Below are positions 1-64,000 of a DNA stretch of 64,000 nucleotides, piece after piece. This stretch comes from Desulfurispirillum indicum S5 (GTDB taxonomy: Bacteria > Chrysiogenota > Chrysiogenetes > Chrysiogenales > Chrysiogenaceae): contig NC_014836.1 in NCBI RefSeq assembly GCF_000177635.2, positions 2,120,001-2,184,000 of the forward strand. The letters run 5' to 3'. The notes beneath the pieces were generated by a model. It had not been told where the DNA came from and did no database searches. It saw nothing but the letters and a program-made list of their open reading frames with translations. Made by a program: the position numbers and the translations under genes. How positions within the stretch are numbered: the first letter of the stretch is position 1; the number at the start of each line of letters is the position of its first letter.

Positions 1-31
1 ATCGGTACTCCACTTTTTGTCTCCGGATATT

Positions 32-393
32 GTCCTTTTTGACCGCACAAAAAGGACACAAAAACGCGCCCCCCGAACGCCCGTTTTTCCGGCTCGTTGG
101 CTCGCCTGTTCTGGAGATCCGACAGCAGGCTGATCAAAGAGGCCCATCTGCTGCGTTGCCGGGCATCGCTCGTCACTGCGACGTACAGGGAGTACGCCTC
201 CCTCCTCGCTTTGCCCGCGCCTTGCACCTGGGTCTCTTTGCGTTGCCTGACCCCTGCCTCCCTGCAGTGCTGCCGGACCACTCACTTCCTGTGAGTGTCC
301 CGTTCGGGTCTTGCCAGCCAGGCGTCGCACTCACCGGACGGGCTCAGGGGGGACGGCCTGCTTCTGCCTCTCCCCCGTGTGCTGGCCCAGCCA
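32..393 (+). repeat. Structured dispersed repeat, copy A (with nested 124-nt module)
   Basis: This stretch aligns nearly end to end with 57646-58008 and, without its middle, with 63193-63388. It opens with a perfect 10-bp hairpin (32-41 with 48-57), then a C-rich stretch, a CCGACAG/CTGCCGG pair that flanks a 124-nt module (126-249), and a CACTCAC/GTGAGTG hairpin. Open frames run through it in several phases, but they simply translate the repeat. I see no ribosome binding site or recognisable protein. The function is unknown; it could be a mobile non-autonomous element or a structured RNA. Confidence 0.85.
126..249 (+). repeat. Nested 124-nt module with imperfect terminal inverted repeats, copy A
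   Basis: The module begins CAGGCTGATCAAAGAGGCCC and ends GGGTCTCTTTGCGTTGCCTG, so its ends are near-complementary over about 20 nt. It matches 57740-57863 almost exactly and 53319-53440 (opposite orientation) in a diverged form. The conserved core includes the string GTACAGGGAGTACG. Confidence 0.8.
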
Positions 394-543
394 GAACGCG
401 CCGACTGGAACGCTATGGACCCGCAGGGTTGACGCCACGACGGCGGCAACCGCAAACCAAAAGCCATGGAGGGCGGTTGTTTGCGGTCCCCAGTTCCAGG
501 CAAGCGGGCGGCTGATAAGGACAGCACTGGGGGTCGCTTCCCA

Positions 544-569
544 GCCACTTTTTGCGGGTAAAAAGTGGC
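544..569 (+). repeat. Covarying hairpin repeat, solo copy
   Basis: A perfect 10-bp stem, GCCACTTTTT with AAAAAGTGGC, around loop GCGGGT, followed by CAAAAGAAAC. The same architecture with different stem bases occurs at 32-57, 28114-28139, 57646-57673, 63141-63166 and 63193-63218. Confidence 0.75.
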
Positions 570-715
570 AAAAGAAACTCGAATATATGGTGAGGATAAT
601 GTCAAGCGACGCAGTCTGTGTAGAACCATTTCGGCCATTGCAGCGTGACATCAGGGTCAGCGCTGACAACCTGCCGTTTCGGGGATGCGAAACTTCAGAA
701 GTCACTTATCGGACA

Positions 716-751
716 AAGCGTATCCGGAAAGCCTGCTCTCCGGATACGCTT
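716..751 (-). terminator. Terminator downstream of the Hsp20 operon
   Basis: A perfect 13-bp inverted repeat (716-728 with 739-751, loop of 10 nt). It lies 23 nt beyond the stop of the second Hsp20 gene on the minus strand and is followed by TTTGTCC. The T-run is weak, so it may act partly as an RNA-stabilising hairpin. Confidence 0.65.
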
Positions 752-774
752 GCAAAATACCATAGCGACATGTG

Positions 775-1197
775 TCAGCTGATATCAATACGGCGGGGAA
801 GTTTGTTCTGATCCACCGGGATGCTGATCCTGAGAACCCCATTCTCAAGGGAAGCGCTCAGTTTCTCCTCATCCACCTCGGGTGGCAGCACAAAGCTGCG
901 CTGAATCTGGCCAAAGTAACTTTCCATGCGGTAGTAGTCCTTCTCCAGATGCTCACGGCTCATGGAGCGCTCTGCCTTGAGCAGGAGCACTCCGCTGTCG
1001 ACGCTCAGGGTAATGTCGTCTTTCCTGACTCCGGGCAGATCAACACTGATGGTGTAGGCTGCCTGGTCTTCGCGGGTATTTGCCGGCGGCGTATGCCCCA
1101 GAAAAGAGCTCACCGCCGGGCGTATTTTCTGCATGCCTTTGCGAACAAAGTCCTCAACGCGGGTTTCCAGTTCGCGGGCTTTTTCAATCCATCCCAT
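775..1197 (-). CDS. Small heat shock protein, Hsp20/alpha-crystallin family
   Basis: A 140-residue ATP-independent holdase chaperone that would bind unfolding proteins in the cytoplasm as an oligomer. The alpha-crystallin domain spans about residues 38-135. It has the family's 'DLPGV.KDDI' strand near residues 53-62 and the 'ENGVLRISIP' strand near 117-126. It is the second gene of a pair: the upstream paralogue ends nine bases before this ATG, and its stop overlaps the GAGGAG ribosome binding site, so the two are probably translated together. The two paralogues differ mainly in their N-terminal arms, which may let them form mixed oligomers (inference). Confidence 0.93.
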   Translation of the reverse strand: MGWIEKARELETRVEDFVRKGMQKIRPAVSSFLGHTPPANTREDQAAYTISVDLPGVRKDDITLSVDSGVLLLKAERSMSREHLEKDYYRMESYFGQIQRSFVLPPEVDEEKLSASLENGVLRISIPVDQNKLPRRIDIS

Positions 1198-1206
1198 GGC
1201 GACTCC

Positions 1207-1653
1207 TCACTGAATGGGTACCTGTCTGGGTTGACTGCTCCCGGTCAGGGCGCGTTTCGGAATAGTGACATTCAGCACTCCGTCATGGTAGCTGGCCTGC
1301 ACGTTCTCCACATCAATGTCACCGGGAAGGGTGAAGCTGCGCTGAAACTTCCCGAAGGAGCTTTCCTGATGGATGTACCCTTCAGATTCCTCGCGCTTCT
1401 CTTCACGGCGTTCACCGCTGATGCGCAGCACATTTCCCGCCACATCGATGGTGACATCTTCTTTGGGAACTCCCGGCAGGTCTACCTCTACGACGTAACC
1501 CTGCTCATCCTCACGGGTGTTGACAGACGGGGCAAAGAATGGTGATTCTTTGCTGCCTGAACCGGCTTTCCCCGAAAAGCGATCCAGGAGCTCACCAAAC
1601 TGCCGTTCAAACTCGCGCAGGGGGCGCAGGGGATCAAGTGGTGATGGCAACAT
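1207..1653 (-). CDS. Small heat shock protein, Hsp20/alpha-crystallin family
   Basis: A 148-residue small heat shock chaperone and the first gene of the tandem pair. The alpha-crystallin domain covers about residues 43-140, with 'VDLPGVPKEDV' near residue 57 and the closing 'DGVLNVTIPK' strand near 123. The ATG is preceded by a perfect AGGAGGT ribosome binding site. The C-terminal tail after the domain is short, and I do not see the usual I-x-I anchor clearly. Expression is probably stress-linked: the promoter 75-100 nt upstream carries a CTTGAA -35 element that resembles a heat-shock sigma site, but its -10 element is housekeeping-like. Confidence 0.94.
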   Translation of the reverse strand: MLPSPLDPLRPLREFERQFGELLDRFSGKAGSGSKESPFFAPSVNTREDEQGYVVEVDLPGVPKEDVTIDVAGNVLRISGERREEKREESEGYIHQESSFGKFQRSFTLPGDIDVENVQASYHDGVLNVTIPKRALTGSSQPRQVPIQ

Positions 1654-1727
1654 GGTTCACACCTCCTCTTGCACTATGGTTGATCTAAGAGCTTGCTCAA
1701 ATACCTCACAACACGCAGGCAAAGGTA

Positions 1728-1755
1728 AGTATAAGCGCCCACCCCTGAAATTCAA
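1728..1755 (-). promoter_or_regulatory. Candidate promoter for the Hsp20 pair
   Basis: On the minus strand, TTGAAT (1750-1755) and TATACT (1728-1733) are separated by 16 nt. The -35 sits in CCCTTGAA, which also resembles the sigma-32 -35 consensus. This is visible in the sequence; its use is inferred. Confidence 0.55.
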
Positions 1756-1778
1756 GGGCCACCTGGTGTCAAAAAAAA

Positions 1779-1806
1779 TCCCGGTTCTGCCAGAGCAGAA
1801 CCGGGA
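1779..1806 (-). terminator. Rho-independent terminator of the 2-oxoacid oxidoreductase operon
   Basis: A perfect 12-bp stem (1779-1790 with 1795-1806, loop of 4 nt), followed on the minus strand by eight T. It lies 24 nt after the stop of the gene ending at 1831. Confidence 0.93.
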
Positions 1807-1830
1807 TAAAAAGGGAATTTCCCATAAGGA

Positions 1831-4041
1831 TCAGAGCAGTGGATGCTCGTTCATGGCAATCAGGCGCTCCCAGCGACGATCAACTTCCTTCTGAACCTCT
1901 TCAACAACCGGCTTGGCCTCCGGTTTATTGAGGTGGCTGGTGGCTTTCCCCATCAGTTTGAGGGCGTCGCCAACGGGGATCTTTTTGTCCTTGGGATCGT
2001 AGTTGAGCTTGGTTATCCCATGGTCAATTTCATAGAGGGGGAAGAGGCAACTGTCCAGCATGGCCTGGGTAATGGCAGGTCCGCTGTCATCAGCAGTAAC
2101 CCAGTTCAGGGGGCATACGGAGAATGCCTTGATAAAGGCCATTCCGCCATCGCGAACCGTTTGCTGTGCCTTGCGGGCCTTCTGGACGGCATCGACGGGG
2201 TTGGTTTCCGCGATGGTCGCCATGTAAGGCATATGGGTACCGCGCATGATTTCGACGATGTCCTTGTGGTGAAACTGCTTGCCAATATACTTTTTACCCA
2301 CCTGGGAAGTGGTGGAGAGCATACCCTTGAAGCCGGTGTAGCACATCTGGGCACCGGTGTTGGCGTATACCTTGTTATCATACTCGATGTAGATAAAGGG
2401 CGTGTTGCGCAGAGCCGCGCCCAGGATCTGGTCCATACCGATGTCGGAAGCTCCGTCACCACCAACGGCGATAACCGTGATTTCACGATCCTGCAGACCT
2501 TTTTCCTTGAGCCAGCGGTAGTGCTCAACAATACCGGTTGCCGTGGATGCCGCGTTGTGGAAGAGAGAGTGGACATAGGGAACCTTGAAGGAGGTACCGG
2601 GATAGCCGGTGGTAACAACCATGCCGCAGCCGGTGGCAAAGGTCAGGATCACGGCGCCGTCAATGCCCTTGAGGAACATCTCCAGGTTGGTGAATATACC
2701 GCAGCCAGGGCAGCTGGACATCTTCTCGATACGGGTAGGCATATCGGAGGCCAGCTTCTTCAGGGTGTTGATATCAACTTTTTCGTATTTTTCATTCTGG
2801 GTGTACTGCTCCAGAGCGGGCAGTTTCACCTTTTCCGCTGCAGGAGGTGTGGCTTCGCCATCCCAGTGCTGGTAGTAGTCAAACACGGGAACGCTGGCGT
2901 CACCGGCATTGGCTTTTTCCAGCTGATCCATAACCGCCAGGGCGTCACGGTGAATGAAATTCAAGCCGCCCAATCCGAAAACGCGGTTGAGGATTTTCAC
3001 CTGATTGCCCGCCTGCTGAGCAGTGGCGGCAACTTCTGTGGCCAGGTAGGACATGGTGGCGCCGTACATATGGGCGCGCTCTGCAACCAGCAGGGTTTTG
3101 ATGTTCTTCAGGGCTCCGACCACTTCCTTCACGGGGAAGGGGCGCAGAACGTTGAAGCTGATCAGACCGATGTTTTCCTTGCCCTCTTTCTTGCGCAGTT
3201 CAATGGCGTCCTTGGTGGACTCAGCGGCGCTGTTGAGGAGCATCATGGCGCTGTCGGCCTTTTCCAGGCCCATGGTGTCCAGGAAGCCGTACTTGCGGCC
3301 AAACTTGGCTTCAAACTCGGCGAAGAGGCCGGGAAGCGCTTCGTAGGCTTCCTGCATGGCCAGGTGCAGCTGGTATTTGTTGTTGATGATGTCGTCGTTC
3401 ATGTAAGGACCGAAGGTGCGGGGCTCTTCCACGTCCAGACAGGTGGGGCGCTTGGGCTTGGGACCGATGAAGCTGGTGACATCCTTTTTGTCCTTGGCAA
3501 TCAGCACGCGACGGTTGCCGTGGGAAGTGTGGAAGCCGTCATAGGCAACGCACACAGGCAGGTTGACTTTTTCAGCCAGTTTCAGGGCTATGATGTTCAT
3601 GTCATAGACTTCCTGAACGTTCTTGGCCATCAGGATCAGCCAGCCCATGCCCAGCATGGTGGCCAGGTCAGTGTGGTCGTTCTTGATGTTCAGCGGGCCG
3701 GATACACAACGAGTGGACAGGTTCAGAACCATGGGAGTACGCGTACCGGAGATAACGGGAATCTGCTCAAGCTTCAGCAGAAGACCATTGGCCGAAGTGA
3801 CATCAACGGTGCGGGCGCCAGCCAGGGCCGCGCCGTAGCAGATGCCGATGGCGGCAAGCTCTGAGGTGCCGACAACAAAGGAAAGATCCGCTTCACCATT
3901 GGCCAGGCGCGTATTGACTTCCTGTCCGGCGTCAGATGAAGGAGTGATGGGATAGTAGCCTTCGAATTCGTATCCGATATGAATAATGGCTTCGGCGACG
4001 GCTTCGTTGCCGTTAATTACCTTGGAGATTTGTTCTATCAT
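1831..4041 (-). CDS. 2-oxoacid:ferredoxin oxidoreductase, fused alpha-beta subunit
   Basis: The catalytic part of a pyruvate- or other 2-oxoacid:ferredoxin oxidoreductase. It decarboxylates a 2-oxoacid with CoA and passes electrons to ferredoxin in the cytoplasm. Residues 1 to about 400 are the alpha (PorA) part, starting with 'GYYPITPSSDAGQ'. Residues about 440-736 are the TPP-binding beta (PorB) part: 'SCPGCG' near 441 supplies cluster cysteines, 'GGDGASDIG' near 525 with the Asn of 'YDNKVYANTG' near 555 forms the Mg-TPP motif, and a further Cys lies in 'SVCPLNW'. Alpha and beta are separate genes in the four-subunit enzymes, so this is a fusion. The partner gamma-delta fusion is 26 nt upstream. 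The exact substrate cannot be read from the sequence. Confidence 0.9.
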   Translation of the reverse strand: MIEQISKVINGNEAVAEAIIHIGYEFEGYYPITPSSDAGQEVNTRLANGEADLSFVVGTSELAAIGICYGAALAGARTVDVTSANGLLLKLEQIPVISGTRTPMVLNLSTRCVSGPLNIKNDHTDLATMLGMGWLILMAKNVQEVYDMNIIALKLAEKVNLPVCVAYDGFHTSHGNRRVLIAKDKKDVTSFIGPKPKRPTCLDVEEPRTFGPYMNDDIINNKYQLHLAMQEAYEALPGLFAEFEAKFGRKYGFLDTMGLEKADSAMMLLNSAAESTKDAIELRKKEGKENIGLISFNVLRPFPVKEVVGALKNIKTLLVAERAHMYGATMSYLATEVAATAQQAGNQVKILNRVFGLGGLNFIHRDALAVMDQLEKANAGDASVPVFDYYQHWDGEATPPAAEKVKLPALEQYTQNEKYEKVDINTLKKLASDMPTRIEKMSSCPGCGIFTNLEMFLKGIDGAVILTFATGCGMVVTTGYPGTSFKVPYVHSLFHNAASTATGIVEHYRWLKEKGLQDREITVIAVGGDGASDIGMDQILGAALRNTPFIYIEYDNKVYANTGAQMCYTGFKGMLSTTSQVGKKYIGKQFHHKDIVEIMRGTHMPYMATIAETNPVDAVQKARKAQQTVRDGGMAFIKAFSVCPLNWVTADDSGPAITQAMLDSCLFPLYEIDHGITKLNYDPKDKKIPVGDALKLMGKATSHLNKPEAKPVVEEVQKEVDRRWERLIAMNEHPLL

Positions 4042-4067
4042 GCTGTCATTTCCTCCTTAATTTCCGC

Positions 4068-5048
4068 TCAGAACCAGGTGTGCTTGGTAACGAGATCATG
4101 GTGCTCAGCTTCCATACCCTTACTGAGGGCTTTGCCCTTCTTATGGGTAGGACATACCTCAACGCAGCGCAGGCAGCCTTTGCAGTGAGCATAGTTGTAA
4201 CCAACCATCTTGCTGTCCTTAAAGATGATAGATCCGGGGTCGGCACAGGTGTAGAAGCACTTGGCGCAGTGGATACAGGCCTCGGCGTTGAAGAGGGGAA
4301 TCAGGCCCTGACGGGTGATCTTCATGTCTTTGCCGTGCAGGGAGAACAGGCGGGTTTCCATGTAGCCACCCTTGTTCTGGTTGCGCCAGCCAATGGGGGT
4401 CTCATAGGTCCACTTGCCAGGAACCAGCGGGAATTTGCCGTCAGCGGGGAAGTGCTCTTCCTGCTTGTTGCCCAGAGTCTGCTCGAACGCTTCGATGTTG
4501 GACTTCTGAACCTCAGGCTTGGGCCAGGTTTCCTTGATGGTTTTCTCGAAAATATCTTCAGGCAGCTTCAGGGCGTATACCAGTGCGGAGAGCAGTGGCA
4601 TGTTCAGGCGTGAGCGGGTTTTGGACGCAATGTCCAGCGCGTCGACACAGATGATGGTTCCGCTGTGCAGCTTGAGCTCTTCACGGATCTGGGCGGGGGT
4701 GCGCTCCGTGTTGACGATCACGATGGCATTTTCCTGCACACCCTGTATCAGGTTCAGAGGACCGATGAGGTCTTCACGGAATATTACCAGAACGTGAGGA
4801 CTGTCCGTAGGTCCGGTTTGACGGATGGGAATGCCACGCTCACACAGCTTGACGCTGACGTCCGTGGGTGTTCCTTTTTTCTCGGAGCCGTATTTGGCGT
4901 CAAAAGCGCCGTCCAGCCCCATGTACTCAAGGGCGATTTTAAACAGCATTTTTCCGGCCATATTGGCGCCATCGCCCCCAACTGCCGACATCTTGATGTT
5001 ACAAAAACCCAATTCGTCGGAATAAGGGAGTGTGAAGTCTTGGCTCAT
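4068..5048 (-). CDS. 2-oxoacid:ferredoxin oxidoreductase, fused gamma-delta subunit
   Basis: A 326-residue partner of the downstream alpha-beta protein. Residues 1 to about 190 are a POR gamma domain with a glycine-rich 'SAVGGDGANMAG' segment. The C-terminal third is a two-cluster ferredoxin (delta) domain with 'CIHCAKCFYTCAD' near 258 and 'CKGCLRCVEVCP' near 288, which would carry electrons from the TPP site to external ferredoxin. The lengths match gamma plus delta of four-subunit enzymes. Gene order on the transcript is gamma-delta then alpha-beta, the same as the unfused gamma-delta-alpha-beta operons. The ATG follows an AAGGAGG site. Confidence 0.9.
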   Translation of the reverse strand: MSQDFTLPYSDELGFCNIKMSAVGGDGANMAGKMLFKIALEYMGLDGAFDAKYGSEKKGTPTDVSVKLCERGIPIRQTGPTDSPHVLVIFREDLIGPLNLIQGVQENAIVIVNTERTPAQIREELKLHSGTIICVDALDIASKTRSRLNMPLLSALVYALKLPEDIFEKTIKETWPKPEVQKSNIEAFEQTLGNKQEEHFPADGKFPLVPGKWTYETPIGWRNQNKGGYMETRLFSLHGKDMKITRQGLIPLFNAEACIHCAKCFYTCADPGSIIFKDSKMVGYNYAHCKGCLRCVEVCPTHKKGKALSKGMEAEHHDLVTKHTWF

Positions 5049-5133
5049 GGTCAGCCCTCCTTAACTTTGTAAATTCACAATGCCATCGTATACGAAGAAA
5101 TTGTGTTTTGAAACGGATTCCCTTTCACAAGTC

Positions 5134-5158
5134 GTTTTTCCCCCCTGAACGGAAAAAC
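5134..5158 (-). terminator. Possible weak hairpin after recR
   Basis: An 8-bp stem (5134-5141 with 5151-5158), placed 10 nt beyond the recR stop on the minus strand. It has no T-run, so termination here is doubtful. Confidence 0.3.
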
Positions 5159-5167
5159 TCTCCTTTT

Positions 5168-5794
5168 TTACATGGCATTCAATTGATCGTCAATGGCATT
5201 TTTTCTGGCATGAAATGCTTTTTTCAGGATATCAACTGCACAAATGCTCAGTGGAGCGCCTACCGGCAACAGTGAGGAGAAAAAAGTGACCTGCGTGTTT
5301 GTTTTTGCACTCAGCACACTTCTTTTCACAAGCTCCATGGTGATGCGGGACTCCGGGGTGTGGGAGGCGGCAATAATCACTTCCGCGACACCCAGCTCCC
5401 GAATGCGCTGCGGAAGTGTCTGCAGAAAAAGGTCCTGGGGAGAGCAGTGGGCTACGGGGGACACTTTGCCACCCAGGACGTGGTAGAGGCCTTCATAGAC
5501 GCCGGCATTCTCAATGGCCACGAGATCGTGGAAGGTCTCCACCACACACAGCTGCCGTCGGTTGCGGGAAGTGTTCCGACAGAGCGGGCAGGGCGAGCTC
5601 TCGGCCAGGGTATGACACTCATCACATGCTATCAGACGGTTTTCCAGTTCTTCAAAAGCCCGGACAATGGCCTGTCGCTTCGCGGGGGCCATGGCGGCCA
5701 CCTCAAGGGCAAATCGCTCAGCGGTCTTCTGACCAATACCCGGAATCTGCGCCAGCCCCTGCGCCAGCAACTCTACACTGGGAAGTGCGTACAT
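5168..5794 (-). CDS. recR: Recombination mediator RecR
   Basis: A 208-residue RecFOR-pathway protein that helps load RecA at gaps coated with single-strand binding protein. The N-terminal helix-hairpin-helix contains 'IPGIGQKTAERFAL' (residues 17-30). A four-cysteine zinc finger (C57, C60, C69, C72) follows, then a Toprim domain to about residue 175. The length is typical. It is the last gene of the conserved dnaX-ebfC-recR cluster, starting five bases after ebfC ends, which supports the assignment. Confidence 0.96.
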   Translation of the reverse strand: MYALPSVELLAQGLAQIPGIGQKTAERFALEVAAMAPAKRQAIVRAFEELENRLIACDECHTLAESSPCPLCRNTSRNRRQLCVVETFHDLVAIENAGVYEGLYHVLGGKVSPVAHCSPQDLFLQTLPQRIRELGVAEVIIAASHTPESRITMELVKRSVLSAKTNTQVTFFSSLLPVGAPLSICAVDILKKAFHARKNAIDDQLNAM

Positions 5795-5799
5795 GGCGC

Positions 5800-6129
5800 T
5801 TACATGAAGCCGGGCAGCTTCATTCCTCCGGTTACCTTGGACATCTGCTCCTGGGTGTGGGCCGCTGCCTTTTCCTGGGCTTCATTGACTGCGGAGATAA
5901 TAATATCCTGCAGCATTTCGGGATCCGAGGGATCGATGATATCCGGCGAAATTTCCATGGAGATGATCTTTCCCTTGCCATTGGCGACTACCCGCACCAC
6001 ATCTCCACCAACAGAGACCTCCACGGTCTGCTGTTCCACTTCTTCCTGCAGTTTCATGATCTTCTCCTGCATGGCCTGAGCCTGCTTCATCATGGCCTGC
6101 ATATTCATACCGCCGCCAAAACCTTTCAT
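5800..6129 (-). CDS. Nucleoid-associated protein, YbaB/EbfC family
   Basis: A small dimeric DNA-binding protein of 109 residues that coats the nucleoid. It is recognised by the Met/Gln-rich helical start ('GGMNMQAMMKQAQ'), the 'GDVVRVVANGKGKI' beta segment and the family's usual position between dnaX and recR. The start chosen is the ATG at 6129, because AGGAGA lies 7 nt upstream. A longer frame from a TTG at 6159 would overlap the dnaX stop and has no ribosome binding site. Confidence 0.93.
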   Translation of the reverse strand: MKGFGGGMNMQAMMKQAQAMQEKIMKLQEEVEQQTVEVSVGGDVVRVVANGKGKIISMEISPDIIDPSDPEMLQDIIISAVNEAQEKAAAHTQEQMSKVTGGMKLPGFM

Positions 6130-6155
6130 GTGATTCTCCTGTGTATCATAGGTAT

Positions 6156-7802
6156 TCAAGTACCTTCGCCGTGAAGGTCCGCTTGCGAGTCGTTCTCATC
6201 TTCAATATCCGGTGGCGTGGCGTCATCCAGAACCCGCAGGTCCATGAGTGATCCCTGAAAGCGCTCCACCAGGCCCTGGTAGATTTCATCGCCCATCAGC
6301 TCCCGCCGGAAGTGCTCCTGCAGATCGGTACGCTGGCGCTCTTCCTGCCTGGCAAGCGTATCCGGAGCGGCTTCAACCTGAACTTCCAGCTGACAGGGCC
6401 TGCCCAGCAACTGCGCAATATGCTGTGCCAGCAGTCCGCGTTTGTCCTGCCCCATGAGGTCGTGGTTACATGGAGCCGTTTTCAGAATATAGGTGTCGGG
6501 CTGTGAGCCCTTCTGTTCCAGACGACTGTGGCGCAGAAAAGCAGCCACATGAGGATGGGTTTCATCAAGAATCCCGACAAGCTCACGGTGCAGTGCTTCC
6601 GTGGTCTGCGGGGGTTGCTGAGCTGGTTTTAGAGTTTTTTTTTCCGTGGAAGGTGCGGCCGGGGCTGGCACCACTGATGGTTCAGGAGCCTGCAGAGCGC
6701 CGATCAGCCGCTCAACCTCCACACTGGGCAGCAGGCGCGCACTCTTGAGCAGACAGAATTCCAGATCGTACTGAGGAAAAGGAGAGTGGGTGATCTCCAC
6801 AAAACATTCGCGCAGCATGGAGTAGATGGCATCGAGCTGCAAGGTATCAAAGGCTTTCCCCAGCTGCTGCAGCTGCTCCACCGACTCCTCATCACTCACG
6901 GGTATAATGCCCTGGGTCGCCAGGTAGACGAGGCGGGTTGTCTCCAGCAGCTGCCGACAAAGCTGGCGCATATCGGCGCCGGTCTCATTGGCCTGTTCAA
7001 TCAGCGTCAGTATGCGTGGCAGGTCGCCAGCGGCAATGGCCTGGAAGACTCCAAACACCATGCCATGGGTCGCAATGCCGACCAGCTCCATGACATCGGC
7101 GGCGCTGATACGTTCACCACAGTAACTGACGACGCGATCAAGGATGGATTCCGCGTCGCGCATGCAGCCCTCGCTGGTGGTGGCGATGATCTGCAGGGCG
7201 TCGGTCTCAAATGCAATACCCTCGTTACCCAGGATGTGGGCCAGAGCCTGAACCATCTCATCCCGTGGTATGCGCCGGAAATCGTGACGCTGGCAGCGTG
7301 AGAGTATGGTGGGATTAACCTTGTGCAGATCCGTGGTCGCCAGCACAAACACGGTATGGGGGGGCGGCTCTTCGAGGGTTTTCAGAAAAGCGTTGAAAGC
7401 CTCACGGGTGAGCATGTGAAATTCGTCGATGATATAGACCTTGACCTGCCCCATGGCGGGGGCATAGTCGACCTCTTCAATGAGGGTCTTCATGGAATCA
7501 ATGCCGCGATTGGAAGCGGCATCAATCTCCACCACGTCAAGAAAGGCTCCCTGATCAATGGCGACGCAGTTTTCACACGTGCCGCAGGGCTCCCCCTCAA
7601 CCGGTGCCATGCAGTTGAGACTCTTGGCCAGAATGCGCGCCATGGAGGTCTTCCCCACACCACGGGGACCGTTGAAAATCAGCGCATGGGCCAGCCGCCC
7701 GCCGCGAATGGAGTTGAGCAGGGTGCGAGAGATATGCTGCTGACCGACAACTTCAGCGAAGGTGCGCGGCCGGTATTTTCTGGCATACACTAAATAAGAC
7801 AA
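6156..7802 (-). CDS. dnaX: DNA polymerase III clamp-loader subunit tau (and possibly gamma), DnaX
   Basis: A 548-residue AAA+ ATPase that loads the sliding clamp and, as tau, couples the polymerases. It has Walker A 'GPRGVGKTS' near residue 45, a zinc module 'CGTCENC' near 74, and Walker B 'YIIDEFHML'. The clamp-loader collar domain ends near residue 370 and is followed by a Pro/Ala-rich linker and a tau-specific C-terminus. The start is TTG, supported by AAGGAG eight bases upstream. A run of nine A (6635-6643) occurs at codon 387 just after the collar. Slipping there would end translation within 2 or about 18 codons and give a gamma-sized product. Confidence 0.95.
   Translation of the reverse strand: MSYLVYARKYRPRTFAEVVGQQHISRTLLNSIRGGRLAHALIFNGPRGVGKTSMARILAKSLNCMAPVEGEPCGTCENCVAIDQGAFLDVVEIDAASNRGIDSMKTLIEEVDYAPAMGQVKVYIIDEFHMLTREAFNAFLKTLEEPPPHTVFVLATTDLHKVNPTILSRCQRHDFRRIPRDEMVQALAHILGNEGIAFETDALQIIATTSEGCMRDAESILDRVVSYCGERISAADVMELVGIATHGMVFGVFQAIAAGDLPRILTLIEQANETGADMRQLCRQLLETTRLVYLATQGIIPVSDEESVEQLQQLGKAFDTLQLDAIYSMLRECFVEITHSPFPQYDLEFCLLKSARLLPSVEVERLIGALQAPEPSVVPAPAAPSTEKKTLKPAQQPPQTTEALHRELVGILDETHPHVAAFLRHSRLEQKGSQPDTYILKTAPCNHDLMGQDKRGLLAQHIAQLLGRPCQLEVQVEAAPDTLARQEERQRTDLQEHFRRELMGDEIYQGLVERFQGSLMDLRVLDDATPPDIEDENDSQADLHGEGT
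6635..6643 (-). promoter_or_regulatory. A9 slippery run in dnaX, candidate tau/gamma switch
   Basis: The minus strand reads GAAAAAAAAACT in frame GAA-AAA-AAA-ACT. With one extra A, or a -1 ribosomal shift, the frame ends at TGA about 18 codons later. With one A fewer it ends at once at TAA. Thermus dnaX uses an A9 run for transcriptional slippage. I see no obvious upstream Shine-Dalgarno stimulator. Confidence 0.5.
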
Positions 7803-7901
7803 GAACTCAGCTCCTTGCGCGCGTCATGCGCGTAGCGCAATTTTCCTGCAGTTGTGAGGATACCACACTCTGTGGCTGCCGCCAAACAGCCGGCACTTCT
7901 G

Positions 7902-8819
7902 TCAGGAAATCGAAGGAAGATGCCCGACTTCCGGACAGGTACCGTCGTTGTAGGGGGATTTGCGCCAGTAGACTTTGCCCCAGTGCATATAGAGTTCCTC
8001 ATCCACAAACATGCGCACAGCCCGTGACAGAATGCGCTTCTCCAGATCCTGGCCGCGACGCACCACATCCTGGAGCGTATCGCTGGACTTATCGATGTAG
8101 AAGGCCTCCTGGTAGATGATCGGACCACGATCGAGATCCATGGTCACAAAGTGGGCGGTGGCTCCGGCCACCGTTGAGCCATTGTCATAGGCCTGACGGT
8201 ACGCACGGGCTCCTGGATAGGCGGGCAGCAGCGAGGGGTGAATATTGATGATTTTCCCTTCATAGCGGAAGGTGAACTCCGGCGAGAGAATTTGCATATA
8301 GCGGGCCAGCACGATCAGATCCACGTTGTATTCGGGCTGTCGCAGCAGCTCGATAATGTTGTGCTCGTTCTCTTCCTTGATCTTGGAGCTGAAGCAGAAG
8401 AAAGGGATTCCCTCGCGCTCGGCGAGCGGTCGCAGCTCTTCGCGGTTGCCGATCATCACGGCCACTTCCGCCTGGATGCGCCCTGCCTTGATTTCCGCGA
8501 GAATGGCTTCGGGAGCATGGGCTTCCTTGGTGACCATCAGCGCCATGCGCTTGATGCCGGAGGACTGCCGGGTGTTGAGGGACACTTCCATGTCCAGCTT
8601 TTTGGCTGCCTCGCTCAGGAGCCCTTCGAGGCCGGTCAGACTGACCGTCAGACCGCTGATATCGCCCTTGACACGCATCAGGAAGAAGTCTTCCCGTACC
8701 GTCTGTTCAAGGTCTTCAATATTGACGCCACAGTCAAAAAGCAGCGATGTGAAGGTGGCGATAACGCCCTTTTTATCCTTACCGATTACTGATACTTCAA
8801 CAATTTTCTTCGGTGTCAC
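7902..8819 (-). CDS. purU: Formyltetrahydrofolate deformylase
   Basis: A 305-residue hydrolase of 10-formyl-tetrahydrofolate, giving formate and tetrahydrofolate and so balancing one-carbon pools or feeding formate to purine synthesis. Residues 1 to about 85 are an ACT regulatory domain. The rest is a formyltransferase fold with 'INIHPSLLPAYPG' and 'GATAHFVTMDLDRGPI', which carry the catalytic Asn, His and Asp. The start is GTG, with GAGAGG upstream. It stands about 100 nt before dnaX on the same strand, so co-transcription is possible. The C-terminus is a little longer than in typical PurU (about 285 residues). Confidence 0.93.
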   Translation of the reverse strand: MTPKKIVEVSVIGKDKKGVIATFTSLLFDCGVNIEDLEQTVREDFFLMRVKGDISGLTVSLTGLEGLLSEAAKKLDMEVSLNTRQSSGIKRMALMVTKEAHAPEAILAEIKAGRIQAEVAVMIGNREELRPLAEREGIPFFCFSSKIKEENEHNIIELLRQPEYNVDLIVLARYMQILSPEFTFRYEGKIINIHPSLLPAYPGARAYRQAYDNGSTVAGATAHFVTMDLDRGPIIYQEAFYIDKSSDTLQDVVRRGQDLEKRILSRAVRMFVDEELYMHWGKVYWRKSPYNDGTCPEVGHLPSIS

Positions 8820-8893
8820 ACGTAACCTCTCTCAACGGTATTCTGGGCATGGCGCCTGCCTTTGACACTGCGCGCCTCTGGTCGAAAAAACAA

Positions 8894-8921
8894 GCGGGCA
8901 TCTCCCGAAAGGAGAGCCCGC
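8894..8921 (-). terminator. Terminator after rpoC
   Basis: A GC-rich stem (GCGGGC and GGAGA arms, 8894-8905 with 8911-8921), followed on the minus strand by TTGTTTTTTC. It ends the long tRNA-Thr-to-rpoC block. Confidence 0.9.
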
Positions 8922-8957
8922 TGTTTTCCTTGTCAACCACAGACCCGTCAGCAGGAC

Positions 8958-11900
8958 TTAGGATGTTTTACTGTACGTAAACCGTTTATTTGATTTCACC
9001 CCGGTGCCAGCTGGAATCAGTCGTCCCATGATGACGTTTTCCTTCAGGCCGTTGAGGTGGTCGATCTTACCGGAGATACTGGCCTCTGTCAGAACCCGCG
9101 TCGTCTCCTGGAAGGAAGCTGCCGAGATAAACGACTCCGTGGACAGACTGGCTTTGGTTATGCCCAGCAGCATGCGATCGTACTTGGCCGGCAGCTTTCC
9201 GGCAAGCTCAAGCTCGCGGTTCTTGTTCTCAACGTTCAACCACTCAAGCTCTTCGTCAACCATGAAGTCGGAATCACCGGAATCGGTAATGCGCACCTTC
9301 TTGAGCATCTGACGGATAATCACTTCGATGTGCTTGTCATTGATGCCAACGCCCTGGGATCGGTACACTTCCTGGATCTCGTTGGTCAGGTACTCCTGCA
9401 CCGCGTCGACGCCCTTGATACTCAGAATGTCATGGGGATCCATGGCACCGTCAACGATCATGTCACCGGCGCGGACCATATCACCGTCAAGGTAGTTGAT
9501 ATAACGATTACGGGGGATGGAGTAGGTCTTCAGTTCGCCGGTATCATCGTTGCGAACCGTGACCTTGCGCATGCCGCGCACCAGTCCACCAATATTCAGA
9601 ATACCGTCTATTTCGCTGACGATCGCCTGATCCTTGGGCTTGCGGGCTTCAAAGAGCTCGGCAACCCGTGGCAGACCACCCGTGATGTCCTTGGCCTTGG
9701 TGGCCGCTTTCGGAATCTTGGCGATAATATCACCGGGAAGCACTTCCGTGCCTTCAGCCACCTGAATGGTACTGCCACCGGGCAGGAAGTAACGACGCAG
9801 CGTCTCATCTCCGCTGCCCTTGACGGACACCCGGGGCTGGCGTCGCTCTTCGGAGTGTTCAAGTACGGTACGGCGGCTGATGCCCGTCACCGCATCCACA
9901 TCTTCCTTAACGGTCTGACCATCGACGATGTCACCGAATTTGGCAATACCGCTGACTTCGGTGATAATCACCGCAGCAAATGGATCCCATTCCAGCAGCT
10001 TTTCCCCCTGGGATACTGCGGCACCGTCAGCAACGAGTACGTGGGCACCGTAGGTCACCTTGTGGGAGTCAATTTCATTGCCGCCTTCATCCAGGATCAG
10101 CATAAGTCCGTTACGGCTCATGGCCACTGTCTTGCCAGCGCGATTGGTCACGGTCATCAGGTCAATGTATTTTACGGTACCGGAAGCCTTGGCGTGAGCC
10201 ATGGATTCTTCGGCCTTCTGACTGGTAGCACCACCAACGTGGAACGTACGCATGGTCAGCTGCGTACCGGGTTCACCGATGGATTGGCCTGCCACTACGC
10301 CGACAGCCTCGCCGATGCTGACCAGGCTGCCACGGGAAAGGTCACGGCCATAGCACTGGGCACATACGCCGGACTGGGCCTGGCAGTTCATGACAGAGCG
10401 CACGCGGATTTTCTCAATCCCGGCCTCCTCAATACGCTGCACACCATCTTCGTCAATCAGGTGGCCCTTGGGCAGGATGACATCGCCATGGATATCCACC
10501 ACCTCGTCGAGGGTGACCCGCCCGAGCACTCGCTCGCCAATGCTTTCGATAATGGTGCTGCCTTCCATGAAGGCGGTGATCACCATGCCACGGTTGCTGC
10601 CACAATCGGCTTCGGTGATGATGACATCCTGGGCCACATCCACCAGACGACGGGTCAGATAACCGGAGTTGGCTGTCTTCAGAGCCGTATCCGCCAGACC
10701 CTTCCGGGCGCCGTGGGTGGAGATGAAGTATTCCAGAACGCTCAACCCTTCGCGGAAGTTCGCCATGATGGGCGTCTCGATAATGGAGCCATCCGGCTTG
10801 GCCATCAGACCACGCATTCCGGCCAGCTGACGCATCTGCTGTCTGGAGCCACGGGCACCGGAGTCAGCCATCACGTAGATGGAGTTGAAGTTGCGCTCAC
10901 GGGGGTTGGCTGAGGAGGCATCCCCACCTTCGCTGCCCAGAGCCTTCATCATCTCGTCTGCGATTTTCTCGGTGATATCGGACCAGATACCAATGGTGCG
11001 GTTGTACTTCTCGCCGAAGGTACTGATACCCTCCTGGTACTTGATGTTGGCTTCGGCAACTTCATTGATGCCCTTTTCCACCAGGGCCTGCTTGTTATCG
11101 GGAATACGCATGTCGTCAAGGCAGACAGAAATACCGGCCTTGGTGGCATAGCGGTAGCCCATTTCCTTGAGGCGATCAAGGAAGAGAACAGTCTGAGCAT
11201 TGCCGTTTTCACGGTAGCAACGCTCGACGATGGCAAGCAGTACCTTCTTGTTGAGGGTTTTGTTGATCAGTTCAAAGCCCATGTTCTCCGGCAGGCACTG
11301 GGAAAAGAGAACGCGCCCGACGGTGGTTTCAAAGCGACCGCCATTCAGACGGCAGGTAATCTTGGCGTGCAGATCAATCTTGTTCAGGGAGTACGCGGTT
11401 TCCACTTCCTCCACAGAACCAAAGGCCATGCCTTCGCCACGGGCATTGCGCTTTTCACGGGTCATGTAATAGCACCCCAGAACAATGTCCTGTGTGGGTA
11501 CGGTAATCGGTTTGCCGCTCGCCGGAGACAGGATGTTGTTGGAGGCGAGCATCAGAATGCGCGCTTCAAGGATCGCCTCGGTGGAGAGGGGCACGTGAAC
11601 CGCCATCTGGTCACCGTCAAAGTCGGCGTTGAAGGCGGTACATACCAGCGGGTGCAGCTGGATGGCCTTGCCCTCGATCAGCACCGGCTCAAAAGCCTGG
11701 ATACCAAGGCGGTGCAGGGTTGGTGCACGGTTGAGCATCACGGGATGCTCGCGGATAACCTCTTCCAGGATATCCCATACTTCGGGGCGATTCTTTTCCA
11801 CCATCTTCTTGGCACTTTTGATGGTAGCGGCATAGCCTTTCTGCTCCAGCTTCTGGAAGATAAATGGCTTGAAAAGCTCCAACGCCATCTTCTTGGGCAG

Positions 11901-13013
11901 ACCGCACTGCCACATCTTCAGCTCGGGGCCGGCAACGATAACGGAGCGGCCCGAGTAGTCAACCCGCTTACCCAGAAGGTTCTGACGGAAACGACCCTGC
12001 TTGCCCTTGAGCATATCGGACAGAGATTTCAGGGGACGCTTGTTGGGGCCGCGCAGAACGCGTCCACGCTTGCCATTGTCAAAGAGGGCGTCTACCGCTT
12101 CCTGCAGCATGCGCTTTTCGTTGCGGATAATGATATCCGGTGCCTGCAGCTCCATCAGGCGCTTGAGGCGGTTGTTACGATTGATGACGCGCCGGTAGAG
12201 ATCGTTCAGATCACTGGTGGCAAAACGTCCGCCATCCAGGGGAACCAGGGGGCGCAGCTCGGGGGGGATGACCGGAATGACTTCCAGGATCATCCACTCG
12301 GGCTTGTTGCCGCTTTTGCGGAATGCCTCCACCACTTTCAGGCGCTTGGTCAGTTTTTTGATTTTCTGCACGGACGTGGCATCCTGCAGATCCTGGCGCA
12401 GCTCAATGGCCAGCAGGTCCAGATCCAGCTTGCGCAGCATCTCGCGAATGGCCTCCGCTCCCATGTCGGCGACAAAGGAACCATAGCCGAACTCTTCGAC
12501 GGCATTGTAGTAGGCCTCTTCCGAGAGGAGCTGTTTCTCTTCGAGGGGTGTCTGCATGGGATCGAGGACAATGTACTCCTCAAAGTACAGAACCTTTTCC
12601 AGATCGCGCAGGGTCATATCCAGGATGGTACCAATACGGCTGGGCAAGCCCTTGAAAAGCCATACGTGGCTGACTGGGCACGCCAGCTCAATATGGCCGA
12701 GGCGCTCGCGACGAACTTTGGACTGGATTACTTCCACGCCACACTTTTCGCACACAATGCCACGGTGCTTCATACGCTTGTATTTTCCGCAGTTACACTC
12801 CCAGTCCTTCACAGGGCCGAAGATTTTCGCACAGAAAAGGCCATCCTTCTCCGGCTTGAACGTGCGGTAGTTGATCGTCTCAGGCTTGGTCACCTCACCG
12901 TGGGACCAGGAGCGTATCTTCTCCGGCGATGCCAGGCGTATCTGTATGGCATCGAAAAAGGGCAAGGCTTTCTTTTCATTCATGGCTCGGATATCCAAGG
13001 TTTCCTCCAGCAT
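8958..13013 (-). CDS. rpoC: RNA polymerase beta' subunit
   Basis: The 1351-residue catalytic subunit. The absolutely conserved Mg-binding motif '[12 protein letters not shown]' lies near residue 460. The N-terminal zinc site reads '[20 protein letters not shown]' near 73. A second cysteine cluster '[13 protein letters not shown]' follows the trigger-loop region. The length is like that of proteobacterial beta' and shows no large lineage insert. The start is uncertain: ATG at 13013 has a weak AGGAT site, TTG at 12998 has an excellent GGAGG five bases upstream, and ATG at 12983 is also possible. The gene is 52 nt downstream of rpoB. Confidence 0.98.
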
Positions 13014-13065
13014 ATCCTGGTTCGGCGTCGTTACGCCAACCGCTGTATAAGGTCTTCAAAAGGAC

Positions 13066-16000
13066 TTACTCGCCTGACTCTTCCGTCAGCACTTCACTGC
13101 TTTCGCCGGCTTCAACTTCCACCGCCTCGTCCGTGGAGATAAGCTCCACATCAAGGCACAGAGACTGCAGTTCCTTCACCAGTACGTTAAAGGACTCAGG
13201 CAGGCCAGGTGTCAGGGTGTTTTCCCCTTTGACGATAGCCTCGTACATCTTGGTACGTCCGTTGACATCATCCGACTTCACGGTGAGCAGCTCCTGCAGA
13301 CAGTGGGAGGCTCCATAGGCCTCAAGGGCCCAGACTTCCATTTCCCCGAATCGCTGTCCGCCGAACTGCGCCTTACCGCCCAGGGGCTGCTGGGTAACCA
13401 GCGAGTACGGCCCTGTGCTGCGGGCGTGAATTTTGGTGTCAACCAGGTGGTGCAGCTTCAGCATGTAGATGACGCCCACGGTCACCGGCTGGTCAAATTT
13501 CTCGCCGGTACGTCCGTCGTAGAGATCGGTCTGACCGGTGTCATTGCCATCATAGGCCTTGCGCAGGAGTTCCTTGATATCGCCTTCATTGGCGCCATCG
13601 AACACGTTGGTGGCAACGTGCATACCCAGGGCCTTGGCGGCCCAGCCCAGGTGGGTTTCAAGAATCTGCCCCACGTTCATACGGGAGGGAACGCCCAGGG
13701 GGTTGAGCACGATGTCAACGGGGGTTCCGTCTGGCAGATAGGGCAAGTCTTCCTGGGGCAGGATGCGGGAAACAACACCCTTGTTGCCGTGGCGCCCGGC
13801 CATCTTGTCGCCGACTTTCAGCTTACGCTTGACGGCAACATAGACCTTGACCATTTTAAAGACCCCGGGAGGCAGATCGTCGCCCATGTTGACACGGGAT
13901 TTTTTCTCCGTGTACATCTCGTGGGTTTTTTCCAGCTGCTCTTCCATAATTTCACGGATGGACTCGGCCTTGCGGATAAATCCTTCGCTGTCTTCAACGG
14001 GGGTTTCCAGCAGTTCGTTGAGGGTGAGCTTTTCCACCATTTCCATGGTGATGGCTTCCCCTTCGCGTCCAAGTATCTTGCCACGCAGCACCAGGTCGTC
14101 TGCGAGCTTTTTGCCGACCAGCAGGCGACGTATCTTGTTGAGGCGCTCCTTGCGGATAAGGGTGCACTCATCCTGATAGTCGACTTCCAGCTTCTTGATT
14201 TCTTCTTCCTCGATATCCTTGACGCGGTCGTCTTTTTCCGTACCGCGACGGGTGAAGACCTTCACGTCGACGATGGTCCCCTCAATACCGGGGGGTACGG
14301 TCAGGGATGCGTCGCGGAACTCACCGGCCTTCTCGCCGAAGATCGCCCGCAGGAGCTTTTCTTCAGGTGTTGGCTGCGTCTCCCCCTTGGGAGTCACTTT
14401 CCCCACCATGATATCGCCGGCTTTCACTTCCGCGCCTATGCGGATGATACCGGAGTCATCGATATCCTTGAGGGCGTCCTCACCCACGTTGGGAATATCG
14501 CGGGTGATATCTTCCGGACCCAGTTTGGTGTCACGGGCTTCCACGTCAAATTCCTCGATATGAATGGAAGTATAGACATCTTCCAGCACCACGCGTTCGG
14601 AGATGAGGATGGAGTCCTCGAAGTTGTAGCCCATCCAAGGCATGAAGGCGACAACCACGTTCTTGCCAAGGGCCAGATCACCAGACTCGGTGGCCGGACC
14701 ATCGGCGATGACATCGCCCGCCTTGACCTGATCGCCCGGGAATACGATGGGCGTCTGGTTGATGCAGGTATTCTGGTTGGAGCGTCGGAACTTGATGAGG
14801 TTGTAGATATCAACGCGACCTTCGCCGGGAGCGATTTCGCTCTCATTGACGTGGACAATGATCTTGTCCGCTTCAACGCTGACAATGGTACCGCCACGGG
14901 TAGCCGTTATGGCAGCGCCGCTGTCAACAGCCACCTTGCGCTCAAGGCCGGTTCCGACCAGAGGCGACTGGGTGCGCAGCAGGGGAACTGCCTGACGCTG
15001 CATGTTTGATCCCATCAGAGCGCGGTTGGCGTCATCGTTCTCCAGGAAGGGAATCAGGCCGGCGGCCACAGACACCATCTGTACCGGTGCAACGTCCATG
15101 TAAGTGATATTCTCCGCTTCGGTCATAACGAATTCACCCTCATCACGGGCGGAAACCAGCTCGTTGACAAAGCAGTTGCCCTTGTCGAGGGGCTCGTTGG
15201 CCTGGGCGATGATCTGACCATACTCGTCAATGGCGCTGAGATAATCGATCTGCGTGGTTACCTTTTTCTTCTCAACCTTCCGGTAAGGCGTTTCGATAAA
15301 CCCATACTCGTTGATACGTCCATGGGTTGCCAAAGAGGTTATCAGACCGATGTTCGGGCCTTCCGGAGTTTCGATGGGGCAGATACGTCCATAGTGCGTG
15401 GTGTGAACGTCACGCACCTCAAAACCCGCCCGCTCACGGGTCAGACCACCAGGACCAAGGGCCGAGAGCCGGCGCTTGTGCGTGATTTCGGCCAGGGGAT
15501 TTGTCTGATCCATAAACTGACTGAGCTGGGAAGAACCGAAAAATTCCTTAATGGAAGCCACGATGGGCTTGGAGTTCAGGAGTTCCTGGGGCGAAAGCTC
15601 CGAAAGATCCTGAATGCTCATGCGCTCCTTCACCGTGCGCTCCATGCGGACCAGGCCGATGCGGAACTGGTTTTCCAGCAGCTCGCCCACGCTGCGGATG
15701 CGTCGGTTGCTGAGGTGGTCGATATCGTCGACGGAACCTTTTCCGTTCTTGATATCGGAGAGGGTCTTGACGACCTGCAGAATATCCTCACGGGTCAGGG
15801 TAGTGACATCCATGGGAACTTCAAGACCGAGGCGACGGTTGATTTTCAGACGCCCGACGCGGCTGAGATCATACCGCTTGGCGACAAAGAACAGGTTGTC
15901 AAACAGCTGTGTAGCCGCTTCTACCGTGGGAGGCTCACCTGGACGCATCTTGCGGAATATCTCGATAAGAGCTTCTTCCGCCGAAGTCACCTTGCTGTCA

Positions 16001-17109
16001 GCCGCCAGGGTGTCGCGTATGGAGGTATCACTTTTGATATTGTCGATAAAGAGAATGGCGAATTCGCGCACCCCTCGTTCAAGCAGCAGGTCGTAGATAT
16101 CATCGGTGACAGGCTGGTTAATGGAGGCAAGCAGTTCGCCACTGGAGGGATCGTAAATATCTTCGGCGAAGTAGGACGTGTCACGCACTACCTCCATGCG
16201 ATCGAGCCGGATACTCTGCACATTGGCGTTGGTGAGCTTACGAATATTGCCGCGGGTTATCTTGTGTCCAGCCTTTACCAGCACCTCACCACTTTCAGGG
16301 TGAAGGATATCCTGCATCAGTTTCTGATTATAAAGATTTGCCAGGTCGGTCAGTTTCTCAACCGAACCATCCTCACTGACGCGGATGGTTTCATTGGTGT
16401 AGAAGTGGCTGAGAATATCGCGTTCGCTGTACCCCAGTGCCTTGAGCACAACCGTGGCCGGAAACTTGCGTTTCTTGTCGATGCGGACATAGAGGATATC
16501 CTTGGCATCAAATTCAAAATCCATCCAGGAGCCACGATAGGGTATGATACGCGCAGAGTAGATCACCTTGGCATTGGCACCGCCCTTGCCACCATCGTCT
16601 TCAAAAAAGACACCAGGTGAACGGTGAAGCTGGCTGACAATAACCCGCTCAATGCCGTTGATAATAAAGGTCCCCTTGTCGGTCATCAGGGGGAGTTCTC
16701 CCAGATAGACTTCCTGCTCCTTGACATCCTTGACCGGACGCTCGCCGGGCGCAGCTGACCCTTCCCGCTCAAAGAGTACCAGGCGGACCTTGATCCTGAC
16801 AGGAGCCGCGAAGGTGGCACCACGATCCTGACACTCATTGACATTATATTTCGGCTCTCCCAGGGAGTAGCTGATATATTCCAACTGGGCGGTTTCATTG
16901 TAGTCCTGAATAGGGAACACGCTGCGAAAGACCGCCTCGAGACCCATGTCACTGCGCTGCTGGAAATCCTTGCCCATTTGAAGAAATTTTACATATGATT
17001 CTTTTTGAATGGCATTCAGATCCGGTATATCCAGAATATTGGGGATACGGGAAAAGTTGTGCCGTTTCCGAAAGGTCACTTTGCGATTTTGCTGTTGAGC
17101 AAACGCCAT
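13066..17109 (-). CDS. rpoB: RNA polymerase beta subunit
   Basis: The 1347-residue beta subunit of RNA polymerase. It shows the rifampicin-pocket segment '[23 protein letters not shown]' in shortened form here as '[13 protein letters not shown]' followed by '[12 protein letters not shown]', and the C-terminal '[24 protein letters not shown]' region seen as '[16 protein letters not shown]'. The Asp, His and Ser positions of the rifampicin pocket look wild-type. The ATG follows AGGGAG. A 196-nt gap with a strong hairpin separates it from rplL, as expected where rpl and rpo expression are uncoupled. Confidence 0.98.
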
Positions 17110-17231
17110 GGTAACTCCCTGCTGTTACGGTATGGGGTTGGGGGAATCACATCAGGAACAACGTTCCCTGTCACATTATGCGCCAACCTGTGAGTATGAA
17201 CAGTTTGGGCAAATTTTACAAGCACAAACAA

Positions 17232-17270
17232 GCACAGGGGGAGCGACGGCTTCCGCCGCATCCCCTGTGC
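17232..17270 (-). promoter_or_regulatory. rplL-rpoB intergenic hairpin (attenuator or processing site)
   Basis: A strong stem with arms GCACAGGGG and CCCCTGTGC and a paired inner GCGGCGG/CCGTCGC region, followed on the transcript by TTGTTTGTGC. It lies where other bacteria have an attenuator or RNase III site that lowers rpoBC relative to rplJL. Confidence 0.6.
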
Positions 17271-17305
17271 CGCATAAGGCATTCAACTTAAAAGTGCAGT
17301 AACAC

Positions 17306-17686
17306 TTATTTTACTTCTACCTTGGCACCGGCTTCTTCAAGTTTCGCCTTCAGTTCGTTGGCCTGATCCTTGCTCACGCCTTCTTTAACTGCCTTGGGAG
17401 CGCCTTCTACCAGATCCTTGGCTTCTTTGAGGCCCAGACCGGTTACTTCGCGTACAACTTTGATGACGTTAATTTTCTTCTCACCGGCGTTGACCAGGAT
17501 AACGTCGAACTCAGTCTTTTCCTCTTCTGCAGCAGCAGGTCCGGCAGCAGGTCCGGCAGCAGCGACAGCCACAGGAGCAGCAGCGGAAACACCGAACTTC
17601 TCTTCAAGTTCCTTTACCAGTTCAGCCAGCTCCAGAACGCTCATGTTTTCGAGGTAAGAAATGAAATCTTCTTTGCTGATAGCCAT
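17306..17686 (-). CDS. rplL: 50S ribosomal protein L7/L12
   Basis: The 126-residue stalk protein that recruits translation GTPases. It has an N-terminal dimerisation helix (residues 1-35), an Ala/Pro/Gly hinge with a small internal repeat 'GPAAGPAAA', and a conserved C-terminal globular domain ending in '[11 protein letters not shown]'. GGAGG precedes the ATG. It follows rplJ by about 75 nt. Confidence 0.97.
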
Positions 17687-17761
17687 GAATATCCTCCAGG
17701 GTATATTATCTTATCAATAAACGCTTATGCAGCGATTAAGGCATTTGACTCACAGAATCGT

Positions 17762-18289
17762 TTATTCCTGCTCTTTTTTCTCTTTGACCGCGTTAAGCGC
17801 ATAGAGAAACTTGCGAGGCACGCCAGCCAGAACGCCGACGAAGTTTGTGATAGGCGCGTTGAGCGTTCCGAGCAGTTTTGCCAGCAGCACTTCGCGGGAG
17901 GGAAGCTTACTGATAGCGACGACATCAGCCTGGCTGAGCACCGCGCCATCCATCACACCACACTTGATGGTAATAACTTCCTTGGACTTGGTGGAAAACT
18001 CGCTGACGTACTTGGCAGCAGCGGCAAAGTCGTCACCGGTATACACCACGCCAGTGGTCCCATGCAGATGCTCATCGAGTCCTTCCACATCCGGCAGCGC
18101 CCGACGCAGCATGGTATTTTTCACAACACCGTAGCCAGCACCCAGCTTGCGCAGCTCACTCCGAAATTCATCAGCACCCTTAACGGTCAATCCGGAATAA
18201 TTACACAGAATAACACCAGCGCTCTGCTCAATTTTCTGAGCCACAAGGCTGACGACGTTCTGCTTCTTTTCCAAAGTTTCTGTTTTCAA
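17762..18289 (-). CDS. rplJ: 50S ribosomal protein L10
   Basis: A 175-residue base of the ribosomal stalk. It binds 23S rRNA through its N-terminal domain and L7/L12 through its C-terminal helix. It is recognised by 'VVSLVAQKIEQSAGVILCNYSG' (shortened: 'QSAGVILCNYSG') and 'YGVVKNTMLRRAL'. The start taken is TTG at 18289, because family members begin just before the 'LEKKQNVV' segment and GGAG lies eight bases upstream. GTG at 18298 is an alternative. The TTG overlaps the stop of a five-codon upstream frame (18286-18303), whose own ribosome binding site sits in a hairpin. That suggests autoregulation by L10 through coupled translation. Confidence 0.94.
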   Translation of the reverse strand: MKTETLEKKQNVVSLVAQKIEQSAGVILCNYSGLTVKGADEFRSELRKLGAGYGVVKNTMLRRALPDVEGLDEHLHGTTGVVYTGDDFAAAAKYVSEFSTKSKEVITIKCGVMDGAVLSQADVVAISKLPSREVLLAKLLGTLNAPITNFVGVLAGVPRKFLYALNAVKEKKEQE

Positions 18290-18303
18290 GTAACACACTC
18301 CAT
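18286..18303 (-). CDS. Candidate leader mini-ORF (MECVT) coupled to rplJ
   Basis: ATG, four further codons and TGA, where the TGA overlaps the rplJ TTG start by two bases (TTGA). It has the best ribosome binding site in the leader, AGGAGG eight bases upstream, better than that of rplJ itself. It may be chance, but a coupling role is plausible. Confidence 0.35.
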   Translation of the reverse strand: MECVT

Positions 18304-18412
18304 AAGAAATGCCTCCTATGCATACGCATGGAGGCATCAATGTTATATTGATGACATCTCCCCAGGCAGCTTACGCTATTAAGAACTGCGCACCTGGTTC
18401 TGCGATATCAGA
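18290..18412 (-). ncRNA. Probable L10 leader (autoregulatory mRNA leader of rplJL)
   Basis: This 123-nt gap lies between rplA and rplJ. It contains a paired CCAGG/CCTGG segment (about 18366-18400) and a nearly perfect hairpin (18309-18337). The 3' arm of that hairpin includes the AGGAGG ribosome binding sequence. L10 leaders occupy this position in many bacteria and bind the L10-L12 complex. The identification rests on position and structure only. Confidence 0.5.
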
Positions 18413-19105
18413 TTATCGATTCTGGAGCACCGCGTTCACATCAAGCCGGATCCCTGGACCCATGGTGCTTGAAAGGGTGATCCCGCGAACATAGGTTCCT
18501 TTCGCGGTAGCGGGCTTCGCCTTAATCAAGGCATCCACAATAGCTAACACGTTTTCACGCAGCATGTCAAGCTCAAAGCTCACTTTCCCGACAGGAGCAT
18601 GGATAATTCCAGCTTTATCGGTGCGATACTCGATCATACCACTTTTCAGGTCTTTGACGGCCTTCGCCACGTCAAAGGTAACCGTTCCCAGCTTGGGGTT
18701 CGGCATCAGGCTGCGCGGCCCCAGGATACGACCCAGTTTCCCCACAAGACCCATCAGGTCAGGCGTGGCCACTGCCTTGTCAAACTCCAGCCAGCCACCC
18801 GTGATCTTCTGGGCCAGGTCATCAGAACCCACGTAATCCGCTCCGGCATCACGCGCTTCCTTTTCTTTTTCCCCTTTGGCAAAAACCAGAACGCGAACGT
18901 CCTTGCCGGTGCCGTGGGGCAGGCTCACGCTGCCGCGAACAATCTGATCGGCGTGACGGGGATTGACCCCAAGGTTAACTGCCACATCCACGCTCTCGGA
19001 AAACCCGGCAAATGCCAGCGACTTACAGAGCTCCAGTGCTTCTTCCAGGGTATAGCGCTTGTCTTTATCTACTTTCGCAACAGCTGCGTTAAATTTCTTT
19101 CCCAT
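18413..19105 (-). CDS. rplA: 50S ribosomal protein L1
   Basis: A 230-residue L1-stalk protein that moves deacylated tRNA out of the E site and, in many bacteria, represses its own operon. Conserved pieces include '[16 protein letters not shown]' near residue 40 and '[17 protein letters not shown]' near 150. It starts three bases after rplK stops, with GGAGGAG before the ATG. Confidence 0.97.
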
Positions 19106-19108
19106 TGA

Positions 19109-19534
19109 TTACTCCTCCACCACCAGGCCCATGCTACGCGCTGAGCCTTCGATTGTTGCGATTGCCGCTTCAAGCGTGTGAGCGTTCAGGTCAGGCATCT
19201 TCAGCTGAGCGATTTCCTGTACCTGAGCCTTGGTCACCTTGCCAACCTTGTTCTTGTTGGGCTCCGCTGAACCCTTGTCAAGTCCGGCAGCCTTCATGAG
19301 CAGAATCGCGGCGGGAGGAGTCTTGGTGATAAAGGTGAATGAGCGATCTTCAAAAACCGTGATGACAACGGGGATAATCATCCCCTTCTGGCTTTCTGTC
19401 TTGGCGTTGAACTCCTTACAGAATGCCATGATGTTCACGCCCTTCTGACCGAGGGCGGGACCTACGGGAGGGGCAGGATTTGCTCCACCGGCAGGAATTT
19501 GCAGCTTGATTTCGCCAATTACTTTTTTGGCCAT
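19109..19534 (-). CDS. rplK: 50S ribosomal protein L11
   Basis: A 141-residue protein of the GTPase-associated centre, needed for RelA-type stringent signalling and a thiostrepton target. It has the N-terminal '[20 protein letters not shown]' proline-rich loop and a C-terminal rRNA-binding domain. The length is standard. GGAGG precedes the ATG. The gene order nusG-rplK-rplA is canonical. Confidence 0.97.
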
Positions 19535-19578
19535 AATTTTGCCTCCGTGTAGCCCCCTGGGACTACCTGTATGTCAAT

Positions 19579-20097
19579 TTATATCTTCTGAATTTGCGTG
19601 TACTCGAACTCAACGGGGGTTTCGCGGCCAAATATGCTCACGTTCACCTTCACCCGCTTGCGCTCGTGATCGACGTGAGTAACCACGCCATTAAACCCGT
19701 GGAATGGCCCTTCGACCACTTCCACTGGATCCCGTTCAACAAACTCCACCTTCGGTTCCACCAGTCGCTTGTCAGACTCAATCAGCTTCTGCACTTCAGA
19801 GTCGTGAATAGCCACAGGCTTGTTCCCGCCAATAAAGCCGGTCACCTTGGGAATGTTTTTCACCACGTGCCAGGTGGTCTTGTCCATCTCCATCTGCACA
19901 TACACGTACCCGGGGTATCGCTTGCGGGTGACAATTTTCTTCTTGCCCCCCTTGTACTCGGCAACATTTTCCGTGGGAATCAGGATCTGAGTGATCTTAT
20001 CCTGAAGCCCAAGGCTGCTGACCCGCTCCTCGAGAGCTTCCTGTACCTTGTTCTCGTACCCGGAATATGCATGTATCACGTACCAAGAAAGTGCCAT
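19579..20097 (-). CDS. nusG: Transcription antitermination factor NusG
   Basis: A 172-residue factor that bridges RNA polymerase with Rho or the ribosome. The N-terminal NGN domain starts 'WYVIHAYSGYENKV', and the C-terminal KOW domain (about 125-172) contains 'GPFHGFNGVVTHVD'. There is no lineage insert between the domains. It sits between secE and rplK, as usual. Confidence 0.97.
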   Translation of the reverse strand: MALSWYVIHAYSGYENKVQEALEERVSSLGLQDKITQILIPTENVAEYKGGKKKIVTRKRYPGYVYVQMEMDKTTWHVVKNIPKVTGFIGGNKPVAIHDSEVQKLIESDKRLVEPKVEFVERDPVEVVEGPFHGFNGVVTHVDHERKRVKVNVSIFGRETPVEFEYTQIQKI

Positions 20098-20118
20098 TGA
20101 GCGTGTCTCCTTGAGGAA

Positions 20119-20298
20119 TTATCCGATAAGCAGTGAAATCATCCGGGAAAACACGGCATCCAGCGCACCGAAGTACACTGTCATAAAGGCCACCAGCACC
20201 AGTACCACCAGTGTCATGCCCTTGACTTCATCCTTCTTCGGCCAGACAACTTTCCCGAACTCACTTTTGACGCTTTTGAGAAATTCCACTGTTTTCAT
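20119..20298 (-). CDS. secE: Preprotein translocase subunit SecE
   Basis: A 59-residue single-span clamp subunit of SecYEG in the inner membrane. An amphipathic start with 'SVKSEFGKVVWPKKDEV' is followed by one hydrophobic segment, the short one-TM form of SecE. The ATG at 20298 is chosen. A GTG at 20316 would add six residues but has no ribosome binding site. nusG follows by about 20 nt. Confidence 0.95.
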   Translation of the reverse strand: MKTVEFLKSVKSEFGKVVWPKKDEVKGMTLVVLVLVAFMTVYFGALDAVFSRMISLLIG

Positions 20299-20335
20299 TG
20301 TACCGCTCTTTTCCACTTCATAAAAAACAGATCAA

Positions 20336-20485
20336 TTACTTCGTTTCACGATGCAGCGTATGCTTCCGGTCAAACTTGCAGTACTTCTTGAGTTCCAGCT
20401 TGTCTGTCATGGTACGCTTGTTTTTGGTGGTTGTGTAGTTGCGGTTCTTGCAGACTTCACAAGCCAGGGTAATAATATCTCGCAT
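20336..20485 (-). CDS. rpmG: 50S ribosomal protein L33
   Basis: A 49-residue large-subunit protein, recognised by 'NYTTTKNKR' and '[16 protein letters not shown]'. The ATG at 20485 has GGAG eight bases upstream. Cysteines 9, 12 and 36 are kept, but the position where a fourth zinc ligand normally stands is Asp39. It is thus an intermediate between the four-Cys and Cys-free forms of L33. It lies between tuf and secE, a common location. Confidence 0.95.
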
Positions 20486-20566
20486 GGTGTTTTCTCCACA
20501 AAAAGAAGGAGTGCGTTCTCCACGGAGCACCGCACCCCTGTTATCGGAATAGTTTATCCGTCAGGT

Positions 20567-21754
20567 TTACTTGAGGATCTTGGTTACAACACCGGCACCA
20601 ACTGTTCTTCCGCCTTCACGGATAGCGAAGCGCAGGCCTTCTTCCATCGCGATGGGGTTGATCAGCTCACCAGTAACCTTGAGGTTATCACCGGGCATAA
20701 CCATCTCAGTACCTTCAGGCAGTGTTACGATACCAGTGATGTCAGTGGTTCTGAAGTAGAACTGAGGACGGTATCCACTGAAGAACGGAGTGTGACGTCC
20801 GCCTTCTTCCTTGGTCAGAACGTAGATTTCGCCTTCAAACTGGGTGTGAGGAGTAATGGAACCTGGCTTGGCGATAACCTGACCACGTTCAACATCGTCA
20901 CGCTTCACGCCGCGCAGCAGGATACCAACGTTATCGCCGGCCTGACCCTGATCCAGCAGCTTGCGGAACATTTCTACGCCCGTAACAACGGTCTTCTGGG
21001 TGTCGCGGATACCAACGATTTCGATCTCCTCGCCAACCTTGACAATACCGCGCTCAATACGACCGGTAACAACGGTACCACGGCCGGAAATGGAGAACAC
21101 GTCTTCCACAGGCATCAGCAGGGGCTTGTCAGTTTCACGCTCAGGAGTCGGGATGTATTCGTCAACAGAAGCCATCAGCTCAAGGATTTTCTGAGCCCAG
21201 TCGCCCTCAGGGTCTTCCAGGGCACGCAGAGCAGAACCCGTAACGATAGGAGTATCGTCACCGGGGAAATCGTACTCGGTGAGGAGTTCGCGAACTTCCA
21301 TCTCAACCAGCTCAAGCAGCTCCTCGTCATCGACCATGTCAGCCTTGTTCAGGAAGACAACGATCTTGGGAACGCCAACCTGACGGGCCAGCAGGATGTG
21401 CTCACGAGTCTGAGGCATGGGGCCATCAGCTGCGGAAACAACCAGAATAGCGCCGTCCATCTGAGCGGCACCGGTGATCATGTTCTTTACGTAGTCGGCG
21501 TGACCGGGGCAGTCAACGTGGGCATAGTGACGGTTTGCCGTCTCATACTCAACGTGTGACGTGGAAATTGTGATACCGCGCTCTTTTTCCTCAGGAGCTT
21601 TGTCAATCTGGTCATAAGCTATGGCCTGAGCACCGCCAGCTTTAGCCAAGACCGTTGTAATCGCAGCAGTGAGCGTGGTCTTTCCGTGGTCAACGTGTCC
21701 GATGGTACCTATGTTGACGTGCGGTTTTGTGCGCTCAAACTTTGCTTTTGCCAT
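20567..21754 (-). CDS. tuf: Elongation factor Tu
   Basis: A 395-residue GTPase that delivers aminoacyl-tRNA to the ribosome. G1 'GHVDHGKTT' lies near residue 18, followed by '[20 protein letters not shown]' and 'NKADMVDD', then beta-barrel domains 2 and 3 ending in '[14 protein letters not shown]'. GAGGAGG precedes the ATG. The gene directly follows tRNA-Thr, an arrangement also known from E. coli tufB. Confidence 0.98.
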
Positions 21755-21824
21755 CTGTAAATCCTCCTCGAATGTTCAAGTACATAATCGTTCCATATAT
21801 CGCGAATCTGATATAGCAGCGTTG

Positions 21825-21901
21825 TGGAGCCCAAGAGCGGATTCGAACCGCCGACCTCGTCCTTACCAAGGACGTACTCTAACCTACTGAGCTACTTGGG
21901 C
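21825..21901 (-). tRNA. tRNA-Thr (anticodon GGT)
   Basis: A 77-nt cloverleaf on the minus strand. The acceptor arms are GCCCAAG and CTTGGGC. The anticodon stem CGTCC/GGACG encloses loop TTGGTAA, giving anticodon GGT. The T-arm loop is TTCGAAT. Discriminator T and an encoded CCA (21825-21827) complete the 3' end. It lies 70 nt upstream of tuf and is almost certainly co-transcribed with it. Confidence 0.97.
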
Positions 21902-21922
21902 CCAAAAACAAAACAGACAAGG

Positions 21923-21950
21923 TATATACCAGGGAGTTTCCCGCTGTCAA
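21923..21950 (-). promoter_or_regulatory. Promoter P2 of the tRNA-Thr-tuf block
   Basis: A perfect TTGACA (21945-21950) with TATATA (21923-21928), 16-nt spacer; TATACC with an 18-nt spacer is the alternative reading. The predicted start is about 10-15 nt before the tRNA 5' end. Confidence 0.8.
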
Positions 21951-22019
21951 TCCTTTTTTGGAACCTGCGCAGCCTTTCATACCCCGCCCCGTTCAGGCTG
22001 GTGCAACACGGTCTGCACT

Positions 22020-22048
22020 GTTATCCAACAACTTGCCCAAAGTGTCAA
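22020..22048 (-). promoter_or_regulatory. Promoter P1 of the tRNA-Thr-tuf block
   Basis: A perfect TTGACA (22043-22048) with GATAAC (22020-22025), 17-nt spacer, placed directly after the stop of the upstream UbiD-like gene and about 95 nt before P2. Confidence 0.6.
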
Positions 22049-23893
22049 CTAAATTACCTGAAATAAAGGGCCACCTTGTGCCGCCAGCTCTTCAACCCGT
22101 CTGGTCACAGCAGGGTCTTCCTCCAGGCCAGGCGCATGTCCCGCCTTGGTACGCGCGTCAATAATCAATGGGCCGGTGCATCCCCAGTGCTTGCTCTCAG
22201 TAAAGGCGCCCACTCCATAGATATCCGTGGCCGGATTTGAGCGGGTAAAGGTAACCCAGAGGAAATTCTCTTCGGTACGGGCGGCAAACTCACTGTCATC
22301 AACCACGACAACCATGGCGCAGGCTTCGGGCAGCGGGTGCTCCCGCAGCACGCGGCAGAGCTCCTTGATATCAGGATCACCTCCCTGCTTCTTTCGAGCA
22401 GCGCAGGCAGGCCCACTGATCACGAGAATGCCTGGCATGGCCACGGTAGGGCGCCTGAACCCTGCCGGAAGCTCCATCTGGGCGGGCAGCGTGCCCTCAA
22501 GGCTGCGCCGTGGCGCTCCGGCAGCCGCGATAACCACCTTTGAACCGCGATTGAGTCCGTGACCGGTATAGTCGAGGGTATCTATAGTCGTCATGGTCTG
22601 GAAGTGCACGTCCCGACGCCAGTCAACGCGCTCCAGGACATGGGTGAAGTACTCGCGGATATTGTGGGTATCAAGGTCGGCATTATCCTCGCGGGCAGCG
22701 ATAAACAGAAACTTCGCCAGCGACAGCTGGCCATGGCCGAGAATGGCATTAGCCTGCGTGAGCAGCTCCTGGGGTTCACTCAGGGGATTATAGGGAGTAT
22801 AGCGCTCGCTGCCTATGGCCAGCAGCAGCGGATGTACTCCCGCCGCGTCAACGGCATGGACCTCGCAGATACCCGGGAGCACCGTCGGGATCAACTCACC
22901 GGTGAGTTCGTGGATAAAGGTACCAAAGGAGGTGTCCTCCTGGGGAGGGCGCCCCACCGTCGTAAAGGGCCAGATGGCATCGCGACGACAGAAGATCTCC
23001 TTGATATCAAGAACCGGAAAGTCGTGCACAAGGCTGTAGTAGCCCAGGTGGTCGCCAAAGGGGCCTTCGGGCTTTACCTTGGCCGGATCAATGGTCCCTC
23101 GGATCACAAAATCCGCCTGGGCGGGAAAGGGCAGGCCTCCAGCCCGTGTAACCATTGGTACGCGGTGGCCACCGAGCAGCCCGGCAAAGGAGAGTTCCGG
23201 CATACCTTCCGGAAGAGGCATAACCGCAGCCATGGTCATGGAAGGCGCTCCCCCCACGAATATATTGACCGGCAGAGGCACACCCCGCTCTACGGCTTCA
23301 CGGTGGTGCACTCCGATACCGCGGTGTATCTGGTAGTGCACTCCCATTTCACGATCGGGGGAATACTCATTGCCGGAGATCTGCACCCGGTACATCCCCA
23401 GGTTGCCACCCCGCAGGCCAGGGCTCTGCAGGCTCTCCGAGTAGACCTGGGGCAGCGTGATAAACGCTCCGCCATCACGGGGCCAGGAAACCAGCTGCGG
23501 CAGCTCGGAAGAGGAAATGATGCAATCAAGCACCGGCCCCCCGGATACACGGCGGGGCAGAAGATGCAGCGCCCCCATGGGCGCGCCACGAAATTTCAGC
23601 GGATGCCGCAGAGCCTCCATGGGGTGAAGCTTCAACCGCACCAGGCTCTCTATGACATCCAGCGTATCCCGAAAAATCCAGCGGGTACGCTCCAGGGTAC
23701 CAAAGAGGTTGCCCAGCAGGGGAAACGCCGTCTCCTTTACATTGGTGAAAAGCAAGGCCGGACCGCCAGCGGCATAGACCCGACGCTGCACAGCACCAAC
23801 CTCCATATTCAGGCTGAGAGGCTCATCAATGCGAATCAGCATTCCATGGCGTTCCAGATCCGCCACACACGACTGGAGATTTTTATACCCCAT
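22049..23893 (-). CDS. UbiD-family decarboxylase
   Basis: A 614-residue protein of the UbiD family, which uses prenylated FMN to (de)carboxylate unsaturated or aromatic acids. The diagnostic stretch 'KPEGPFGDHLGYYSLVHDFP' lies near residue 275 and contains the conserved catalytic-region Glu. It is about 110 residues longer than E. coli UbiD and resembles the roughly 600-residue long class, with a distinct C-terminal region. The role could be quinone synthesis or an aromatic substrate; nothing nearby decides this, and no UbiX-type flavin prenyltransferase is in the window. It starts 20 nt after nrdJ and probably shares its transcript. Confidence 0.87.
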   Translation of the reverse strand: MGYKNLQSCVADLERHGMLIRIDEPLSLNMEVGAVQRRVYAAGGPALLFTNVKETAFPLLGNLFGTLERTRWIFRDTLDVIESLVRLKLHPMEALRHPLKFRGAPMGALHLLPRRVSGGPVLDCIISSSELPQLVSWPRDGGAFITLPQVYSESLQSPGLRGGNLGMYRVQISGNEYSPDREMGVHYQIHRGIGVHHREAVERGVPLPVNIFVGGAPSMTMAAVMPLPEGMPELSFAGLLGGHRVPMVTRAGGLPFPAQADFVIRGTIDPAKVKPEGPFGDHLGYYSLVHDFPVLDIKEIFCRRDAIWPFTTVGRPPQEDTSFGTFIHELTGELIPTVLPGICEVHAVDAAGVHPLLLAIGSERYTPYNPLSEPQELLTQANAILGHGQLSLAKFLFIAAREDNADLDTHNIREYFTHVLERVDWRRDVHFQTMTTIDTLDYTGHGLNRGSKVVIAAAGAPRRSLEGTLPAQMELPAGFRRPTVAMPGILVISGPACAARKKQGGDPDIKELCRVLREHPLPEACAMVVVVDDSEFAARTEENFLWVTFTRSNPATDIYGVGAFTESKHWGCTGPLIIDARTKAGHAPGLEEDPAVTRRVEELAAQGGPLFQVI

Positions 23894-23913
23894 GGCTCAT
23901 CCACCGGAGCCCA

Positions 23914-26091
23914 TCAGGAGCACTTGCTGTAGCCACAGCTGTGGCAGGTTTCGCAGCCCTCTTCAAAGGCCAGCATGCCGCCGCAATCGGCGCACTTGCT
24001 GTGGAAACCATTCTGGGTTCCCGCCATAAACGACTTCAGCAGCTTGCCCAGCTGAGCAGGCAGATCCAGCATATGACCGCTGGAGCGGTCCAGCTGCTTG
24101 ATGATCTCTTCCATGGGAATGTTGTAGCGCAGCGCCAGGGAGACCAGGCGGCAGGTGGTGGTCCACATGGTGGACTTGTCCTTGAGGTCAATGCGATTCT
24201 CAAAGGGGAACTTGGCGAAGACCTCCATGGGCTTCTCGTTCTCATCGAAGCATATAATAATGTAGACATTATTATGGTCGGGGTCCTTGAGGCGGTAGCG
24301 CTTGGCGCTCAGTTCATCAGGCAGGCCCTGCTTGCCGATAAGGCCCTGGGAGTTGACCATGGCCTCCTTCTGGGACGCCTCCGAAGCGGACTTCGTATTG
24401 AGCACCTGCCCATCGCGCGAGCCATCACGATACACCGTCAGGCCCTTACAGCCCATTTCATAGCCCATGAGGTACGCCAGGCGCACATCTTCCTTGGTGG
24501 CCGTGTTGGGCATATTGATGGTCTTGCTGATGGAGCTGTCCACTCCGCTCTGCTGCAGGATTCCCTGCATCTGAATGTGATCGGAAGGCGTGATATCCTG
24601 GGCCGTGCAGAAGATCTCCTGCCACTTCACCGGAATCTCTTCATGCCCCACCACGGTGCCACTGTCGGCCACGCGGGCCATGAGCTCGGTGGAGTAGAAG
24701 CCCTCCGCGCGGGCAATTTCCTCAAAATGCTTGTTGACCATCAACAGCTTGTCGCCATCCATAACGTGCTTGACCATGACAATGGAGAAGTAAGGCTCGC
24801 AGCCACTGGCGCAGTCAGCGATCATGGAAACCGTTCCCGTAGGCTGAATGGACGTAAGGGCGGCATTGCGTCGGGGCGTATAGGTATTGATTGCCGGGTC
24901 GAATGCCGGAAAGGGCCCCTTGACCTTGGCCAGCTCAATGGAAGTCTCCTCGGAGATGGTGCGAATATACTTCATCACCTCGGCGCACAGCTTGCGCCCT
25001 TCATTGGAAGCATAGGAAAGCCCCATCTGAATCAGCATATCGTGCATGCCCATGATACCCAGGCCGATCTTGCGGGTCTTCATGGTCATCTCTTTGATCT
25101 CGGGAATCGGGAAGACATTGCAGTCAATCACATTATCCAGGAAGCGCGTCGCCAGACGGGTTGTCCTGGCCAGGCGATCGTAGTCAACACGGCCACCCTC
25201 CACGAAGTTCCCCAGGTTGATGGAGCCCAGGTTACAGCTCTCATAGGGCAGCAGCCACTGCTCGCCACAGGGGTTGGTGGCCTCAAACTCGCCCAGCTGG
25301 GGAGTCGGGTTGGCACGGTTGGCCGCATCGATGAAGAGTACCCCCGGCTCACCATTGTGCCAGGCCAGGTCTACAATCTTGTCGAAGACCGTGCGGGCAT
25401 TGAGGGAACTGACGATCTCCTTGGTGACCGGATCAACCAGCGCGTACTCCCGCTCGTCATAGAGGGCCTGCATGAACTCATCAGTAATGGCCACACTGAA
25501 ATTGAAGTTATTAAAGCGCGTCTGATCTTCCTTGGCGCAGATAAAATCCATGATATCGGGATGGTCAACGCGCATGACCCCCATGTTGGCACCACGGCGC
25601 TTGCCACCCTGCTTGATGGTTTCCGTCGCCACGTCAAACACCGCCGCGAAGCTCAGGGGACCGCTGGCCACACCCTGGGTGGAGCTGACTGTGGCGTTCC
25701 TGGGGCGCAGACGCGAGAAGGAGTAGCCAGTGCCACCACCGGTTTTGTGCACGAGAGCGCCGTTCTTGACCGCCGTAAAAATCCCCTCCATGGAATCTTC
25801 CACAGGCAGAACAAAGCAGGCCGAGAGCTGGCCAATGCCGGTTCCGGCATTCATCAGGCACGGAGAGTTGGGCAGAAAATCCAGACTGTATATAAGGGAG
25901 AAGAAATGATCGCGAACTTCCTCGTAATCATCCAGTTCGCGATCAGGCAGCGCTACCGCGTTGGCCACCCGGCGGCAGAGTTTTTCCCAGTTTTCCACGG
26001 GATGACCCTGGGCATCCTTGAGGTAATAGCGTCGCTGCAGAACTGTTTCCGCCGTCTCCGTCAGTGATACTTTCCGCGTCTCTACCGTCAT
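23914..26091 (-). CDS. nrdJ: Adenosylcobalamin-dependent (class II) ribonucleotide reductase
   Basis: A 725-residue single-chain reductase making deoxyribonucleotides with a B12-derived thiyl radical, usable with or without oxygen. The finger-loop motif 'NPCGEQ' lies near residue 274, an active-site Cys lies in 'NSPCLMNAG' (C78), and the C-terminal cysteine-rich tail ('CADCGG' and '[13 protein letters not shown]', about 700-725) is the redox relay typical of NrdJ. The start is the ATG at 26091 with GGAGGAG upstream; upstream codons in frame have no ribosome binding site. The leader contains a hairpin (26147-26174). I found no cobalamin riboswitch. Confidence 0.93.
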
Positions 26092-26146
26092 GACTTCTCT
26101 CCTCCGTGGTGAATTCCCTGCCCAGTAGCAGAAGATAAGGTAAATA

Positions 26147-26174
26147 AAGGGGCAAGCCCATCGGCCTGCCCCTT
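26147..26174 (-). promoter_or_regulatory. Leader hairpin upstream of nrdJ (possible attenuator)
   Basis: A stem AAGGGGCA-GGCC with GGGC-TGCCCCTT, followed on the transcript by TTTATTTACC. It lies between the candidate promoter and the nrdJ ribosome binding site, so it would be in the 5' leader. It may be a weak terminator with read-through. Confidence 0.5.
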
Positions 26175-26193
26175 GTTCCCTCAAAGGAAGGAA

Positions 26194-26222
26194 ATACTAT
26201 CATCTTGCCTGCTACCGGACAA
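26194..26222 (-). promoter_or_regulatory. Candidate nrdJ promoter
   Basis: TTGTCC (26217-26222) and TAGTAT (26194-26199) on the minus strand with a 17-nt spacer, directly after the terminator of the upstream gene. Confidence 0.55.
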
Positions 26223-26224
26223 CC

Positions 26225-26248
26225 AAAAAAAACGCCACATTCCGTGGC
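26225..26248 (-). terminator. Terminator of the hisF-radical SAM unit
   Basis: A short stem GCCAC/GTGGC (26234-26248, loop of 5 nt), followed on the minus strand by G and eight T (26225-26232). Confidence 0.75.
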
Positions 26249-26357
26249 CAAGAATCCATGGGGATTTGCGAAGAACGGAAGTATAACCCATTGAAATACT
26301 GGCAGTTATGGAGAGTTGAAAGTCTCAGGCGCGTCTCAAAATCACACCACATTACCA

Positions 26358-27287
26358 CTACAACAGACAATCGCCCTGCGATATTCCTTTGCGGGCCATG
26401 GAGTTGTCGATGGCGTCAAGCACCCGCTGTTTTTTTTCAATCCAGGCTGGAGCCACCAGTTGCTCCCGCGACGAAGCATCACCCGTCAGACGGTGGAGAA
26501 TGCAGCCCGAAGGCAGAGCACCGATAGCCTGCGCAACCGCATCGGCATACTCCTCAAGAGTCGGCAAGAGAAAAGGATGCTGACGATACATACGGGCCAG
26601 CTCCGTACCCTCCATAATATGCAGCATGTGGATCTTGATTCCGTCGATGCCCAGCTCTCCCAGCCGCCTCACCCCCTCGACACTCTCCAGCAGGCTCTCC
26701 GTGGGCAGGCCGAAGATCACATGAGCACACACCTTGATTCCCCGCCGGCGGGTCGCCTCGATAGCCCGCAGAGCCGTATCCACATCGTGGCCCCGGCGAA
26801 TAAACTCCAGGGACTCCTCCTTCAGGCTCTGCACCCCGTACTCCACCCACAGCTCGCAGCCCCGGCGCTGGTAGGACTCCAGCAGATCAAGGCGCTCATG
26901 GTCCATGCAGTCGGGACGGGTACCGATGGACAGGCCGATGAAGTCCTCGCTCAGAGACAGCACCCGGTCATAGAGCAGGCGCAGCTCATCCACCGGCGCG
27001 TGAGTATTGGAATAAGCCTGAAAGTAGGCCAGGAATTTGCGCGCCTTGTGGCGGCGACGCAGAGAGGCAATGGACCGCTGCACCTGTTCGGTGATGGAAT
27101 CATGCTCGGCAGCAATGGCCGCCGCACTGCCGGAAGGGGAACAGTAGACACAGCCGCCCTGCTGACGACTTTTGCGATTGGGACAGGAAAAACCCGCATC
27201 CACCGGCACCTTGTAGACCCTGGTGCCGAAGTGGAAACGGAAGTATTCATTCAGGCCAATGTAGCGCTTGCCCTCTATGCGCCACAT
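26358..27287 (-). CDS. Radical SAM protein, YhcC/TIGR01212-like
   Basis: A 309-residue cytoplasmic radical SAM enzyme. The cluster-binding cysteines are spaced widely (C35, C46, C49 in '[16 protein letters not shown]'), a spacing characteristic of the YhcC family rather than the usual CxxxCxxC. Later motifs 'IGTRPDC' and '[10 protein letters not shown]' fit that family. The biochemical role of these proteins is not settled. The start overlaps the last 13 bases of hisF and has no clear ribosome binding site, so translation probably depends on ribosomes finishing hisF. A terminator follows about 110 nt downstream. Confidence 0.85.
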
Positions 27288-28048
27288 GGACGGGGCAGAC
27301 GCACGGGAATGCCACGGCGATCAAGATACTCCTTGGCCTCGCCGATGGTGTACATGCCGAAGTGGAAGATGGAAGCCGCCAGGGCCGCATCGGCCTTGCC
27401 CTCCACAAAACCATCATAGATATGCTCCAGGTTACCCACGCCACCACTGGCAATGACGGGAATGCCCACCGCCGTGGAAACCGCCCGGGTAAACTCCAGG
27501 TCGTAGCCATTCTTGGTGCCGTCACAGTCCATGCTGGTCAGCAGAATCTCGCCGCAACCGTAGGATTCCATGCGCTGACACCACTCCACCGCGTCGATAC
27601 CCGTGGCATTGCGCCCACCGTGGGTAAAAATCTCCCAGTGGTCTCCCACCCGCTTGCCATCGACAGCCACCACAATACACTGACTGCCGAAACGCTCACT
27701 GGCAGCGCGCACGAATTCGGGATTTTTCACCGCCGCCGTGTTGATACTCACCTTGTCGGCACCGGCGTTGAGCAGCTGGCGGATATCCTCCAGCTCCCGC
27801 ACGCCACCACCCACCGTCAAAGGGATGAAGACCTGATCCGCCGTGCGGCGCACCACATCCAGCAGAATGCCACGGGCATCGCTGGAAGCCGTGATATCGA
27901 GAAACGTCACCTCATCAGCCCCCGCCAGATCGTAGCGACGGGCCACCTCCACCGGATCACCGGCATCCACCAGGTTGACGAAGTTTATACCCTTGACCAC
28001 CCGCCCCTTGTCCACATCGAGGCAGGGGATGATTCGTTTGGTTAACAT
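27275..28048 (-). CDS. hisF: Imidazole glycerol phosphate synthase, cyclase subunit HisF
   Basis: A 257-residue TIM-barrel enzyme. With HisH it closes the imidazole ring in histidine synthesis and releases AICAR. The catalytic Asp11 is in '[15 protein letters not shown]', and the second catalytic Asp is in '[10 protein letters not shown]'. Phosphate-binding 'VGGGVRE' and 'ASGGVGN' loops are present. The start at 28048 has AAGGAA upstream; an earlier in-frame ATG does not. The gene stands alone here without hisH or hisA, and hisD is about 23 kb away, so histidine genes are scattered. Confidence 0.96.
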
Positions 28049-28113
28049 GGAGTTCCTTTCAACGGAGCGTTGAGCTTTTATAATGAGATATTTCACTCTT
28101 CAAAAAGTACTTT

Positions 28114-28139
28114 GCACCTTTTGACCCGCCAAAAGGTGC
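28114..28139 (+). repeat. Covarying hairpin repeat, solo copy
   Basis: A perfect 10-bp stem GCACCTTTTG/CAAAAGGTGC with loop ACCCGC, followed by GCAAAAGCGGCCCCC. This matches the layout of copies A-C but with different stem bases. Confidence 0.75.
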
Positions 28140-28313
28140 GCAAAAGCGGCCCCCGGTGAGCGCAGCGAACGGGCGAGAGGTTTCTTCCACTCTTCTGAAT
28201 TTGTGTTCATTCGTGTTTATTCGCGGTCAACAGACCCTTTTCTCCCTGCTTTTTCTTGGTGCCTTGGTGGGCTTGGCGTGAGAATACTCTTCTCTTCCCT
28301 GAATCTTCAGCCC
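28140..28313. repeat. Second dispersed repeat family, copy 1
   Basis: It shares a 24-nt identical string (28156-28179) with 59250-59273, and a looser downstream match around 28251-28285 with 59282-59312 ('ttggtg.ctt.gtgg.ctt' pattern). No gene is seen in this gap between hisF and trpB. Confidence 0.6.
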
Positions 28314-29657
28314 TTATCTCCCCAGCGACTTGGCAATCTCGGCTTCGGGGTGTTCGTAGGCGATCAGCTCGCCCTGGAAGTACTTCTCATAGGAGGCGAT
28401 GTCAAAGTGTCCATGGCCGCTGAGGTTGAAGAGGATGGTTTTCGAGGTGCCTTCTTCTTTGGCTTTGAGGGCCTGGACGATGGCGGCTTTGATGGCGTGG
28501 CTGGATTCGGGGGCGGGCAGGATGCCTTCGGTGCGCACGAACATGGCGGCGGCTTCAAAGCACTCCAGCTGGTTATAGGCTTCGGCTTTCATGTAGCCTT
28601 CGTGGTAGAGCTGGCTGACCAGGGGGCTCATGCCGTGGTAGCGCAGTCCTCCGGCGTGGATGCCGGCGGGCATGAATTTGGAGCCGAGGGTGTACATTTT
28701 CAGCTGGGGGGTGAGCTGGGCCACATCGCCAAAGTCGTAGGTGTAGGTGCCTTTGGTCAGGGTGGGGCAGGCGGTGGGTTCAACGGCGATGATTTCGGTT
28801 TTCCTGGCGCTGAGCATATTCTCGCGGATATAGGGGAAGGCGATGCCCGCCAGGTTGGAGCCACCACCGGCACAGCCAATGACGATGTCAGGGTAGTCGC
28901 CGGCTTTTTCCATCTGCTTGATGGACTCTTCGCCCACGATGGTCTGGTGCAGGGCCACGTGGTTGAGCACGCTGCCGAGGCAGTAACGGGTGTCCTCGCG
29001 GGAGAGGGTGTCTTCCAGGGCTTCGGAGATGGCGCCTCCCAGGCTGCCGTTGGAGTCGGGGTCTTCTGCCAGCATGGCCCGGCCACAGGCGGTGGTGGTT
29101 GAGGGCGAGGGGATCACCTTGCCGCCCCACATTTCCATCATGGCCTTGCGGTAGGGTTTCTGCTCATAGCTGACTTTCACCATGTAAATGATGGACTCCA
29201 GGCCGAAGCGCTGGGTGGCAAAGGCGATGGAGGTGCCCCACTGGCCCGCTCCGGTTTCGGTGGCGATGCGCTTGATGCCGTTGAGCTTATTGTAATAGAC
29301 CTGGGGAATGGCGGTATTGGGTTTATGGGAGCCGGCTGGCGATACGCCTTCGTATTTGTAGTAAATTTTGGCGGGGGTATCCAGCAGTTTTTCCAGCTCG
29401 GTGGCACGGATCAGGGGTGCTGGACGCCAGATGCGGTAGGTGTCGAAGACTTCTTCAGGAATCTCAATGTACGCGCCGCCTTGCCCCATTTCCTGCTCCA
29501 GCAGCTGGGGGGCAAAAATCCGTGCCAGTTTTTCGGGAGCCGCTGGCTGACCGGTGGAGGGGTCCATGGGAGGTGCCGGCTGATTGGGCATGTGGGCAAT
29601 GATGTTGTACCAATGGCGGGGCATTTCCGATTCGCTGAGCAGTATCTTCTTTTCCAT
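28314..29657 (-). CDS. Tryptophan synthase beta chain, TrpB2 type
   Basis: A 447-residue PLP enzyme that condenses indole with serine to tryptophan. The PLP lysine lies in 'GSHKPNTA' near residue 115, and the phosphate loop is 'CAGGGSNLAG'. The long N-terminus and the C-terminal extension mark the TrpB2 subfamily, which usually works without TrpA as an indole salvage enzyme. The start at 29657 has AAGGAG nine bases upstream. No other trp gene is near. A TATAAT lies about 55 nt upstream. Confidence 0.92.
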   Translation of the reverse strand: MEKKILLSESEMPRHWYNIIAHMPNQPAPPMDPSTGQPAAPEKLARIFAPQLLEQEMGQGGAYIEIPEEVFDTYRIWRPAPLIRATELEKLLDTPAKIYYKYEGVSPAGSHKPNTAIPQVYYNKLNGIKRIATETGAGQWGTSIAFATQRFGLESIIYMVKVSYEQKPYRKAMMEMWGGKVIPSPSTTTACGRAMLAEDPDSNGSLGGAISEALEDTLSREDTRYCLGSVLNHVALHQTIVGEESIKQMEKAGDYPDIVIGCAGGGSNLAGIAFPYIRENMLSARKTEIIAVEPTACPTLTKGTYTYDFGDVAQLTPQLKMYTLGSKFMPAGIHAGGLRYHGMSPLVSQLYHEGYMKAEAYNQLECFEAAAMFVRTEGILPAPESSHAIKAAIVQALKAKEEGTSKTILFNLSGHGHFDIASYEKYFQGELIAYEHPEAEIAKSLGR

Positions 29658-29712
29658 ACGCGGCTTCTCCTTGACAGTATCTTCATCCGGTCTTTTGAAC
29701 GCGGGCATTATC

Positions 29713-29738
29713 ATTATATATTTCCCATAATTTGACAA
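29713..29738 (-). promoter_or_regulatory. Possible trpB2 promoter
   Basis: A perfect TATAAT (29713-29718) on the minus strand. The nearest -35-like TTGTCA (29733-29738) is only 14 nt away, so the spacing is poor. Confidence 0.35.
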
Positions 29739-29793
29739 GCCGAGATTGGCCTGCAGCAGGGGACCCAAAGCCGGTACCTGCTCATCCGCTGGC

Positions 29794-31147
<1,354 letters not shown>

Positions 31148-31158
<11 letters not shown>

Positions 31159-33301
31159 GGCCCTGCTCCTGTTCTGATGATGAAATGGGGAACTCGATGG
31201 TAAAGCAGGCTCCCCCCTGGGGTTCGTTGCTGACGCTGATGACTCCGGAATGGTCTTCCACAATGCGCTGTACGATGGCGAGCCCCAGTCCACTGCCCTT
31301 GGGGTTGGTGGAGAAGGTGGGTGAGAATATCTTCTCCGCCACTCCTTCGGGTATCCCGCCACCGGAATCGCATACCTTGAGTTCCACGGCATACTTCCGG
31401 CGTTCGATGAGAATATCTACCTGGCCGTTGTCAGCGGTGGCAAAGACGGCGTTTTCCAGCAGGTTCACCATAACCCGTGACACCTGCTCCTTGTCCAGCA
31501 TCAGCAGCGGTATCTCACCATGGATGGTGAGTTTGAAGGTCATGGCGGGATGGGAATTGCGGTAGAGTTCGATGGAGCGCTCCACAATGGGCACTATGGA
31601 TTCAGGTTTCCGGCTGGCCCTGGGCATGCGCGCGTACTGGGAGAACTCGTCCACCAGCATGCGCAGCGTATCCACCTGGTCGATAATGGCACCACAGCTT
31701 CGTTCCAGCACCTGGTGGAATTCGCCGGGATCCATGGTGTCGTACTTCTTCAGCAGCCGCTCGGCGTTGAGCTTAATGGGGGTCAGGGGGTTGCGGATCT
31801 CATGGGCAATGCGCTTGGCCACATCCCGCCAGGCCATGGCCTTCTGGGAGCGCACCACCGCGCTCATGTCGTCGAAGACGATAACTTCACCGATATAGCG
31901 TTTCTCTTCGGTGGTATAGAGGGCGATGGATTCGAAGATCAGGTTGCGCTTTTTTTCGTTGACCATGATTTCCACTTCCCCTTTGATGGAGGGTTCACCC
32001 TGGGTCTTCATGATGTCAACGGCACTGAGGAGCAGGTAGAGCGGGTAGTTCTCCTGCAGGATATCGTCGGCTATCTCCTCTTCCTTGTTGATGCCGAGCA
32101 TCTGGCGGGCGGTGTCGTTGATGAAGGATATTTCCCCTTTGCCATCGATGGAGACAACACCGGTGGAGATGCTTTTCAGCAGCACGTCCTGAAAGCGACG
32201 CACCTCTTCCAGCACAATGTTGGTCTTGATCAGTTCGCGGTTATTGCTCTCCATGGCTTCCTTGTAGCGGCGCAGATCGCGGATCATGCGATTGAAGGAG
32301 TCCACCAGCACGGAAATTTCATCCTCGGCCCGTACGTTGATCTGGACGTTCATGTTGCCTTCGGCCACCTGGCGGGTTGCTTCCGCCAGCTCCTGAATCG
32401 GTACGGTAATACGGCGCGCGATAAACATGCCCGCCCACATGGAGCCAAAGAGCACCAGCATGGAAAAGAGTGCCAGGGCAAAGTAGTATCCCACTTTCAT
32501 GGGATTTTTGTAGATAGTGAGTTCTTTGTAGTTCTTCAGGGTCTCCTGCAGGGCGAACCCCTGGCGCGAAAGCTCCTCAGGAGCGCGCATGGATGTCAGC
32601 AGAAACAGCGGGTGTTCAAGTCCGGGCAGCAGCAGACGGCGCACCGCGAATACCTCGGAAGCTCCTTCACTGGTAAAGGTATAGGGGTAGATCTCCTGGC
32701 TCCAGAAGTTGGGAATCTTGGCCAGGGGGTCTCCCATGAAGGTGATCATATCCCCCTGCCAGTTAAACAGCACCACGGAGGAGAGCCCCTCGCGAAAAAT
32801 CGCCTGACGGAACTGTCCATCCAGCCTGGACAGTTCCTCCAGGGCAGTCGCGTCCACATATCCCTCCACCTGCTGGCTCTTGGCAAGCACTTCGTCCTCC
32901 AGTCGATCGTAGTACATCTGCACCACACTGATCCCGTATTCCAGGCTCTGCTCGACATTTTCGTTGATCAGCTTTTCGATGGAGGTGGAAACGATACCGC
33001 TGGACAGAAAAAAGAGAAAAACGGTGGGGAAGAGGGGCAATGCCGTGAATATAAGAACCAGGCGTGTCTGAAAACGGGCACCGAAGTAGCGGCTGCGACG
33101 CTCGATCAGCAGCTTCACAAAGTTGCGGAAGACCAGAAACGCCAGAACCAGGCAGAGAAAGAAGTTCACATACAGAAAGCTGAGAAAGGAGATGCTGGGA
33201 GTACTGCCCCGTTCACCCAGCACAAAAAAGGCATTGAATACCACCAGGGAAATCAGCAGCAGTCCTGTCAGCGTAAAAAAGGCAATGGTGCGCTTCTTCA
33301 T
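31148..33301 (-). CDS. ntrY: Membrane sensor histidine kinase, NtrY-like
   Basis: A 717-residue inner-membrane kinase and partner of the downstream NtrX. Three membrane segments lie in the first 105 residues, then a periplasmic domain of about 160 residues and a further span near 270-295. HAMP (about 295-345), PAS (about 370-470), the dimerisation/phospho-acceptor box 'AHEIRNPLTPIK' (His near 499) and an HATPase domain with 'NLLENAVFAT' and 'DSGGGIPEG' follow. The layout is that of NtrY, linked to nitrogen or redox sensing. The ATG overlaps the DUF4390 stop as ATGA. Confidence 0.92.
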
Positions 33302-33852
33302 CTTTGTCCCTGCCCTTGCGTATTCTGGATGGTGAGTGTGCCGGTGCTGAACTCCCAGTCGGCAAAGGTCCGCACGATCAGATTCAGGGGAAACCAGTGG
33401 GAAAACTCTTTCAGAAAGGCACGAGCCACAAGGAAGTGATTGGCGGTAAAGCCGTCAACACTGACCATGGAACTGTTCTGAAAGTAGCTGAACGCCCGCT
33501 GCTGATCGCGATACTCCCGTACATCCTCCATCCCGCTTTTGGCCGTGGTCACCGTGTACACCCGGCGCAGGGCGTCATAGGAAATGCCCTTGCGCACGGT
33601 CACCGTGCGTTCAGTAGCGTTGAACCACAGGGTGCGACGCCGGTGCAGCTGGATTTCAAACTGATAGTGCACCGGCAGCCCGGCCGTAATGGCGTCCACG
33701 ATATCCTGGGTGAACAGGTGATCGACCCGCAGTTGCACGTAGGCCACTTCGTTTTCCACCCGGAAGGACTCCTGTACCAGTTCCCGGGACATGCCCGCCG
33801 CGACAGTGGCCCACAGCAGGATGAAAGCAGCGCAGAGAAACAGTTTCTTCAT
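33298..33852 (-). CDS. Exported DUF4390 family protein
   Basis: A 184-residue protein with a clear Sec signal peptide (residues 1 to about 20, 'LFLCAAFILLWATVAAG'). The remainder is predicted beta-rich and periplasmic, with 'VARAFLKEFSHWFPLNLIV' near the end. DUF4390 genes are commonly found directly before ntrY. Here both junctions are 4-nt ATGA overlaps, with queE upstream and ntrY downstream. A role as a periplasmic partner of the sensor is a reasonable inference, but no function is established. Confidence 0.8.
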   Translation of the reverse strand: MKKLFLCAAFILLWATVAAGMSRELVQESFRVENEVAYVQLRVDHLFTQDIVDAITAGLPVHYQFEIQLHRRRTLWFNATERTVTVRKGISYDALRRVYTVTTAKSGMEDVREYRDQQRAFSYFQNSSMVSVDGFTANHFLVARAFLKEFSHWFPLNLIVRTFADWEFSTGTLTIQNTQGQGQR

Positions 33853-34571
33853 TGTACCCCCAGCAGGTGGTGCATCTGGGGAATAAGCCAGATGCGCAGT
33901 CCACGTTCGGTATAGGTTCTGACCAGCTTCATGGACTCTTCGACGCCTCGACAGCTTCCATCGGCTGCCGTCAGAGGCTGCAGCACCACGGGAAAGCGCG
34001 CTCCCCGCTCCACCATATGATCAAGCCAGTGGGAAGCACAGGCGAGAAAAGCGTCATCGCAGATGATCTTGCAGGAGTCCTGGCAGCTTTGCTGGCGGGA
34101 TTGCAGAAAGTCCAGCAACTCGCCGGCGGTGTCCCTGTGCTGCTGCGCCCAGGGGAATTTCAGATCCGCGGAAACCAGCGAAAAGCTGTCGGTGTTTTCC
34201 TTCAGCCAGCCAGGAAAAGTCCCATTGGTTTCCAGGAGCACCTCCATGGCCATATCCTGGCACAGCCAACGGCCAAAAGCCGCCACAAAATCCCCCTGGC
34301 ACAGGGGCTCACCGCCAGTGATGCTGACACTTTCCACAAAGGGGAGCTCCGGGGCAACCAGGGTCTGGAGAAACTCCAGGGGCACCGGATTGGGCACCGT
34401 CCTGCCATGCCAGGGGAAAGACTGCGGAGCCCGTGGGATCAGAGAAGCCGGAGTATCACAGTAGGAGCAGGTGAGATTACAGCCATGCAGGCGCACAAAG
34501 AGCTGAGGGCGCCCGCACCGGGGCCCCTCACCCTGCACCGACCAGAACATCTCCTGGATCATGGCGTTCAT
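33849..34571 (-). CDS. queE: 7-carboxy-7-deazaguanine synthase-like radical SAM enzyme
   Basis: A 240-residue protein matching QueE, which contracts carboxytetrahydropterin to the 7-deazaguanine base on the way to queuosine. Radical SAM cysteines C31, C35 and C38 are in 'GCNLTCSYCDT', preceded by the family hallmark 'SVQGEGPRCGRP', with 'SITGGEPL' downstream. The start at 34571 is chosen because it overlaps the previous stop as ATGA; an ATG four codons earlier is possible. No queC or queD is adjacent, so related families cannot be fully excluded. Confidence 0.85.
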   Translation of the reverse strand: MNAMIQEMFWSVQGEGPRCGRPQLFVRLHGCNLTCSYCDTPASLIPRAPQSFPWHGRTVPNPVPLEFLQTLVAPELPFVESVSITGGEPLCQGDFVAAFGRWLCQDMAMEVLLETNGTFPGWLKENTDSFSLVSADLKFPWAQQHRDTAGELLDFLQSRQQSCQDSCKIICDDAFLACASHWLDHMVERGARFPVVLQPLTAADGSCRGVEESMKLVRTYTERGLRIWLIPQMHHLLGVQ

Positions 34572-35125
34572 GAGACCCCCCATACCTTGCAGCGAGCCTC
34601 CCAGCAGCTGCGCACCTCCCGGCTGAAGCGATCCAGAACATGCCGGGCGAATTCCCAGGGCTCTATGGCCAGATCGCCCAGGGCCACGGTGGGCAGCGGT
34701 GTGTTGCGGGATGAGATGTTCATTCCCACATGGATCAGTGTCGATACCCGCGAAGCCGTTGCAATGGAGACGGAGAATTTCCGGTGGTCAACAAAGATAT
34801 CGTCACCGCGCCTGAGCGCCGGGACACCACGCCCAAGCAACTCTTCCAGCACACAGACCATGAACAGGCGCTGCAGGTAGACGGTCGCCAGCAGATCGAC
34901 GGAAAAGAACTCCATGATCACATGCAGCATATCATCGGAATGGATGGGCTGCTGTGCCAGGGCATCGGCACTGTCCACCAGGTGGGCCACATCCACATGA
35001 CACGCCCCGCGAAAGACGATGGCGCTGTCCCCTGCGGGGCACCCCATGGTGCGGGCAAAGAGCTCCCGCAGCTGCGTGCCGTCGTAATCCAGCTGATTCT
35101 GGTGAAAAAGGCAGTGAATATCCAC
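34568..35125 (-). CDS. DUF366 family protein
   Basis: A 185-residue protein resembling DUF366, which is of unknown function. The start is GTG with GGAGAT upstream. It contains 'DSAIVFRGACHV' near residue 33, and its C-terminus ends in 'CWEARCKVWGVS'. It lies between rnhA and queE with a 4-nt overlap into queE, so a role connected to deazaguanine or nucleotide chemistry is possible but only by context. I do not recognise catalytic residues. Confidence 0.65.
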   Translation of the reverse strand: MDIHCLFHQNQLDYDGTQLRELFARTMGCPAGDSAIVFRGACHVDVAHLVDSADALAQQPIHSDDMLHVIMEFFSVDLLATVYLQRLFMVCVLEELLGRGVPALRRGDDIFVDHRKFSVSIATASRVSTLIHVGMNISSRNTPLPTVALGDLAIEPWEFARHVLDRFSREVRSCWEARCKVWGVS

Positions 35126-35146
35126 ACATATCTCCGGGCGTTCTGG

Positions 35147-35605
35147 TTACATCTGGTCTTTCATCTGCTGGGCCTGCTGGCGCGCAATGTCATCGCATCG
35201 CTCGTTCATTTCATGCCCGCTGTGTCCTTTGACCCAATGCCATTGGATCTGGTGCTGCGCTATCAGGGAGTCCAGTTCTTCCCACAGCTCCCGGTTGGCA
35301 ACCGGCTTCCTGCCCGCCGTCTTCCAGCCATTGCGCTTCCACTGGAATATCCAGGCCGTGATCCCCTGGCGCACATAGTTTGAGTCCGTATAAATATCGA
35401 CGCGGCATGGGGATTTCAGGGCGCGAAGCCCTTCGATTACCGCCATCAGTTCCATCTGATTATTAGTCGTATGCTCTGCAGATCCACAAATGATGCGCTC
35501 GTGTTCAGCACCGCGATTATCCTGATAGTGGAGAATAGCGGCATAGCCTCCCGGGCCTGGATTCCCCAGACAGGAGCCGTCAGTATACATGGTAACGTGC
35601 TTCAA
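35147..35605 (-). CDS. rnhA: Ribonuclease HI
   Basis: A 152-residue endonuclease that cuts the RNA strand of RNA-DNA hybrids. The catalytic acids are visible at D9 ('[14 protein letters not shown]'), E52 ('NQMELMAV'), D74 ('YTDSNYV') and D138, with the loop histidine near 128 in '[14 protein letters not shown]'. The basic handle '[18 protein letters not shown]' is present as in the E. coli enzyme. The start is TTG with AAGGA upstream, consistent with family N-termini. Confidence 0.96.
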
Positions 35606-35653
35606 CGGAATTCCTTCATTTTTGCTGGGTTTCTATGTAGCGGAAAAGAAAAA

Positions 35654-35679
35654 GCGGGGCAAGGAAATCCTCGCCCCGC
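35654..35679 (-). terminator. Terminator after flgL
   Basis: A stem GCGGGGC/GCCCCGC with a paired AGGA/TCCT inner part, followed on the minus strand by TTTTTCTTTT. Confidence 0.92.
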
Positions 35680-35720
35680 GAAAAGGTTGGCTACCCACCT
35701 GAGCCTCTGCAAAGAGAAAA

Positions 35721-38700
35721 TCAGATATAGTTCAGCAGGCTCAAACGCGAAGTGTTGCCATGCACTGCCAGAGCCGATTCATAGGCAATCCGATTCTGTT
35801 CCAGCTTCGTGGCCACGGCGACCATGTCTTCCATGGTGCCGCCCAGAGCCTTGGTAGTGAATTCCTTCTGCATGACATTGGTATTTTCATAACGCTGATC
35901 CAGCAGCTCAATACGGTGAGAGGTTGAGCCCACCGAAGCCAGCGAGTCCAGCACCTGATCCAGAGCCCGCTCCAGCTGGCCCACTTCACTGGCAGCGCCG
36001 GTCCCCATGGCCACCGTAAACTTGTCCTTGGCCACCAGGCTCCCTTCGGACAAGGAGAGGCTCACACCATCGCGCACAAAGACTTCGTCGTGCGCCGTGT
36101 TCACCGTGATGCGCCGCACATGGTCGCCCTTGAAGTCATATACGGTCATTTCCGCTGCGGCACCCGGCCTTCGCTTGCCGAACAGGTCCAGATGGGTATC
36201 GTCAAGGCCCTGCAGCGGCACTCCCCCATGATCAAGCTGCAGACTGAAGGGGTCGGCATTGGTGCCCAGGCCCACTATCGAAGCTTCGATGGGGGATTTG
36301 CCTTCACCCCCAAAGTGTTCATCCAGCGCCATCTGCAGTGACGTGGCGATGGCGGCCTGAATCTCCGCTGTGGTGCGCATGGTGCCATCTTCATTGCGGG
36401 TGAAGTCCAGCTTCAGGGTGGCGGCAGCGGAAGAGGATTTGGTGTAGTCCTCCATGGCAATGCTGATCACTTCATCGCCAAAGGGAATACGCATGGTCCG
36501 CTGGTCCACCTCGAAGCCGTTGAAATTCAGCTCAAAATCAAATTTCGACGCAGTTCCCCCCGCCGAAGCGTAGGAGCCACCAAAAAGACCATTGTCGTAG
36601 CCCAGGGTACCATAGGCGGAAGCCGGTGAGCTGGTCGTCACACCCTGGATATTCGTATTCCCGTTCCCGGTCACACTGAACATGACATTATCGCCGGCCT
36701 GCGACCCCTTGAAGCTCACCTGGATATTATTGGCAACCGCCGTGGAGTCCTTTTTGAGTTCGGAATTGATATAGTCCTCTATCTCCTGGAGGGAAGAGAA
36801 TATCCCCCCCGAAGGACTGCTTGAGAGGTGAACCTGGGTCGTCACATAATTGCCGCCCCCATTTGCCGAGGGAGGATTGTAGTAGGTGATCTGCAGCGAA
36901 CCCATGGCACTCAGGTGGTAACGGCCGGTGGTGCTGTCAAAGGCGCTGATAGTGCCATCGGCACTGGAGAGATCAGAGCGCCTGGTGTATTCCATCTGGC
37001 GTTTGATATCTTCGGTGCTCTCGCTGCTGGCGTAGATCTTGTCAATATCGAACGTCCACTGGGTATTATAGTTCCCCGTGAAGTCCCCCATCATGGCCGG
37101 CACCGTCGTGGAGCCAAACGCCCATTCCGAAGGAGCCTTGATGCCGGGCTGACCGATATCCAGGTTCAGGGCGTCCTCAAGATTCGTCAGGCTGCGGAAG
37201 ATATCCACCCCATAGCCTTCATGGGTGGTAGCCGAGGAGCCAAATGCCAGGGAGCCATTGCCTTTGAGGGCTATCTCACTGGTGGTCAGGCCCTCTGTCA
37301 CCGCCGTCCCCATGGGGATGCGAATATTCAGACCATTGGCCACACTGATCGGTTGCCCGTAGTAGGTACTGGGGTCAAGGGAATAGTTTTCCAGCAGTTT
37401 ATTGCCATACTTGTCTTCAATGGTCAGCAGAATGCCTTCATCCATACCCACTATACCAGCGGTTCCCGCGCCACTTGCCATATGCAGGCTGATATTCCAG
37501 CGATTGTCATCGCGGGCGGTATAGTTTCCGCTAATATAGTAGTCGTTGAACTGGCCTCCCAGGGGATTCAGTCGTGTCAGCGGAGTCACATGGCGCACAC
37601 CTTCGTTATTGGTGCTCACATTGACCTCAAGGCGACTCGGACCAGCGTGCAGATCCACAAAAGCCAGCTTGCCGTTTTCCGTGATGTAGGCGTCTATGGT
37701 GTTACCATAGAGGTTTTCCACAAAGCGCAGCATATCCTCAACGGGCTTTTCCGGATCGATGACGTATTTGATATTCGCCCCTTGCGCCGTAATGACGTTC
37801 TGGTCAAGCCCCAGCTTCGACATGGGGTCAGCGAAGATACTCATGGTGATATCCTCGCCCACATCAAGGCTTTCAAAGAGGATATTGCTGCCATCGGAGC
37901 GTACATTCACCATATCCTGGGGAAGCACATTAAAGCTCAGGGTCTGGCCAATCTCAAAGACCGAATTCGGGTCAAAGGATATCTGTACCCCATTGCTGAG
38001 GCTGGTGCGGCCATCACCGGAGATATAGACCGTCTCCTTGACATTGCCGAAGTTGTCCATCACATCGAAGAACCCACCACCCAGGTTGAAGTCAATAGTC
38101 CCGGCCGCAGAGTAGTTGCCCGGCTGGAAGGTGCCGCCCGAGGTGACCGCCGAACGGGCGCGCAGAATCAGCGTCTCGCCATCGCCGGTATAACCGCTGA
38201 TATTGAGATTGGGACTGAGGGTGCGGGTGTTGTCGAAGACGTAAGTCGCCGTGGCACCGCCACTGAAGCTGAAGTTCCCCACCGACTGATCCAGACGGAT
38301 AGTGGCCCCGGTACCGGGGATCTCCACCGGATATTGATACACATCGGGACCGAGGGTCAGCGAACCCGAATAGGTTCCCGTATCGGTGGTAATAAAGTAG
38401 TTCAGGTTCCCGCCCGGAGGGATATCCAGATCGCCGGCGCTGCTGAAGACGATATCCTGAATAGCCGAACCATTGTAGCGCAGGTTGTCGTAACTGAGCA
38501 GCAGGCCATCGAGGTTGCCGCCACCGCCCGTGTAGGCGAAGCTGTCAACGGCTGGCTCCGTGGCTGCCGCAAAGTCAAAGGTCATGCCGGCACTGATTGT
38601 CTGCCCGCCCAGAAAGCCGATATTCAGACCAAAATCCGTGCCACTGACAATGCCATCATCCTTGATGCTGTACTTGAAGCCTACCTGGGGGTTGTCGATG

Positions 38701-40250
38701 GTCATCTCCCCCAGGAAGCTGGCAGACGCAGAGTTCAGGGCACCAGTATCCGTATACTGGGTCTTCTCGTCAAAGCCGAAGATCTGGAAAGTGACCGGGC
38801 CGCCTGTGCCGATATCGGCATCGTTGACGGCTTTGATGGTGATCTGCTTGTACTGGTCGTAGGCGATATTGCCCGTCGTGAAAAGCCGGTTATTGACCGT
38901 GCCGAGGCCATCATCATAGAGCGGCCCAACGGCAGCTCCTGCCGCGTTCATGCCACCGCTGAAGTACACGGGATGGTTGTTCTGGGACGCAATGGCTTCA
39001 TTGATGGCGGTCTGCATGGCAAACGCCAGGCGATCGGTGCTGGCGTAGCCGTTCTGAGGTATGGTGATGTTCTTGGTTACACCATCAAGCTGATTGTTGC
39101 CGTAGTATAAGGAAAAGCTGCGTTCTGCTGCGGTCGTCTTGGTGTGGTCAAGCAAAGCGGCTTTGGGTGACATGATGCGGGCAGCACCAATGCGGTTGCC
39201 CGAATGGTCAAAGCCGTTAAAGGAGATGGTGTCGCCCTTCTGCACGTTGGCGTTATCGATATCCTTAAAAAGAGTGATGTTCTTGATGGGCGCGCCATTG
39301 GCAAAGTTCACAAAGGTGGTCTCTATCTGTTTGGCGGTCTGGGAAAAGATATTATTGCCCGGAACATTGAGGTTCACCTGGTCGTTGACCCCCACCTGTG
39401 CCTTCATCAGGCCATCATCACCCAGATAGGAGAGGCTGTCACCGGGGCTGTAGCTGAACTGGATACGCTGCCCACCCGTGAAACCCTTGGGTATTTCGAT
39501 GGCAACTCCCCGACCGGTATCGATAAAATCACCCGGATTCACCTGGTAACGGGAAACCGTGGTCAGATTATTCATCTTGCCGTTGCCGCTGTTGTCCGAA
39601 CCATTGGAATCCAGAGAAACCGCGCGCCCCTGGGAGTCAGTCATGGACACGGTCGCTACCTTGGAGTTCTCGTCATAGCTGATCAGGATTTCATAGTCGC
39701 CCTTGGGGAGCTCAGGCAGATCAGAGAAAACCCCCTTGGTATATAACCCAGCGCCAGCGGTTCCAATATAGGAACCCTGGCGGATGATTTCGATTTCCTG
39801 TTTGCGCTCCTGGAATGGCTCATCGCGCGTCTGATAGCCGCCAAAGATATAGCGATCCAGGTGCTTGGTATTGCCAAGGCTGATCAGTTCGTTGCGCATG
39901 GCTTCCACATCATTGGCCAGCGCCTTGCGGGCATCGGGGGACATGGAGTCTGAGGCCCCAGCCAGGGCGTAGTTGTTCTTGGCCATCTGCAGGATGGAGC
40001 TCATGGACTGCAGGCTGCCATCGGAAAGATTCAGCCACGTCTGGGCATTGGAGATATTGCGCTGGTACTGGGTAAAGAGATCAATGCTGTTCTGGAAGGA
40101 GAGAGCCTGGCTGATGCGCACCGGATCATTGTTGGGAGCCAGCAATGTGCGGTTTTTGGCGATCTGCTGATTATTCTCCAGCATCCGGTTCAGGCTCTGG
40201 TTTATCCCCCCCAGAAAATTGAGGGAGAGCATATTACTGGTGACTCGCAT
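35721..40250 (-). CDS. flgL: Giant flagellar hook-filament junction protein FlgL (HAP3)
   Basis: A 1509-residue protein with FlgL ends. The N-terminus ('MRVTSNMLSLNFLGGINQSL', then 'SDGSLQSMSSIL' and 'YIFGGYQTRDEPF') and the C-terminus ('ALGGTMEDMVAVATKLEQ', ending 'SRLSLLNYI') form the coiled D0/D1 helices that join hook and filament. Typical FlgL is about 300-500 residues, so roughly 1000 extra residues are inserted. The insert is Gly/Asn/Thr-rich and predicted beta-rich, likely forming outward domains. No internal stop or frameshift breaks the frame. AAGGGG precedes the ATG. It is the last gene of flgM-flgN-flgK-flgL. Confidence 0.92.
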   Translation of the reverse strand: MRVTSNMLSLNFLGGINQSLNRMLENNQQIAKNRTLLAPNNDPVRISQALSFQNSIDLFTQYQRNISNAQTWLNLSDGSLQSMSSILQMAKNNYALAGASDSMSPDARKALANDVEAMRNELISLGNTKHLDRYIFGGYQTRDEPFQERKQEIEIIRQGSYIGTAGAGLYTKGVFSDLPELPKGDYEILISYDENSKVATVSMTDSQGRAVSLDSNGSDNSGNGKMNNLTTVSRYQVNPGDFIDTGRGVAIEIPKGFTGGQRIQFSYSPGDSLSYLGDDGLMKAQVGVNDQVNLNVPGNNIFSQTAKQIETTFVNFANGAPIKNITLFKDIDNANVQKGDTISFNGFDHSGNRIGAARIMSPKAALLDHTKTTAAERSFSLYYGNNQLDGVTKNITIPQNGYASTDRLAFAMQTAINEAIASQNNHPVYFSGGMNAAGAAVGPLYDDGLGTVNNRLFTTGNIAYDQYKQITIKAVNDADIGTGGPVTFQIFGFDEKTQYTDTGALNSASASFLGEMTIDNPQVGFKYSIKDDGIVSGTDFGLNIGFLGGQTISAGMTFDFAAATEPAVDSFAYTGGGGNLDGLLLSYDNLRYNGSAIQDIVFSSAGDLDIPPGGNLNYFITTDTGTYSGSLTLGPDVYQYPVEIPGTGATIRLDQSVGNFSFSGGATATYVFDNTRTLSPNLNISGYTGDGETLILRARSAVTSGGTFQPGNYSAAGTIDFNLGGGFFDVMDNFGNVKETVYISGDGRTSLSNGVQISFDPNSVFEIGQTLSFNVLPQDMVNVRSDGSNILFESLDVGEDITMSIFADPMSKLGLDQNVITAQGANIKYVIDPEKPVEDMLRFVENLYGNTIDAYITENGKLAFVDLHAGPSRLEVNVSTNNEGVRHVTPLTRLNPLGGQFNDYYISGNYTARDDNRWNISLHMASGAGTAGIVGMDEGILLTIEDKYGNKLLENYSLDPSTYYGQPISVANGLNIRIPMGTAVTEGLTTSEIALKGNGSLAFGSSATTHEGYGVDIFRSLTNLEDALNLDIGQPGIKAPSEWAFGSTTVPAMMGDFTGNYNTQWTFDIDKIYASSESTEDIKRQMEYTRRSDLSSADGTISAFDSTTGRYHLSAMGSLQITYYNPPSANGGGNYVTTQVHLSSSPSGGIFSSLQEIEDYINSELKKDSTAVANNIQVSFKGSQAGDNVMFSVTGNGNTNIQGVTTSSPASAYGTLGYDNGLFGGSYASAGGTASKFDFELNFNGFEVDQRTMRIPFGDEVISIAMEDYTKSSSAAATLKLDFTRNEDGTMRTTAEIQAAIATSLQMALDEHFGGEGKSPIEASIVGLGTNADPFSLQLDHGGVPLQGLDDTHLDLFGKRRPGAAAEMTVYDFKGDHVRRITVNTAHDEVFVRDGVSLSLSEGSLVAKDKFTVAMGTGAASEVGQLERALDQVLDSLASVGSTSHRIELLDQRYENTNVMQKEFTTKALGGTMEDMVAVATKLEQNRIAYESALAVHGNTSRLSLLNYI

Positions 40251-40284
40251 GTTTTCCCCTTTACCCGTTCTCTTTCACGGGTTT

Positions 40285-41994
40285 CTATACGCCCATTCGA
40301 TTGACGATATTGTCAAGCAGGCGGTCAATGGTGGTAATAAAGCGTGATGATGCCTCAAAGGAGCGTTGAAATTTCAGCATATTGGTCAGTTCTTCGTTTT
40401 CATTGACGCCGGAGATACTTTCGCGTTTCACCTCGATCTGGAAGCGAATCAGCTGGGTGGTCTCGAGTGAGTCAATATTGATTCGCACGTCCATGCCGAT
40501 CTTGCTGACAAAATGATTATAGTTTTCGCCAATGGTCATGCCACCCATGACCTTGGCATTCCGTAACTCGGCAATCAGATTGGCATTGCGGTTGTCACCC
40601 GGCTCACCACTGAAGCTGGTGGCAAGGCGAGTCGTATCCTCTGCCACATAGCTGTTGACCCCGATGCTCTTGGCGTCGTGCCCCTTGAAGAAGGTGTTCA
40701 GCCCAATAGCTGTCAGCGCGTTGCTGGTGTCGTTGTACAGGACAAAGGTATTCCCGTTGTTACCACGGATTTCCAGCTGATTATCAGCATTAATGCTGGC
40801 ACTGAAGAGCCCGCCTTCCGCCACCCCGTCGGCCTGATCCAGCTTCATGGCAATCTGGCGCAGGGAGTCGCCCTCGTTGATGCGGATCTCAAAGGTCTGC
40901 AGTTCGCCCCCCGCAGGGTCAAAGACCTTGAGCTGAAAACTGCCATTCTGAATCTGAAAGGGCGTATTGTCATTGAGCGGAGTGCGACTGTTCTCAACGC
41001 TGTACTGGGAAGATACCGCACCGAAAGGCTTGGTCACCATGCCATTGGCGTGAACCTTGTTGACCTCCTCGATAATCGTACGCGAAAGATCATCAAGTTT
41101 TTCGATGTAGCCAGGAATTGTCTTATCGCGCATTTCCATATACGCGCCGATCTGACCATTATTGGAAAAGTTCGTTATCTTGCTGGTGTGGCCGGAGGTG
41201 CTTTCGAACAGCAGTTCGCTGCTGAACTCACCGGTACGCTTATTGATCAGTTTCGCAGCATAGTCACGATCCACAAGTGTCTTGCCGTCAAAGAAGACCG
41301 TCGCCTGCCCCTGGGGATCAATGTCCACTTTGATATCAATATATTCCGCCAGCTTGTTCAGGATCATATCCCGTTGATCCAGCAGATCATGGGCCGGATT
41401 ACCGTGAGCTGAAGTTTTGGCTATTTGTGTGTTGAGAGTTGCCAGCGACTGCAATTGCGAGTTGACATCGTTGACCATACTGTCAACCCGGCCAGTGTAC
41501 TGGGCCTGCAGGTCGTTGAGCTGCTGGTAGGTGCCCTGGATGGTGTTGATCAGAAAATTGGCTGACTCTATAACCGTGGAGCGTTTGGAGGCGGCTTCCT
41601 GGGAGGTGTCCGTGGGCGCATTGGCCAGGTCGTGCCATGAGTCCCAGAACTGGGTCAGAGAATATCCAAGTCCCATGCCTTCGGTCTCGTTGAAGAGCAT
41701 TTCAATTTCGTTATAGGCCATGTAGTTGGCTTCGTACTGCCCGCCCTTGGTGATAGCGGTCCGCAGGGACTGCTGCACATACTCATCGTGGACCCGCTGC
41801 ACCTGGTTGAGATTGACTCCCTGTCCGTACTGCAGATTTGCAATACGCAGTGGCTGGTTGGCCTGCAGCACAACTCTCTGTCGACTGAAGCCTTCGGTGT
41901 TCATATTACTGAGGTTGTGACCAACGGTCATCAGGGCGCTCTGGCTGGCGAGCACACCGGAAAGACCAACATTCAGGGACTGAAAGGTTCCCAT
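40285..41994 (-). CDS. flgK: Flagellar hook-associated protein FlgK (HAP1)
   Basis: A 569-residue structural protein of the hook-filament junction. The N-terminus 'LSGVLASQSALMTVGHNLSN' and 'NTEGFSRQRV' motif are typical of axial proteins, as is the C-terminus ending in 'FQRSFEASSRFITTIDRLLD'. The start at 41994 has AAGGAG seven bases upstream. The length is normal, unlike its giant partner FlgL 34 nt downstream. Confidence 0.95.
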   Translation of the reverse strand: MGTFQSLNVGLSGVLASQSALMTVGHNLSNMNTEGFSRQRVVLQANQPLRIANLQYGQGVNLNQVQRVHDEYVQQSLRTAITKGGQYEANYMAYNEIEMLFNETEGMGLGYSLTQFWDSWHDLANAPTDTSQEAASKRSTVIESANFLINTIQGTYQQLNDLQAQYTGRVDSMVNDVNSQLQSLATLNTQIAKTSAHGNPAHDLLDQRDMILNKLAEYIDIKVDIDPQGQATVFFDGKTLVDRDYAAKLINKRTGEFSSELLFESTSGHTSKITNFSNNGQIGAYMEMRDKTIPGYIEKLDDLSRTIIEEVNKVHANGMVTKPFGAVSSQYSVENSRTPLNDNTPFQIQNGSFQLKVFDPAGGELQTFEIRINEGDSLRQIAMKLDQADGVAEGGLFSASINADNQLEIRGNNGNTFVLYNDTSNALTAIGLNTFFKGHDAKSIGVNSYVAEDTTRLATSFSGEPGDNRNANLIAELRNAKVMGGMTIGENYNHFVSKIGMDVRINIDSLETTQLIRFQIEVKRESISGVNENEELTNMLKFQRSFEASSRFITTIDRLLDNIVNRMGV

Positions 41995-42059
41995 AACCAG
42001 CTCCTTATACACAAAACCGCAGGCTGTAATCCTTCACGCAAAGGATCAGCAGCCCACGG

Positions 42060-42542
42060 TCATACTTTTTGGCTCATGAAAAGTGATTGACGCTTCTGTG
42101 TCACTGCGCCATCGGACGCATACTGCTTCGACGATTTCAACTCGTTATCCACAAGGGAGAGAAAGTGTCCATTGACCTTCAAGGCACTGTGCAGAATCTG
42201 ACGATTCATGTACGTCTGACGGTCAACATCCTTGACCAGCTCGCTCAGGCGAACCAGCTCATCGGTGAAATCTCCACCCTCCGGCTCCATGTGGGCCGCT
42301 ATCGCCAGCAGCTTGCACTCCACATCGTGGGTTGAAGCGTAGTCCTTCATAAAGCTGTCAAGGGTATCCTCCAGCAGGCGGATTTTCAGCACCAGGGTCT
42401 CCATCAGGTTACTTACCCGATCAACGCCCTGCACATCCCCCTTGACAATATGCTCACGGTTTTCCTGCAGCATATCGCGCAATTGCGCATAATAGGTATA
42501 GAGCTCCGCCAGTGTAGCCGAGCCAGTCTTGTGCGTACTCAA
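42060..42542 (-). CDS. FlgN-like flagellar export chaperone
   Basis: A 160-residue helical protein in the position where FlgN, the export chaperone for FlgK and FlgL, is expected, between flgM and flgK. It is mostly amphipathic helix with 'LAELYTYYAQLRDMLQENRE' near the start. Sequence similarity to FlgN is weak, as is usual, so the call leans on gene order and helical character. The start is TTG with GGAGG six bases upstream. Confidence 0.75.
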   Translation of the reverse strand: MSTHKTGSATLAELYTYYAQLRDMLQENREHIVKGDVQGVDRVSNLMETLVLKIRLLEDTLDSFMKDYASTHDVECKLLAIAAHMEPEGGDFTDELVRLSELVKDVDRQTYMNRQILHSALKVNGHFLSLVDNELKSSKQYASDGAVTQKRQSLFMSQKV

Positions 42543-42576
42543 AGGTCACCTCCATATCGGTTATACCTTTTACCCG

Positions 42577-42879
42577 CTACTTTTTGCCAAGTACCTCTGC
42601 CAGTTTCGCCGCCAGCATATCGAGATTATAGCGATAGTCTCCACGTTGAATGGCTGCCTTCAGGGTCTCAACCCGCTCATCACGCACCTCTGGTGCATCT
42701 GAAGCGACTTTGGTTGCCTTGGCGACATCCATATACGTGCCGGAAAAGTGAATTTTATCGGCATTTCCCCCAGCGCCTTCCTTACCCTGAACTGCCTCGT
42801 CCCCACGGGATTTCCCCTGGGTGCGATTGTTTTTCAGGTAGGCGTCAATAGAAGAAGAGCCGTAGCCATTGACTTTCAT
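42577..42879 (-). CDS. flgM: Anti-sigma-28 factor FlgM
   Basis: A 100-residue inhibitor of the flagellar sigma factor FliA. The disordered, charged N-terminal half is followed by the sigma-binding C-terminal helices ('VETLKAAIQRGDYRYNLDMLAAKLAEVL'; core 'LKAAIQRGDYRYNLDMLAAK'). AAAGGAGG precedes the ATG. It is the first gene behind a sigma-28 promoter, giving the feedback loop seen in other flagellar systems. Confidence 0.9.
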   Translation of the reverse strand: MKVNGYGSSSIDAYLKNNRTQGKSRGDEAVQGKEGAGGNADKIHFSGTYMDVAKATKVASDAPEVRDERVETLKAAIQRGDYRYNLDMLAAKLAEVLGKK

Positions 42880-42915
42880 TGTGTGCCTCCTTTGTTGTAT
42901 TCCTGCCTGTCTCTC

Positions 42916-42942
42916 TTATCGGAAGCCAGATAAAAAACTTTA
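42916..42942 (-). promoter_or_regulatory. Sigma-28 (FliA) promoter of flgM-flgN-flgK-flgL
   Basis: TAAAGTTT (42935-42942) and TCCGATAA (42916-42923) on the minus strand with an 11-nt spacer, one mismatch from the classical TAAAGTTT-N11-GCCGATAA. Confidence 0.9.
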
Positions 42943-43080
42943 CCTGTTTTTTCAAAAAAATTCACTTCCGGAAAATCCGACAAACACAACACATCAAAAG
43001 CCAGCGGAATTCTTTTCCGGCTGACACACACAATTTGTTTTCAATGACCTGCCACCCAGGCGCGGGGTTCAGGGAAAACC

Positions 43081-43536
43081 TCAACGAGCGAGGTAGAAGT
43101 CCTCCAGCATCTTCTGGTTCACCTTCAGGGGCTGGGACGCCCCAAAGCGCTCAGGCGCGCCGGAGAGGCCAAAACTCAGCCGCGAGTCAAACTGACTCAC
43201 ATCCCCCAGGGAAGGCGCGTGTTTCAGGGGTTCACCCGTCAGCTGCTCGTACATCATTCCCGCAAGCCCCATTCCTCCAGTAGTGCTGGTACTGGCTGTC
43301 TTGGAGAATTCGGTGTCCAGAAACGAGGTGAAGATCTCCTCAGCGTTGGACTTTTCAATCAGTCCACCATCTGCTATGGTCTTCCTCATCGTCGTGAACA
43401 TGATGTTCACAAGCAGTGACTCAAAATGCTGAGCAGATCGCAGGATCTGTCCCCGCTCCTCGTCGGTCAGGTTCTCGTTTTTCTTGCTGTGGTGCGGCGA
43501 GACCACGGACATATCATTGACAGTAGCCGGTATCAT
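43081..43536 (-). CDS. flgJ: Flagellar rod-binding protein, FlgJ N-terminal type
   Basis: A 151-residue protein matching only the rod-binding half of FlgJ ('SAQHFESLLVNIMFTTMRKT', and 'MYEQLTGEPL' near residue 93). The muramidase domain of gammaproteobacterial FlgJ is absent, as in many other phyla where a separate hydrolase cuts the wall. GGAGGAG precedes the ATG. It is 200 nt upstream of flgM and reads in the same direction, but the sigma-28 promoter lies between them, so it can be expressed as a middle gene. Confidence 0.88.
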   Translation of the reverse strand: MIPATVNDMSVVSPHHSKKNENLTDEERGQILRSAQHFESLLVNIMFTTMRKTIADGGLIEKSNAEEIFTSFLDTEFSKTASTSTTGGMGLAGMMYEQLTGEPLKHAPSLGDVSQFDSRLSFGLSGAPERFGASQPLKVNQKMLEDFYLAR

Positions 43537-43595
43537 GGTATCAACTCCTCCGGTTGTCAGAACATGCCCCTCACAGGTGCAAAACAGAGGCCAAC

Positions 43596-43931
43596 ATGAA
43601 CAGGCAGCAGGTAATCCAGGACACCCTTAAAGCCATTGGTCAGAAAAACAAAGAGTTACAAAAAAAACGAGGCACCTATATCCGGGAAAAGTACCGCCAT
43701 GTCCCCCTGCTGCTGAAACTGCTCTCCGATAAAAAAAGCCTTGAGCGCCCGGAACTGGCTGAGCTGGCCAAACACCGCTATATCATCATATCCCACGGCC
43801 AGATCATCCCCAGCATGAAAGGCTACCGCCATCTCTACGCCTACCTGATGTACCTTGAGTCCACAGGCGCCTCTTCCGGCAGTGACTACGGTCGCCTCAT
43901 CTCAAGCCTCTTCGGCGTGGAACCAGGTTGA
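43596..43931 (+). CDS. Hypothetical protein, 111 residues
   Basis: I do not recognise this protein. It is basic and mostly helical with Lys/Arg/Glu-rich N-terminal residues and 'SHGQIIPSMKGYRHLYAYLMYLES' in the second half (core 'KGYRHLYAYLMYLES'). There is no signal peptide or membrane segment. The start is the ATG at 43596 with AGAGG upstream; a start at 43554 lacks a site. It is the only plus-strand gene among flagellar and glucan genes, and is divergent from flgJ with about 60 nt between the starts. Confidence 0.6.
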   Translation: MNRQQVIQDTLKAIGQKNKELQKKRGTYIREKYRHVPLLLKLLSDKKSLERPELAELAKHRYIIISHGQIIPSMKGYRHLYAYLMYLESTGASSGSDYGRLISSLFGVEPG

Positions 43932-44012
43932 ATCACCCTGCTTTCCGGAGCCCACCAGCAGAAATATTTTCAATCCATGGAAAGGTTTTCTGAGTCGCCC
44001 ATAAGAAGAATG

Positions 44013-44050
44013 AAAAAACCCGCCCCCGGATGAGATACCGAAGGCGGGTT
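44013..44050 (-). terminator. Terminator after the GH57 branching enzyme gene
   Basis: A stem AACCCGCC/GGCGGGTT (44017-44024 with 44043-44050), extended by CGG/CCG, followed on the minus strand by T residues. It also lies downstream of the convergent plus-strand gene. Confidence 0.88.
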
Positions 44051-44071
44051 ACAGGGTGGTCTGATCTCCAC

Positions 44072-45673
44072 TCAGGGACAATACAGGCGAAAATCCATAT
44101 CCTGGCTGAAAATCGAATTTTTGTACTCCAGCTCTTCCAGGGCATCCATTTCCACCTGCCCGCCCTCAAGCATGTCCGCCAGGCGACGAAAATTTTCAAT
44201 GTGCTCTACGGTACGCTTGGAAGCGTATTCGGCAGCAGTGCGGGTCGTCATCAGGAAAGCCCAGTCGCTGGCCTCTGCCAGCACCAGTTCACGGGCCATC
44301 TGATTGAGCAGACGGACCTGTGTCTGGTCAGAACTGTACTGGTACTTGTTGGCCAGTTCACTCAGGCGAATGCTGATATCATGCAGATACTTGTAAATCC
44401 AGTCGTTACTGTTATTGAGCCAGACTTCATTATAGCCCTTGTCGCCCCAAGTGGAGGCCGCCGGCTGCACCACCTGATGCTCAGGATACCTGTCCAGATA
44501 ACCTGACAGGGTAATCGGCGCGATGGCATCCTGGTCGTAGTGGGCTTTTTTCAGCAGGTAGTAGATGAAATCAATACCCTCGTACCACCAGTGACCGAAA
44601 AGCTCGGCGTCATAGGGACAGACCACCAGAGGTTCCTTGCGCAGCACATCGTGCAGGTAGTTCACCTGAGCCCCGCGATTGAAAAGGAAGTTGCCAGCGT
44701 GCTCAGCCACCGCCTCCATGGCTTCAACGCGCACATAGGGTTCTTTGTGGTCGCCTTCACCAGTGATGCGATAATACTTGAGCCCAACGAATATGCGCTG
44801 TCCGTCAGGGTTGATGTAAGGCTTGATATACTCGTAGGGCAGATCCCAGCCCACATCCCGGTAAAACTCGCGATAGCGGAAATCGCCGGGATATCCTTCC
44901 TTGCTGGACCACACCTGGCGGCTGGACTCCTGATCCCGTCCAAAGGCCGCAACGCCATTGGGCGTATACACGGGCGCGTAGTTTCCGTAAATACTGCGGG
45001 GCCGCGAAAACAGCACGCCATGGGTATCCATGAGAAAGTACTCGAGACCGTGCTCCTTCAGAACCTCTTCCAGGCCTTCGTAGTAGGCGCACTCCGGCAG
45101 CCAGATTCCCCTGGGGTGAACGCCGAAAATACGCTTGTGGGACTTGACCCCAAGGGCAATCTGAGCCTGAACGCTGCGCGGTGTCATGCGCAGATTCGGC
45201 AGAAAACCGTGGGTCGCCGCACAGGTTATGATCTCAATGGCACCCGTAGCCTGAAAGTGGCGGTAGCCATTGAGGATATTGCCCGCTAGATCGTGACGGT
45301 AGTAGTCGAGAATCGACTGAAAACGCTCACGGTAGAAGCGGACAACGTCCGACATTGCCGGGTCGTTAACCGTACGCAGACGCTCTTTTTCCAGCAGCTC
45401 GAGCATGAGCAGCATATGCTTTTCATAGCGACTGTTCAACAGCGGATCTTCCAGCATATTGGCAAGGGGTGGTGTCACTGAAAGGGTTATGGCCGTATGC
45501 ACCCCATCGCGTTCCAGCCTGGCAAGGGCCATCAGCAGGGGAATATAGGTTTCCGTCATGGCCTCATAGAGCCAGTTCTCTTCAAGAAACCGCTCATGTT
45601 CGGGATGTTTCACAAAGGGCAGATGGGAGTGCAGCACCAGTCCAAGGTAGCCACGGTGGTTATTGGTTGCCAT
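44072..45673 (-). CDS. GH57 family 1,4-alpha-glucan branching enzyme
   Basis: A 533-residue glycoside hydrolase of family 57, in the subgroup that makes alpha-1,6 branches in glycogen. Catalytic Glu194 is in 'GIWLPECAYYEG' and Asp355 in 'CPYDAELFGHWWYEG'; both motifs and the length fit the Thermus and Thermococcus branching enzymes. The C-terminal helical region (about 430-533) contains conserved Trp residues of the acceptor groove. It overlaps the DUF4912 gene by 14 nt and ends at a strong terminator, closing the glucan cluster. Confidence 0.9.
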   Translation of the reverse strand: MATNNHRGYLGLVLHSHLPFVKHPEHERFLEENWLYEAMTETYIPLLMALARLERDGVHTAITLSVTPPLANMLEDPLLNSRYEKHMLLMLELLEKERLRTVNDPAMSDVVRFYRERFQSILDYYRHDLAGNILNGYRHFQATGAIEIITCAATHGFLPNLRMTPRSVQAQIALGVKSHKRIFGVHPRGIWLPECAYYEGLEEVLKEHGLEYFLMDTHGVLFSRPRSIYGNYAPVYTPNGVAAFGRDQESSRQVWSSKEGYPGDFRYREFYRDVGWDLPYEYIKPYINPDGQRIFVGLKYYRITGEGDHKEPYVRVEAMEAVAEHAGNFLFNRGAQVNYLHDVLRKEPLVVCPYDAELFGHWWYEGIDFIYYLLKKAHYDQDAIAPITLSGYLDRYPEHQVVQPAASTWGDKGYNEVWLNNSNDWIYKYLHDISIRLSELANKYQYSSDQTQVRLLNQMARELVLAEASDWAFLMTTRTAAEYASKRTVEHIENFRRLADMLEGGQVEMDALEELEYKNSIFSQDMDFRLYCP

Positions 45674-46376
45674 GTTCGCTCCCGTCGTCTTCAGCCCGTG
45701 AACTGAAGTTCATTGATGAGCCGGGAAAGCGCCGGTGGATAGCAATGGAGCTGTCATGGTAAAAGCCAAGTTCTGCGCCAACACCCACAGAGGCGCCATC
45801 ACTGTCAACAATCTGTCGCGATCCGGTCTTACGGTTATAGAAGACCACCTGCTCCGCGTCATCGGAAAAGCCAACCGCCGGCATCTTGATGATATTGGAA
45901 CGCACGAGCTCAAGAAAATCGCCATTGGTGAACGTGACACCCACCACCGCGTAAAACTCACGTTCCGGCGCATTGAGGTTCAGATACCAGCGCCCGACGC
46001 GCTCCACCTCGCCAATCTGCACGTGCTCCTGCCGGGTATGGTTGTCCATGATTTTCAGGGTGAAACTGTAGGAGTCGCCATCGGGTAGAATATCCCGAGT
46101 CATTTCCCAGTAGACATAGGCCCACAGTGGGTCACGATAGAGCAGACAGGCACGGTTACGGCCAATCTCCATGGGGAGATATATATTGTTGTATTCCACC
46201 CGCAGGTGGCTGTCATCAGAGCGGTGAAGAAAAAACGATGAAACGCCAACGTCCAGGGAAAGCCGATAAATGGCCTCGGCCAGCTCGCGGTTTGACATAC
46301 GTGAACGCCCCGCGATGCTCAATCCCCTGGCTATCCTGATCAGATCCTCCCGCGGCAACTCCAGCAATTTATCCAC
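45660..46376 (-). CDS. DUF4912 domain protein
   Basis: A 238-residue soluble protein. The first 40 residues form a SAP/Rho-N-like helical motif ('LPREDLIRIARGLSIAGRSRMSN' core 'REDLIRIARGLSIAGRS'). The rest matches DUF4912, with 'LLYRDPLWAYVYWEM' near residue 79. The start is GTG with GGAGG upstream. DUF4912 genes often accompany GH57 enzymes, and here it overlaps the branching-enzyme gene. A carbohydrate-binding or regulatory role is plausible by context but not established. Confidence 0.75.
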   Translation of the reverse strand: MDKLLELPREDLIRIARGLSIAGRSRMSNRELAEAIYRLSLDVGVSSFFLHRSDDSHLRVEYNNIYLPMEIGRNRACLLYRDPLWAYVYWEMTRDILPDGDSYSFTLKIMDNHTRQEHVQIGEVERVGRWYLNLNAPEREFYAVVGVTFTNGDFLELVRSNIIKMPAVGFSDDAEQVVFYNRKTGSRQIVDSDGASVGVGAELGFYHDSSIAIHRRFPGSSMNFSSRAEDDGSEHGNQ

Positions 46377-46438
46377 ATCACCCTCCTCAGCTCTCGAGGT
46401 AAACCCGGTACAACAATCCGTGAAACAGAACCAACAGT

Positions 46439-47470
46439 TTATCCAATGCCATTGTCATCGATCTGGTCATCAAAACCCTGGGCAGGGCGGCTCCCAGCCA
46501 CCTTGACCACCTCCTCAGGAGTAACCGGATTCATATAGATTCCCGTCCCCTCCTGCAGCGCCGTCGCCGCAAACACCCGGGGCAGAATTTCCATGTGCCA
46601 GTGAAACCGGCTCCCCTCAGCAGGGACCGGACGATTGAACAGTATCATATGAAATGGCGGCTCAGCCAGTACTCTCTGCAACTTTTGCATAAGATCAGCT
46701 ATGATGCGGCTGAACAGCACCTGCTCCTCAGGACTCATGGACTCGAAAAAACCCTGATGCCGGCGGGGGTAGACATGCATTTCGAAGGGATGGCGCGAAG
46801 CATAGGGAGCCATGGCCACAAAGGACTCATTTTCCGCAAGGATGCGTTTGCGCGCCGAGGTTTCGTGGTGCACGATATCGCACGCCAGGCATCGCCCCTT
46901 GTGCTCCTGATGGCGGTGAAAGGCCCGCAGCTTCTGCTGCACCTCCGGCGGCACCAGTGGCAGCGCCAGAATCTGGCTGTGGGGATGGGAGAGGGCGGCA
47001 CCCGCCTGAACACCGAAATTGCGAAAAAAACTGACATACTGAAAGCGGCTGTCCTGGCGCAGATCCGTCAGACGGCGCGCTGTCATGGTAAAAATGTCGC
47101 ACCACTGCGCCTGGGTAAAGGCAAAGGGCGTGAGCCCGTGTTCTGGACTTTCGATGATGACCTCATGGGCACCGGCACCACCATTGATATCATAGATACC
47201 GTCGGGGAAAGCCTCTTCGCCACCTTCAACGGAAAAAAACGGCAGGCGATTGGGAATCACCCGCAGCTTCCAGTCTTTTTTCTCCCCGAACTGATCAATG
47301 GAAAACTGGCAGTAGCGCTCATTTCCAGGACAAAAAGGACAGGCCACGCTCTGCTCCCCGCCATCCGCACTGCCGTTACCAGGCCCTGAAAGCAGCGGCA
47401 GCCGGGCAAGACCAGGCTCGTAGACTACCGCAAAGCGTCCCATGGGATCCTGTCTGAGCTTGGTCGTCAT
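46439..47470 (-). CDS. galT: Galactose-1-phosphate uridylyltransferase (GalT) family
   Basis: A 343-residue HIT-fold nucleotidyltransferase. The active-site 'SHPHSQ' places the nucleophilic His at 164, and C44 and C47 in 'CPFCPGN' are zinc ligands. In a glucan cluster without galK or galE, the true substrates may be glucose-1-phosphate and a nucleotide sugar rather than galactose (inference). GGAGGG precedes the ATG, four bases after the glucanotransferase stop. Confidence 0.88.
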   Translation of the reverse strand: MTTKLRQDPMGRFAVVYEPGLARLPLLSGPGNGSADGGEQSVACPFCPGNERYCQFSIDQFGEKKDWKLRVIPNRLPFFSVEGGEEAFPDGIYDINGGAGAHEVIIESPEHGLTPFAFTQAQWCDIFTMTARRLTDLRQDSRFQYVSFFRNFGVQAGAALSHPHSQILALPLVPPEVQQKLRAFHRHQEHKGRCLACDIVHHETSARKRILAENESFVAMAPYASRHPFEMHVYPRRHQGFFESMSPEEQVLFSRIIADLMQKLQRVLAEPPFHMILFNRPVPAEGSRFHWHMEILPRVFAATALQEGTGIYMNPVTPEEVVKVAGSRPAQGFDDQIDDNGIG

Positions 47471-47474
47471 CGCT

Positions 47475-49568
47475 TCACCCTCCGAAGCTGAGCAGAAAGC
47501 TCATTTTCTGGCGCTCTCCGGCGCGCAGTGTCAGGGGACGGCACCATAAGAAGGAGGTGCCCTGGTAGGTGGCATCGTACCCGGCTTCCGACTGTGACAC
47601 CGTCATCACCGGAAAGCCCAACAGACGCTGGGCCGTGCAGGCATGCACCCTCAGGGGAGTGTGAAACAGCCCGTCCTCCAGGCAAAAATCCCGCACATCA
47701 TTAAAGGTAAAAGTATGGTCTTTCGGGAATCTATTTCCATGAATTTCTATATGGCTTTGCTCAACACCAGAAGGAATATGGAAGTTCAACTCACAGCCGT
47801 AGAACGTCTCAATATCACGATCCGATTCCACACACACATCCACCTGAACGCTCTGGCTGAGAAACTGGTAGCGTTTTTCAACAGTGATGCCCGCCAGTTT
47901 TTCCGCCCAGCGATAGAGGCCTCCAGAGCGCCGCAGCAGCACGTCACCACTATTCTGGTGAATTACGGCAAAAGGCTGGTTGGCAAAGTCCCCCTGCTCC
48001 TTCAGATCAGCTGCCACAAAGGATTCATCCGTGGGCAGTTCCGCCATGAAGTGGTCCACAAAGGAGTACTTCTGATGCCAGTCATAGTGCAGCGGCGGCA
48101 GCTCCATCTGTTCATCGGCAACCAGGTCATGGATGGAGGCGATACCATCGGCATCTTCCACCGTCTCCGGCACCTCACCGGCTGCCGGCTTGCCCAGCTT
48201 GTGGTGGTAGGCCTCATGGCGGCGGGTCAGGGTGTTGAGCACGTTCACCAGTGAACGCATGCAGCTCAGTTCGTAAAGCTGAGCGCCTTCGCGGCTGGAA
48301 AGAGACGCGAAGTATGCCTGGGTGCGTGCCAGCACCTCCGGGTAGCCATCACAGTTGAAGTCGCCCACGAAGACACCGGATCGCCCCGCCAGGCGCTCGC
48401 AGCGATTGAGCGCCTCATAGGCGTTGAATCGCAGGTTGGGCAGGTAGAGGCCGCCAAAGACCCCATGCCACATGACATCGTTGCACTGCCCCTGATAGAG
48501 CGCTTCGCGGGCCTCCAGCCCCAGGGGCAGGGATGCCAGACGCAGCATTTTCTTGTGAATATTATTGGACTCGGGATACTTCACCAGGAAGTTCTTCCAG
48601 ATACTCCCCTTGACGAAGGCCGTAGCCGTGGCCTCGTCCTCTTTTTTCACCCTGTGGTAAAACTCATCAAAGCGACTCGCCAGACGCGATGGCAATGTCC
48701 AGGCTCCCATCTCGTAATAGGAGCACACCGGCAGGTAGGCGATACCCCGTGGACGCTGATCAGACACATAGTCGGCAAAGCTTTCCAGCCGAACGCGAGG
48801 ATGGTCAAGAACAGTCTCGATGAACTCCTCCAGCCAGCGCCGCTCGCCGAAAACCCACTCATTGGTCTGGGGCCAGACACCAAACTTCTCGCCATCATCA
48901 AAGAAGGTCAGGGCCGATGAACCGTCCTCACGGGCGTGCTCCAGCAAGTGATCTATGGTCTGTCCGGGATTCTTGAAGGGAATGGTGTAGCGCAGTTTTT
49001 CACTGATGGGGAAAAGCTTGAGGCAGCGCCCCCCTTCCTCCGTCACATAGTGACCGTCCAGGGCACCCGGTTCAAAACCGGCGCTGATAAAATGATAGTC
49101 ATCGACAATGGCATACTCCACACCAGCCTGCACCACTGCTGGCACAATGGAACTATCCCAGATACGCTCCGTCAGCCACAGGCCCTTGGGCGTCTGGCCG
49201 AAATTGCTCTGGATATAGCTGCTGAGCATCTCTATCTGACCCACCTGATCCTTGTGGGGAATGGAGGCGAGAATCGGCTCAAAAAAGCCCCCGGTGAATA
49301 TCTCCACCTGCCCACGGGATGCCATCTCACCGATCAGGTCAAAGACCGCAGGTCGATTGGTCTGAATCCACTGCAGCAGCCAGCCGCTGTAGTGCAGGGC
49401 AAAGCGGAAATCGGGATAGCGCAGGCAGGTCTGCAGGAAGGGTTCATAGCTTTTGGTACAGGCATCTTCGAGAACCCAGGAAAAATTCTGGTAGGGCTGG
49501 TGGCAGTGAATGCCCATCAGGAGGCGTACGGGGGGAGCAGAAGAAAGGTGCGAAGCTGTTTGTTCCAT
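47475..49568 (-). CDS. GH57 4-alpha-glucanotransferase / amylase-type enzyme
   Basis: A 697-residue family 57 enzyme with the large beta-sandwich C-terminal part (DUF1925/1926 type) of Thermococcus litoralis 4-alpha-glucanotransferase. Catalytic Glu134 is in 'GLWLTERIWDSS', and the acid pair is in 'TFFDDGEKFGVWP' (224-225). It would transfer or trim alpha-1,4 glucan chains during glycogen turnover. The start at 49568 has AAGGG upstream; a frame to 49628 has no site. It begins 67 nt after the rqcH-like gene and heads the glucan genes. Confidence 0.88.
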   Translation of the reverse strand: MEQTASHLSSAPPVRLLMGIHCHQPYQNFSWVLEDACTKSYEPFLQTCLRYPDFRFALHYSGWLLQWIQTNRPAVFDLIGEMASRGQVEIFTGGFFEPILASIPHKDQVGQIEMLSSYIQSNFGQTPKGLWLTERIWDSSIVPAVVQAGVEYAIVDDYHFISAGFEPGALDGHYVTEEGGRCLKLFPISEKLRYTIPFKNPGQTIDHLLEHAREDGSSALTFFDDGEKFGVWPQTNEWVFGERRWLEEFIETVLDHPRVRLESFADYVSDQRPRGIAYLPVCSYYEMGAWTLPSRLASRFDEFYHRVKKEDEATATAFVKGSIWKNFLVKYPESNNIHKKMLRLASLPLGLEAREALYQGQCNDVMWHGVFGGLYLPNLRFNAYEALNRCERLAGRSGVFVGDFNCDGYPEVLARTQAYFASLSSREGAQLYELSCMRSLVNVLNTLTRRHEAYHHKLGKPAAGEVPETVEDADGIASIHDLVADEQMELPPLHYDWHQKYSFVDHFMAELPTDESFVAADLKEQGDFANQPFAVIHQNSGDVLLRRSGGLYRWAEKLAGITVEKRYQFLSQSVQVDVCVESDRDIETFYGCELNFHIPSGVEQSHIEIHGNRFPKDHTFTFNDVRDFCLEDGLFHTPLRVHACTAQRLLGFPVMTVSQSEAGYDATYQGTSFLWCRPLTLRAGERQKMSFLLSFGG

Positions 49569-49635
49569 ATAACGCCCTTCAGGTTGATGTGTTTCAATTG
49601 TATCGTGTTTTACCAGAATGATCACCAATCGACAA

Positions 49636-51261
49636 TCAGCTCACCGTTTCGCTGGATGATTCCAGAAACCTGCGGGCCGCGTCCATCTGTTCCCGCCCCA
49701 CCAGCAGTGTCTTGAAGTGGGTATAGTACACCGTTCCCGGCGGTGTGCCCGCTGGTTTGCGCACGTGTTTGCGCTGGGTGTAATCGACGGAAACCTTATC
49801 CTCAGAACTGTTTCGACAGAAAAAGGCCGCCAGCGCCGCTGCCATGGCCATACTCTCCTCGTCGGGAGCAGGGCGGTTGTGACACGCCAGCACCACATGG
49901 GCACCGGGAATATCCTTGGCATGAAACCACCAGTCGTCGGGACGGGCACCAAAGGTCACCTTTTCGTTGGCCGCGCTGGAAAGCCCTACATATAACAGGT
50001 ATCCACGAAAATCCAGTTTTTTTACCCGTTCACGTTCACGACTGACGGAACGCTTCCCCGGACGCTCGGTGACTCCCCGGCGGGGAAACAGCTCCCGCTC
50101 CTTGTGCAGCACTTCTTCCAGGCTCTGAAGATAGGATGCATAGTAACGCTCCTGCTCCAGATAGGTGACACTGTTTTTACATTTTTCCAACTGACGCTGC
50201 AGATGGGGCAGCGAAAGGTGATATTTGCGGATACGCCGGAAGAGCTTTTCCATATAGACGCGGGGCAGGATATCGCGGGGCAGCTCCAGCTCGACATCGG
50301 TATTGTGCACGTAGTCATGGCAGCGTACCCGGCCACCACCCCGCAGGCGGTGCAGGTTATCCTTAATCAGCTGCGCCTCCCGCTGCAGCGCGCCAGTGTC
50401 ACCATGCTGCTCCAGTTGACGCCGCAACAGCTCCATCTTCGCCTGCTGGGCCACTATGGCATCTTCCATGCGCCGCACAAGCCGGCGACGGCGGCGCTCC
50501 AGGGCACTTTCCTCGCGTTCCACCGCACTGCCAAGCACCATGGCGCTGACACTGTCAAAGGTCTCCACCGTCCGGGCGTGGGGCAGGGAAACCACACTGG
50601 CCCAGAGCTTCCCACCCGTATCCACCCGCGCAAAATCGAACTGCCGGCGCTCCAGGGCATCGCGGTAAGCGGGAAAATCTTCGGGATAGCGGCAGAAGTA
50701 ATCGATCAGCCAGGGGGGGAAACACAGCTCACGCCTGGCCACGGCGCCATCGCGGAAGTCCTCCGGCGAATCCGGAAAACGGCGCCCCTGGGAAGGGGGA
50801 AACTGATAGGGCTGCCCCGTCAGCAGTGGCCGTGCGGTGGAGACATCCCAGTTCTCCTTCAGGGCTGCCAGTACCAGCTTGTCCTCATCCAGCAGAATCA
50901 CATTGGAATGGCGACCCATGATTTCCACCACCAGGTGGAACTTGCGTTTGATCTGACCCTGCACCGAACCAAAGCTCAGGCGAAGAATCCGCTCATGCTC
51001 CCGCACACTGCAACGCAGCAGGTAGGTACCCTTCAGGTGTGTCTCAAGGGCACGGGCAAAGGGGTACTCACGGGAAGTCCGGGGGGAGTGGGGAACCAGA
51101 ACCATAAAGTTGGGATGGGAGTGGGCGCTGATCTGCACATCCACGTCATCAAGGCGCAGGAAGAGCTGGTGCCAGTCCACCATAATGATATCGCGCACCC
51201 GTGTGCGGCCAGCCCTGGCAGCAATATCCTCCGCCAGGGCCACCAAAGAGGGATAGTCCAT
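49636..51261 (-). CDS. rqcH: NFACT/RqcH-like ribosome quality control protein
   Basis: A 541-residue homologue of bacterial RqcH (Rqc2), which binds obstructed 50S subunits and adds C-terminal alanine tails. It has an N-terminal NFACT-N domain (1 to about 180), a coiled-coil middle with heavy Arg/Glu/Gln content (about 245-420), and a C-terminal NFACT-R domain with 'DDWWFHAKDIPGAHVVL' near 445. The Asp-Arg pair used by B. subtilis RqcH cannot be checked by eye with certainty. AGGGGG precedes the ATG; it starts six bases after hisD. Confidence 0.85.
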   Translation of the reverse strand: MDYPSLVALAEDIAARAGRTRVRDIIMVDWHQLFLRLDDVDVQISAHSHPNFMVLVPHSPRTSREYPFARALETHLKGTYLLRCSVREHERILRLSFGSVQGQIKRKFHLVVEIMGRHSNVILLDEDKLVLAALKENWDVSTARPLLTGQPYQFPPSQGRRFPDSPEDFRDGAVARRELCFPPWLIDYFCRYPEDFPAYRDALERRQFDFARVDTGGKLWASVVSLPHARTVETFDSVSAMVLGSAVEREESALERRRRRLVRRMEDAIVAQQAKMELLRRQLEQHGDTGALQREAQLIKDNLHRLRGGGRVRCHDYVHNTDVELELPRDILPRVYMEKLFRRIRKYHLSLPHLQRQLEKCKNSVTYLEQERYYASYLQSLEEVLHKERELFPRRGVTERPGKRSVSRERERVKKLDFRGYLLYVGLSSAANEKVTFGARPDDWWFHAKDIPGAHVVLACHNRPAPDEESMAMAAALAAFFCRNSSEDKVSVDYTQRKHVRKPAGTPPGTVYYTHFKTLLVGREQMDAARRFLESSSETVS

Positions 51262-51267
51262 GTCCCC

Positions 51268-52563
51268 CTACTTTCTCACCCGGTAACTGACGCTGCGACC
51301 ATGGGCATCCAGCCCTTCCATGGCGGTGAGAATTTCCACATCGCGGGCCACCTCTTCCAGGCCCATGGGCGTGTAGTACACCAGCGAGGATTTCTTGACA
51401 AAGTCATCCACATTGAGGGGGCTGAAAAAGCGCGCTGTTCCGCCAGTGGGCAGAACATGGTTGGGGCCGGCGATATAGTCACCCACTGCTTCGCTGGTGT
51501 GGTATCCCATGAAGATGGCGCCCGCATGCTTGATAGCGTGCAGCAGCCAGAAAGGATCGGCTACCGAGAGCTCCAGGTGCTCAGGCGCAATCTGATTGCT
51601 GACCCGGGCAGCCTCCAGCAGATCGGGAACCACAATGATGGCGCCATAGCTCTCCAGGCTCTTGCGGGCAATATCACGACGCGGCAGAATGGCCAGCTCG
51701 TCCTCCAGGGCCTTGGCCGTTTTCTGGGCCAGCTCTTCGCAGTCGGTAATCAATACCGCCGAGGCCAGCTCATCGTGCTCCGCCTGGGAGAGCATATCAA
51801 TGGCGATATGACGGGGATCCGCTCCCCTGTCGGCAATAATCAGTATTTCACTGGGCCCGGCAATCATATCAATATCCACGCGGCCAAAGACCATGCGTTT
51901 GGCCGTAGCCACATAGATATTGCCAGGGCCGACAATCTTGTCCACCGGAGCAATGGTCTGGGTACCATAGGCCAGGGCCCCCACCGCCTGGGCTCCGCCC
52001 ACCCGGTAGATCTCCGACACCCCCGCGATATGGGCTGCCACCATCACCGCCGGATTCACATACCCATCGGGCGTTGGCACCACCATGACAATCCGCTCAA
52101 CCCCGGCAACCTGAGCCGGAATGGCGTTCATCAGCACACTGCTGGGATAGGCGGCCTTGCCACCGGGAACATAGATCCCCACGGAGTCCAGCGGACGGTA
52201 ACGCTGGCCCAGGATATTACCATTCACTGGATCCTGCTCCATCCAGCTGTTACGCTTCTGCCGCTCGTGGAAGGAGCGGATATTAGCTGCCGCCCTTTCC
52301 AGGGCCTGGTACTGCCGGGTGGAGATTTCGGAGCGGCAGGCCTCGATGGTGCCGCCGTTGAGGGCAAGGCCCGTGGCATTCAGATCCAGATTGTCAAAAC
52401 GGCTGGTATACCGTATAAGGGCTTCGTCGCCATGTTGCTGAACATCTTCGAGTATAGTGCGAACCACCTCTTCCACAGCCTGGTCCTGCGACTGGCCCCG
52501 GGAGAGAATGTGAGATATCTTTGCATCAAACTGAGCATCGTTGCGTGAGAGTATGGAAAGCAC
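51268..52563 (-). CDS. hisD: Histidinol dehydrogenase
   Basis: A 432-residue NAD-dependent zinc enzyme that oxidises histidinol to histidine in two steps. Conserved stretches include 'YVPGGKAAYPSSVLMN' near 130, 'GAQAVGALAYGT' near 185, 'IAGPSEILIIAD' and 'LSQAEHDELASA' with zinc/active-site residues, and 'GPNHVLPTGG' near 360. The start chosen is GTG at 52563, with AGGGGG six bases upstream and a length typical of HisD. Upstream in-frame codons run into the divergent gene's promoter region. Confidence 0.95.
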   Translation of the reverse strand: MLSILSRNDAQFDAKISHILSRGQSQDQAVEEVVRTILEDVQQHGDEALIRYTSRFDNLDLNATGLALNGGTIEACRSEISTRQYQALERAAANIRSFHERQKRNSWMEQDPVNGNILGQRYRPLDSVGIYVPGGKAAYPSSVLMNAIPAQVAGVERIVMVVPTPDGYVNPAVMVAAHIAGVSEIYRVGGAQAVGALAYGTQTIAPVDKIVGPGNIYVATAKRMVFGRVDIDMIAGPSEILIIADRGADPRHIAIDMLSQAEHDELASAVLITDCEELAQKTAKALEDELAILPRRDIARKSLESYGAIIVVPDLLEAARVSNQIAPEHLELSVADPFWLLHAIKHAGAIFMGYHTSEAVGDYIAGPNHVLPTGGTARFFSPLNVDDFVKKSSLVYYTPMGLEEVARDVEILTAMEGLDAHGRSVSYRVRK

Positions 52564-52668
52564 TGGCAACCCCCTGTCCTGAAATGCGCCAACAGTAAAC
52601 CGAAACAGACCTTCTGTCCACGGGAAACCGTTGACCATTGTGAAAATATACCACAAACAGGAAATGAT

Positions 52669-53295
52669 ATGCCAACGGCTGCCCCCCTCAAGACCTACTA
52701 TCTGGCCCGCCATGGGCAAGTGGAAGAAGCCTTCCACGGAATCTTTTACGGCTGGCTCGACCCCGGACTCTCAGACCTCGGACACCAGCAGGCCGGCAGG
52801 CTGGCCCACCACCTGAACACCCTGGAGCTCGCCTTTGACGCCTGCTACAGCTCCGATCTGCAGCGCTGCCACCACTCCCTGCAGACCATGGCCCTGCACG
52901 GCGCTCGCCTTCCCGATCCCCTGGTATTGCCGGGACTGCGCGAAAAGAACATGGGCAAAGCCGAAGGACTGCCATTCCATCAGGTGCTGCAGCAGTACCC
53001 GCACCTGCACCCCAAGGGACGCAACTGGCTGGAGGTGGAAGAGGGCGAAAGCCTGGCCCAGTTCACCAGACGGGTGCAGACCGCCTGGGAAGAAGTGCGC
53101 CGCAGCGCCCCGGCCGGCAACTCCTTGATCATGTGCCACGGAGGAGTGATCCGCGTCGTCGTGGCGCACCTGCTGCACTGCCCTCTGCGCGCCCTCTCCC
53201 ATATGCGGGTGGACCACTGCTCCCTGACCATCATCGAGGAGTACGAGGACAGCCTGGCCCTGCGCAGCCTCAACCGACAAATCCACCTCTCATAG
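52669..53295 (+). CDS. Histidine phosphatase superfamily protein (CobC/phosphoglycerate mutase-like)
   Basis: A 208-residue phosphatase with the 'LARHGQ' signature (phospho-His15) and the second histidine in 'MCHGGVIR' near 164. The size and motif spacing fit alpha-ribazole phosphatase or a general phosphatase rather than a glycolytic mutase. There is a possible link to B12 synthesis, since the organism uses a B12-dependent reductase, but no cob genes adjoin, so the substrate is unknown. It is divergent from hisD with about 105 nt between them. AGGAAA precedes the ATG. Confidence 0.85.
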   Translation: MPTAAPLKTYYLARHGQVEEAFHGIFYGWLDPGLSDLGHQQAGRLAHHLNTLELAFDACYSSDLQRCHHSLQTMALHGARLPDPLVLPGLREKNMGKAEGLPFHQVLQQYPHLHPKGRNWLEVEEGESLAQFTRRVQTAWEEVRRSAPAGNSLIMCHGGVIRVVVAHLLHCPLRALSHMRVDHCSLTIIEEYEDSLALRSLNRQIHLS

Positions 53296-53318
53296 CCTGC
53301 TGAAATACATAAAACAAG

Positions 53319-53440
53319 CAGGCAGTTGAAAAATACTCAGGTGCAAGGCGCTCGCGGAGCGAGTTATGAAGCATACTCCCCGTACATTGCAATGACGAGT
53401 GACTACGAAAACACCGCAGATGAGGTTTTTCAGCAGCCTG
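53319..53440 (-). repeat. Solo 122-nt repeat module with compensated terminal inverted repeats
   Basis: A diverged, inverted relative of the modules at 126-249 and 57740-57863. Its ends, CAGGCAGTTGAAAAATACTC and the reverse complement of CAGGCTGCTGAAAAACCTCA, still pair, although their sequence differs from that of the other copies. It sits 24 nt after the phosphatase stop. Confidence 0.75.
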
Positions 53441-53448
53441 CAAAAAAA

Positions 53449-53479
53449 GAATCCCCCGGCGACAATCGTCGGGGGATTC
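53449..53479 (-). terminator. Terminator after dctP
   Basis: A 9-bp stem GAATCCCCC/GGGGGATTC with a further paired inner part, followed on the minus strand by seven T. Confidence 0.92.
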
Positions 53480-53518
53480 CTTCTGTATTCTCTTCACGGG
53501 AACATGTCGCGCCTTTGG

Positions 53519-54550
53519 CTACTTGTCCTTCAGGTACTCCCGCACCTGCTGAACGTACTCGCTGCCAATGCGGGGCTCCCACTGCTCATACACCGGCTTG
53601 GCCATACGCTCCAGGGTTTGCAGATCCTCCTCACCCAGGCGCACAAAGGTGACTCCGTTTGCCTTGGCTGCCGCGATCTGGTCTTCCTGCTGCTGACGAC
53701 CCTTCTGGCGGGCAATGGCGCTTTCCTCGGCCACCACTTCCAGGAATATCTCACGGATATCCTCGGGCAGACGGTCCAGCCAGCGCTTGTTGGTCAGGTG
53801 TACATAGAGGCCCTGGGCGTAATCCACATGGGTGTAGTGCTTGGCGATATCAAACTTGCGCGAGATATTCAGCGTGGTGGGGGTGTGATCCAGCCCGTCA
53901 ATAACGCCGGTCTGCAGGGCCTGGGGGACATCGGGCCAGGGCATGACGGTGAAGCGCAGGTTCCAGGCGCGGTAGATATCGATATTCACTGGAGCCTCGG
54001 CAATGCGGAAGTTTACCCGCCGCGCCTCTTCCAGCGTATTCACCGGCGTGCGGGACGCCCAGCCGTAGGTGCCGTAGGTGGTCACGTCGATAGCCAGCAC
54101 CCCCTGCTGCAGAGGCGCTTCCTGAAAGGTACTGAACAGTTCCTCATTTTCCCGGAAGGCCTCCAGGCGGTCAAAGCTGTTGATGACGAAAGGCAGGTTC
54201 ACCAGGCCCAGACGGTCATTCAGGTTCGCCGCCGCCACCGATGAACAGAGCATACCGTGCACCGCACCCATGCGCAGTTTACTCAGCACATCGCGCTCGC
54301 CACCAAGCTGGGCCAGGGGGCGGAAATCCACATAAAGCTGACCATTGGTGCGCTCCCACACCCGGTCGCGAATGCGATAGCCCACCGCTACGCCTTCAAT
54401 GGCAGGGTGGGAAACATTGGAGAGAATATAGGTGTATTTGGCGCCACTGGGGTCGAATTTAGGTTGCCAGGAAGCCGTCGGATCTTCGGAACCAATGGCC
54501 AGGAAGGGAAAAAACAACAGAGCAAACAGAATCAAAAGTATTTTGCGCAT
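53519..54550 (-). CDS. TRAP-type solute-binding protein, DctP family
   Basis: A 343-residue periplasmic binding protein for organic acids. A signal peptide covers residues 1-20 ('ILLILFALLFFPFLAIG'). The DctP fold is shown by 'FRPLAQLGGERDVLSKLRMG' near 78 and 'MPWPDVPQALQTGVIDG' near 203, where a conserved Arg-containing segment ('VNFRIAEAP') binds the carboxylate. It is an orphan: neither the small nor the large membrane subunit (DctQ, DctM) lies next to it. It may serve a transporter encoded elsewhere or a sensor. Confidence 0.88.
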   Translation of the reverse strand: MRKILLILFALLFFPFLAIGSEDPTASWQPKFDPSGAKYTYILSNVSHPAIEGVAVGYRIRDRVWERTNGQLYVDFRPLAQLGGERDVLSKLRMGAVHGMLCSSVAAANLNDRLGLVNLPFVINSFDRLEAFRENEELFSTFQEAPLQQGVLAIDVTTYGTYGWASRTPVNTLEEARRVNFRIAEAPVNIDIYRAWNLRFTVMPWPDVPQALQTGVIDGLDHTPTTLNISRKFDIAKHYTHVDYAQGLYVHLTNKRWLDRLPEDIREIFLEVVAEESAIARQKGRQQQEDQIAAAKANGVTFVRLGEEDLQTLERMAKPVYEQWEPRIGSEYVQQVREYLKDK

Positions 54551-54679
54551 GGGCGAGGCCTCCTCCAGAGTGAACTATCCATGAATCATACCATGAAAAT
54601 CGCGTTTTGCATGCACAAGTTCACCACCAGTCGAGAAAAAATGGAACAGCGTTTGACAGACAATGACCGGGGGCTTCCA

Positions 54680-54709
54680 TTGAAAAAGGCCATTTTTCTG
54701 TGGTAATCT
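54680..54709 (+). promoter_or_regulatory. Candidate promoter of the cyclopropane synthase gene
   Basis: TTGAAA (54680-54685) and TAATCT (54704-54709) with an 18-nt spacer. The gap from dctP to this gene (54551-54790) holds no other recognisable feature. Confidence 0.5.
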
Positions 54710-54790
54710 CGTACTGCCGGCACCGAAATCTGAATGGTCCTATCTTCACTCTGCACAACCGTCCAAAGCACCGCACGGAGGGCTCTTCAG

Positions 54791-56014
54791 ATGCTCAAAA
54801 CCTTCGAGGACGTCGTCCTGGCACTGGCCCACTGCTATCCGGAAGTCAACGGCGCCTTCCGACTGTGGAACGGCAGAACCGTCACCATCGGCAACCATCC
54901 ACCCTGCTTTACCCTGCACCTCCACTCCGAACAGGCGGCACGCCGCCTGCTGCGCGAAGGCTCACTGGGCTTCGGCGAAGAGTACATGGCTGGCACCATC
55001 GACATAGAGGGCGACATCCAGCAGCTGTTGCGCCTGGGAATGGACAGGCGCTTCCGGGACACCTGTATCCCCGTCAGCACCAAAGCCCGCATCTTCCTTG
55101 AACACCTGCGTTCCCTTAACACCATTCACCAGTCACGGACCAACATTTCCTCTCACTACGATCACGGCAATGACTTCTACCAGCTGTGGCTTGATACAAG
55201 CCTGGCTTACTCCTGTGCTTATTTCCGGACACCTCAGGACAGCCTGGAGGCGGCCCAGCAGCAGAAGTACGAGCTGATCTGCCGCAAGCTTCGCCTGCAG
55301 CCGGGAGAGACCCTGCTGGATATCGGCTGCGGTTGGGGTGGCATGATGGTATATGCCGCCCGCCACTACCAGGCGCACGTTCGGGGAATAACCCTTTCAG
55401 AGCAACAGTACGAGTACACCCGCGAACGTATCCGGCGCGAAGGACTGGGAAATCAACTTGAAGTGCGCCTGCAGGATTACCGCGATACTGAGGGCCAATT
55501 TGACAAATTTGTCTCCATCGGGATGTTCGAACACGTGGGGAAGAAATTCATACCGACCTACATGCAAAAGGTGCATGCGCTCCTGAAACCCGGAGGCCTG
55601 GGCCTGCTCCACACCATCGGCAAGGACAATGGCATCGGCAAAAACGACAGAGGCGACCCCTGGATATCCCGCTATATCTTTCCCGGCGGTTACATTCCCC
55701 TGCTGGACGAGATACTCAGAGCCATGGGCAACCGTGACCTGGTGGCCCTGGACATGGAAAACCTGCGCCTGCACTATGCCTTGACCCTGGGCCACTGGAT
55801 TCACCGCTTTGAGCAACAGGTGGACAGAATCCAGGCCATGACCGATGAAAGCTTCGTGCGCATGTGGCGCATCTACTTCCACTACTGCCAGGCCACCTTC
55901 CAGTGGGGCCAGACCCGCCTCTACCAGATTCTCTTCAGTAAGGGCCTGCAGAATGACTATCCCCTGACCCGCAACCACATGCAGGTTGCGGGGAATATCA
56001 CCGAAAACCCTTGA
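54791..56014 (+). CDS. cfa: Cyclopropane-fatty-acyl-phospholipid synthase
   Basis: A 407-residue SAM-dependent enzyme that adds a methylene bridge to unsaturated acyl chains of membrane phospholipids, usually in stationary phase or acid stress. An N-terminal lipid-binding domain (1 to about 115) precedes the methyltransferase domain. The domain has 'SSHYDHGNDFYQLWLD' at 120-135, 'YSCAYF' with C142, the SAM loop 'LLDIGCGWGGM' at 175-185, and 'FVSIGMFEHVGKK'. The start at 54791 has GGAGG nine bases upstream. It is monocistronic. Confidence 0.93.
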   Translation: MLKTFEDVVLALAHCYPEVNGAFRLWNGRTVTIGNHPPCFTLHLHSEQAARRLLREGSLGFGEEYMAGTIDIEGDIQQLLRLGMDRRFRDTCIPVSTKARIFLEHLRSLNTIHQSRTNISSHYDHGNDFYQLWLDTSLAYSCAYFRTPQDSLEAAQQQKYELICRKLRLQPGETLLDIGCGWGGMMVYAARHYQAHVRGITLSEQQYEYTRERIRREGLGNQLEVRLQDYRDTEGQFDKFVSIGMFEHVGKKFIPTYMQKVHALLKPGGLGLLHTIGKDNGIGKNDRGDPWISRYIFPGGYIPLLDEILRAMGNRDLVALDMENLRLHYALTLGHWIHRFEQQVDRIQAMTDESFVRMWRIYFHYCQATFQWGQTRLYQILFSKGLQNDYPLTRNHMQVAGNITENP

Positions 56015-56166
56015 GAGAATATCCCAGAAGCCTATGCTTTTTTTGGAGAAAGACGAAAACTGAACGCATCAACGCCCCCACAACTCCGCAACCGCGACCC
56101 GGGTTTACAGGAGCGAAGAAACAGCACAAACAACCAGAACGCTAACCCTTTCCATGGAGGTCTGTC

Positions 56167-56538
56167 ATGGTTTTCCCTCAGCGTATATTGTGGATTCTCT
56201 GCCTTTTGATGACACTGGCAACCGCCGCAAACGTTGCCTATGGGAACTACTGGAGCGGAGGTGTAGGGGAAGAGGAACGACTGAATGTCCCCGATGGCAA
56301 CACCCTGATCATCTTTTCCCAGCGCAGCGGCCCCTACCTGGCGAACATGGCGTTTACTATCAGACGATCCGATAGTGATGTGCAGCTTCAGGGAAAAGCT
56401 GACGGACCCTGGGTCATTACAGATCTGCCAAGCGGTGACTATTATGTGACAGCGACCCGCGCCAACGGTGATCGCCAGGGACTGGCTTTTAGCGTACGTG
56501 AGGGCAAACAGGCCCGGGCAATCCTGAGCTTCCCGTAG
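56167..56538 (+). CDS. Small exported protein with carboxypeptidase-regulatory-like domain
   Basis: A 123-residue protein with a signal peptide (residues 1 to about 25). After it comes 'YWSGGVGEEERLNVPDGN', then a short beta-sandwich with 'DGPWVITDLPSGDYYVTATR' near 80. It resembles small periplasmic proteins with a CarboxypepD_reg-like fold seen in proteobacteria; their function is unknown. GGAGG precedes the ATG, and a hairpin follows the stop. The 150-nt gap before it (56015-56166) shows nothing recognisable. Confidence 0.75.
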   Translation: MVFPQRILWILCLLMTLATAANVAYGNYWSGGVGEEERLNVPDGNTLIIFSQRSGPYLANMAFTIRRSDSDVQLQGKADGPWVITDLPSGDYYVTATRANGDRQGLAFSVREGKQARAILSFP

Positions 56539-56558
56539 TTTTCGACTTTACCCGCCAC

Positions 56559-56585
56559 GCCCCTGCTGTCACGAAGAGCAGGGGC
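56559..56585 (+). terminator. Terminator after the small exported protein gene
   Basis: A stem GCCCCTGCT/AGCAGGGGC with a 9-nt loop, followed by CATGTTTTCC. The T-run is short. Confidence 0.65.
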
Positions 56586-56677
56586 CATGTTTTCCCCTTG
56601 CATTGACATGGCTATTTCGCCATATTTACACGCAGATTTCAATTTCACTGCCCCATTCTGCATTGCCGGAGGAATCC

Positions 56678-57640
56678 ATGTCCGCTCAGGAAAACAATCT
56701 CTGCCTGGAAAATCTACCCATACCCCTCTACGGCTCCGTCATGGGCCTGACCGGCCTGGCCATGGCGCTGGCCCACTTCGAGCACCGCCATGGTGATCCC
56801 TTCTGGTCCCAGATACTCCTGTACGCCGTCAGCGCCTGGTTTGTGGTGCTCAGCATCGCCTACCTGGCCAAATGGGCCAGGTACCCCGCCGAAGTCAACA
56901 AGGAGTACCAGCACCCCGTGCGCATGAACTTCTTCCCCGCCATATCCATCTCCCTGCTGCTGCTGTCCATCGGCTATCTGGAGATCCACCACGGACTTTC
57001 GGCAGCCCTGTGGTACACCGGAACCCTGCTGCACCTGTTTTTCCTGCTGCGTACCCTGCGGGTCTGGTTCTTCCGTGGCCTGCAGATGCAGACCTTCAAC
57101 CCCGCCTGGTTCATCCCGGTGGTGGGCACTATCCTGGTGCCCGTGGCCGGCGTCAGCCATGCCCCCGTGGAAATATCCTGGTTCTTCTTCAGCGTCGGCA
57201 TCATCTTCTGGGTCGCCCTGCTGGGCATCACCCTCAACCGGGTGATCTTCCACAACGGCCTGCCACCGAAGCTCCTGCCCACCCTCTTTATCCTGATCGC
57301 CCCACCCGCCGTGGGCTTTATCGCCTACATCAAGCTGACCGGCAGCCTGGACGCCTTCGCCCAGCTGCTCTACTTCCACGGCCTGTTCATGACCCTGCTG
57401 GTGCTCACCTTCACCGACCGCTTTGTGCGGCTGCCCTTCTTCCTCTCCTGGTGGGCCTACACCTTCCCCCTGGCCGCAGCGTCCCTCTCCAGCTTCCTCT
57501 ACGCCAGCCTCACCAGTAGTGCCTTTTTCGCAACACTGGCAAGCGCCCTGCTGATACTGCTGGCGCTGGTCATCGTCATCGTTGGCGCCAGGACCATCAA
57601 GGCCGCTGCCCGCAAGGAGTTGTGTGTGCCGGAGGAGTAA
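56678..57640 (+). CDS. SLAC1/TehA family anion channel or transporter
   Basis: A 320-residue integral membrane protein with about ten hydrophobic helices, consistent with the TDT/SLAC1 family (TehA, plant SLAC1), which passes small anions or exports tellurite-type compounds. The first helix contains 'YGSVMGLTGLAMAL', and conserved Phe-rich segments ('MNFFPAISISLLLLSIGY', 'HLFFLLRTLRVW') line the pore in this family. The start is ATG at 56678 with GGAGGA. The substrate cannot be read from the sequence. Confidence 0.85.
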   Translation: MSAQENNLCLENLPIPLYGSVMGLTGLAMALAHFEHRHGDPFWSQILLYAVSAWFVVLSIAYLAKWARYPAEVNKEYQHPVRMNFFPAISISLLLLSIGYLEIHHGLSAALWYTGTLLHLFFLLRTLRVWFFRGLQMQTFNPAWFIPVVGTILVPVAGVSHAPVEISWFFFSVGIIFWVALLGITLNRVIFHNGLPPKLLPTLFILIAPPAVGFIAYIKLTGSLDAFAQLLYFHGLFMTLLVLTFTDRFVRLPFFLSWWAYTFPLAAASLSSFLYASLTSSAFFATLASALLILLALVIVIVGARTIKAAARKELCVPEE

Positions 57641-57645
57641 TTGAT

Positions 57646-58008
57646 CATACTTTTTGATCGCGCAAAAAGTATGCAAAAACGCGCCCCCCAACGCCCGTTT
57701 TTCCGGATCGTTTGCTCGCCTGTTCTGGAGATCCGGCAGCAGGCTGCTCAAAGAGGCCCATCTGCTGCGTTGCCGGTCATCGCTCGTCACTGCGACGTAC
57801 AGGGAGTACGCCTCCCTCCTCGCTTTGCCCGCGCCTTGCACCTGGGCCTCTTTGCGTTGCCTGACCCCTGCCTCCCTGCAGTGCTGCCGGACCACTCACT
57901 TCCTGTGAGTGTCCCGTGCGGGTCTTGCCAGCCAGGCTTCGCTCTCACCGGACGGGCTCAGGGGGGAACGACTTTCCTCTACCTCTCCCCCGTGTGCTGT
58001 CACAGCCA
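57646..58008 (+). repeat. Structured dispersed repeat, copy B (with nested 124-nt module)
   Basis: A near-identical relative of 32-393. It starts six bases after the TehA-like stop with an 11-bp hairpin (CATACTTTTTG/CAAAAAGTATG), whose stem differs from copy A by compensated bases. The CCGGCAG/CTGCCGG pair encloses the module at 57740-57863. The hairpin could also end the upstream transcript. No gene is supported in 57641-58154. Confidence 0.85.
57740..57863 (+). repeat. Nested 124-nt module with imperfect terminal inverted repeats, copy B
   Basis: Ends CAGGCTGCTCAAAGAGGCCC and GGGCCTCTTTGCGTTGCCTG pair over about 16 of 20 positions. It is inserted directly after GGCAG, a point where copy C continues without it. 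Confidence 0.8.
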
Positions 58009-58034
58009 AGATGCGCATACGGGAACGCAAAAGC

Positions 58035-58065
58035 GTCCAGCTACTCTTTCCACAAGTAGCTGGAC
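58035..58065 (-). terminator. Probable terminator of acuI (bidirectional hairpin)
   Basis: A perfect 11-bp stem GTCCAGCTACT/AGTAGCTGGAC, with TCTTTT on the plus side and GCTTTT on the minus side, about 90 nt past the acuI stop. Confidence 0.65.
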
Positions 58066-58154
58066 TCTTTTGTCATCACAAAAAACAAGCTCAGAAAAAC
58101 ATCCGTTTACAGAAAATTATCCAAAAGTCAGGCGCTCACCGAGCGAGCAGAATG

Positions 58155-59135
58155 TCAGCGGGTTACGTCCACAACAATTCGTCCACGCACCTTCCCCTGC
58201 AGCAGCTCCCCACTGACCGCCACGGCCTCTTCCAGGCTGATTTCCCGCGCTACCAGTTCCAGCAGTTTGGGGTCCAGTTCACGGGCCAGCAGATCCCACG
58301 CCTGCAGGCGTTTTTCACGGGGGCAGTAGACGCTGTCGATGCCTGCCAGGGTCACGCCGCGCAGGATAAACGGTGCCACGGTGGCGGAAAAATCCATGCC
58401 CTGGGCCAGGCCACAGGCGGTGACCACGCCGCCGTAACGGGTACTGGCGCAGGCATTGGCCAGGGTATGGCTGCCCACCGCGTCCACCACGCCCGCCCAG
58501 CGCTCCTTCTGCAAAGGCTTGCCGGGCTCCGACAGTATGGAGCGGTCGAGAACTTCCGCCGCCCCCAGGGTGCGCAGGTACTCCGCTTCTTCCGAACGCC
58601 CGCTGGAGGCCACTACCGTGAAGCCGCGCTTTGCCAGCAGGGCGATGGCCACACTGCCCACGCCACCGGCAGCCCCTGTCACCAGCACTTCGCCACGCTC
58701 AGGGGTCACTCCATGCTGCTCCAGCGCCATCACACACAGCATGGCCGTATAACCCGCCGTGCCAATCACCATGGCCTGACGGGCGCTGAAAGCCTTGGGC
58801 AGCGGAATCAGCCACTCGCTCTTCACTCGCGCCTTACCCGCCAGGCCGCCCCAGTGCAGCTCCCCCACGCCAAAGCCGTTGAGAATCACCTCATCGCCAG
58901 GCTTGAAATCGGGGCTGTCGCTCTGGGTCACCCTTCCCGCCAGGTCTATCCCCGGCACCATGGGAAACTGGCGCACCACCGGCCCCTTGCCCGTAATCGC
59001 CAGGGCGTCCTTGTAGTTCAGGGTCGAGTACGCCACCTCCACCGTCACATCGCCCGCTGGCAGGTTGGCCTCATCCACATTCTGCACCGCAGCGCGATAT
59101 CCCTGGTCGTCCTTTTCGATAAGTAGTGCTCGCAT
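58155..59135 (-). CDS. acuI: Acrylyl-CoA reductase (NADPH), AcuI/YhdH family
   Basis: A 326-residue medium-chain reductase without the structural or catalytic zinc ligands. It reduces toxic acrylyl-CoA to propionyl-CoA, as in DMSP, acrylate or 3-hydroxypropionate metabolism. Family marks are '[19 protein letters not shown]' near 37, 'PGIDLAGRV' and the nucleotide loop '[11 protein letters not shown]' near 150. The start at 59135 has GGAGG seven bases upstream. It follows a TetR regulator resembling AcuR, which strengthens the AcuI reading. Confidence 0.88.
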
Positions 59136-59145
59136 GATTTCCTCC

Positions 59146-59162
59146 AATGTAAAAAATACATT
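59146..59162 (-). promoter_or_regulatory. Palindrome directly upstream of acuI
   Basis: AATGTA-N5-TACATT, with a TATAAA just upstream on the minus strand. Its 6-5-6 geometry equals that of the acuR operator candidate, but the bases differ. It may be an operator or chance. Confidence 0.35.
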
Positions 59163-59351
59163 TATAAAAGCAGATATCTCTCGCAGAGGCGCAGAGAACG
59201 CTGAGTAAGAAAAATTTCAATGGCATTTCTCCGCGTGTTAGCGTCCCCAGTGAGCGCAGCGAACGGGCGAGAGCCAATGCCTTTCCTGGTGGCTTTGTGG
59301 ACTTTGTGTGAGGCCTGCCTTTTCCATAATTCCAGGCTGAATAATTCCCTG
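59163..59351. repeat. Second dispersed repeat family, copy 2
   Basis: The acuR-acuI gap. It carries the 24-nt string at 59250-59273 that is identical to 28156-28179, and a looser downstream match. The frame through it reads in several phases, but I see no gene. Confidence 0.6.
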
Positions 59352-59993
59352 TTACGAACAGCCACCTGACACCATCCGCAAAAACATCCCGCTGAACTGC
59401 TCCATGGGCTGCACACTGCGCACCAGCCGGGCGCGCAGCACCGCGCCCTCCCAGCCGATCCAGAAAAACTCCGCCCACTGCTCACAGTCGGCATCGGCTC
59501 CAATGGCTCCCTGCTGCTGCGCTTCCTCCAGGCAGCGGGCGACCCGCTGCTGCCACTGGGTGAAGACTTCCTCCAGGCGCGCCCGGTACGGCTCGGGCAG
59601 GGAACCCACCTCCTGGCCCAGGTTGCCGATGAGGCAGCCCCGGCGAAAGTCGTACTGCTCCATCCCGGCCATGGCATCGGCGGCGAAGTCCGCCATGCGC
59701 TGCAGGGGCGAGCGCTTTTCATTGCCCAGCCAGCGCTCCAGCTTGTGCAGGAAGAAGGCGGCATAGGCGTCAATCACCGCCAGGCCAAACTCCTCTTTGC
59801 TGGCGAAGTAGTAGTAAAATGACCCCTTGGGCACACCCACCCGCTTCAGGATTTCGTCCAGCCCGGCGGTGGCAAATCCCTTCTCGGTGAATATCTCCAT
59901 GCCCGAGCGGATCAGAGCCTGGCGGACATCCCCACGGCTGGTGTCATCTTTGCGGGGGCGGCCCCGGCGTTTTGGTTCGTGTATAGTTTCCAT
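59352..59993 (-). CDS. acuR: TetR-family repressor, AcuR-like
   Basis: A 213-residue regulator. The N-terminal 'RRGRPRKDD' arm and TetR helix-turn-helix with 'GLDEILKRVGVPKGSFYYYF' (about 45-64) bind DNA. The ligand domain has 'YDFRRGCLIGNLGQEVG' and 'FFWIGWEGAVLRARL', both close to Rhodobacter AcuR, which derepresses acuI when acrylate is present. The ATG at 59993 is 10 nt after the promoter -10, so the leader is short and lacks a clear ribosome binding site. A palindrome sits between its -35 and -10. Confidence 0.85.
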   Translation of the reverse strand: METIHEPKRRGRPRKDDTSRGDVRQALIRSGMEIFTEKGFATAGLDEILKRVGVPKGSFYYYFASKEEFGLAVIDAYAAFFLHKLERWLGNEKRSPLQRMADFAADAMAGMEQYDFRRGCLIGNLGQEVGSLPEPYRARLEEVFTQWQQRVARCLEEAQQQGAIGADADCEQWAEFFWIGWEGAVLRARLVRSVQPMEQFSGMFLRMVSGGCS

Positions 59994-59999
59994 GCAGGA

Positions 60000-60028
60000 A
60001 AAATAGACCAGTCGTCTATAAAAGTCAA
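60000..60028 (-). promoter_or_regulatory. acuR promoter with embedded TetR-type operator
   Basis: TTGACT (60023-60028) and TATTTT (60000-60005) on the minus strand, 17-nt spacer. The palindrome ATAGAC-N5-GTCTAT (60003-60019) fills the spacer, so a bound repressor would block polymerase. Confidence 0.7.
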
Positions 60029-60041
60029 ACGCCGATCTGCG

Positions 60042-60070
60042 TTGACCCTTTCCACCGCCCATGGTAATTG
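60042..60070 (+). promoter_or_regulatory. Candidate promoter of the hox genes
   Basis: TTGACC (60042-60047) and TAATTG (60065-60070), 17-nt spacer, 82 nt before the hoxE ATG. Confidence 0.55.
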
Positions 60071-60151
60071 TGTTACACATGAATTTCTTTTGGCGACCCG
60101 ATTACAAAATGGTCAACGTCACGCGTCCTGCTTTCTGCAGAAGGAGAGCTC

Positions 60152-60673
60152 ATGCCAGACACCGCCCCCTCCCCCGGTTCAGCCACCACCGATGATCCCC
60201 GTATACGCCTGGTGGAGCGCACCCTCAAGCGCTATGCCCGCCAGCCCGACGCCCTGATTGAAGTCCTCCATACCGCCCAGGAGGCCTACGGCTACCTGCC
60301 CGAGGGGATCCTCACCCACGTGGCCCGCGAGCTGGACCTGCCCGAAAGCCAGGTCATGGGCGTGGCCACCTTCTACCACTTCTTCTCCCTGCGCCCCCGT
60401 GGCGAACACAGCTGCATCGTCTGCACCGGCACCGCCTGCTATGTCAAGGGCGCGGGGGAGATCGTCAGCGCCGTGGAAAAGGAGTACGGCATCACCGCCG
60501 GACAAACCACCCCCGACGGCAAGCTGAGCCTGGGCGCGGCCCGCTGTCTGGGCAACTGCAGCCTGGCCCCCATGCTGACCCTGGATGACGAAGTGCTGGG
60601 CCGCGAAACCCCTGAAGGAACGCTGGAAAAGCTCCGCCAGCACATAGCCGCAGGCAGGGGAGAACCAACATGA
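60152..60673 (+). CDS. hoxE: Diaphorase subunit HoxE (NuoE-like)
   Basis: A 173-residue thioredoxin-fold [2Fe-2S] protein of an NAD-linked hydrogenase. Four cysteines in '[11 protein letters not shown]' near 91 and 'CLGNCSLAP' near 132 hold the cluster, and an N-terminal helical part contains '[11 protein letters not shown]'. AAGGAGAG precedes the ATG. It overlaps hoxF by four bases (ATGA). NuoE of complex I is closely related, but the following truncated NuoG-like gene and a small hydrogenase subunit point to Hox. Confidence 0.9.
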
Positions 60674-62388
60674 ACCGCCTGGAACTGCAGGAACGAGCCG
60701 AAGAGCTGGCCCAGAAACGCCAGCAGTGCCAGCTGCGCATCCTCGTCTGCTGCAGCACCCCCTGCCTCTCCTCGGGGGCAGCCGCCATCAAGAGCGCCCT
60801 GGAAAGTGCCGTGGCCGAACACCAGGCCGACATGGCCATTGAAGCCGTTGCCACTGGCTGCATGGGCCCCTGCAGTCGCGGACCCGTGCTCACCGTGCAA
60901 CAGCCTGGCGCTGCTGACACCGTGTACGAGCACGTTACCGGCGAATTTGCTGTGGAGCTGGTGCAGCACTACGCCCGCACCGGCACCCTTCCCACCCAAC
61001 AGCAGGTGCCCACCGACCTGCCCTTTTTCCAGCGGCAGCACAAGCTGGTACTGGAGAACAGCGGCCTCATCGACCCCGAAAATATTGACGACTATATCGC
61101 CGCCGGAGGCTACAGCGCCCTGGCCCTGGCCCTCACCGAGATGACCCCCGAAGAAGTGTGCGACGCCATCACCAAAAGCGGCCTGCGAGGCCGGGGTGGC
61201 GGCGGCTACCCCACCGGCGTCAAATGGCAGCTGGTGCGCAAGGCCCCCGGCGAACGCAAATTCGTCGTCGCCAACGGCGACGAAGGCGACCCCGGTGCCT
61301 ACATGGATCGCACCCTCATGGAATCGGACCCCCACCGCCTGCTGGAAGGCATGGCCATCGCCGGTTACGCCAGCGGCGCCCAGCACGGCTACCTGTACGT
61401 GCGCGGCGAATACCCCGTTGCCGCCGAGCGCCTGCGCAAAGCCATCAAGGACGCCCAGAAAGCGGGAATCCTCGGCAATCAGGTGCTGGGCAGCCGCTTC
61501 TCCTTCACCCTGGAAGTGCGCATCGGAGCCGGAGCCTTCGTGTGCGGCGAAGAGACCGCCCTCATGGCCTCCATCACCGGCAAACGCGGCCAGCCCGTCC
61601 CCAGGCCGCCCTACCCCGCCCAGCGGGGCCTGTGGGGCTGCCCCACCCTCATCAACAACGTGGAAACCTTCGGTAGCGTCGCCAATATCGTCCGCGACGG
61701 CTGGGAAGCCTTCGCCGCCATCGGCACCCCCAAGAGCCGTGGCACCAAAATCTTCGCCCTGTGCGGCGAAGTGGAAAACACCGGCCTCATCGAAGTGCCC
61801 ATGGGCATCTCCCTGCGCGAAGTGGTCTTTGACATCGGCGGCGGCCTGGGTGAAGGCAAAACCTTCAAAGCTGCCCAGACCGGCGGCCCCAGCGGCGGCT
61901 GCATCCCCATCCAACACCTGGATACCCCCATGGACTACGAAAGCCTGCAGGAACTGGGCTCCATCATGGGCTCCGGCGGCCTGATCGTCATGGGCCAGAA
62001 CACCTGCATGGTAGACGTCGCCAAATTCTTCATGGAATTCAGCCTCGACGAAAGCTGCGGCAAGTGCACCCCCTGCCGCGCCGGAACCGCCCAGCTCTAC
62101 CGGCTGCTCACCAACATCGGCAACGGCAGCGCCACCATCGAGGACATGGACCACCTGGAAAACCTGTGCGCCATGGTGCGCGACACCTCCCTGTGCGGCC
62201 TGGGCATCACCGCCCCCAACCCCGTGCTGGGAACCCTGCAGTACTTCCGCGACGAATACCTGGCCCACATTGAAAAACGCCACTGCCCCGCCGGAATCTG
62301 CTCCATGAGCGAAGTCCCCCACCTGCACATGGCCGACGAACTCCTGCGGCGCATTGCCGCCGGACGACTGAACGGGGAGGCCCTCTGA
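60670..62388 (+). CDS. hoxF: Diaphorase flavoprotein subunit HoxF (NuoF-like)
   Basis: A 572-residue subunit that exchanges electrons between NAD(H) and the hydrogenase iron-sulfur chain through FMN. It has an N-terminal [2Fe-2S] thioredoxin-like part with 'CSTPC' near 29 and 'CMGPC' near 65, the FMN/NAD core with '[13 protein letters not shown]' near 174, and a C-terminal [4Fe-4S] site with '[12 protein letters not shown]' near 463. The extra N-terminal domain separates HoxF from plain NuoF. The stop overlaps the hoxU ATG by one base (TGATG). Confidence 0.92.
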
Positions 62389-63095
62389 TGTCCGTTATCA
62401 CCCTCACCATCAATAACGAACTCCTCAGCGCCCGCAGCGGCCAGAGCCTGCTGGAAGTCATCCGTGAACACAACATCGACCTGCCCACCCTCTGCCACGC
62501 CGAAGGGCTGGAAGAGTGGGGCGGCTGCCGCCTGTGCGTCGTGGACATCCAGGGCTGGGGACGCCCCCAACCCGCCTGCACCACCGAAGCCCAGGAAGGC
62601 ATGGTCATCACCACCCATAACGACCGCCTCAACGAATACCGCCGCATGATCATCGAACTGCTACTGGCCGAACGCAACCACGCCTGCGCCGTCTGCGTAC
62701 TCAGCGGACACTGCGAACTGCAAAGCAACGCCGCCAGGCTCGGCGTCGACCACGTGCGCTTCGACTACCTCTTCCCCCAACTCACCATGGACACCAGCCA
62801 CAGCCGATTCGGCCTCGACCACAACCGCTGCATCCTCTGCACCCGCTGCGTGCGCGTCTGCCGCGACGTGGAAGGCGCCTGCACCTGGGAAATCGCCGGA
62901 CGAGGCTTCACCAGCCGCGTCGTCGCCGACCTGGACCGCCCCTGGGGCAAAAGCACCACCTGCACCGACTGCGGCAAATGCGTCCAGCTCTGCCCCACCG
63001 GAGCCCTCTTCCGCAAAGGTGCCACCGTCAGTGAAATGCAGAAGGAAAAGTCGTTCCTGGAAAGGATTATGGGGAACAGGCAGAAAGGAAAGTGA
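62388..63095 (+). CDS. hoxU: Diaphorase iron-sulfur subunit HoxU (NuoG N-terminal-like)
   Basis: A 235-residue electron-transfer subunit. An N-terminal [2Fe-2S] ferredoxin domain contains '[15 protein letters not shown]', followed by the His-Cys motif region ('[15 protein letters not shown]') and two [4Fe-4S] sites ('[16 protein letters not shown]' and '[15 protein letters not shown]'). It lacks the large molybdopterin-like part of NuoG, as expected for HoxU. In other hox operons hoxY follows closely; here 372 nt of repeat-bearing DNA intervene. Confidence 0.92.
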
Positions 63096-63140
63096 CGTGA
63101 TGGCGCGTCACAGCGCGCTTGCTCGAATACCGAATATATT

Positions 63141-63166
63141 GCCATTTTTGCATCGCCAAAAGTGGC
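63141..63166 (+). repeat. Covarying hairpin repeat, solo copy
   Basis: A ten-pair stem GCCATTTTTG/CAAAAGTGGC including one G-U pair, loop CATCGC, followed by GCACAAGCAAGCACC. It lies 46 nt after the hoxU stop and 26 nt before the hairpin of copy C. Confidence 0.7.
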
Positions 63167-63192
63167 GCACAAGCAAGCACCAATGAATATTC

Positions 63193-63388
63193 GTCCTTTT
63201 TGACCGCACAAAAAGGACACAAAAATGCGCCCCCGAACGCCCGTTGATCCGGTTCGTTTGTTCGCCTGCTCTGAAGATCCGGCAGAAGCTGCTTCCCTGC
63301 AGCTCTGCCGGACCACCTGCCTCCTGCAGGTGTCCCGTGCGGGTCTTGTCAGTCAGGCTTCACACTCACCGGACGGGCTCAGGGGGGA
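63193..63388 (+). repeat. Structured dispersed repeat, copy C (no nested module)
   Basis: Matches copies A and B at both ends but lacks the 124-nt module. Its CCGGCAG/CTGCCGG pair folds into one long hairpin (63279-63311). The next hairpin is CACCTGC/GCAGGTG (63314-63332), where the other copies have CACTCAC/GTGAGTG. No gene is supported in 63096-63467. Confidence 0.85.
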
Positions 63389-63467
63389 TAGACACAAAGA
63401 AGAAATTTCTCTCGCCAGCAGCCTGTTAAAGACCACTTTGAGTGAAACGTATGAAGGGGGAAAAGAT

Positions 63468-64000
63468 ATGAACAAAAAACTGCGCCTCGCCACCGTCTGG
63501 TTCGGTGGCTGCTCCGGCTGCCACATGAGCTTTCTGGACCTCCACGAAAAACTGCTGGACCTCGCCCAGCACGTGGAAGTCGTCTACAGCCCCCTCGCCG
63601 ACACCAAGGAATTCCCCAAGGGCGTGGACATCACCATCGCCGAAGGTGCCATCACCAACGTGGAAAACCTGGAACTGCTGGAACAAGTGCGCCAGCACAC
63701 CACCACCCTCGTCAGCCTCGGCGACTGCGCCATCACCGGCAACGTCACCAGCCTGCGCAACTTCTTCCCCGTCAGCGACCTCCTCAACGCCGTCTACCAC
63801 GCCGGACCCGGCACCGCCCCCCATGGCAGCGAAGCCGTCAAGGAACTTCCCGCCCTGCTGCCCAAAGTACTGCCCATCCATCAGGTAGTAAAAGTGGATG
63901 GATTTATCCCTGGCTGCCCACCAGAACCCCAGGCCATCTGGCAAGCCATGGAGGCACTGCTGAGTGGAAAGCCAGTGGAGTTAGGGGTGGAGCAGAGGGT
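63468..64000 (+). CDS. hoxY: [NiFe] hydrogenase small subunit HoxY, cut by window end
   Basis: The first 177 codons are present and the frame is still open at the window edge. The N-terminus '[20 protein letters not shown]' has C15 and C18, the proximal [4Fe-4S] ligands of the hydrogenase small subunit and its NuoB-like relatives. Further ligands lie in '[10 protein letters not shown]' and '[19 protein letters not shown]'. The short form without medial and distal clusters fits HoxY. AGGGGG precedes the ATG. The large subunit HoxH is expected beyond the window. Confidence 0.92.

Follow-up and report, generated by a model that had tools for sequence, protein, structure and literature searches.

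A long flgL gene lies directly downstream of flgK in D. indicum

D. indicum S5 belongs to the Chrysiogenetes and is a spiral-shaped, motile anaerobe; its chromosome has been finished at 108x and 222x coverage (PMC3368425). The genome used here is a single contig of 2,928,377 bases, and the window is the whole stretch of 64,000 nucleotides of it that was analysed; positions refer to the window unless stated otherwise. A group of flagellar genes is encoded on its minus strand. In it, a gene for a flgJ-like rod-binding protein (43081..43536; PF10135, 51.5 bits) is followed by further genes in the order flgM-flgN-flgK-flgL, where flgM (42577..42879; PF04316, 46.5 bits) encodes the anti-sigma-28 factor, flgN (42060..42542; PF05130, 43.7 bits) the export chaperone for FlgK/FlgL, and flgK (40285..42012; FlgK_D1 186.5 bits, TIGR02492 334.5 bits) a FlgK of ordinary size (575 aa). 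The flgL gene (35721..40250, minus strand) lies directly downstream of flgK after a gap of 34 bases. It starts with ATG and encodes the hook-filament junction protein of 1509 aa with no internal stop; the calculated mass and pI of the product are 162 kDa and 4.6, respectively, and it has no cysteine.

The 1509-aa protein scored 164.7 bits with TIGR02550, the NCBIfam equivalog of FlgL, in three stretches, exceeding the curated cut-off of 127.2 bits. Its first 150 residues matched solved FlgL structures in the PDB, and helices of the FlgL-type D0/D1 region were found at both protein ends by TIGR02550, by alignment with C. jejuni FlgL (PDB 9GSX) and in the structural model of a relative. The protein is also the sole FlgL candidate in the genome. 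Judged from these sequence comparisons, the gene at 35721..40250 is the flgL of this organism. The first-pass annotation had recognized FlgL ends on this giant frame and a FlgK of normal size beside it, and both observations held.

The D0/D1 region is common to flagellin and FlgL, and the protein does give Flagellin_N matches, which would also suit a giant flagellin of the filament. The strength of these matches (35.9–40.7 bits, against 140–162 bits in true flagellins) argues against it, as do the score above the FlgL equivalog cut-off, the position directly downstream of flgN-flgK and the lack of another FlgL candidate in the genome. Flagellin_C gave no match in this protein (Pfam), so that it does not combine the N- and C-termini of a flagellin, and the true flagellins of D. 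indicum are encoded elsewhere in the genome, away from flgL. The protein is thus most improbably a filament subunit.

An open frame of 760 aa was noticed antisense within flgL (36828..39110, plus strand). Another giant flgL, unrelated to this one, has a long antisense frame comparable to it (G187, L093), and the frame of D. indicum is probably a codon-usage shadow.

The insert consists of predicted outer domains with repeated modules

The N-terminal D0/D1 helices correspond to residues 1–150 (39801..40250, minus strand, as are all features of the protein given below), as delimited by Flagellin_N (residues 4–139), TIGR02550 (residues 2–153) and PDB FlgL matches (residues 1–149). The C-terminal D1/D0 helices correspond to residues 1410–1509 (35724..36023), as indicated by the phylum alignment (A1), by the C-terminus of C. 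jejuni FlgL and by the model, in which the matching region is helical. Residues ~151–1409 (36024..39800) between them make an insert of ~1260 residues and, by calculation, 134 kDa out of the 162-kDa protein; its assignment to outer domains draws on phylum conservation, purifying selection and models. A large extra stretch between the FlgL ends had been claimed from the sequence alone and was confirmed, its beta-rich nature being a prediction.

No Pfam family matched inside the D. indicum insert, the insert profile found nothing significant among PDB sequences, and no sequence kinship was detected with the insert of the flagellins of the same genome (hhalign probability 2.6%). Profile self-comparison showed that one proximal and two distal stretches of the insert are copies of one module (probability 97–98%). 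The proximal one, a hook-IN-like copy A at approximately residues 355–535 (38646..39188), matched the distal modules at 97–98% and is interrupted by a lineage-specific extension. The distal ones are copy C at approximately residues 1140–1260 (36471..36833), which matched the neighbouring distal module at 96.8%, and hook-IN-like copy B at approximately residues 1265–1350 (36201..36458), which matched copy A at 97.8%. No tandem DNA repeats of note were found, and the repeats are visible at the profile level only. Among relatives, Flagellin_IN (PF07196, the hook IN motif) matched 4 of 17 FlgLs with a best E-value of 9e-10, matches being counted anywhere along the protein.

Two further stretches of the insert stand out. 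The module EdmLrFvEnLYGNTidA..tenGKLafvDlhaG at approximately residues 833–876 (37623..37754) is apparently shared with Campylobacter-type FlgL; the A2 profile matched it to residues 268–321 of 9GSX (i-Evalue 0.0022) and to a 9GSX-like FlgL in genome G091 (i-Evalues 8.4e-7 and 6.8e-6). The most conserved stretch of the insert in the phylum alignment (FRSLxNLxxALNL ... GxFxGNYN) spans approximately residues 1012–1067 (37050..37217).

Structure prediction, which had been proposed as a check of the insert, succeeded for a relative and poorly for D. indicum itself, where residues 150–1349 were predicted at a mean pLDDT of 44 and were left out of fold claims. The model of the complete 1138-aa FlgL of Calditerrivibrio reached a mean pLDDT of 78.3 and showed helical termini separated by many beta-sheet domains. 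Its best fold match in the PDB was 9AU6, the flagellin filament of Geovibrio thiophilus (E 8e-13), and the second distinct protein was 9GSX, the FlgL ring of C. jejuni (E 4e-11). The TM-scores were low (0.14–0.28), as expected for multi-domain chains, and therefore these modelled matches support the general class rather than the identity of each domain.

Giant FlgL is conserved throughout the phylum

FlgL matches were obtained in 49 of the 51 same-phylum genomes searched, and collinear orthologues of the D. indicum gene are present in 37 same-phylum genomes. In the scan of GTDB genome contigs, a single-protein query gave no match and an alignment-based query recovered the named relatives, which include the Deferribacterota Denitrovibrio, Seleniivibrio and Calditerrivibrio. 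All the complete same-phylum FlgLs (n = 38, including that of D. indicum) were 1138–1532 aa long and collinear, so that the comparison of lengths among relatives called for in the first-pass annotation revealed a giant size throughout the phylum. The FlgLs of two sister genera, of 1515 and 1523 aa, are identical to the D. indicum protein at 68% and 55% of positions, respectively, from end to end, and those of distant families of the phylum remain collinear at 24–36% identity with invariant residues throughout the insert. In Deferribacterota relatives flgK, encoding ~581–588 aa, is also directly upstream of flgL. Giant FlgL is an ancestral trait of the phylum.

A frame of 3226 aa taken for FlgL in genome G009 was rejected as an artefact of masked N. 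Two near-complete genomes of family f6 of the same phylum (G014 and G016) gave no FlgL match and a third of the same genus (G015) gave one; loss of flagella in the former two is possible.

The unusual length alone could be taken as a sign of an assembly error or a chance fusion of two genes, the event that the first-pass annotation had named as fatal to its reading. Looked for among the relatives, such an event was not found. The length is shared by two sister genera, FlgL is collinear across all families, and the D. indicum genome is finished at the above coverage (PMC3368425); an artefact of this kind was ruled out, and its probability is negligible. In all blocks of FlgL, variation was ~2–5 times as great at third as at second codon positions, and therefore the insert is translated and constrained. 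The FlgL insert is under purifying selection.

The conservation also bears on the possibility that the insert, instead of being a mechanical part, is a specialised binding collar for attachment to sediment, minerals or other cells. Flagellin outer domains serve adhesion in some bacteria (PMC10256154), and a large beta-rich insert would agree with such a use. No adhesin or binding-domain family was found at a significant score in D. indicum FlgL (Pfam), however, and the FlgLs of relatives gave weak or hook-type matches only. Every family of the phylum keeps the insert, whether its members come from termite or vertebrate guts or are thermophiles, and this agrees better with a structural role than with a ligand specific to one niche. 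In addition, a flagellum should contain only ~11 copies. Nothing was found in support of the adhesion suggested earlier, and we regard a binding collar as quite improbable.

The hook, filament and cap proteins are also enlarged

Enlargement in the D. indicum flagellum is not confined to FlgL. The hook protein FlgE has 1341 aa and is thus about three times as long as usual (L107:1435-5460, minus strand; genome C1 ~1643934-1647959), and is 805–1394 aa long in 14 same-phylum genomes. Five flagellin genes encode proteins of ~840–876 aa at four places (L084–L087; genome C1 ~1.37, 1.47, 1.69 and 2.40 Mb), none of which adjoins flgL, and they are related to 9AU6 over their full length (E 2.7e-154). 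The cap protein FliD has 924 aa (L088:2109-4883, plus strand) and gives weak Flagellin_IN matches. Thus FlgE, the flagellins and FliD are enlarged besides FlgL, and FlgK alone is ordinary; the earlier picture of FlgL as a lone giant among ordinary parts has to be abandoned.

Giant flagellins are known from Chrysiogenetes and Deferribacteres (Thomson et al, 2018; PMC6248924). The sole Flagellin_N protein longer than 1,000 aa in the D. indicum genome is FlgL, and flagellins of the sister genera are shorter than 930 aa. The published set of flagellins longer than 1,000 aa from these groups might include some FlgL despite the filter applied by its authors (PMC6248924). Annotators working on these phyla should be aware that a protein with the longest Flagellin_N frame can be FlgL and not flagellin.

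The lengths of flagellar proteins were compared from stop-to-stop frames in one genome per family in 44–45 other families and in 14 same-phylum genomes. FlgL in the other families was 292–1228 aa long with a median of 402 aa. Where the median flagellin was at least 700 aa, FlgL exceeded 900 aa (4/4 families), whereas FlgL of at least 700 aa was found in 4 of the 41 other families (Fisher p 5e-4). FlgL length in the other families was correlated with that of flagellin (rho 0.44) and FlgE (rho 0.45), the partial rho being 0.45 for flagellin with FlgE held constant and 0.47 for FlgE with flagellin held constant (n = 38), and the relation to FlgK was weaker (0.36). Within the phylum, FlgL followed FlgE (rho 0.90) and did not follow FlgK (rho -0.01; n = 14), and family means gave similar values with FlgE (rho 0.75), FliD (0.76) and flagellin (0.62) (n = 8); because the genomes are related, these within-phylum values are suggestive only. 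FlgL is 1.3–2.0 times as long as the flagellin of the same organism, and therefore simple matching of the filament in size can be only part of the explanation. In some families (G058 and G096) large flagellins of ~600 aa occur with a FlgL of ~300 aa.

Giant FlgLs of 907–1227 aa were also seen in five other families (G187:C37, L093; G168:C77, L092; G160:C1, L091; G066:C7, L090; G193:C37, L094). Their inserts are largely without sequence relation to that of D. indicum, and by sequence the enlargement in these families is apparently convergent.

The outer domains might also have grown in an ancestor by duplication of modules and persisted without a specific function, a neutral, historical inflation to which the repeated modules of the insert lend some weight. 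FlgL varies between 1138 and 1532 aa in the phylum, and therefore part of its length is dispensable somewhere. Purifying selection in every block of FlgL, invariant residues across the insert in all families and the way in which FlgL length follows that of FlgE and flagellin speak against it, and together they make inflation without function rather unlikely.

A proposed mechanical role of the insert

FlgL of both Salmonella and Campylobacter forms a ring of 11 subunits with its D2 domain exposed outside (PMC12221982). By analogy, the conserved terminal D0/D1 helices of D. indicum FlgL would assemble into a ring of 11 subunits that lies between FlgK and the first flagellins. The insert would form several outer beta domains, partly made of the repeated hook-IN-like modules, which would project from it. 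With 11 copies, a number taken from these two bacteria, 134 kDa per subunit amounts by calculation to ~1.5 MDa of extra outer-domain mass, and FlgL should thus form a broad collar at the hook-filament junction. The collar imagined in the first-pass annotation is plausible on this ground, with the correction that it would sit on a thick flagellum instead of an ordinary one.

The collar may represent the share of the junction in the general enlargement of the external flagellum, seen in the giant FlgE, the giant flagellins and the large FliD, as an old, phylum-wide inheritance. An ordinary FlgK lies between a large hook and a large filament, and restoring an unbroken outer shell is therefore the simplest role for the insert. 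Its most likely job would be mechanical, keeping the outer shell continuous where the thick hook meets the thick filament. The insert would probably span or cover the thin FlgK layer because FlgK stays ordinary in size, contacting the outer domains of the hook below and those of flagellin above. Bridging of the FlgK layer at a large radius is also suggested by the FlgL-FlgE length correlation (rho 0.90) with FlgK constant. In Pseudomonas, networks of flagellin outer domains give filaments the stability that is needed in viscous surroundings (PMC10256154), and the stiffening of filament or junction proposed earlier is plausible by the same analogy. We consider it likely that the FlgL ring of 11 subunits with its enlarged outer domains is a mechanical collar scaled to the enlarged hook and filament.

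Contact of the insert with a membranous flagellar sheath had also been suggested in the first-pass annotation, and the sheathed Helicobacter too has a large FlgL. Nothing in support of it was found, including any sign of a sheath in D. indicum. Flagella of Campylobacter have no sheath. The large FlgL of Campylobacter is nonetheless of the same kind (PMC12221982), and a sheath contact is accordingly very improbable.

Returning to the mechanical collar, a more specific and rather speculative form of it, which we hold to be unlikely although worth stating, is that FlgL serves as a clamp on the outside of the junction. Its insert would pass the ordinary-sized FlgK ring and link the outer domains of the two giant structures, hook and filament, to each other. 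If true, the junction of this phylum would have a second, outer load path that is lacking in known hook-filament junctions, and the clamp would account for a FlgL length that follows that of FlgE at a constant FlgK.

More generally, a junction ring of an expected ~11 copies can bear outer domains larger than those of hook or filament, and across bacteria the size of the junction varies along with that of hook and filament. The mechanical continuity of a flagellum with an enlarged outer shell and an unenlarged FlgK thereby becomes a testable question.

Comparison with known systems

A giant FlgL in Deferribacterota or Chrysiogenota was not found described in the open-access literature. In giant flagellins, too, the outer domains of an axial flagellar protein are enlarged, although these proteins are filament subunits making thick filaments and FlgL was excluded from the survey that described them (PMC6248924). 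The Geovibrio thiophilus filament (9AU6, 793 aa, Deferribacterota) is the same phylum type of appendage and a full-length relative of the D. indicum flagellins. Its protein is a filament subunit, whereas D. indicum FlgL belongs to the junction and its insert showed no kinship with those flagellins. Salmonella FlgL (HAP3, 317 aa, PDB 9GO6) has the terminal D0/D1 region in common with D. indicum FlgL and differs from it in having one small D2 and no bulky insert.

The closest system is found in Campylobacter, where FlgLs of 750–950 aa are linked to extra hook domains (PMC5691160) and where cryo-EM of C. jejuni showed 11 FlgL copies with a "bulky D2 domain" near the cap (PMC12221982). C. jejuni FlgL (750 aa, 9GSX) resembles that of D. 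indicum in its FlgL termini, its large outer-domain insert, the extra hook domains of the same organism and, apparently, the middle module. The large insert between the D1 halves that marks the Campylobacter type is present in D. indicum with ~1260 residues. D. indicum FlgL has about twice the length of the C. jejuni protein and carries repeated hook-IN-like modules besides, and most of its insert is without detectable sequence relation to 9GSX. D. indicum FlgL thus joins the FlgLs already known to have enlarged outer domains, of which it represents the largest class met in this comparison.

Follow-up and report, generated by a model that had tools for sequence, protein, structure and literature searches.

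A worn copy of a non-autonomous MITE-like element in Desulfurispirillum indicum S5 and the kept fold of its family

The window copy and its mobile unit

This analysis concerned a window of 64,000 nucleotides (genome positions 2120001-2184000) in the complete genome of Desulfurispirillum indicum S5, which comprises 2,928,377 bases. The feature under study, at 53319-53440, has a histidine-phosphatase gene (52669-53295, PF00300) on one side and, on the other, a gene for a DctP-type transporter on the minus strand (53519-54550, PF03480). Beside the feature and separate from it, a 14-pair stem at 53449-53479 forms a strong terminator-like hairpin. Two further modules in the window, copies A and B, are related to this one, which we refer to as the solo copy (Table 1).

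Table 1. Positions of the solo copy, its terminal repeats and the related copies in the window
Feature	Position	Strand	Remarks and basis
Solo-copy hairpin module	53319..53440	-	folds as one hairpin; match of covariance model R1 at genome 2173316-2173443, minus strand, E 8.2e-16
Worn outer terminal repeat, TAGCCTGCTGAAATACA	53293..53309	+	pattern match with 2 mismatches, genome 2173293-2173309
Left terminal repeat of solo copy, CAGGCTGCTGAAAAACC in minus-strand reading	53424..53440	-	sequence; identical repeat in other copies
Copy A	126..249	+	same core as solo copy, other arms, inside larger repeat
Copy B	57740..57863	+	same core as solo copy, other arms, inside larger repeat
Third copy of larger repeat (C), without hairpin, paralogous empty site	63196..63393	+	direct repeats D2-D4 and sequence

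Each of the three modules forms one long hairpin. They have the core GTACRGGGAGTAYGC in common, and their arms read CAGGCTGCTGAAAAACCTCA ... TGAGTATTTTTCAACTGCCTG in the solo copy and CAGGCTG.TCAAAGAGGCCCA ... TGGGYCTCTTTGCGTTGCCTG in copies A and B. The shared core and the differing end blocks with their complementary partners had been described in a first-pass annotation of this DNA, and the sequences agree with that description. All three fold far beyond dinucleotide shuffles on both strands, with z-scores of -3.6 to -5.1 and at most one of 200 shuffles folding equally well. The CATCTGC-first reading of the solo module corresponds to the minus strand, and its plus strand is the purine-rich one ('G' strand).

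The intact mobile unit measures about 151 bp, is bounded by terminal inverted repeats and has no coding capacity. It consists, in this order, of a left repeat, the hairpin core, an internal inverted copy of the repeat, a short spacer and the right repeat. The flanks of solo-type copies are conserved for a further 26-27 bp on one side, and the conserved stretch closes with another copy of the terminal repeat. Because the true right end is found 26-27 bp beyond the module, the arm at 53319, previously annotated as an end, is internal to the mobile unit. The mobile unit of the solo copy, of about 148 bp, extends past this arm to about 53293, where the worn outer repeat forms its true end on this side and where other copies show target duplications. 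The stop codon of the histidine-phosphatase gene (53293-53295) sits within this worn repeat, and the element may therefore have supplied it.

Identical 4-mers, mostly YTAR, flank the 151-bp unit in 7 of 30 copies of the host genome, for instance TTAA/TTAA, CTAT/CTAT and TTAG/TTAG. Among the loci examined in D. indicum and in a same-family relative (G002), 14 pairs of repeat ends have identical flanking 4-mers, eight of them exactly 151 bp apart. At loci of other bacteria, 4-bp duplications with matching ends were observed in 31 of 111 cases, compared with 49 of 2207 swapped controls, and 11 of these 31 duplications correspond to YTAR. Two 64-bp units that lack the core also carry duplications, as a tandem pair with an internal deletion; we counted them against a mobility that needs the core.

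The 151-bp units with paired ends are short, non-coding and bounded by terminal inverted repeats, as MITEs are, and the family carries target-site duplications (7/30 own copies, 31/111 foreign loci); the solo copy of the window has none at its unit ends (flanks TTTG/TGAG). The solo copy is a worn copy of a non-autonomous MITE-like mobile element, and 53319-53440 covers most of its unit.

Copies in the host and in other bacteria

BLAST searches for which either the solo copy or copy B served as query each gave at least about 40 places in the host genome (the best 40 of 152 and the best 40 of 129 candidates, respectively). Fifty distinct copies brought into one orientation fall into two subfamilies, 24 of the solo type and 26 of the A/B type, which have a common core and different blocks at both arms. 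A covariance model matched at least 119 places in this genome at E<=0.1 and at least 114 at E<=0.01, with 150 of 856 candidates scored; copy numbers from both kinds of search are lower bounds, as part of the candidates was scored. Six of the copies lie in a repeat-rich region at genome positions 546000-565000 (L247), which contains tandem-repeated segments and adjoins porin and prismane genes. The cassette-like look of this cluster, at 552-560 kb, brought integron attC sites into consideration. We rejected a cassette array here: the cluster is a tandem-repeat region, and its genes have no recognised cassette function.

The A/B module was located at no fewer than about 40 places in the genome, and its flanks are the same at most of them. 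The A/B copies are embedded in a larger high-copy repeat, which measures about 200 bp when the hairpin is absent and occupies window positions 35-413, 57650-58028 and 63196-63393. The A/B copies appear to have multiplied inside this larger repeat, and the outer terminal repeat of the solo type was not found in their flanks. Four loci (L057, L065, L067 and L089) contain hybrid modules with CAGGCTGCTGAAAAGCC-like ends at a second place, adjoining GACTGT, a motif that in L057 is part of the far end of the larger repeat. This suggests separate insertions into the same larger repeat.

Outside the host, a two-word core pattern matched at least 120 stretches in named genomes of many bacterial groups. 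The matches listed include many Deltaproteobacteria, Nitrospirae, Pseudomonas, Betaproteobacteria, Selenomonadales, Chlorobiota, Methylomirabilota and Gemmatimonadetes, among others. Five Streptomyces loci (L105, L133, L161, L177 and L199) match the pattern with a longer, mutually similar middle part and are perhaps an unrelated conserved sequence. With the covariance model, 10 of 30 genomes gave matches, namely D. indicum and 9 of 29 relatives; for the two relatives from the same family, the count is 32 copies in G002 and zero in G001. Nine genomes picked for a pattern hit contain from at least two matches, in a Pseudomonas, up to at least 132 in a Selenomonadales MAG and at least 147 in Geothermobacter hydrogeniphilus. 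In the class of the latter, matches at E<=1e-6 were obtained in at least 74 of 117 genomes (29 candidates scored in each). Copy number is high and patchy across genomes. At the level of the queries used, no match was obtained in plasmids (three family members as queries), in phages (one short query) or in viral contigs (pattern search).

GCGTTG and CGCCTTG persist as lasting words, as does CTCA, which precedes the apical stem. Among 18 model-found copies of relatives, GCGTTG is retained in 16 and CGCCTTG in 14. CATCTGC is kept in two of the 18, so this part of the search pattern is not conserved. As the model was trained on pattern-selected rows, the conservation that it reveals is only partly independent. 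The arms vary strongly by group, with examples such as CAGGCTGTTGAAAAACGCC, TGACGGCTTCGTAAAAAGTC and AGTGTTTGAACGAAAACTCACC, and still pair within each locus: over 17 positions in 116 sequences, the mean match of an arm was 12.96 with its own partner, 7.41 with partners swapped between clusters and 7.50 with shuffled partners.

A cognate transposase was not found in searches for DDE_Tnp_1 and Y1_Tnp and in one end-pattern search. The D. indicum genome has 16 DDE_Tnp_1 matches, largely of one insertion sequence with the ends GAGCTTGTCCATAAAT and mostly 3-bp TWA duplications; both traits differ from those of the element, and this insertion sequence was discarded as a parent. YTAR duplications are a trait of the IS5 group, and in the D. 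indicum lineage the element resembles IS5-like insertion sequences in its YTAR-like 4-bp duplications. A derivation from the IS5 family, with the same ends as the DDE_Tnp_1 element of the host, was also rejected, several copy-rich genomes being devoid of DDE_Tnp_1. The domain was absent at E<=1e-5 from four copy-rich relatives, and five other copy-rich genomes gave no match in one case (G036) and one to four in the rest. Y1_Tnp, the RAYT-type domain, gave no match in D. indicum at E<=0.01; the same search was positive in 6 of 14 control genomes. One D. indicum transposase compared with 120 loci gave a chance-level match only. Pairs of repeat ends about 1-2.5 kb apart in G002 were inspected, and the enclosed genes looked ordinary by eye. 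An IS5-like element has 11 nearly identical copies (L214-L224), and its transposase reading is split into two frames in L214, perhaps by programmed frameshifting.

Covariation of the arms and the folded strand

In the 50 host copies, three pairs switch cleanly on both sides between the subfamilies (G-C/C-G, A-T/G-C and T-A/C-G), and two further pair positions are complementary in the A/B type and mostly not in solo-type copies. The earlier observation that both arms changed together is confirmed, with three clean compensatory pairs in this genome. As the switch coincides with a single subfamily split, it amounts to about one event in D. indicum, and the switch in this genome alone cannot therefore demonstrate selection.

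A larger alignment was obtained by sequence-only MAFFT across phyla (A2, 118 rows). It was derived from 121 pattern occurrences by removing the duplicate L181 and five long-core rows (four Streptomyces loci and L161, left out by hand) and adding three host copies; probable chance matches, for example L112, L144, L147 and L174, were kept. The covariation test was R-scape-like, with a G-test, average-product correction and 100 permutations of Fitch-inferred substitutions on a FastTree tree. Eleven column pairs covary beyond this tree null at E<0.05, and ten of them are nested in one hairpin. Six of the ten belong to the outer arm (23-132, 22-133, 19-135, 18-136, 17-137 and 15-139), two to the inner stem (40-116 and 38-118) and two to the apical stem (75-93 and 72-96), and the eleventh, 72-97, is one column off a nested apical pair. 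Covariation in a larger alignment, on which the first-pass annotation had let its proposal stand or fall, therefore exceeds phylogenetic expectation in all three parts of the hairpin.

The structure used for a pairing and shift test was assigned manually, guided by the covarying pairs and by the arms that are visible in the alignment; this test is hence not independent of the covariation test. In this structure, 77.2% of cells pair, compared with 62.1% when partners are shuffled and at most 44.3% when they are slid. The number of cells changed on both sides is 826, against 342 after shuffling, and the covariation score is 0.362, against 0.138 for shuffled and at most 0.145 for slid partners. 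RNAalifold on the raw alignment recovered no more than the apical stem and one small local helix, because the variable stems are misaligned. Three other many-copy genomes contain 94, 57 and 34 cells that changed on both sides and still pair, cells within a genome not being independent; these point to a kept fold or to DNA-level correction between the arms. The mismatches themselves, a TC/TC loop and TT and TTG bulges, are kept across groups; the apical and inner stems vary freely between groups, and GCGTTG and CGCCTTG stay. Since relatives in very different bacteria have changed their letters and retained the same fold, the fold itself seems to matter.

Selection on the fold is well supported, given that the covariation beats the tree null and that the signal is lost once partners are slid or shuffled. 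We are confident that the anatomy of the unit and the kept fold, taken jointly, are correct. The earlier proposal of selection on a folded RNA stands as far as the fold is concerned, and folded single-stranded DNA would fit as well as RNA.

The strand that folds was addressed through pair-breaking transitions, which should give equal numbers of G.U and A.C as long as folding is not confined to one strand. In the outer arm, read on the CATCTGC strand, A.C outnumbers G.U by 132 to 29, which corresponds to an excess of G.U on the plus strand of the window. Counted by clusters, this bias amounts to 19 against 3 with 7 ties (p=0.00086), and with the coarsest clustering to 7 against 1 with 2 ties (p=0.07). 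Within genomes, a ratio of 125 to 73 was obtained over five families, in which cells are not independent. No bias was observed in the A/B subfamily (9 to 9) or in the inner stem overall (71 to 67), the latter being not significant in two of three clusterings. The outer-arm bias is a hint of single-strand folding and is compatible with both RNA and single-stranded DNA.

Readings of the kept fold and related systems

The reading that we tentatively favour, short of calling it probable, is that the element depends on the fold for its own spread and that this dependence maintains the fold. A folded single strand, either single-stranded DNA or a transcript, would be recognised by a putative mobilising protein or by a host factor; a shift in mobilising specificity would bring new terminal repeats, and the pairing partner of the left repeat would have to change accordingly. 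Covariation, the match of each arm to its own partner, target duplications, copy number, compensated cells and the G.U bias of the outer arm argue for this reading. The unsuccessful search for a mobilising enzyme, the absence of bias in the inner stem and in the A/B type, the coreless units and the multiplication of A/B copies inside a larger repeat argue against it.

The strand bias would equally suit a host-useful RNA module, in which transcription from neighbouring genes would include the hairpin, the hairpin would act on mRNA ends, decay or regulation, and mobility would be incidental. The conserved unpaired words beside covarying stems would fit such a module too, and the Geobacter members were termed predicted short RNA elements in 2009 (PMC2700814). 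We regard it as an unlikely, if serious, candidate: the inner stem lacks the bias, no preference of orientation or position is seen in the 15 solo-type copies free of overlapping ORF calls, and 43 of 117 genomes of one class (among the matches listed, at E<=1e-6) and the same-family genome G001 have no match. Compensated changes in large numbers inside single genomes, and folding of both strands, would also be obtained without any selection on the fold, if the arms start as inverted copies, are corrected against each other as an imperfect DNA palindrome and switch ends with transposase specificity. Such templated correction should erase mismatched loops, yet the TC/TC loop, like the TT and TTG bulges, persists across groups; nor does it predict a strand bias or the free divergence of apical and inner stems around constant GCGTTG and CGCCTTG. 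This makes it, in our judgement, the less likely of these two.

The internal arm is an inverted left repeat placed 26-27 bp inside the right repeat, which would be expected if the left end, the internal copy and the right end were three binding sites of one transposase that change together, with pairing as a by-product. Inner-stem and apical pairs, which are not end repeats, covary as well, and we consider this account improbable. The related suggestion of the first-pass annotation, that matched ends are recognised by an enzyme, explains part of the pattern and is restricted by the same inner pairs and by the internal position of the right arm. Runs of A and T flank the stem on either side in many members, as in a two-way intrinsic terminator. 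Such a terminator would need no conserved inner words, the scan called none in the module while detecting the strong one at 53449-53479, and the same 15 copies lie between 3 convergent, 5 divergent and 7 parallel gene pairs, which leaves this function very improbable.

The usual pattern of MITEs, in which the ends are kept and the interior drifts, is reversed in this family, where the folded interior is kept and the ends have changed. This reversal makes a part of the folded single strand in spread testable, and the family can be searched for with the covariance model, which recovers more than 100 copies in some genomes. A mobilising enzyme, if new, would be of interest for studying and engineering transposition, and the hairpin, if it acts as RNA, would represent a widespread module outside Rfam. 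A broader proposal, possible but rather doubtful in our view, is that all copies belong to a single ancient class of mobile folded elements, numbering dozens to hundreds per genome across many phyla and spreading without the two transposase families tested. The conserved and recognised part would be the folded single strand, and the ends would be exchangeable. If true, this would amount either to a novel mode of structure-guided transposition or to a new class of mobile RNA.

Bacterial MITEs such as Chunjie, Correia/NEMIS and ERIC resemble the element in being short and non-coding, with terminal inverted repeats, target duplications, many intergenic copies and a stable hairpin. The element differs from them in that its folded interior is kept across bacterial groups and its ends change, and in that the DDE_Tnp_1, Y1_Tnp and end-pattern searches revealed no parent insertion sequence. 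Chunjie, a MITE of 178-235 bp from Geobacter uraniireducens, was likened to the element on the basis of its published description (PMC10969869). REP, BIME and REPIN sequences with RAYT transposases are likewise high-copy intergenic palindromes, whereas the element is longer, has target duplications and resides in a host genome without Y1_Tnp. The host DDE_Tnp_1 insertion sequence is unlike the element in both its ends and the length of its duplications.

No known Rfam family was recognised: a scan of the window at gathering score reported tRNA only, and seven loci searched at E<=5 gave no relevant match. A search of open-licence literature for TTTTTCAACAGCC gave no paper, and the main texts of open-licence papers yielded no description of the family in several phyla, nor of its mobility or covariation. 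Literature matches to core strings are unrelated, going by titles and opening lines of abstracts, and publications on triplex repeats and GTAG/CGTC-REP sequences describe other elements in the parts available. Multicopy families are mentioned, without detail in the accessible portions, in papers on G. bemidjiensis (PMC2996986), where they include palindromic ones, and on Pelobacter (PMC3543383).

The closest precedent is the 2009 genome paper on G. metallireducens, which reports 24 predicted short RNA elements, intergenic and multicopy, with the central palindrome GRCGTAGCGCTGCTACGCC, as a family of predicted RNA in Geobacter and Desulfotalea (PMC2700814). In its legends and individual passages, mobility, exchangeable ends, other phyla and covariation do not appear. 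This family was matched to the element by its central palindrome only, which is the exact apical hairpin of L172 and L297, two entries of the same Geomobilimonas sequence, and is also present in the divergent L201 and missing from the window copy. Given the identity of this palindrome with the apical hairpin of L172/L297, part of the family was very probably noticed in 2009.
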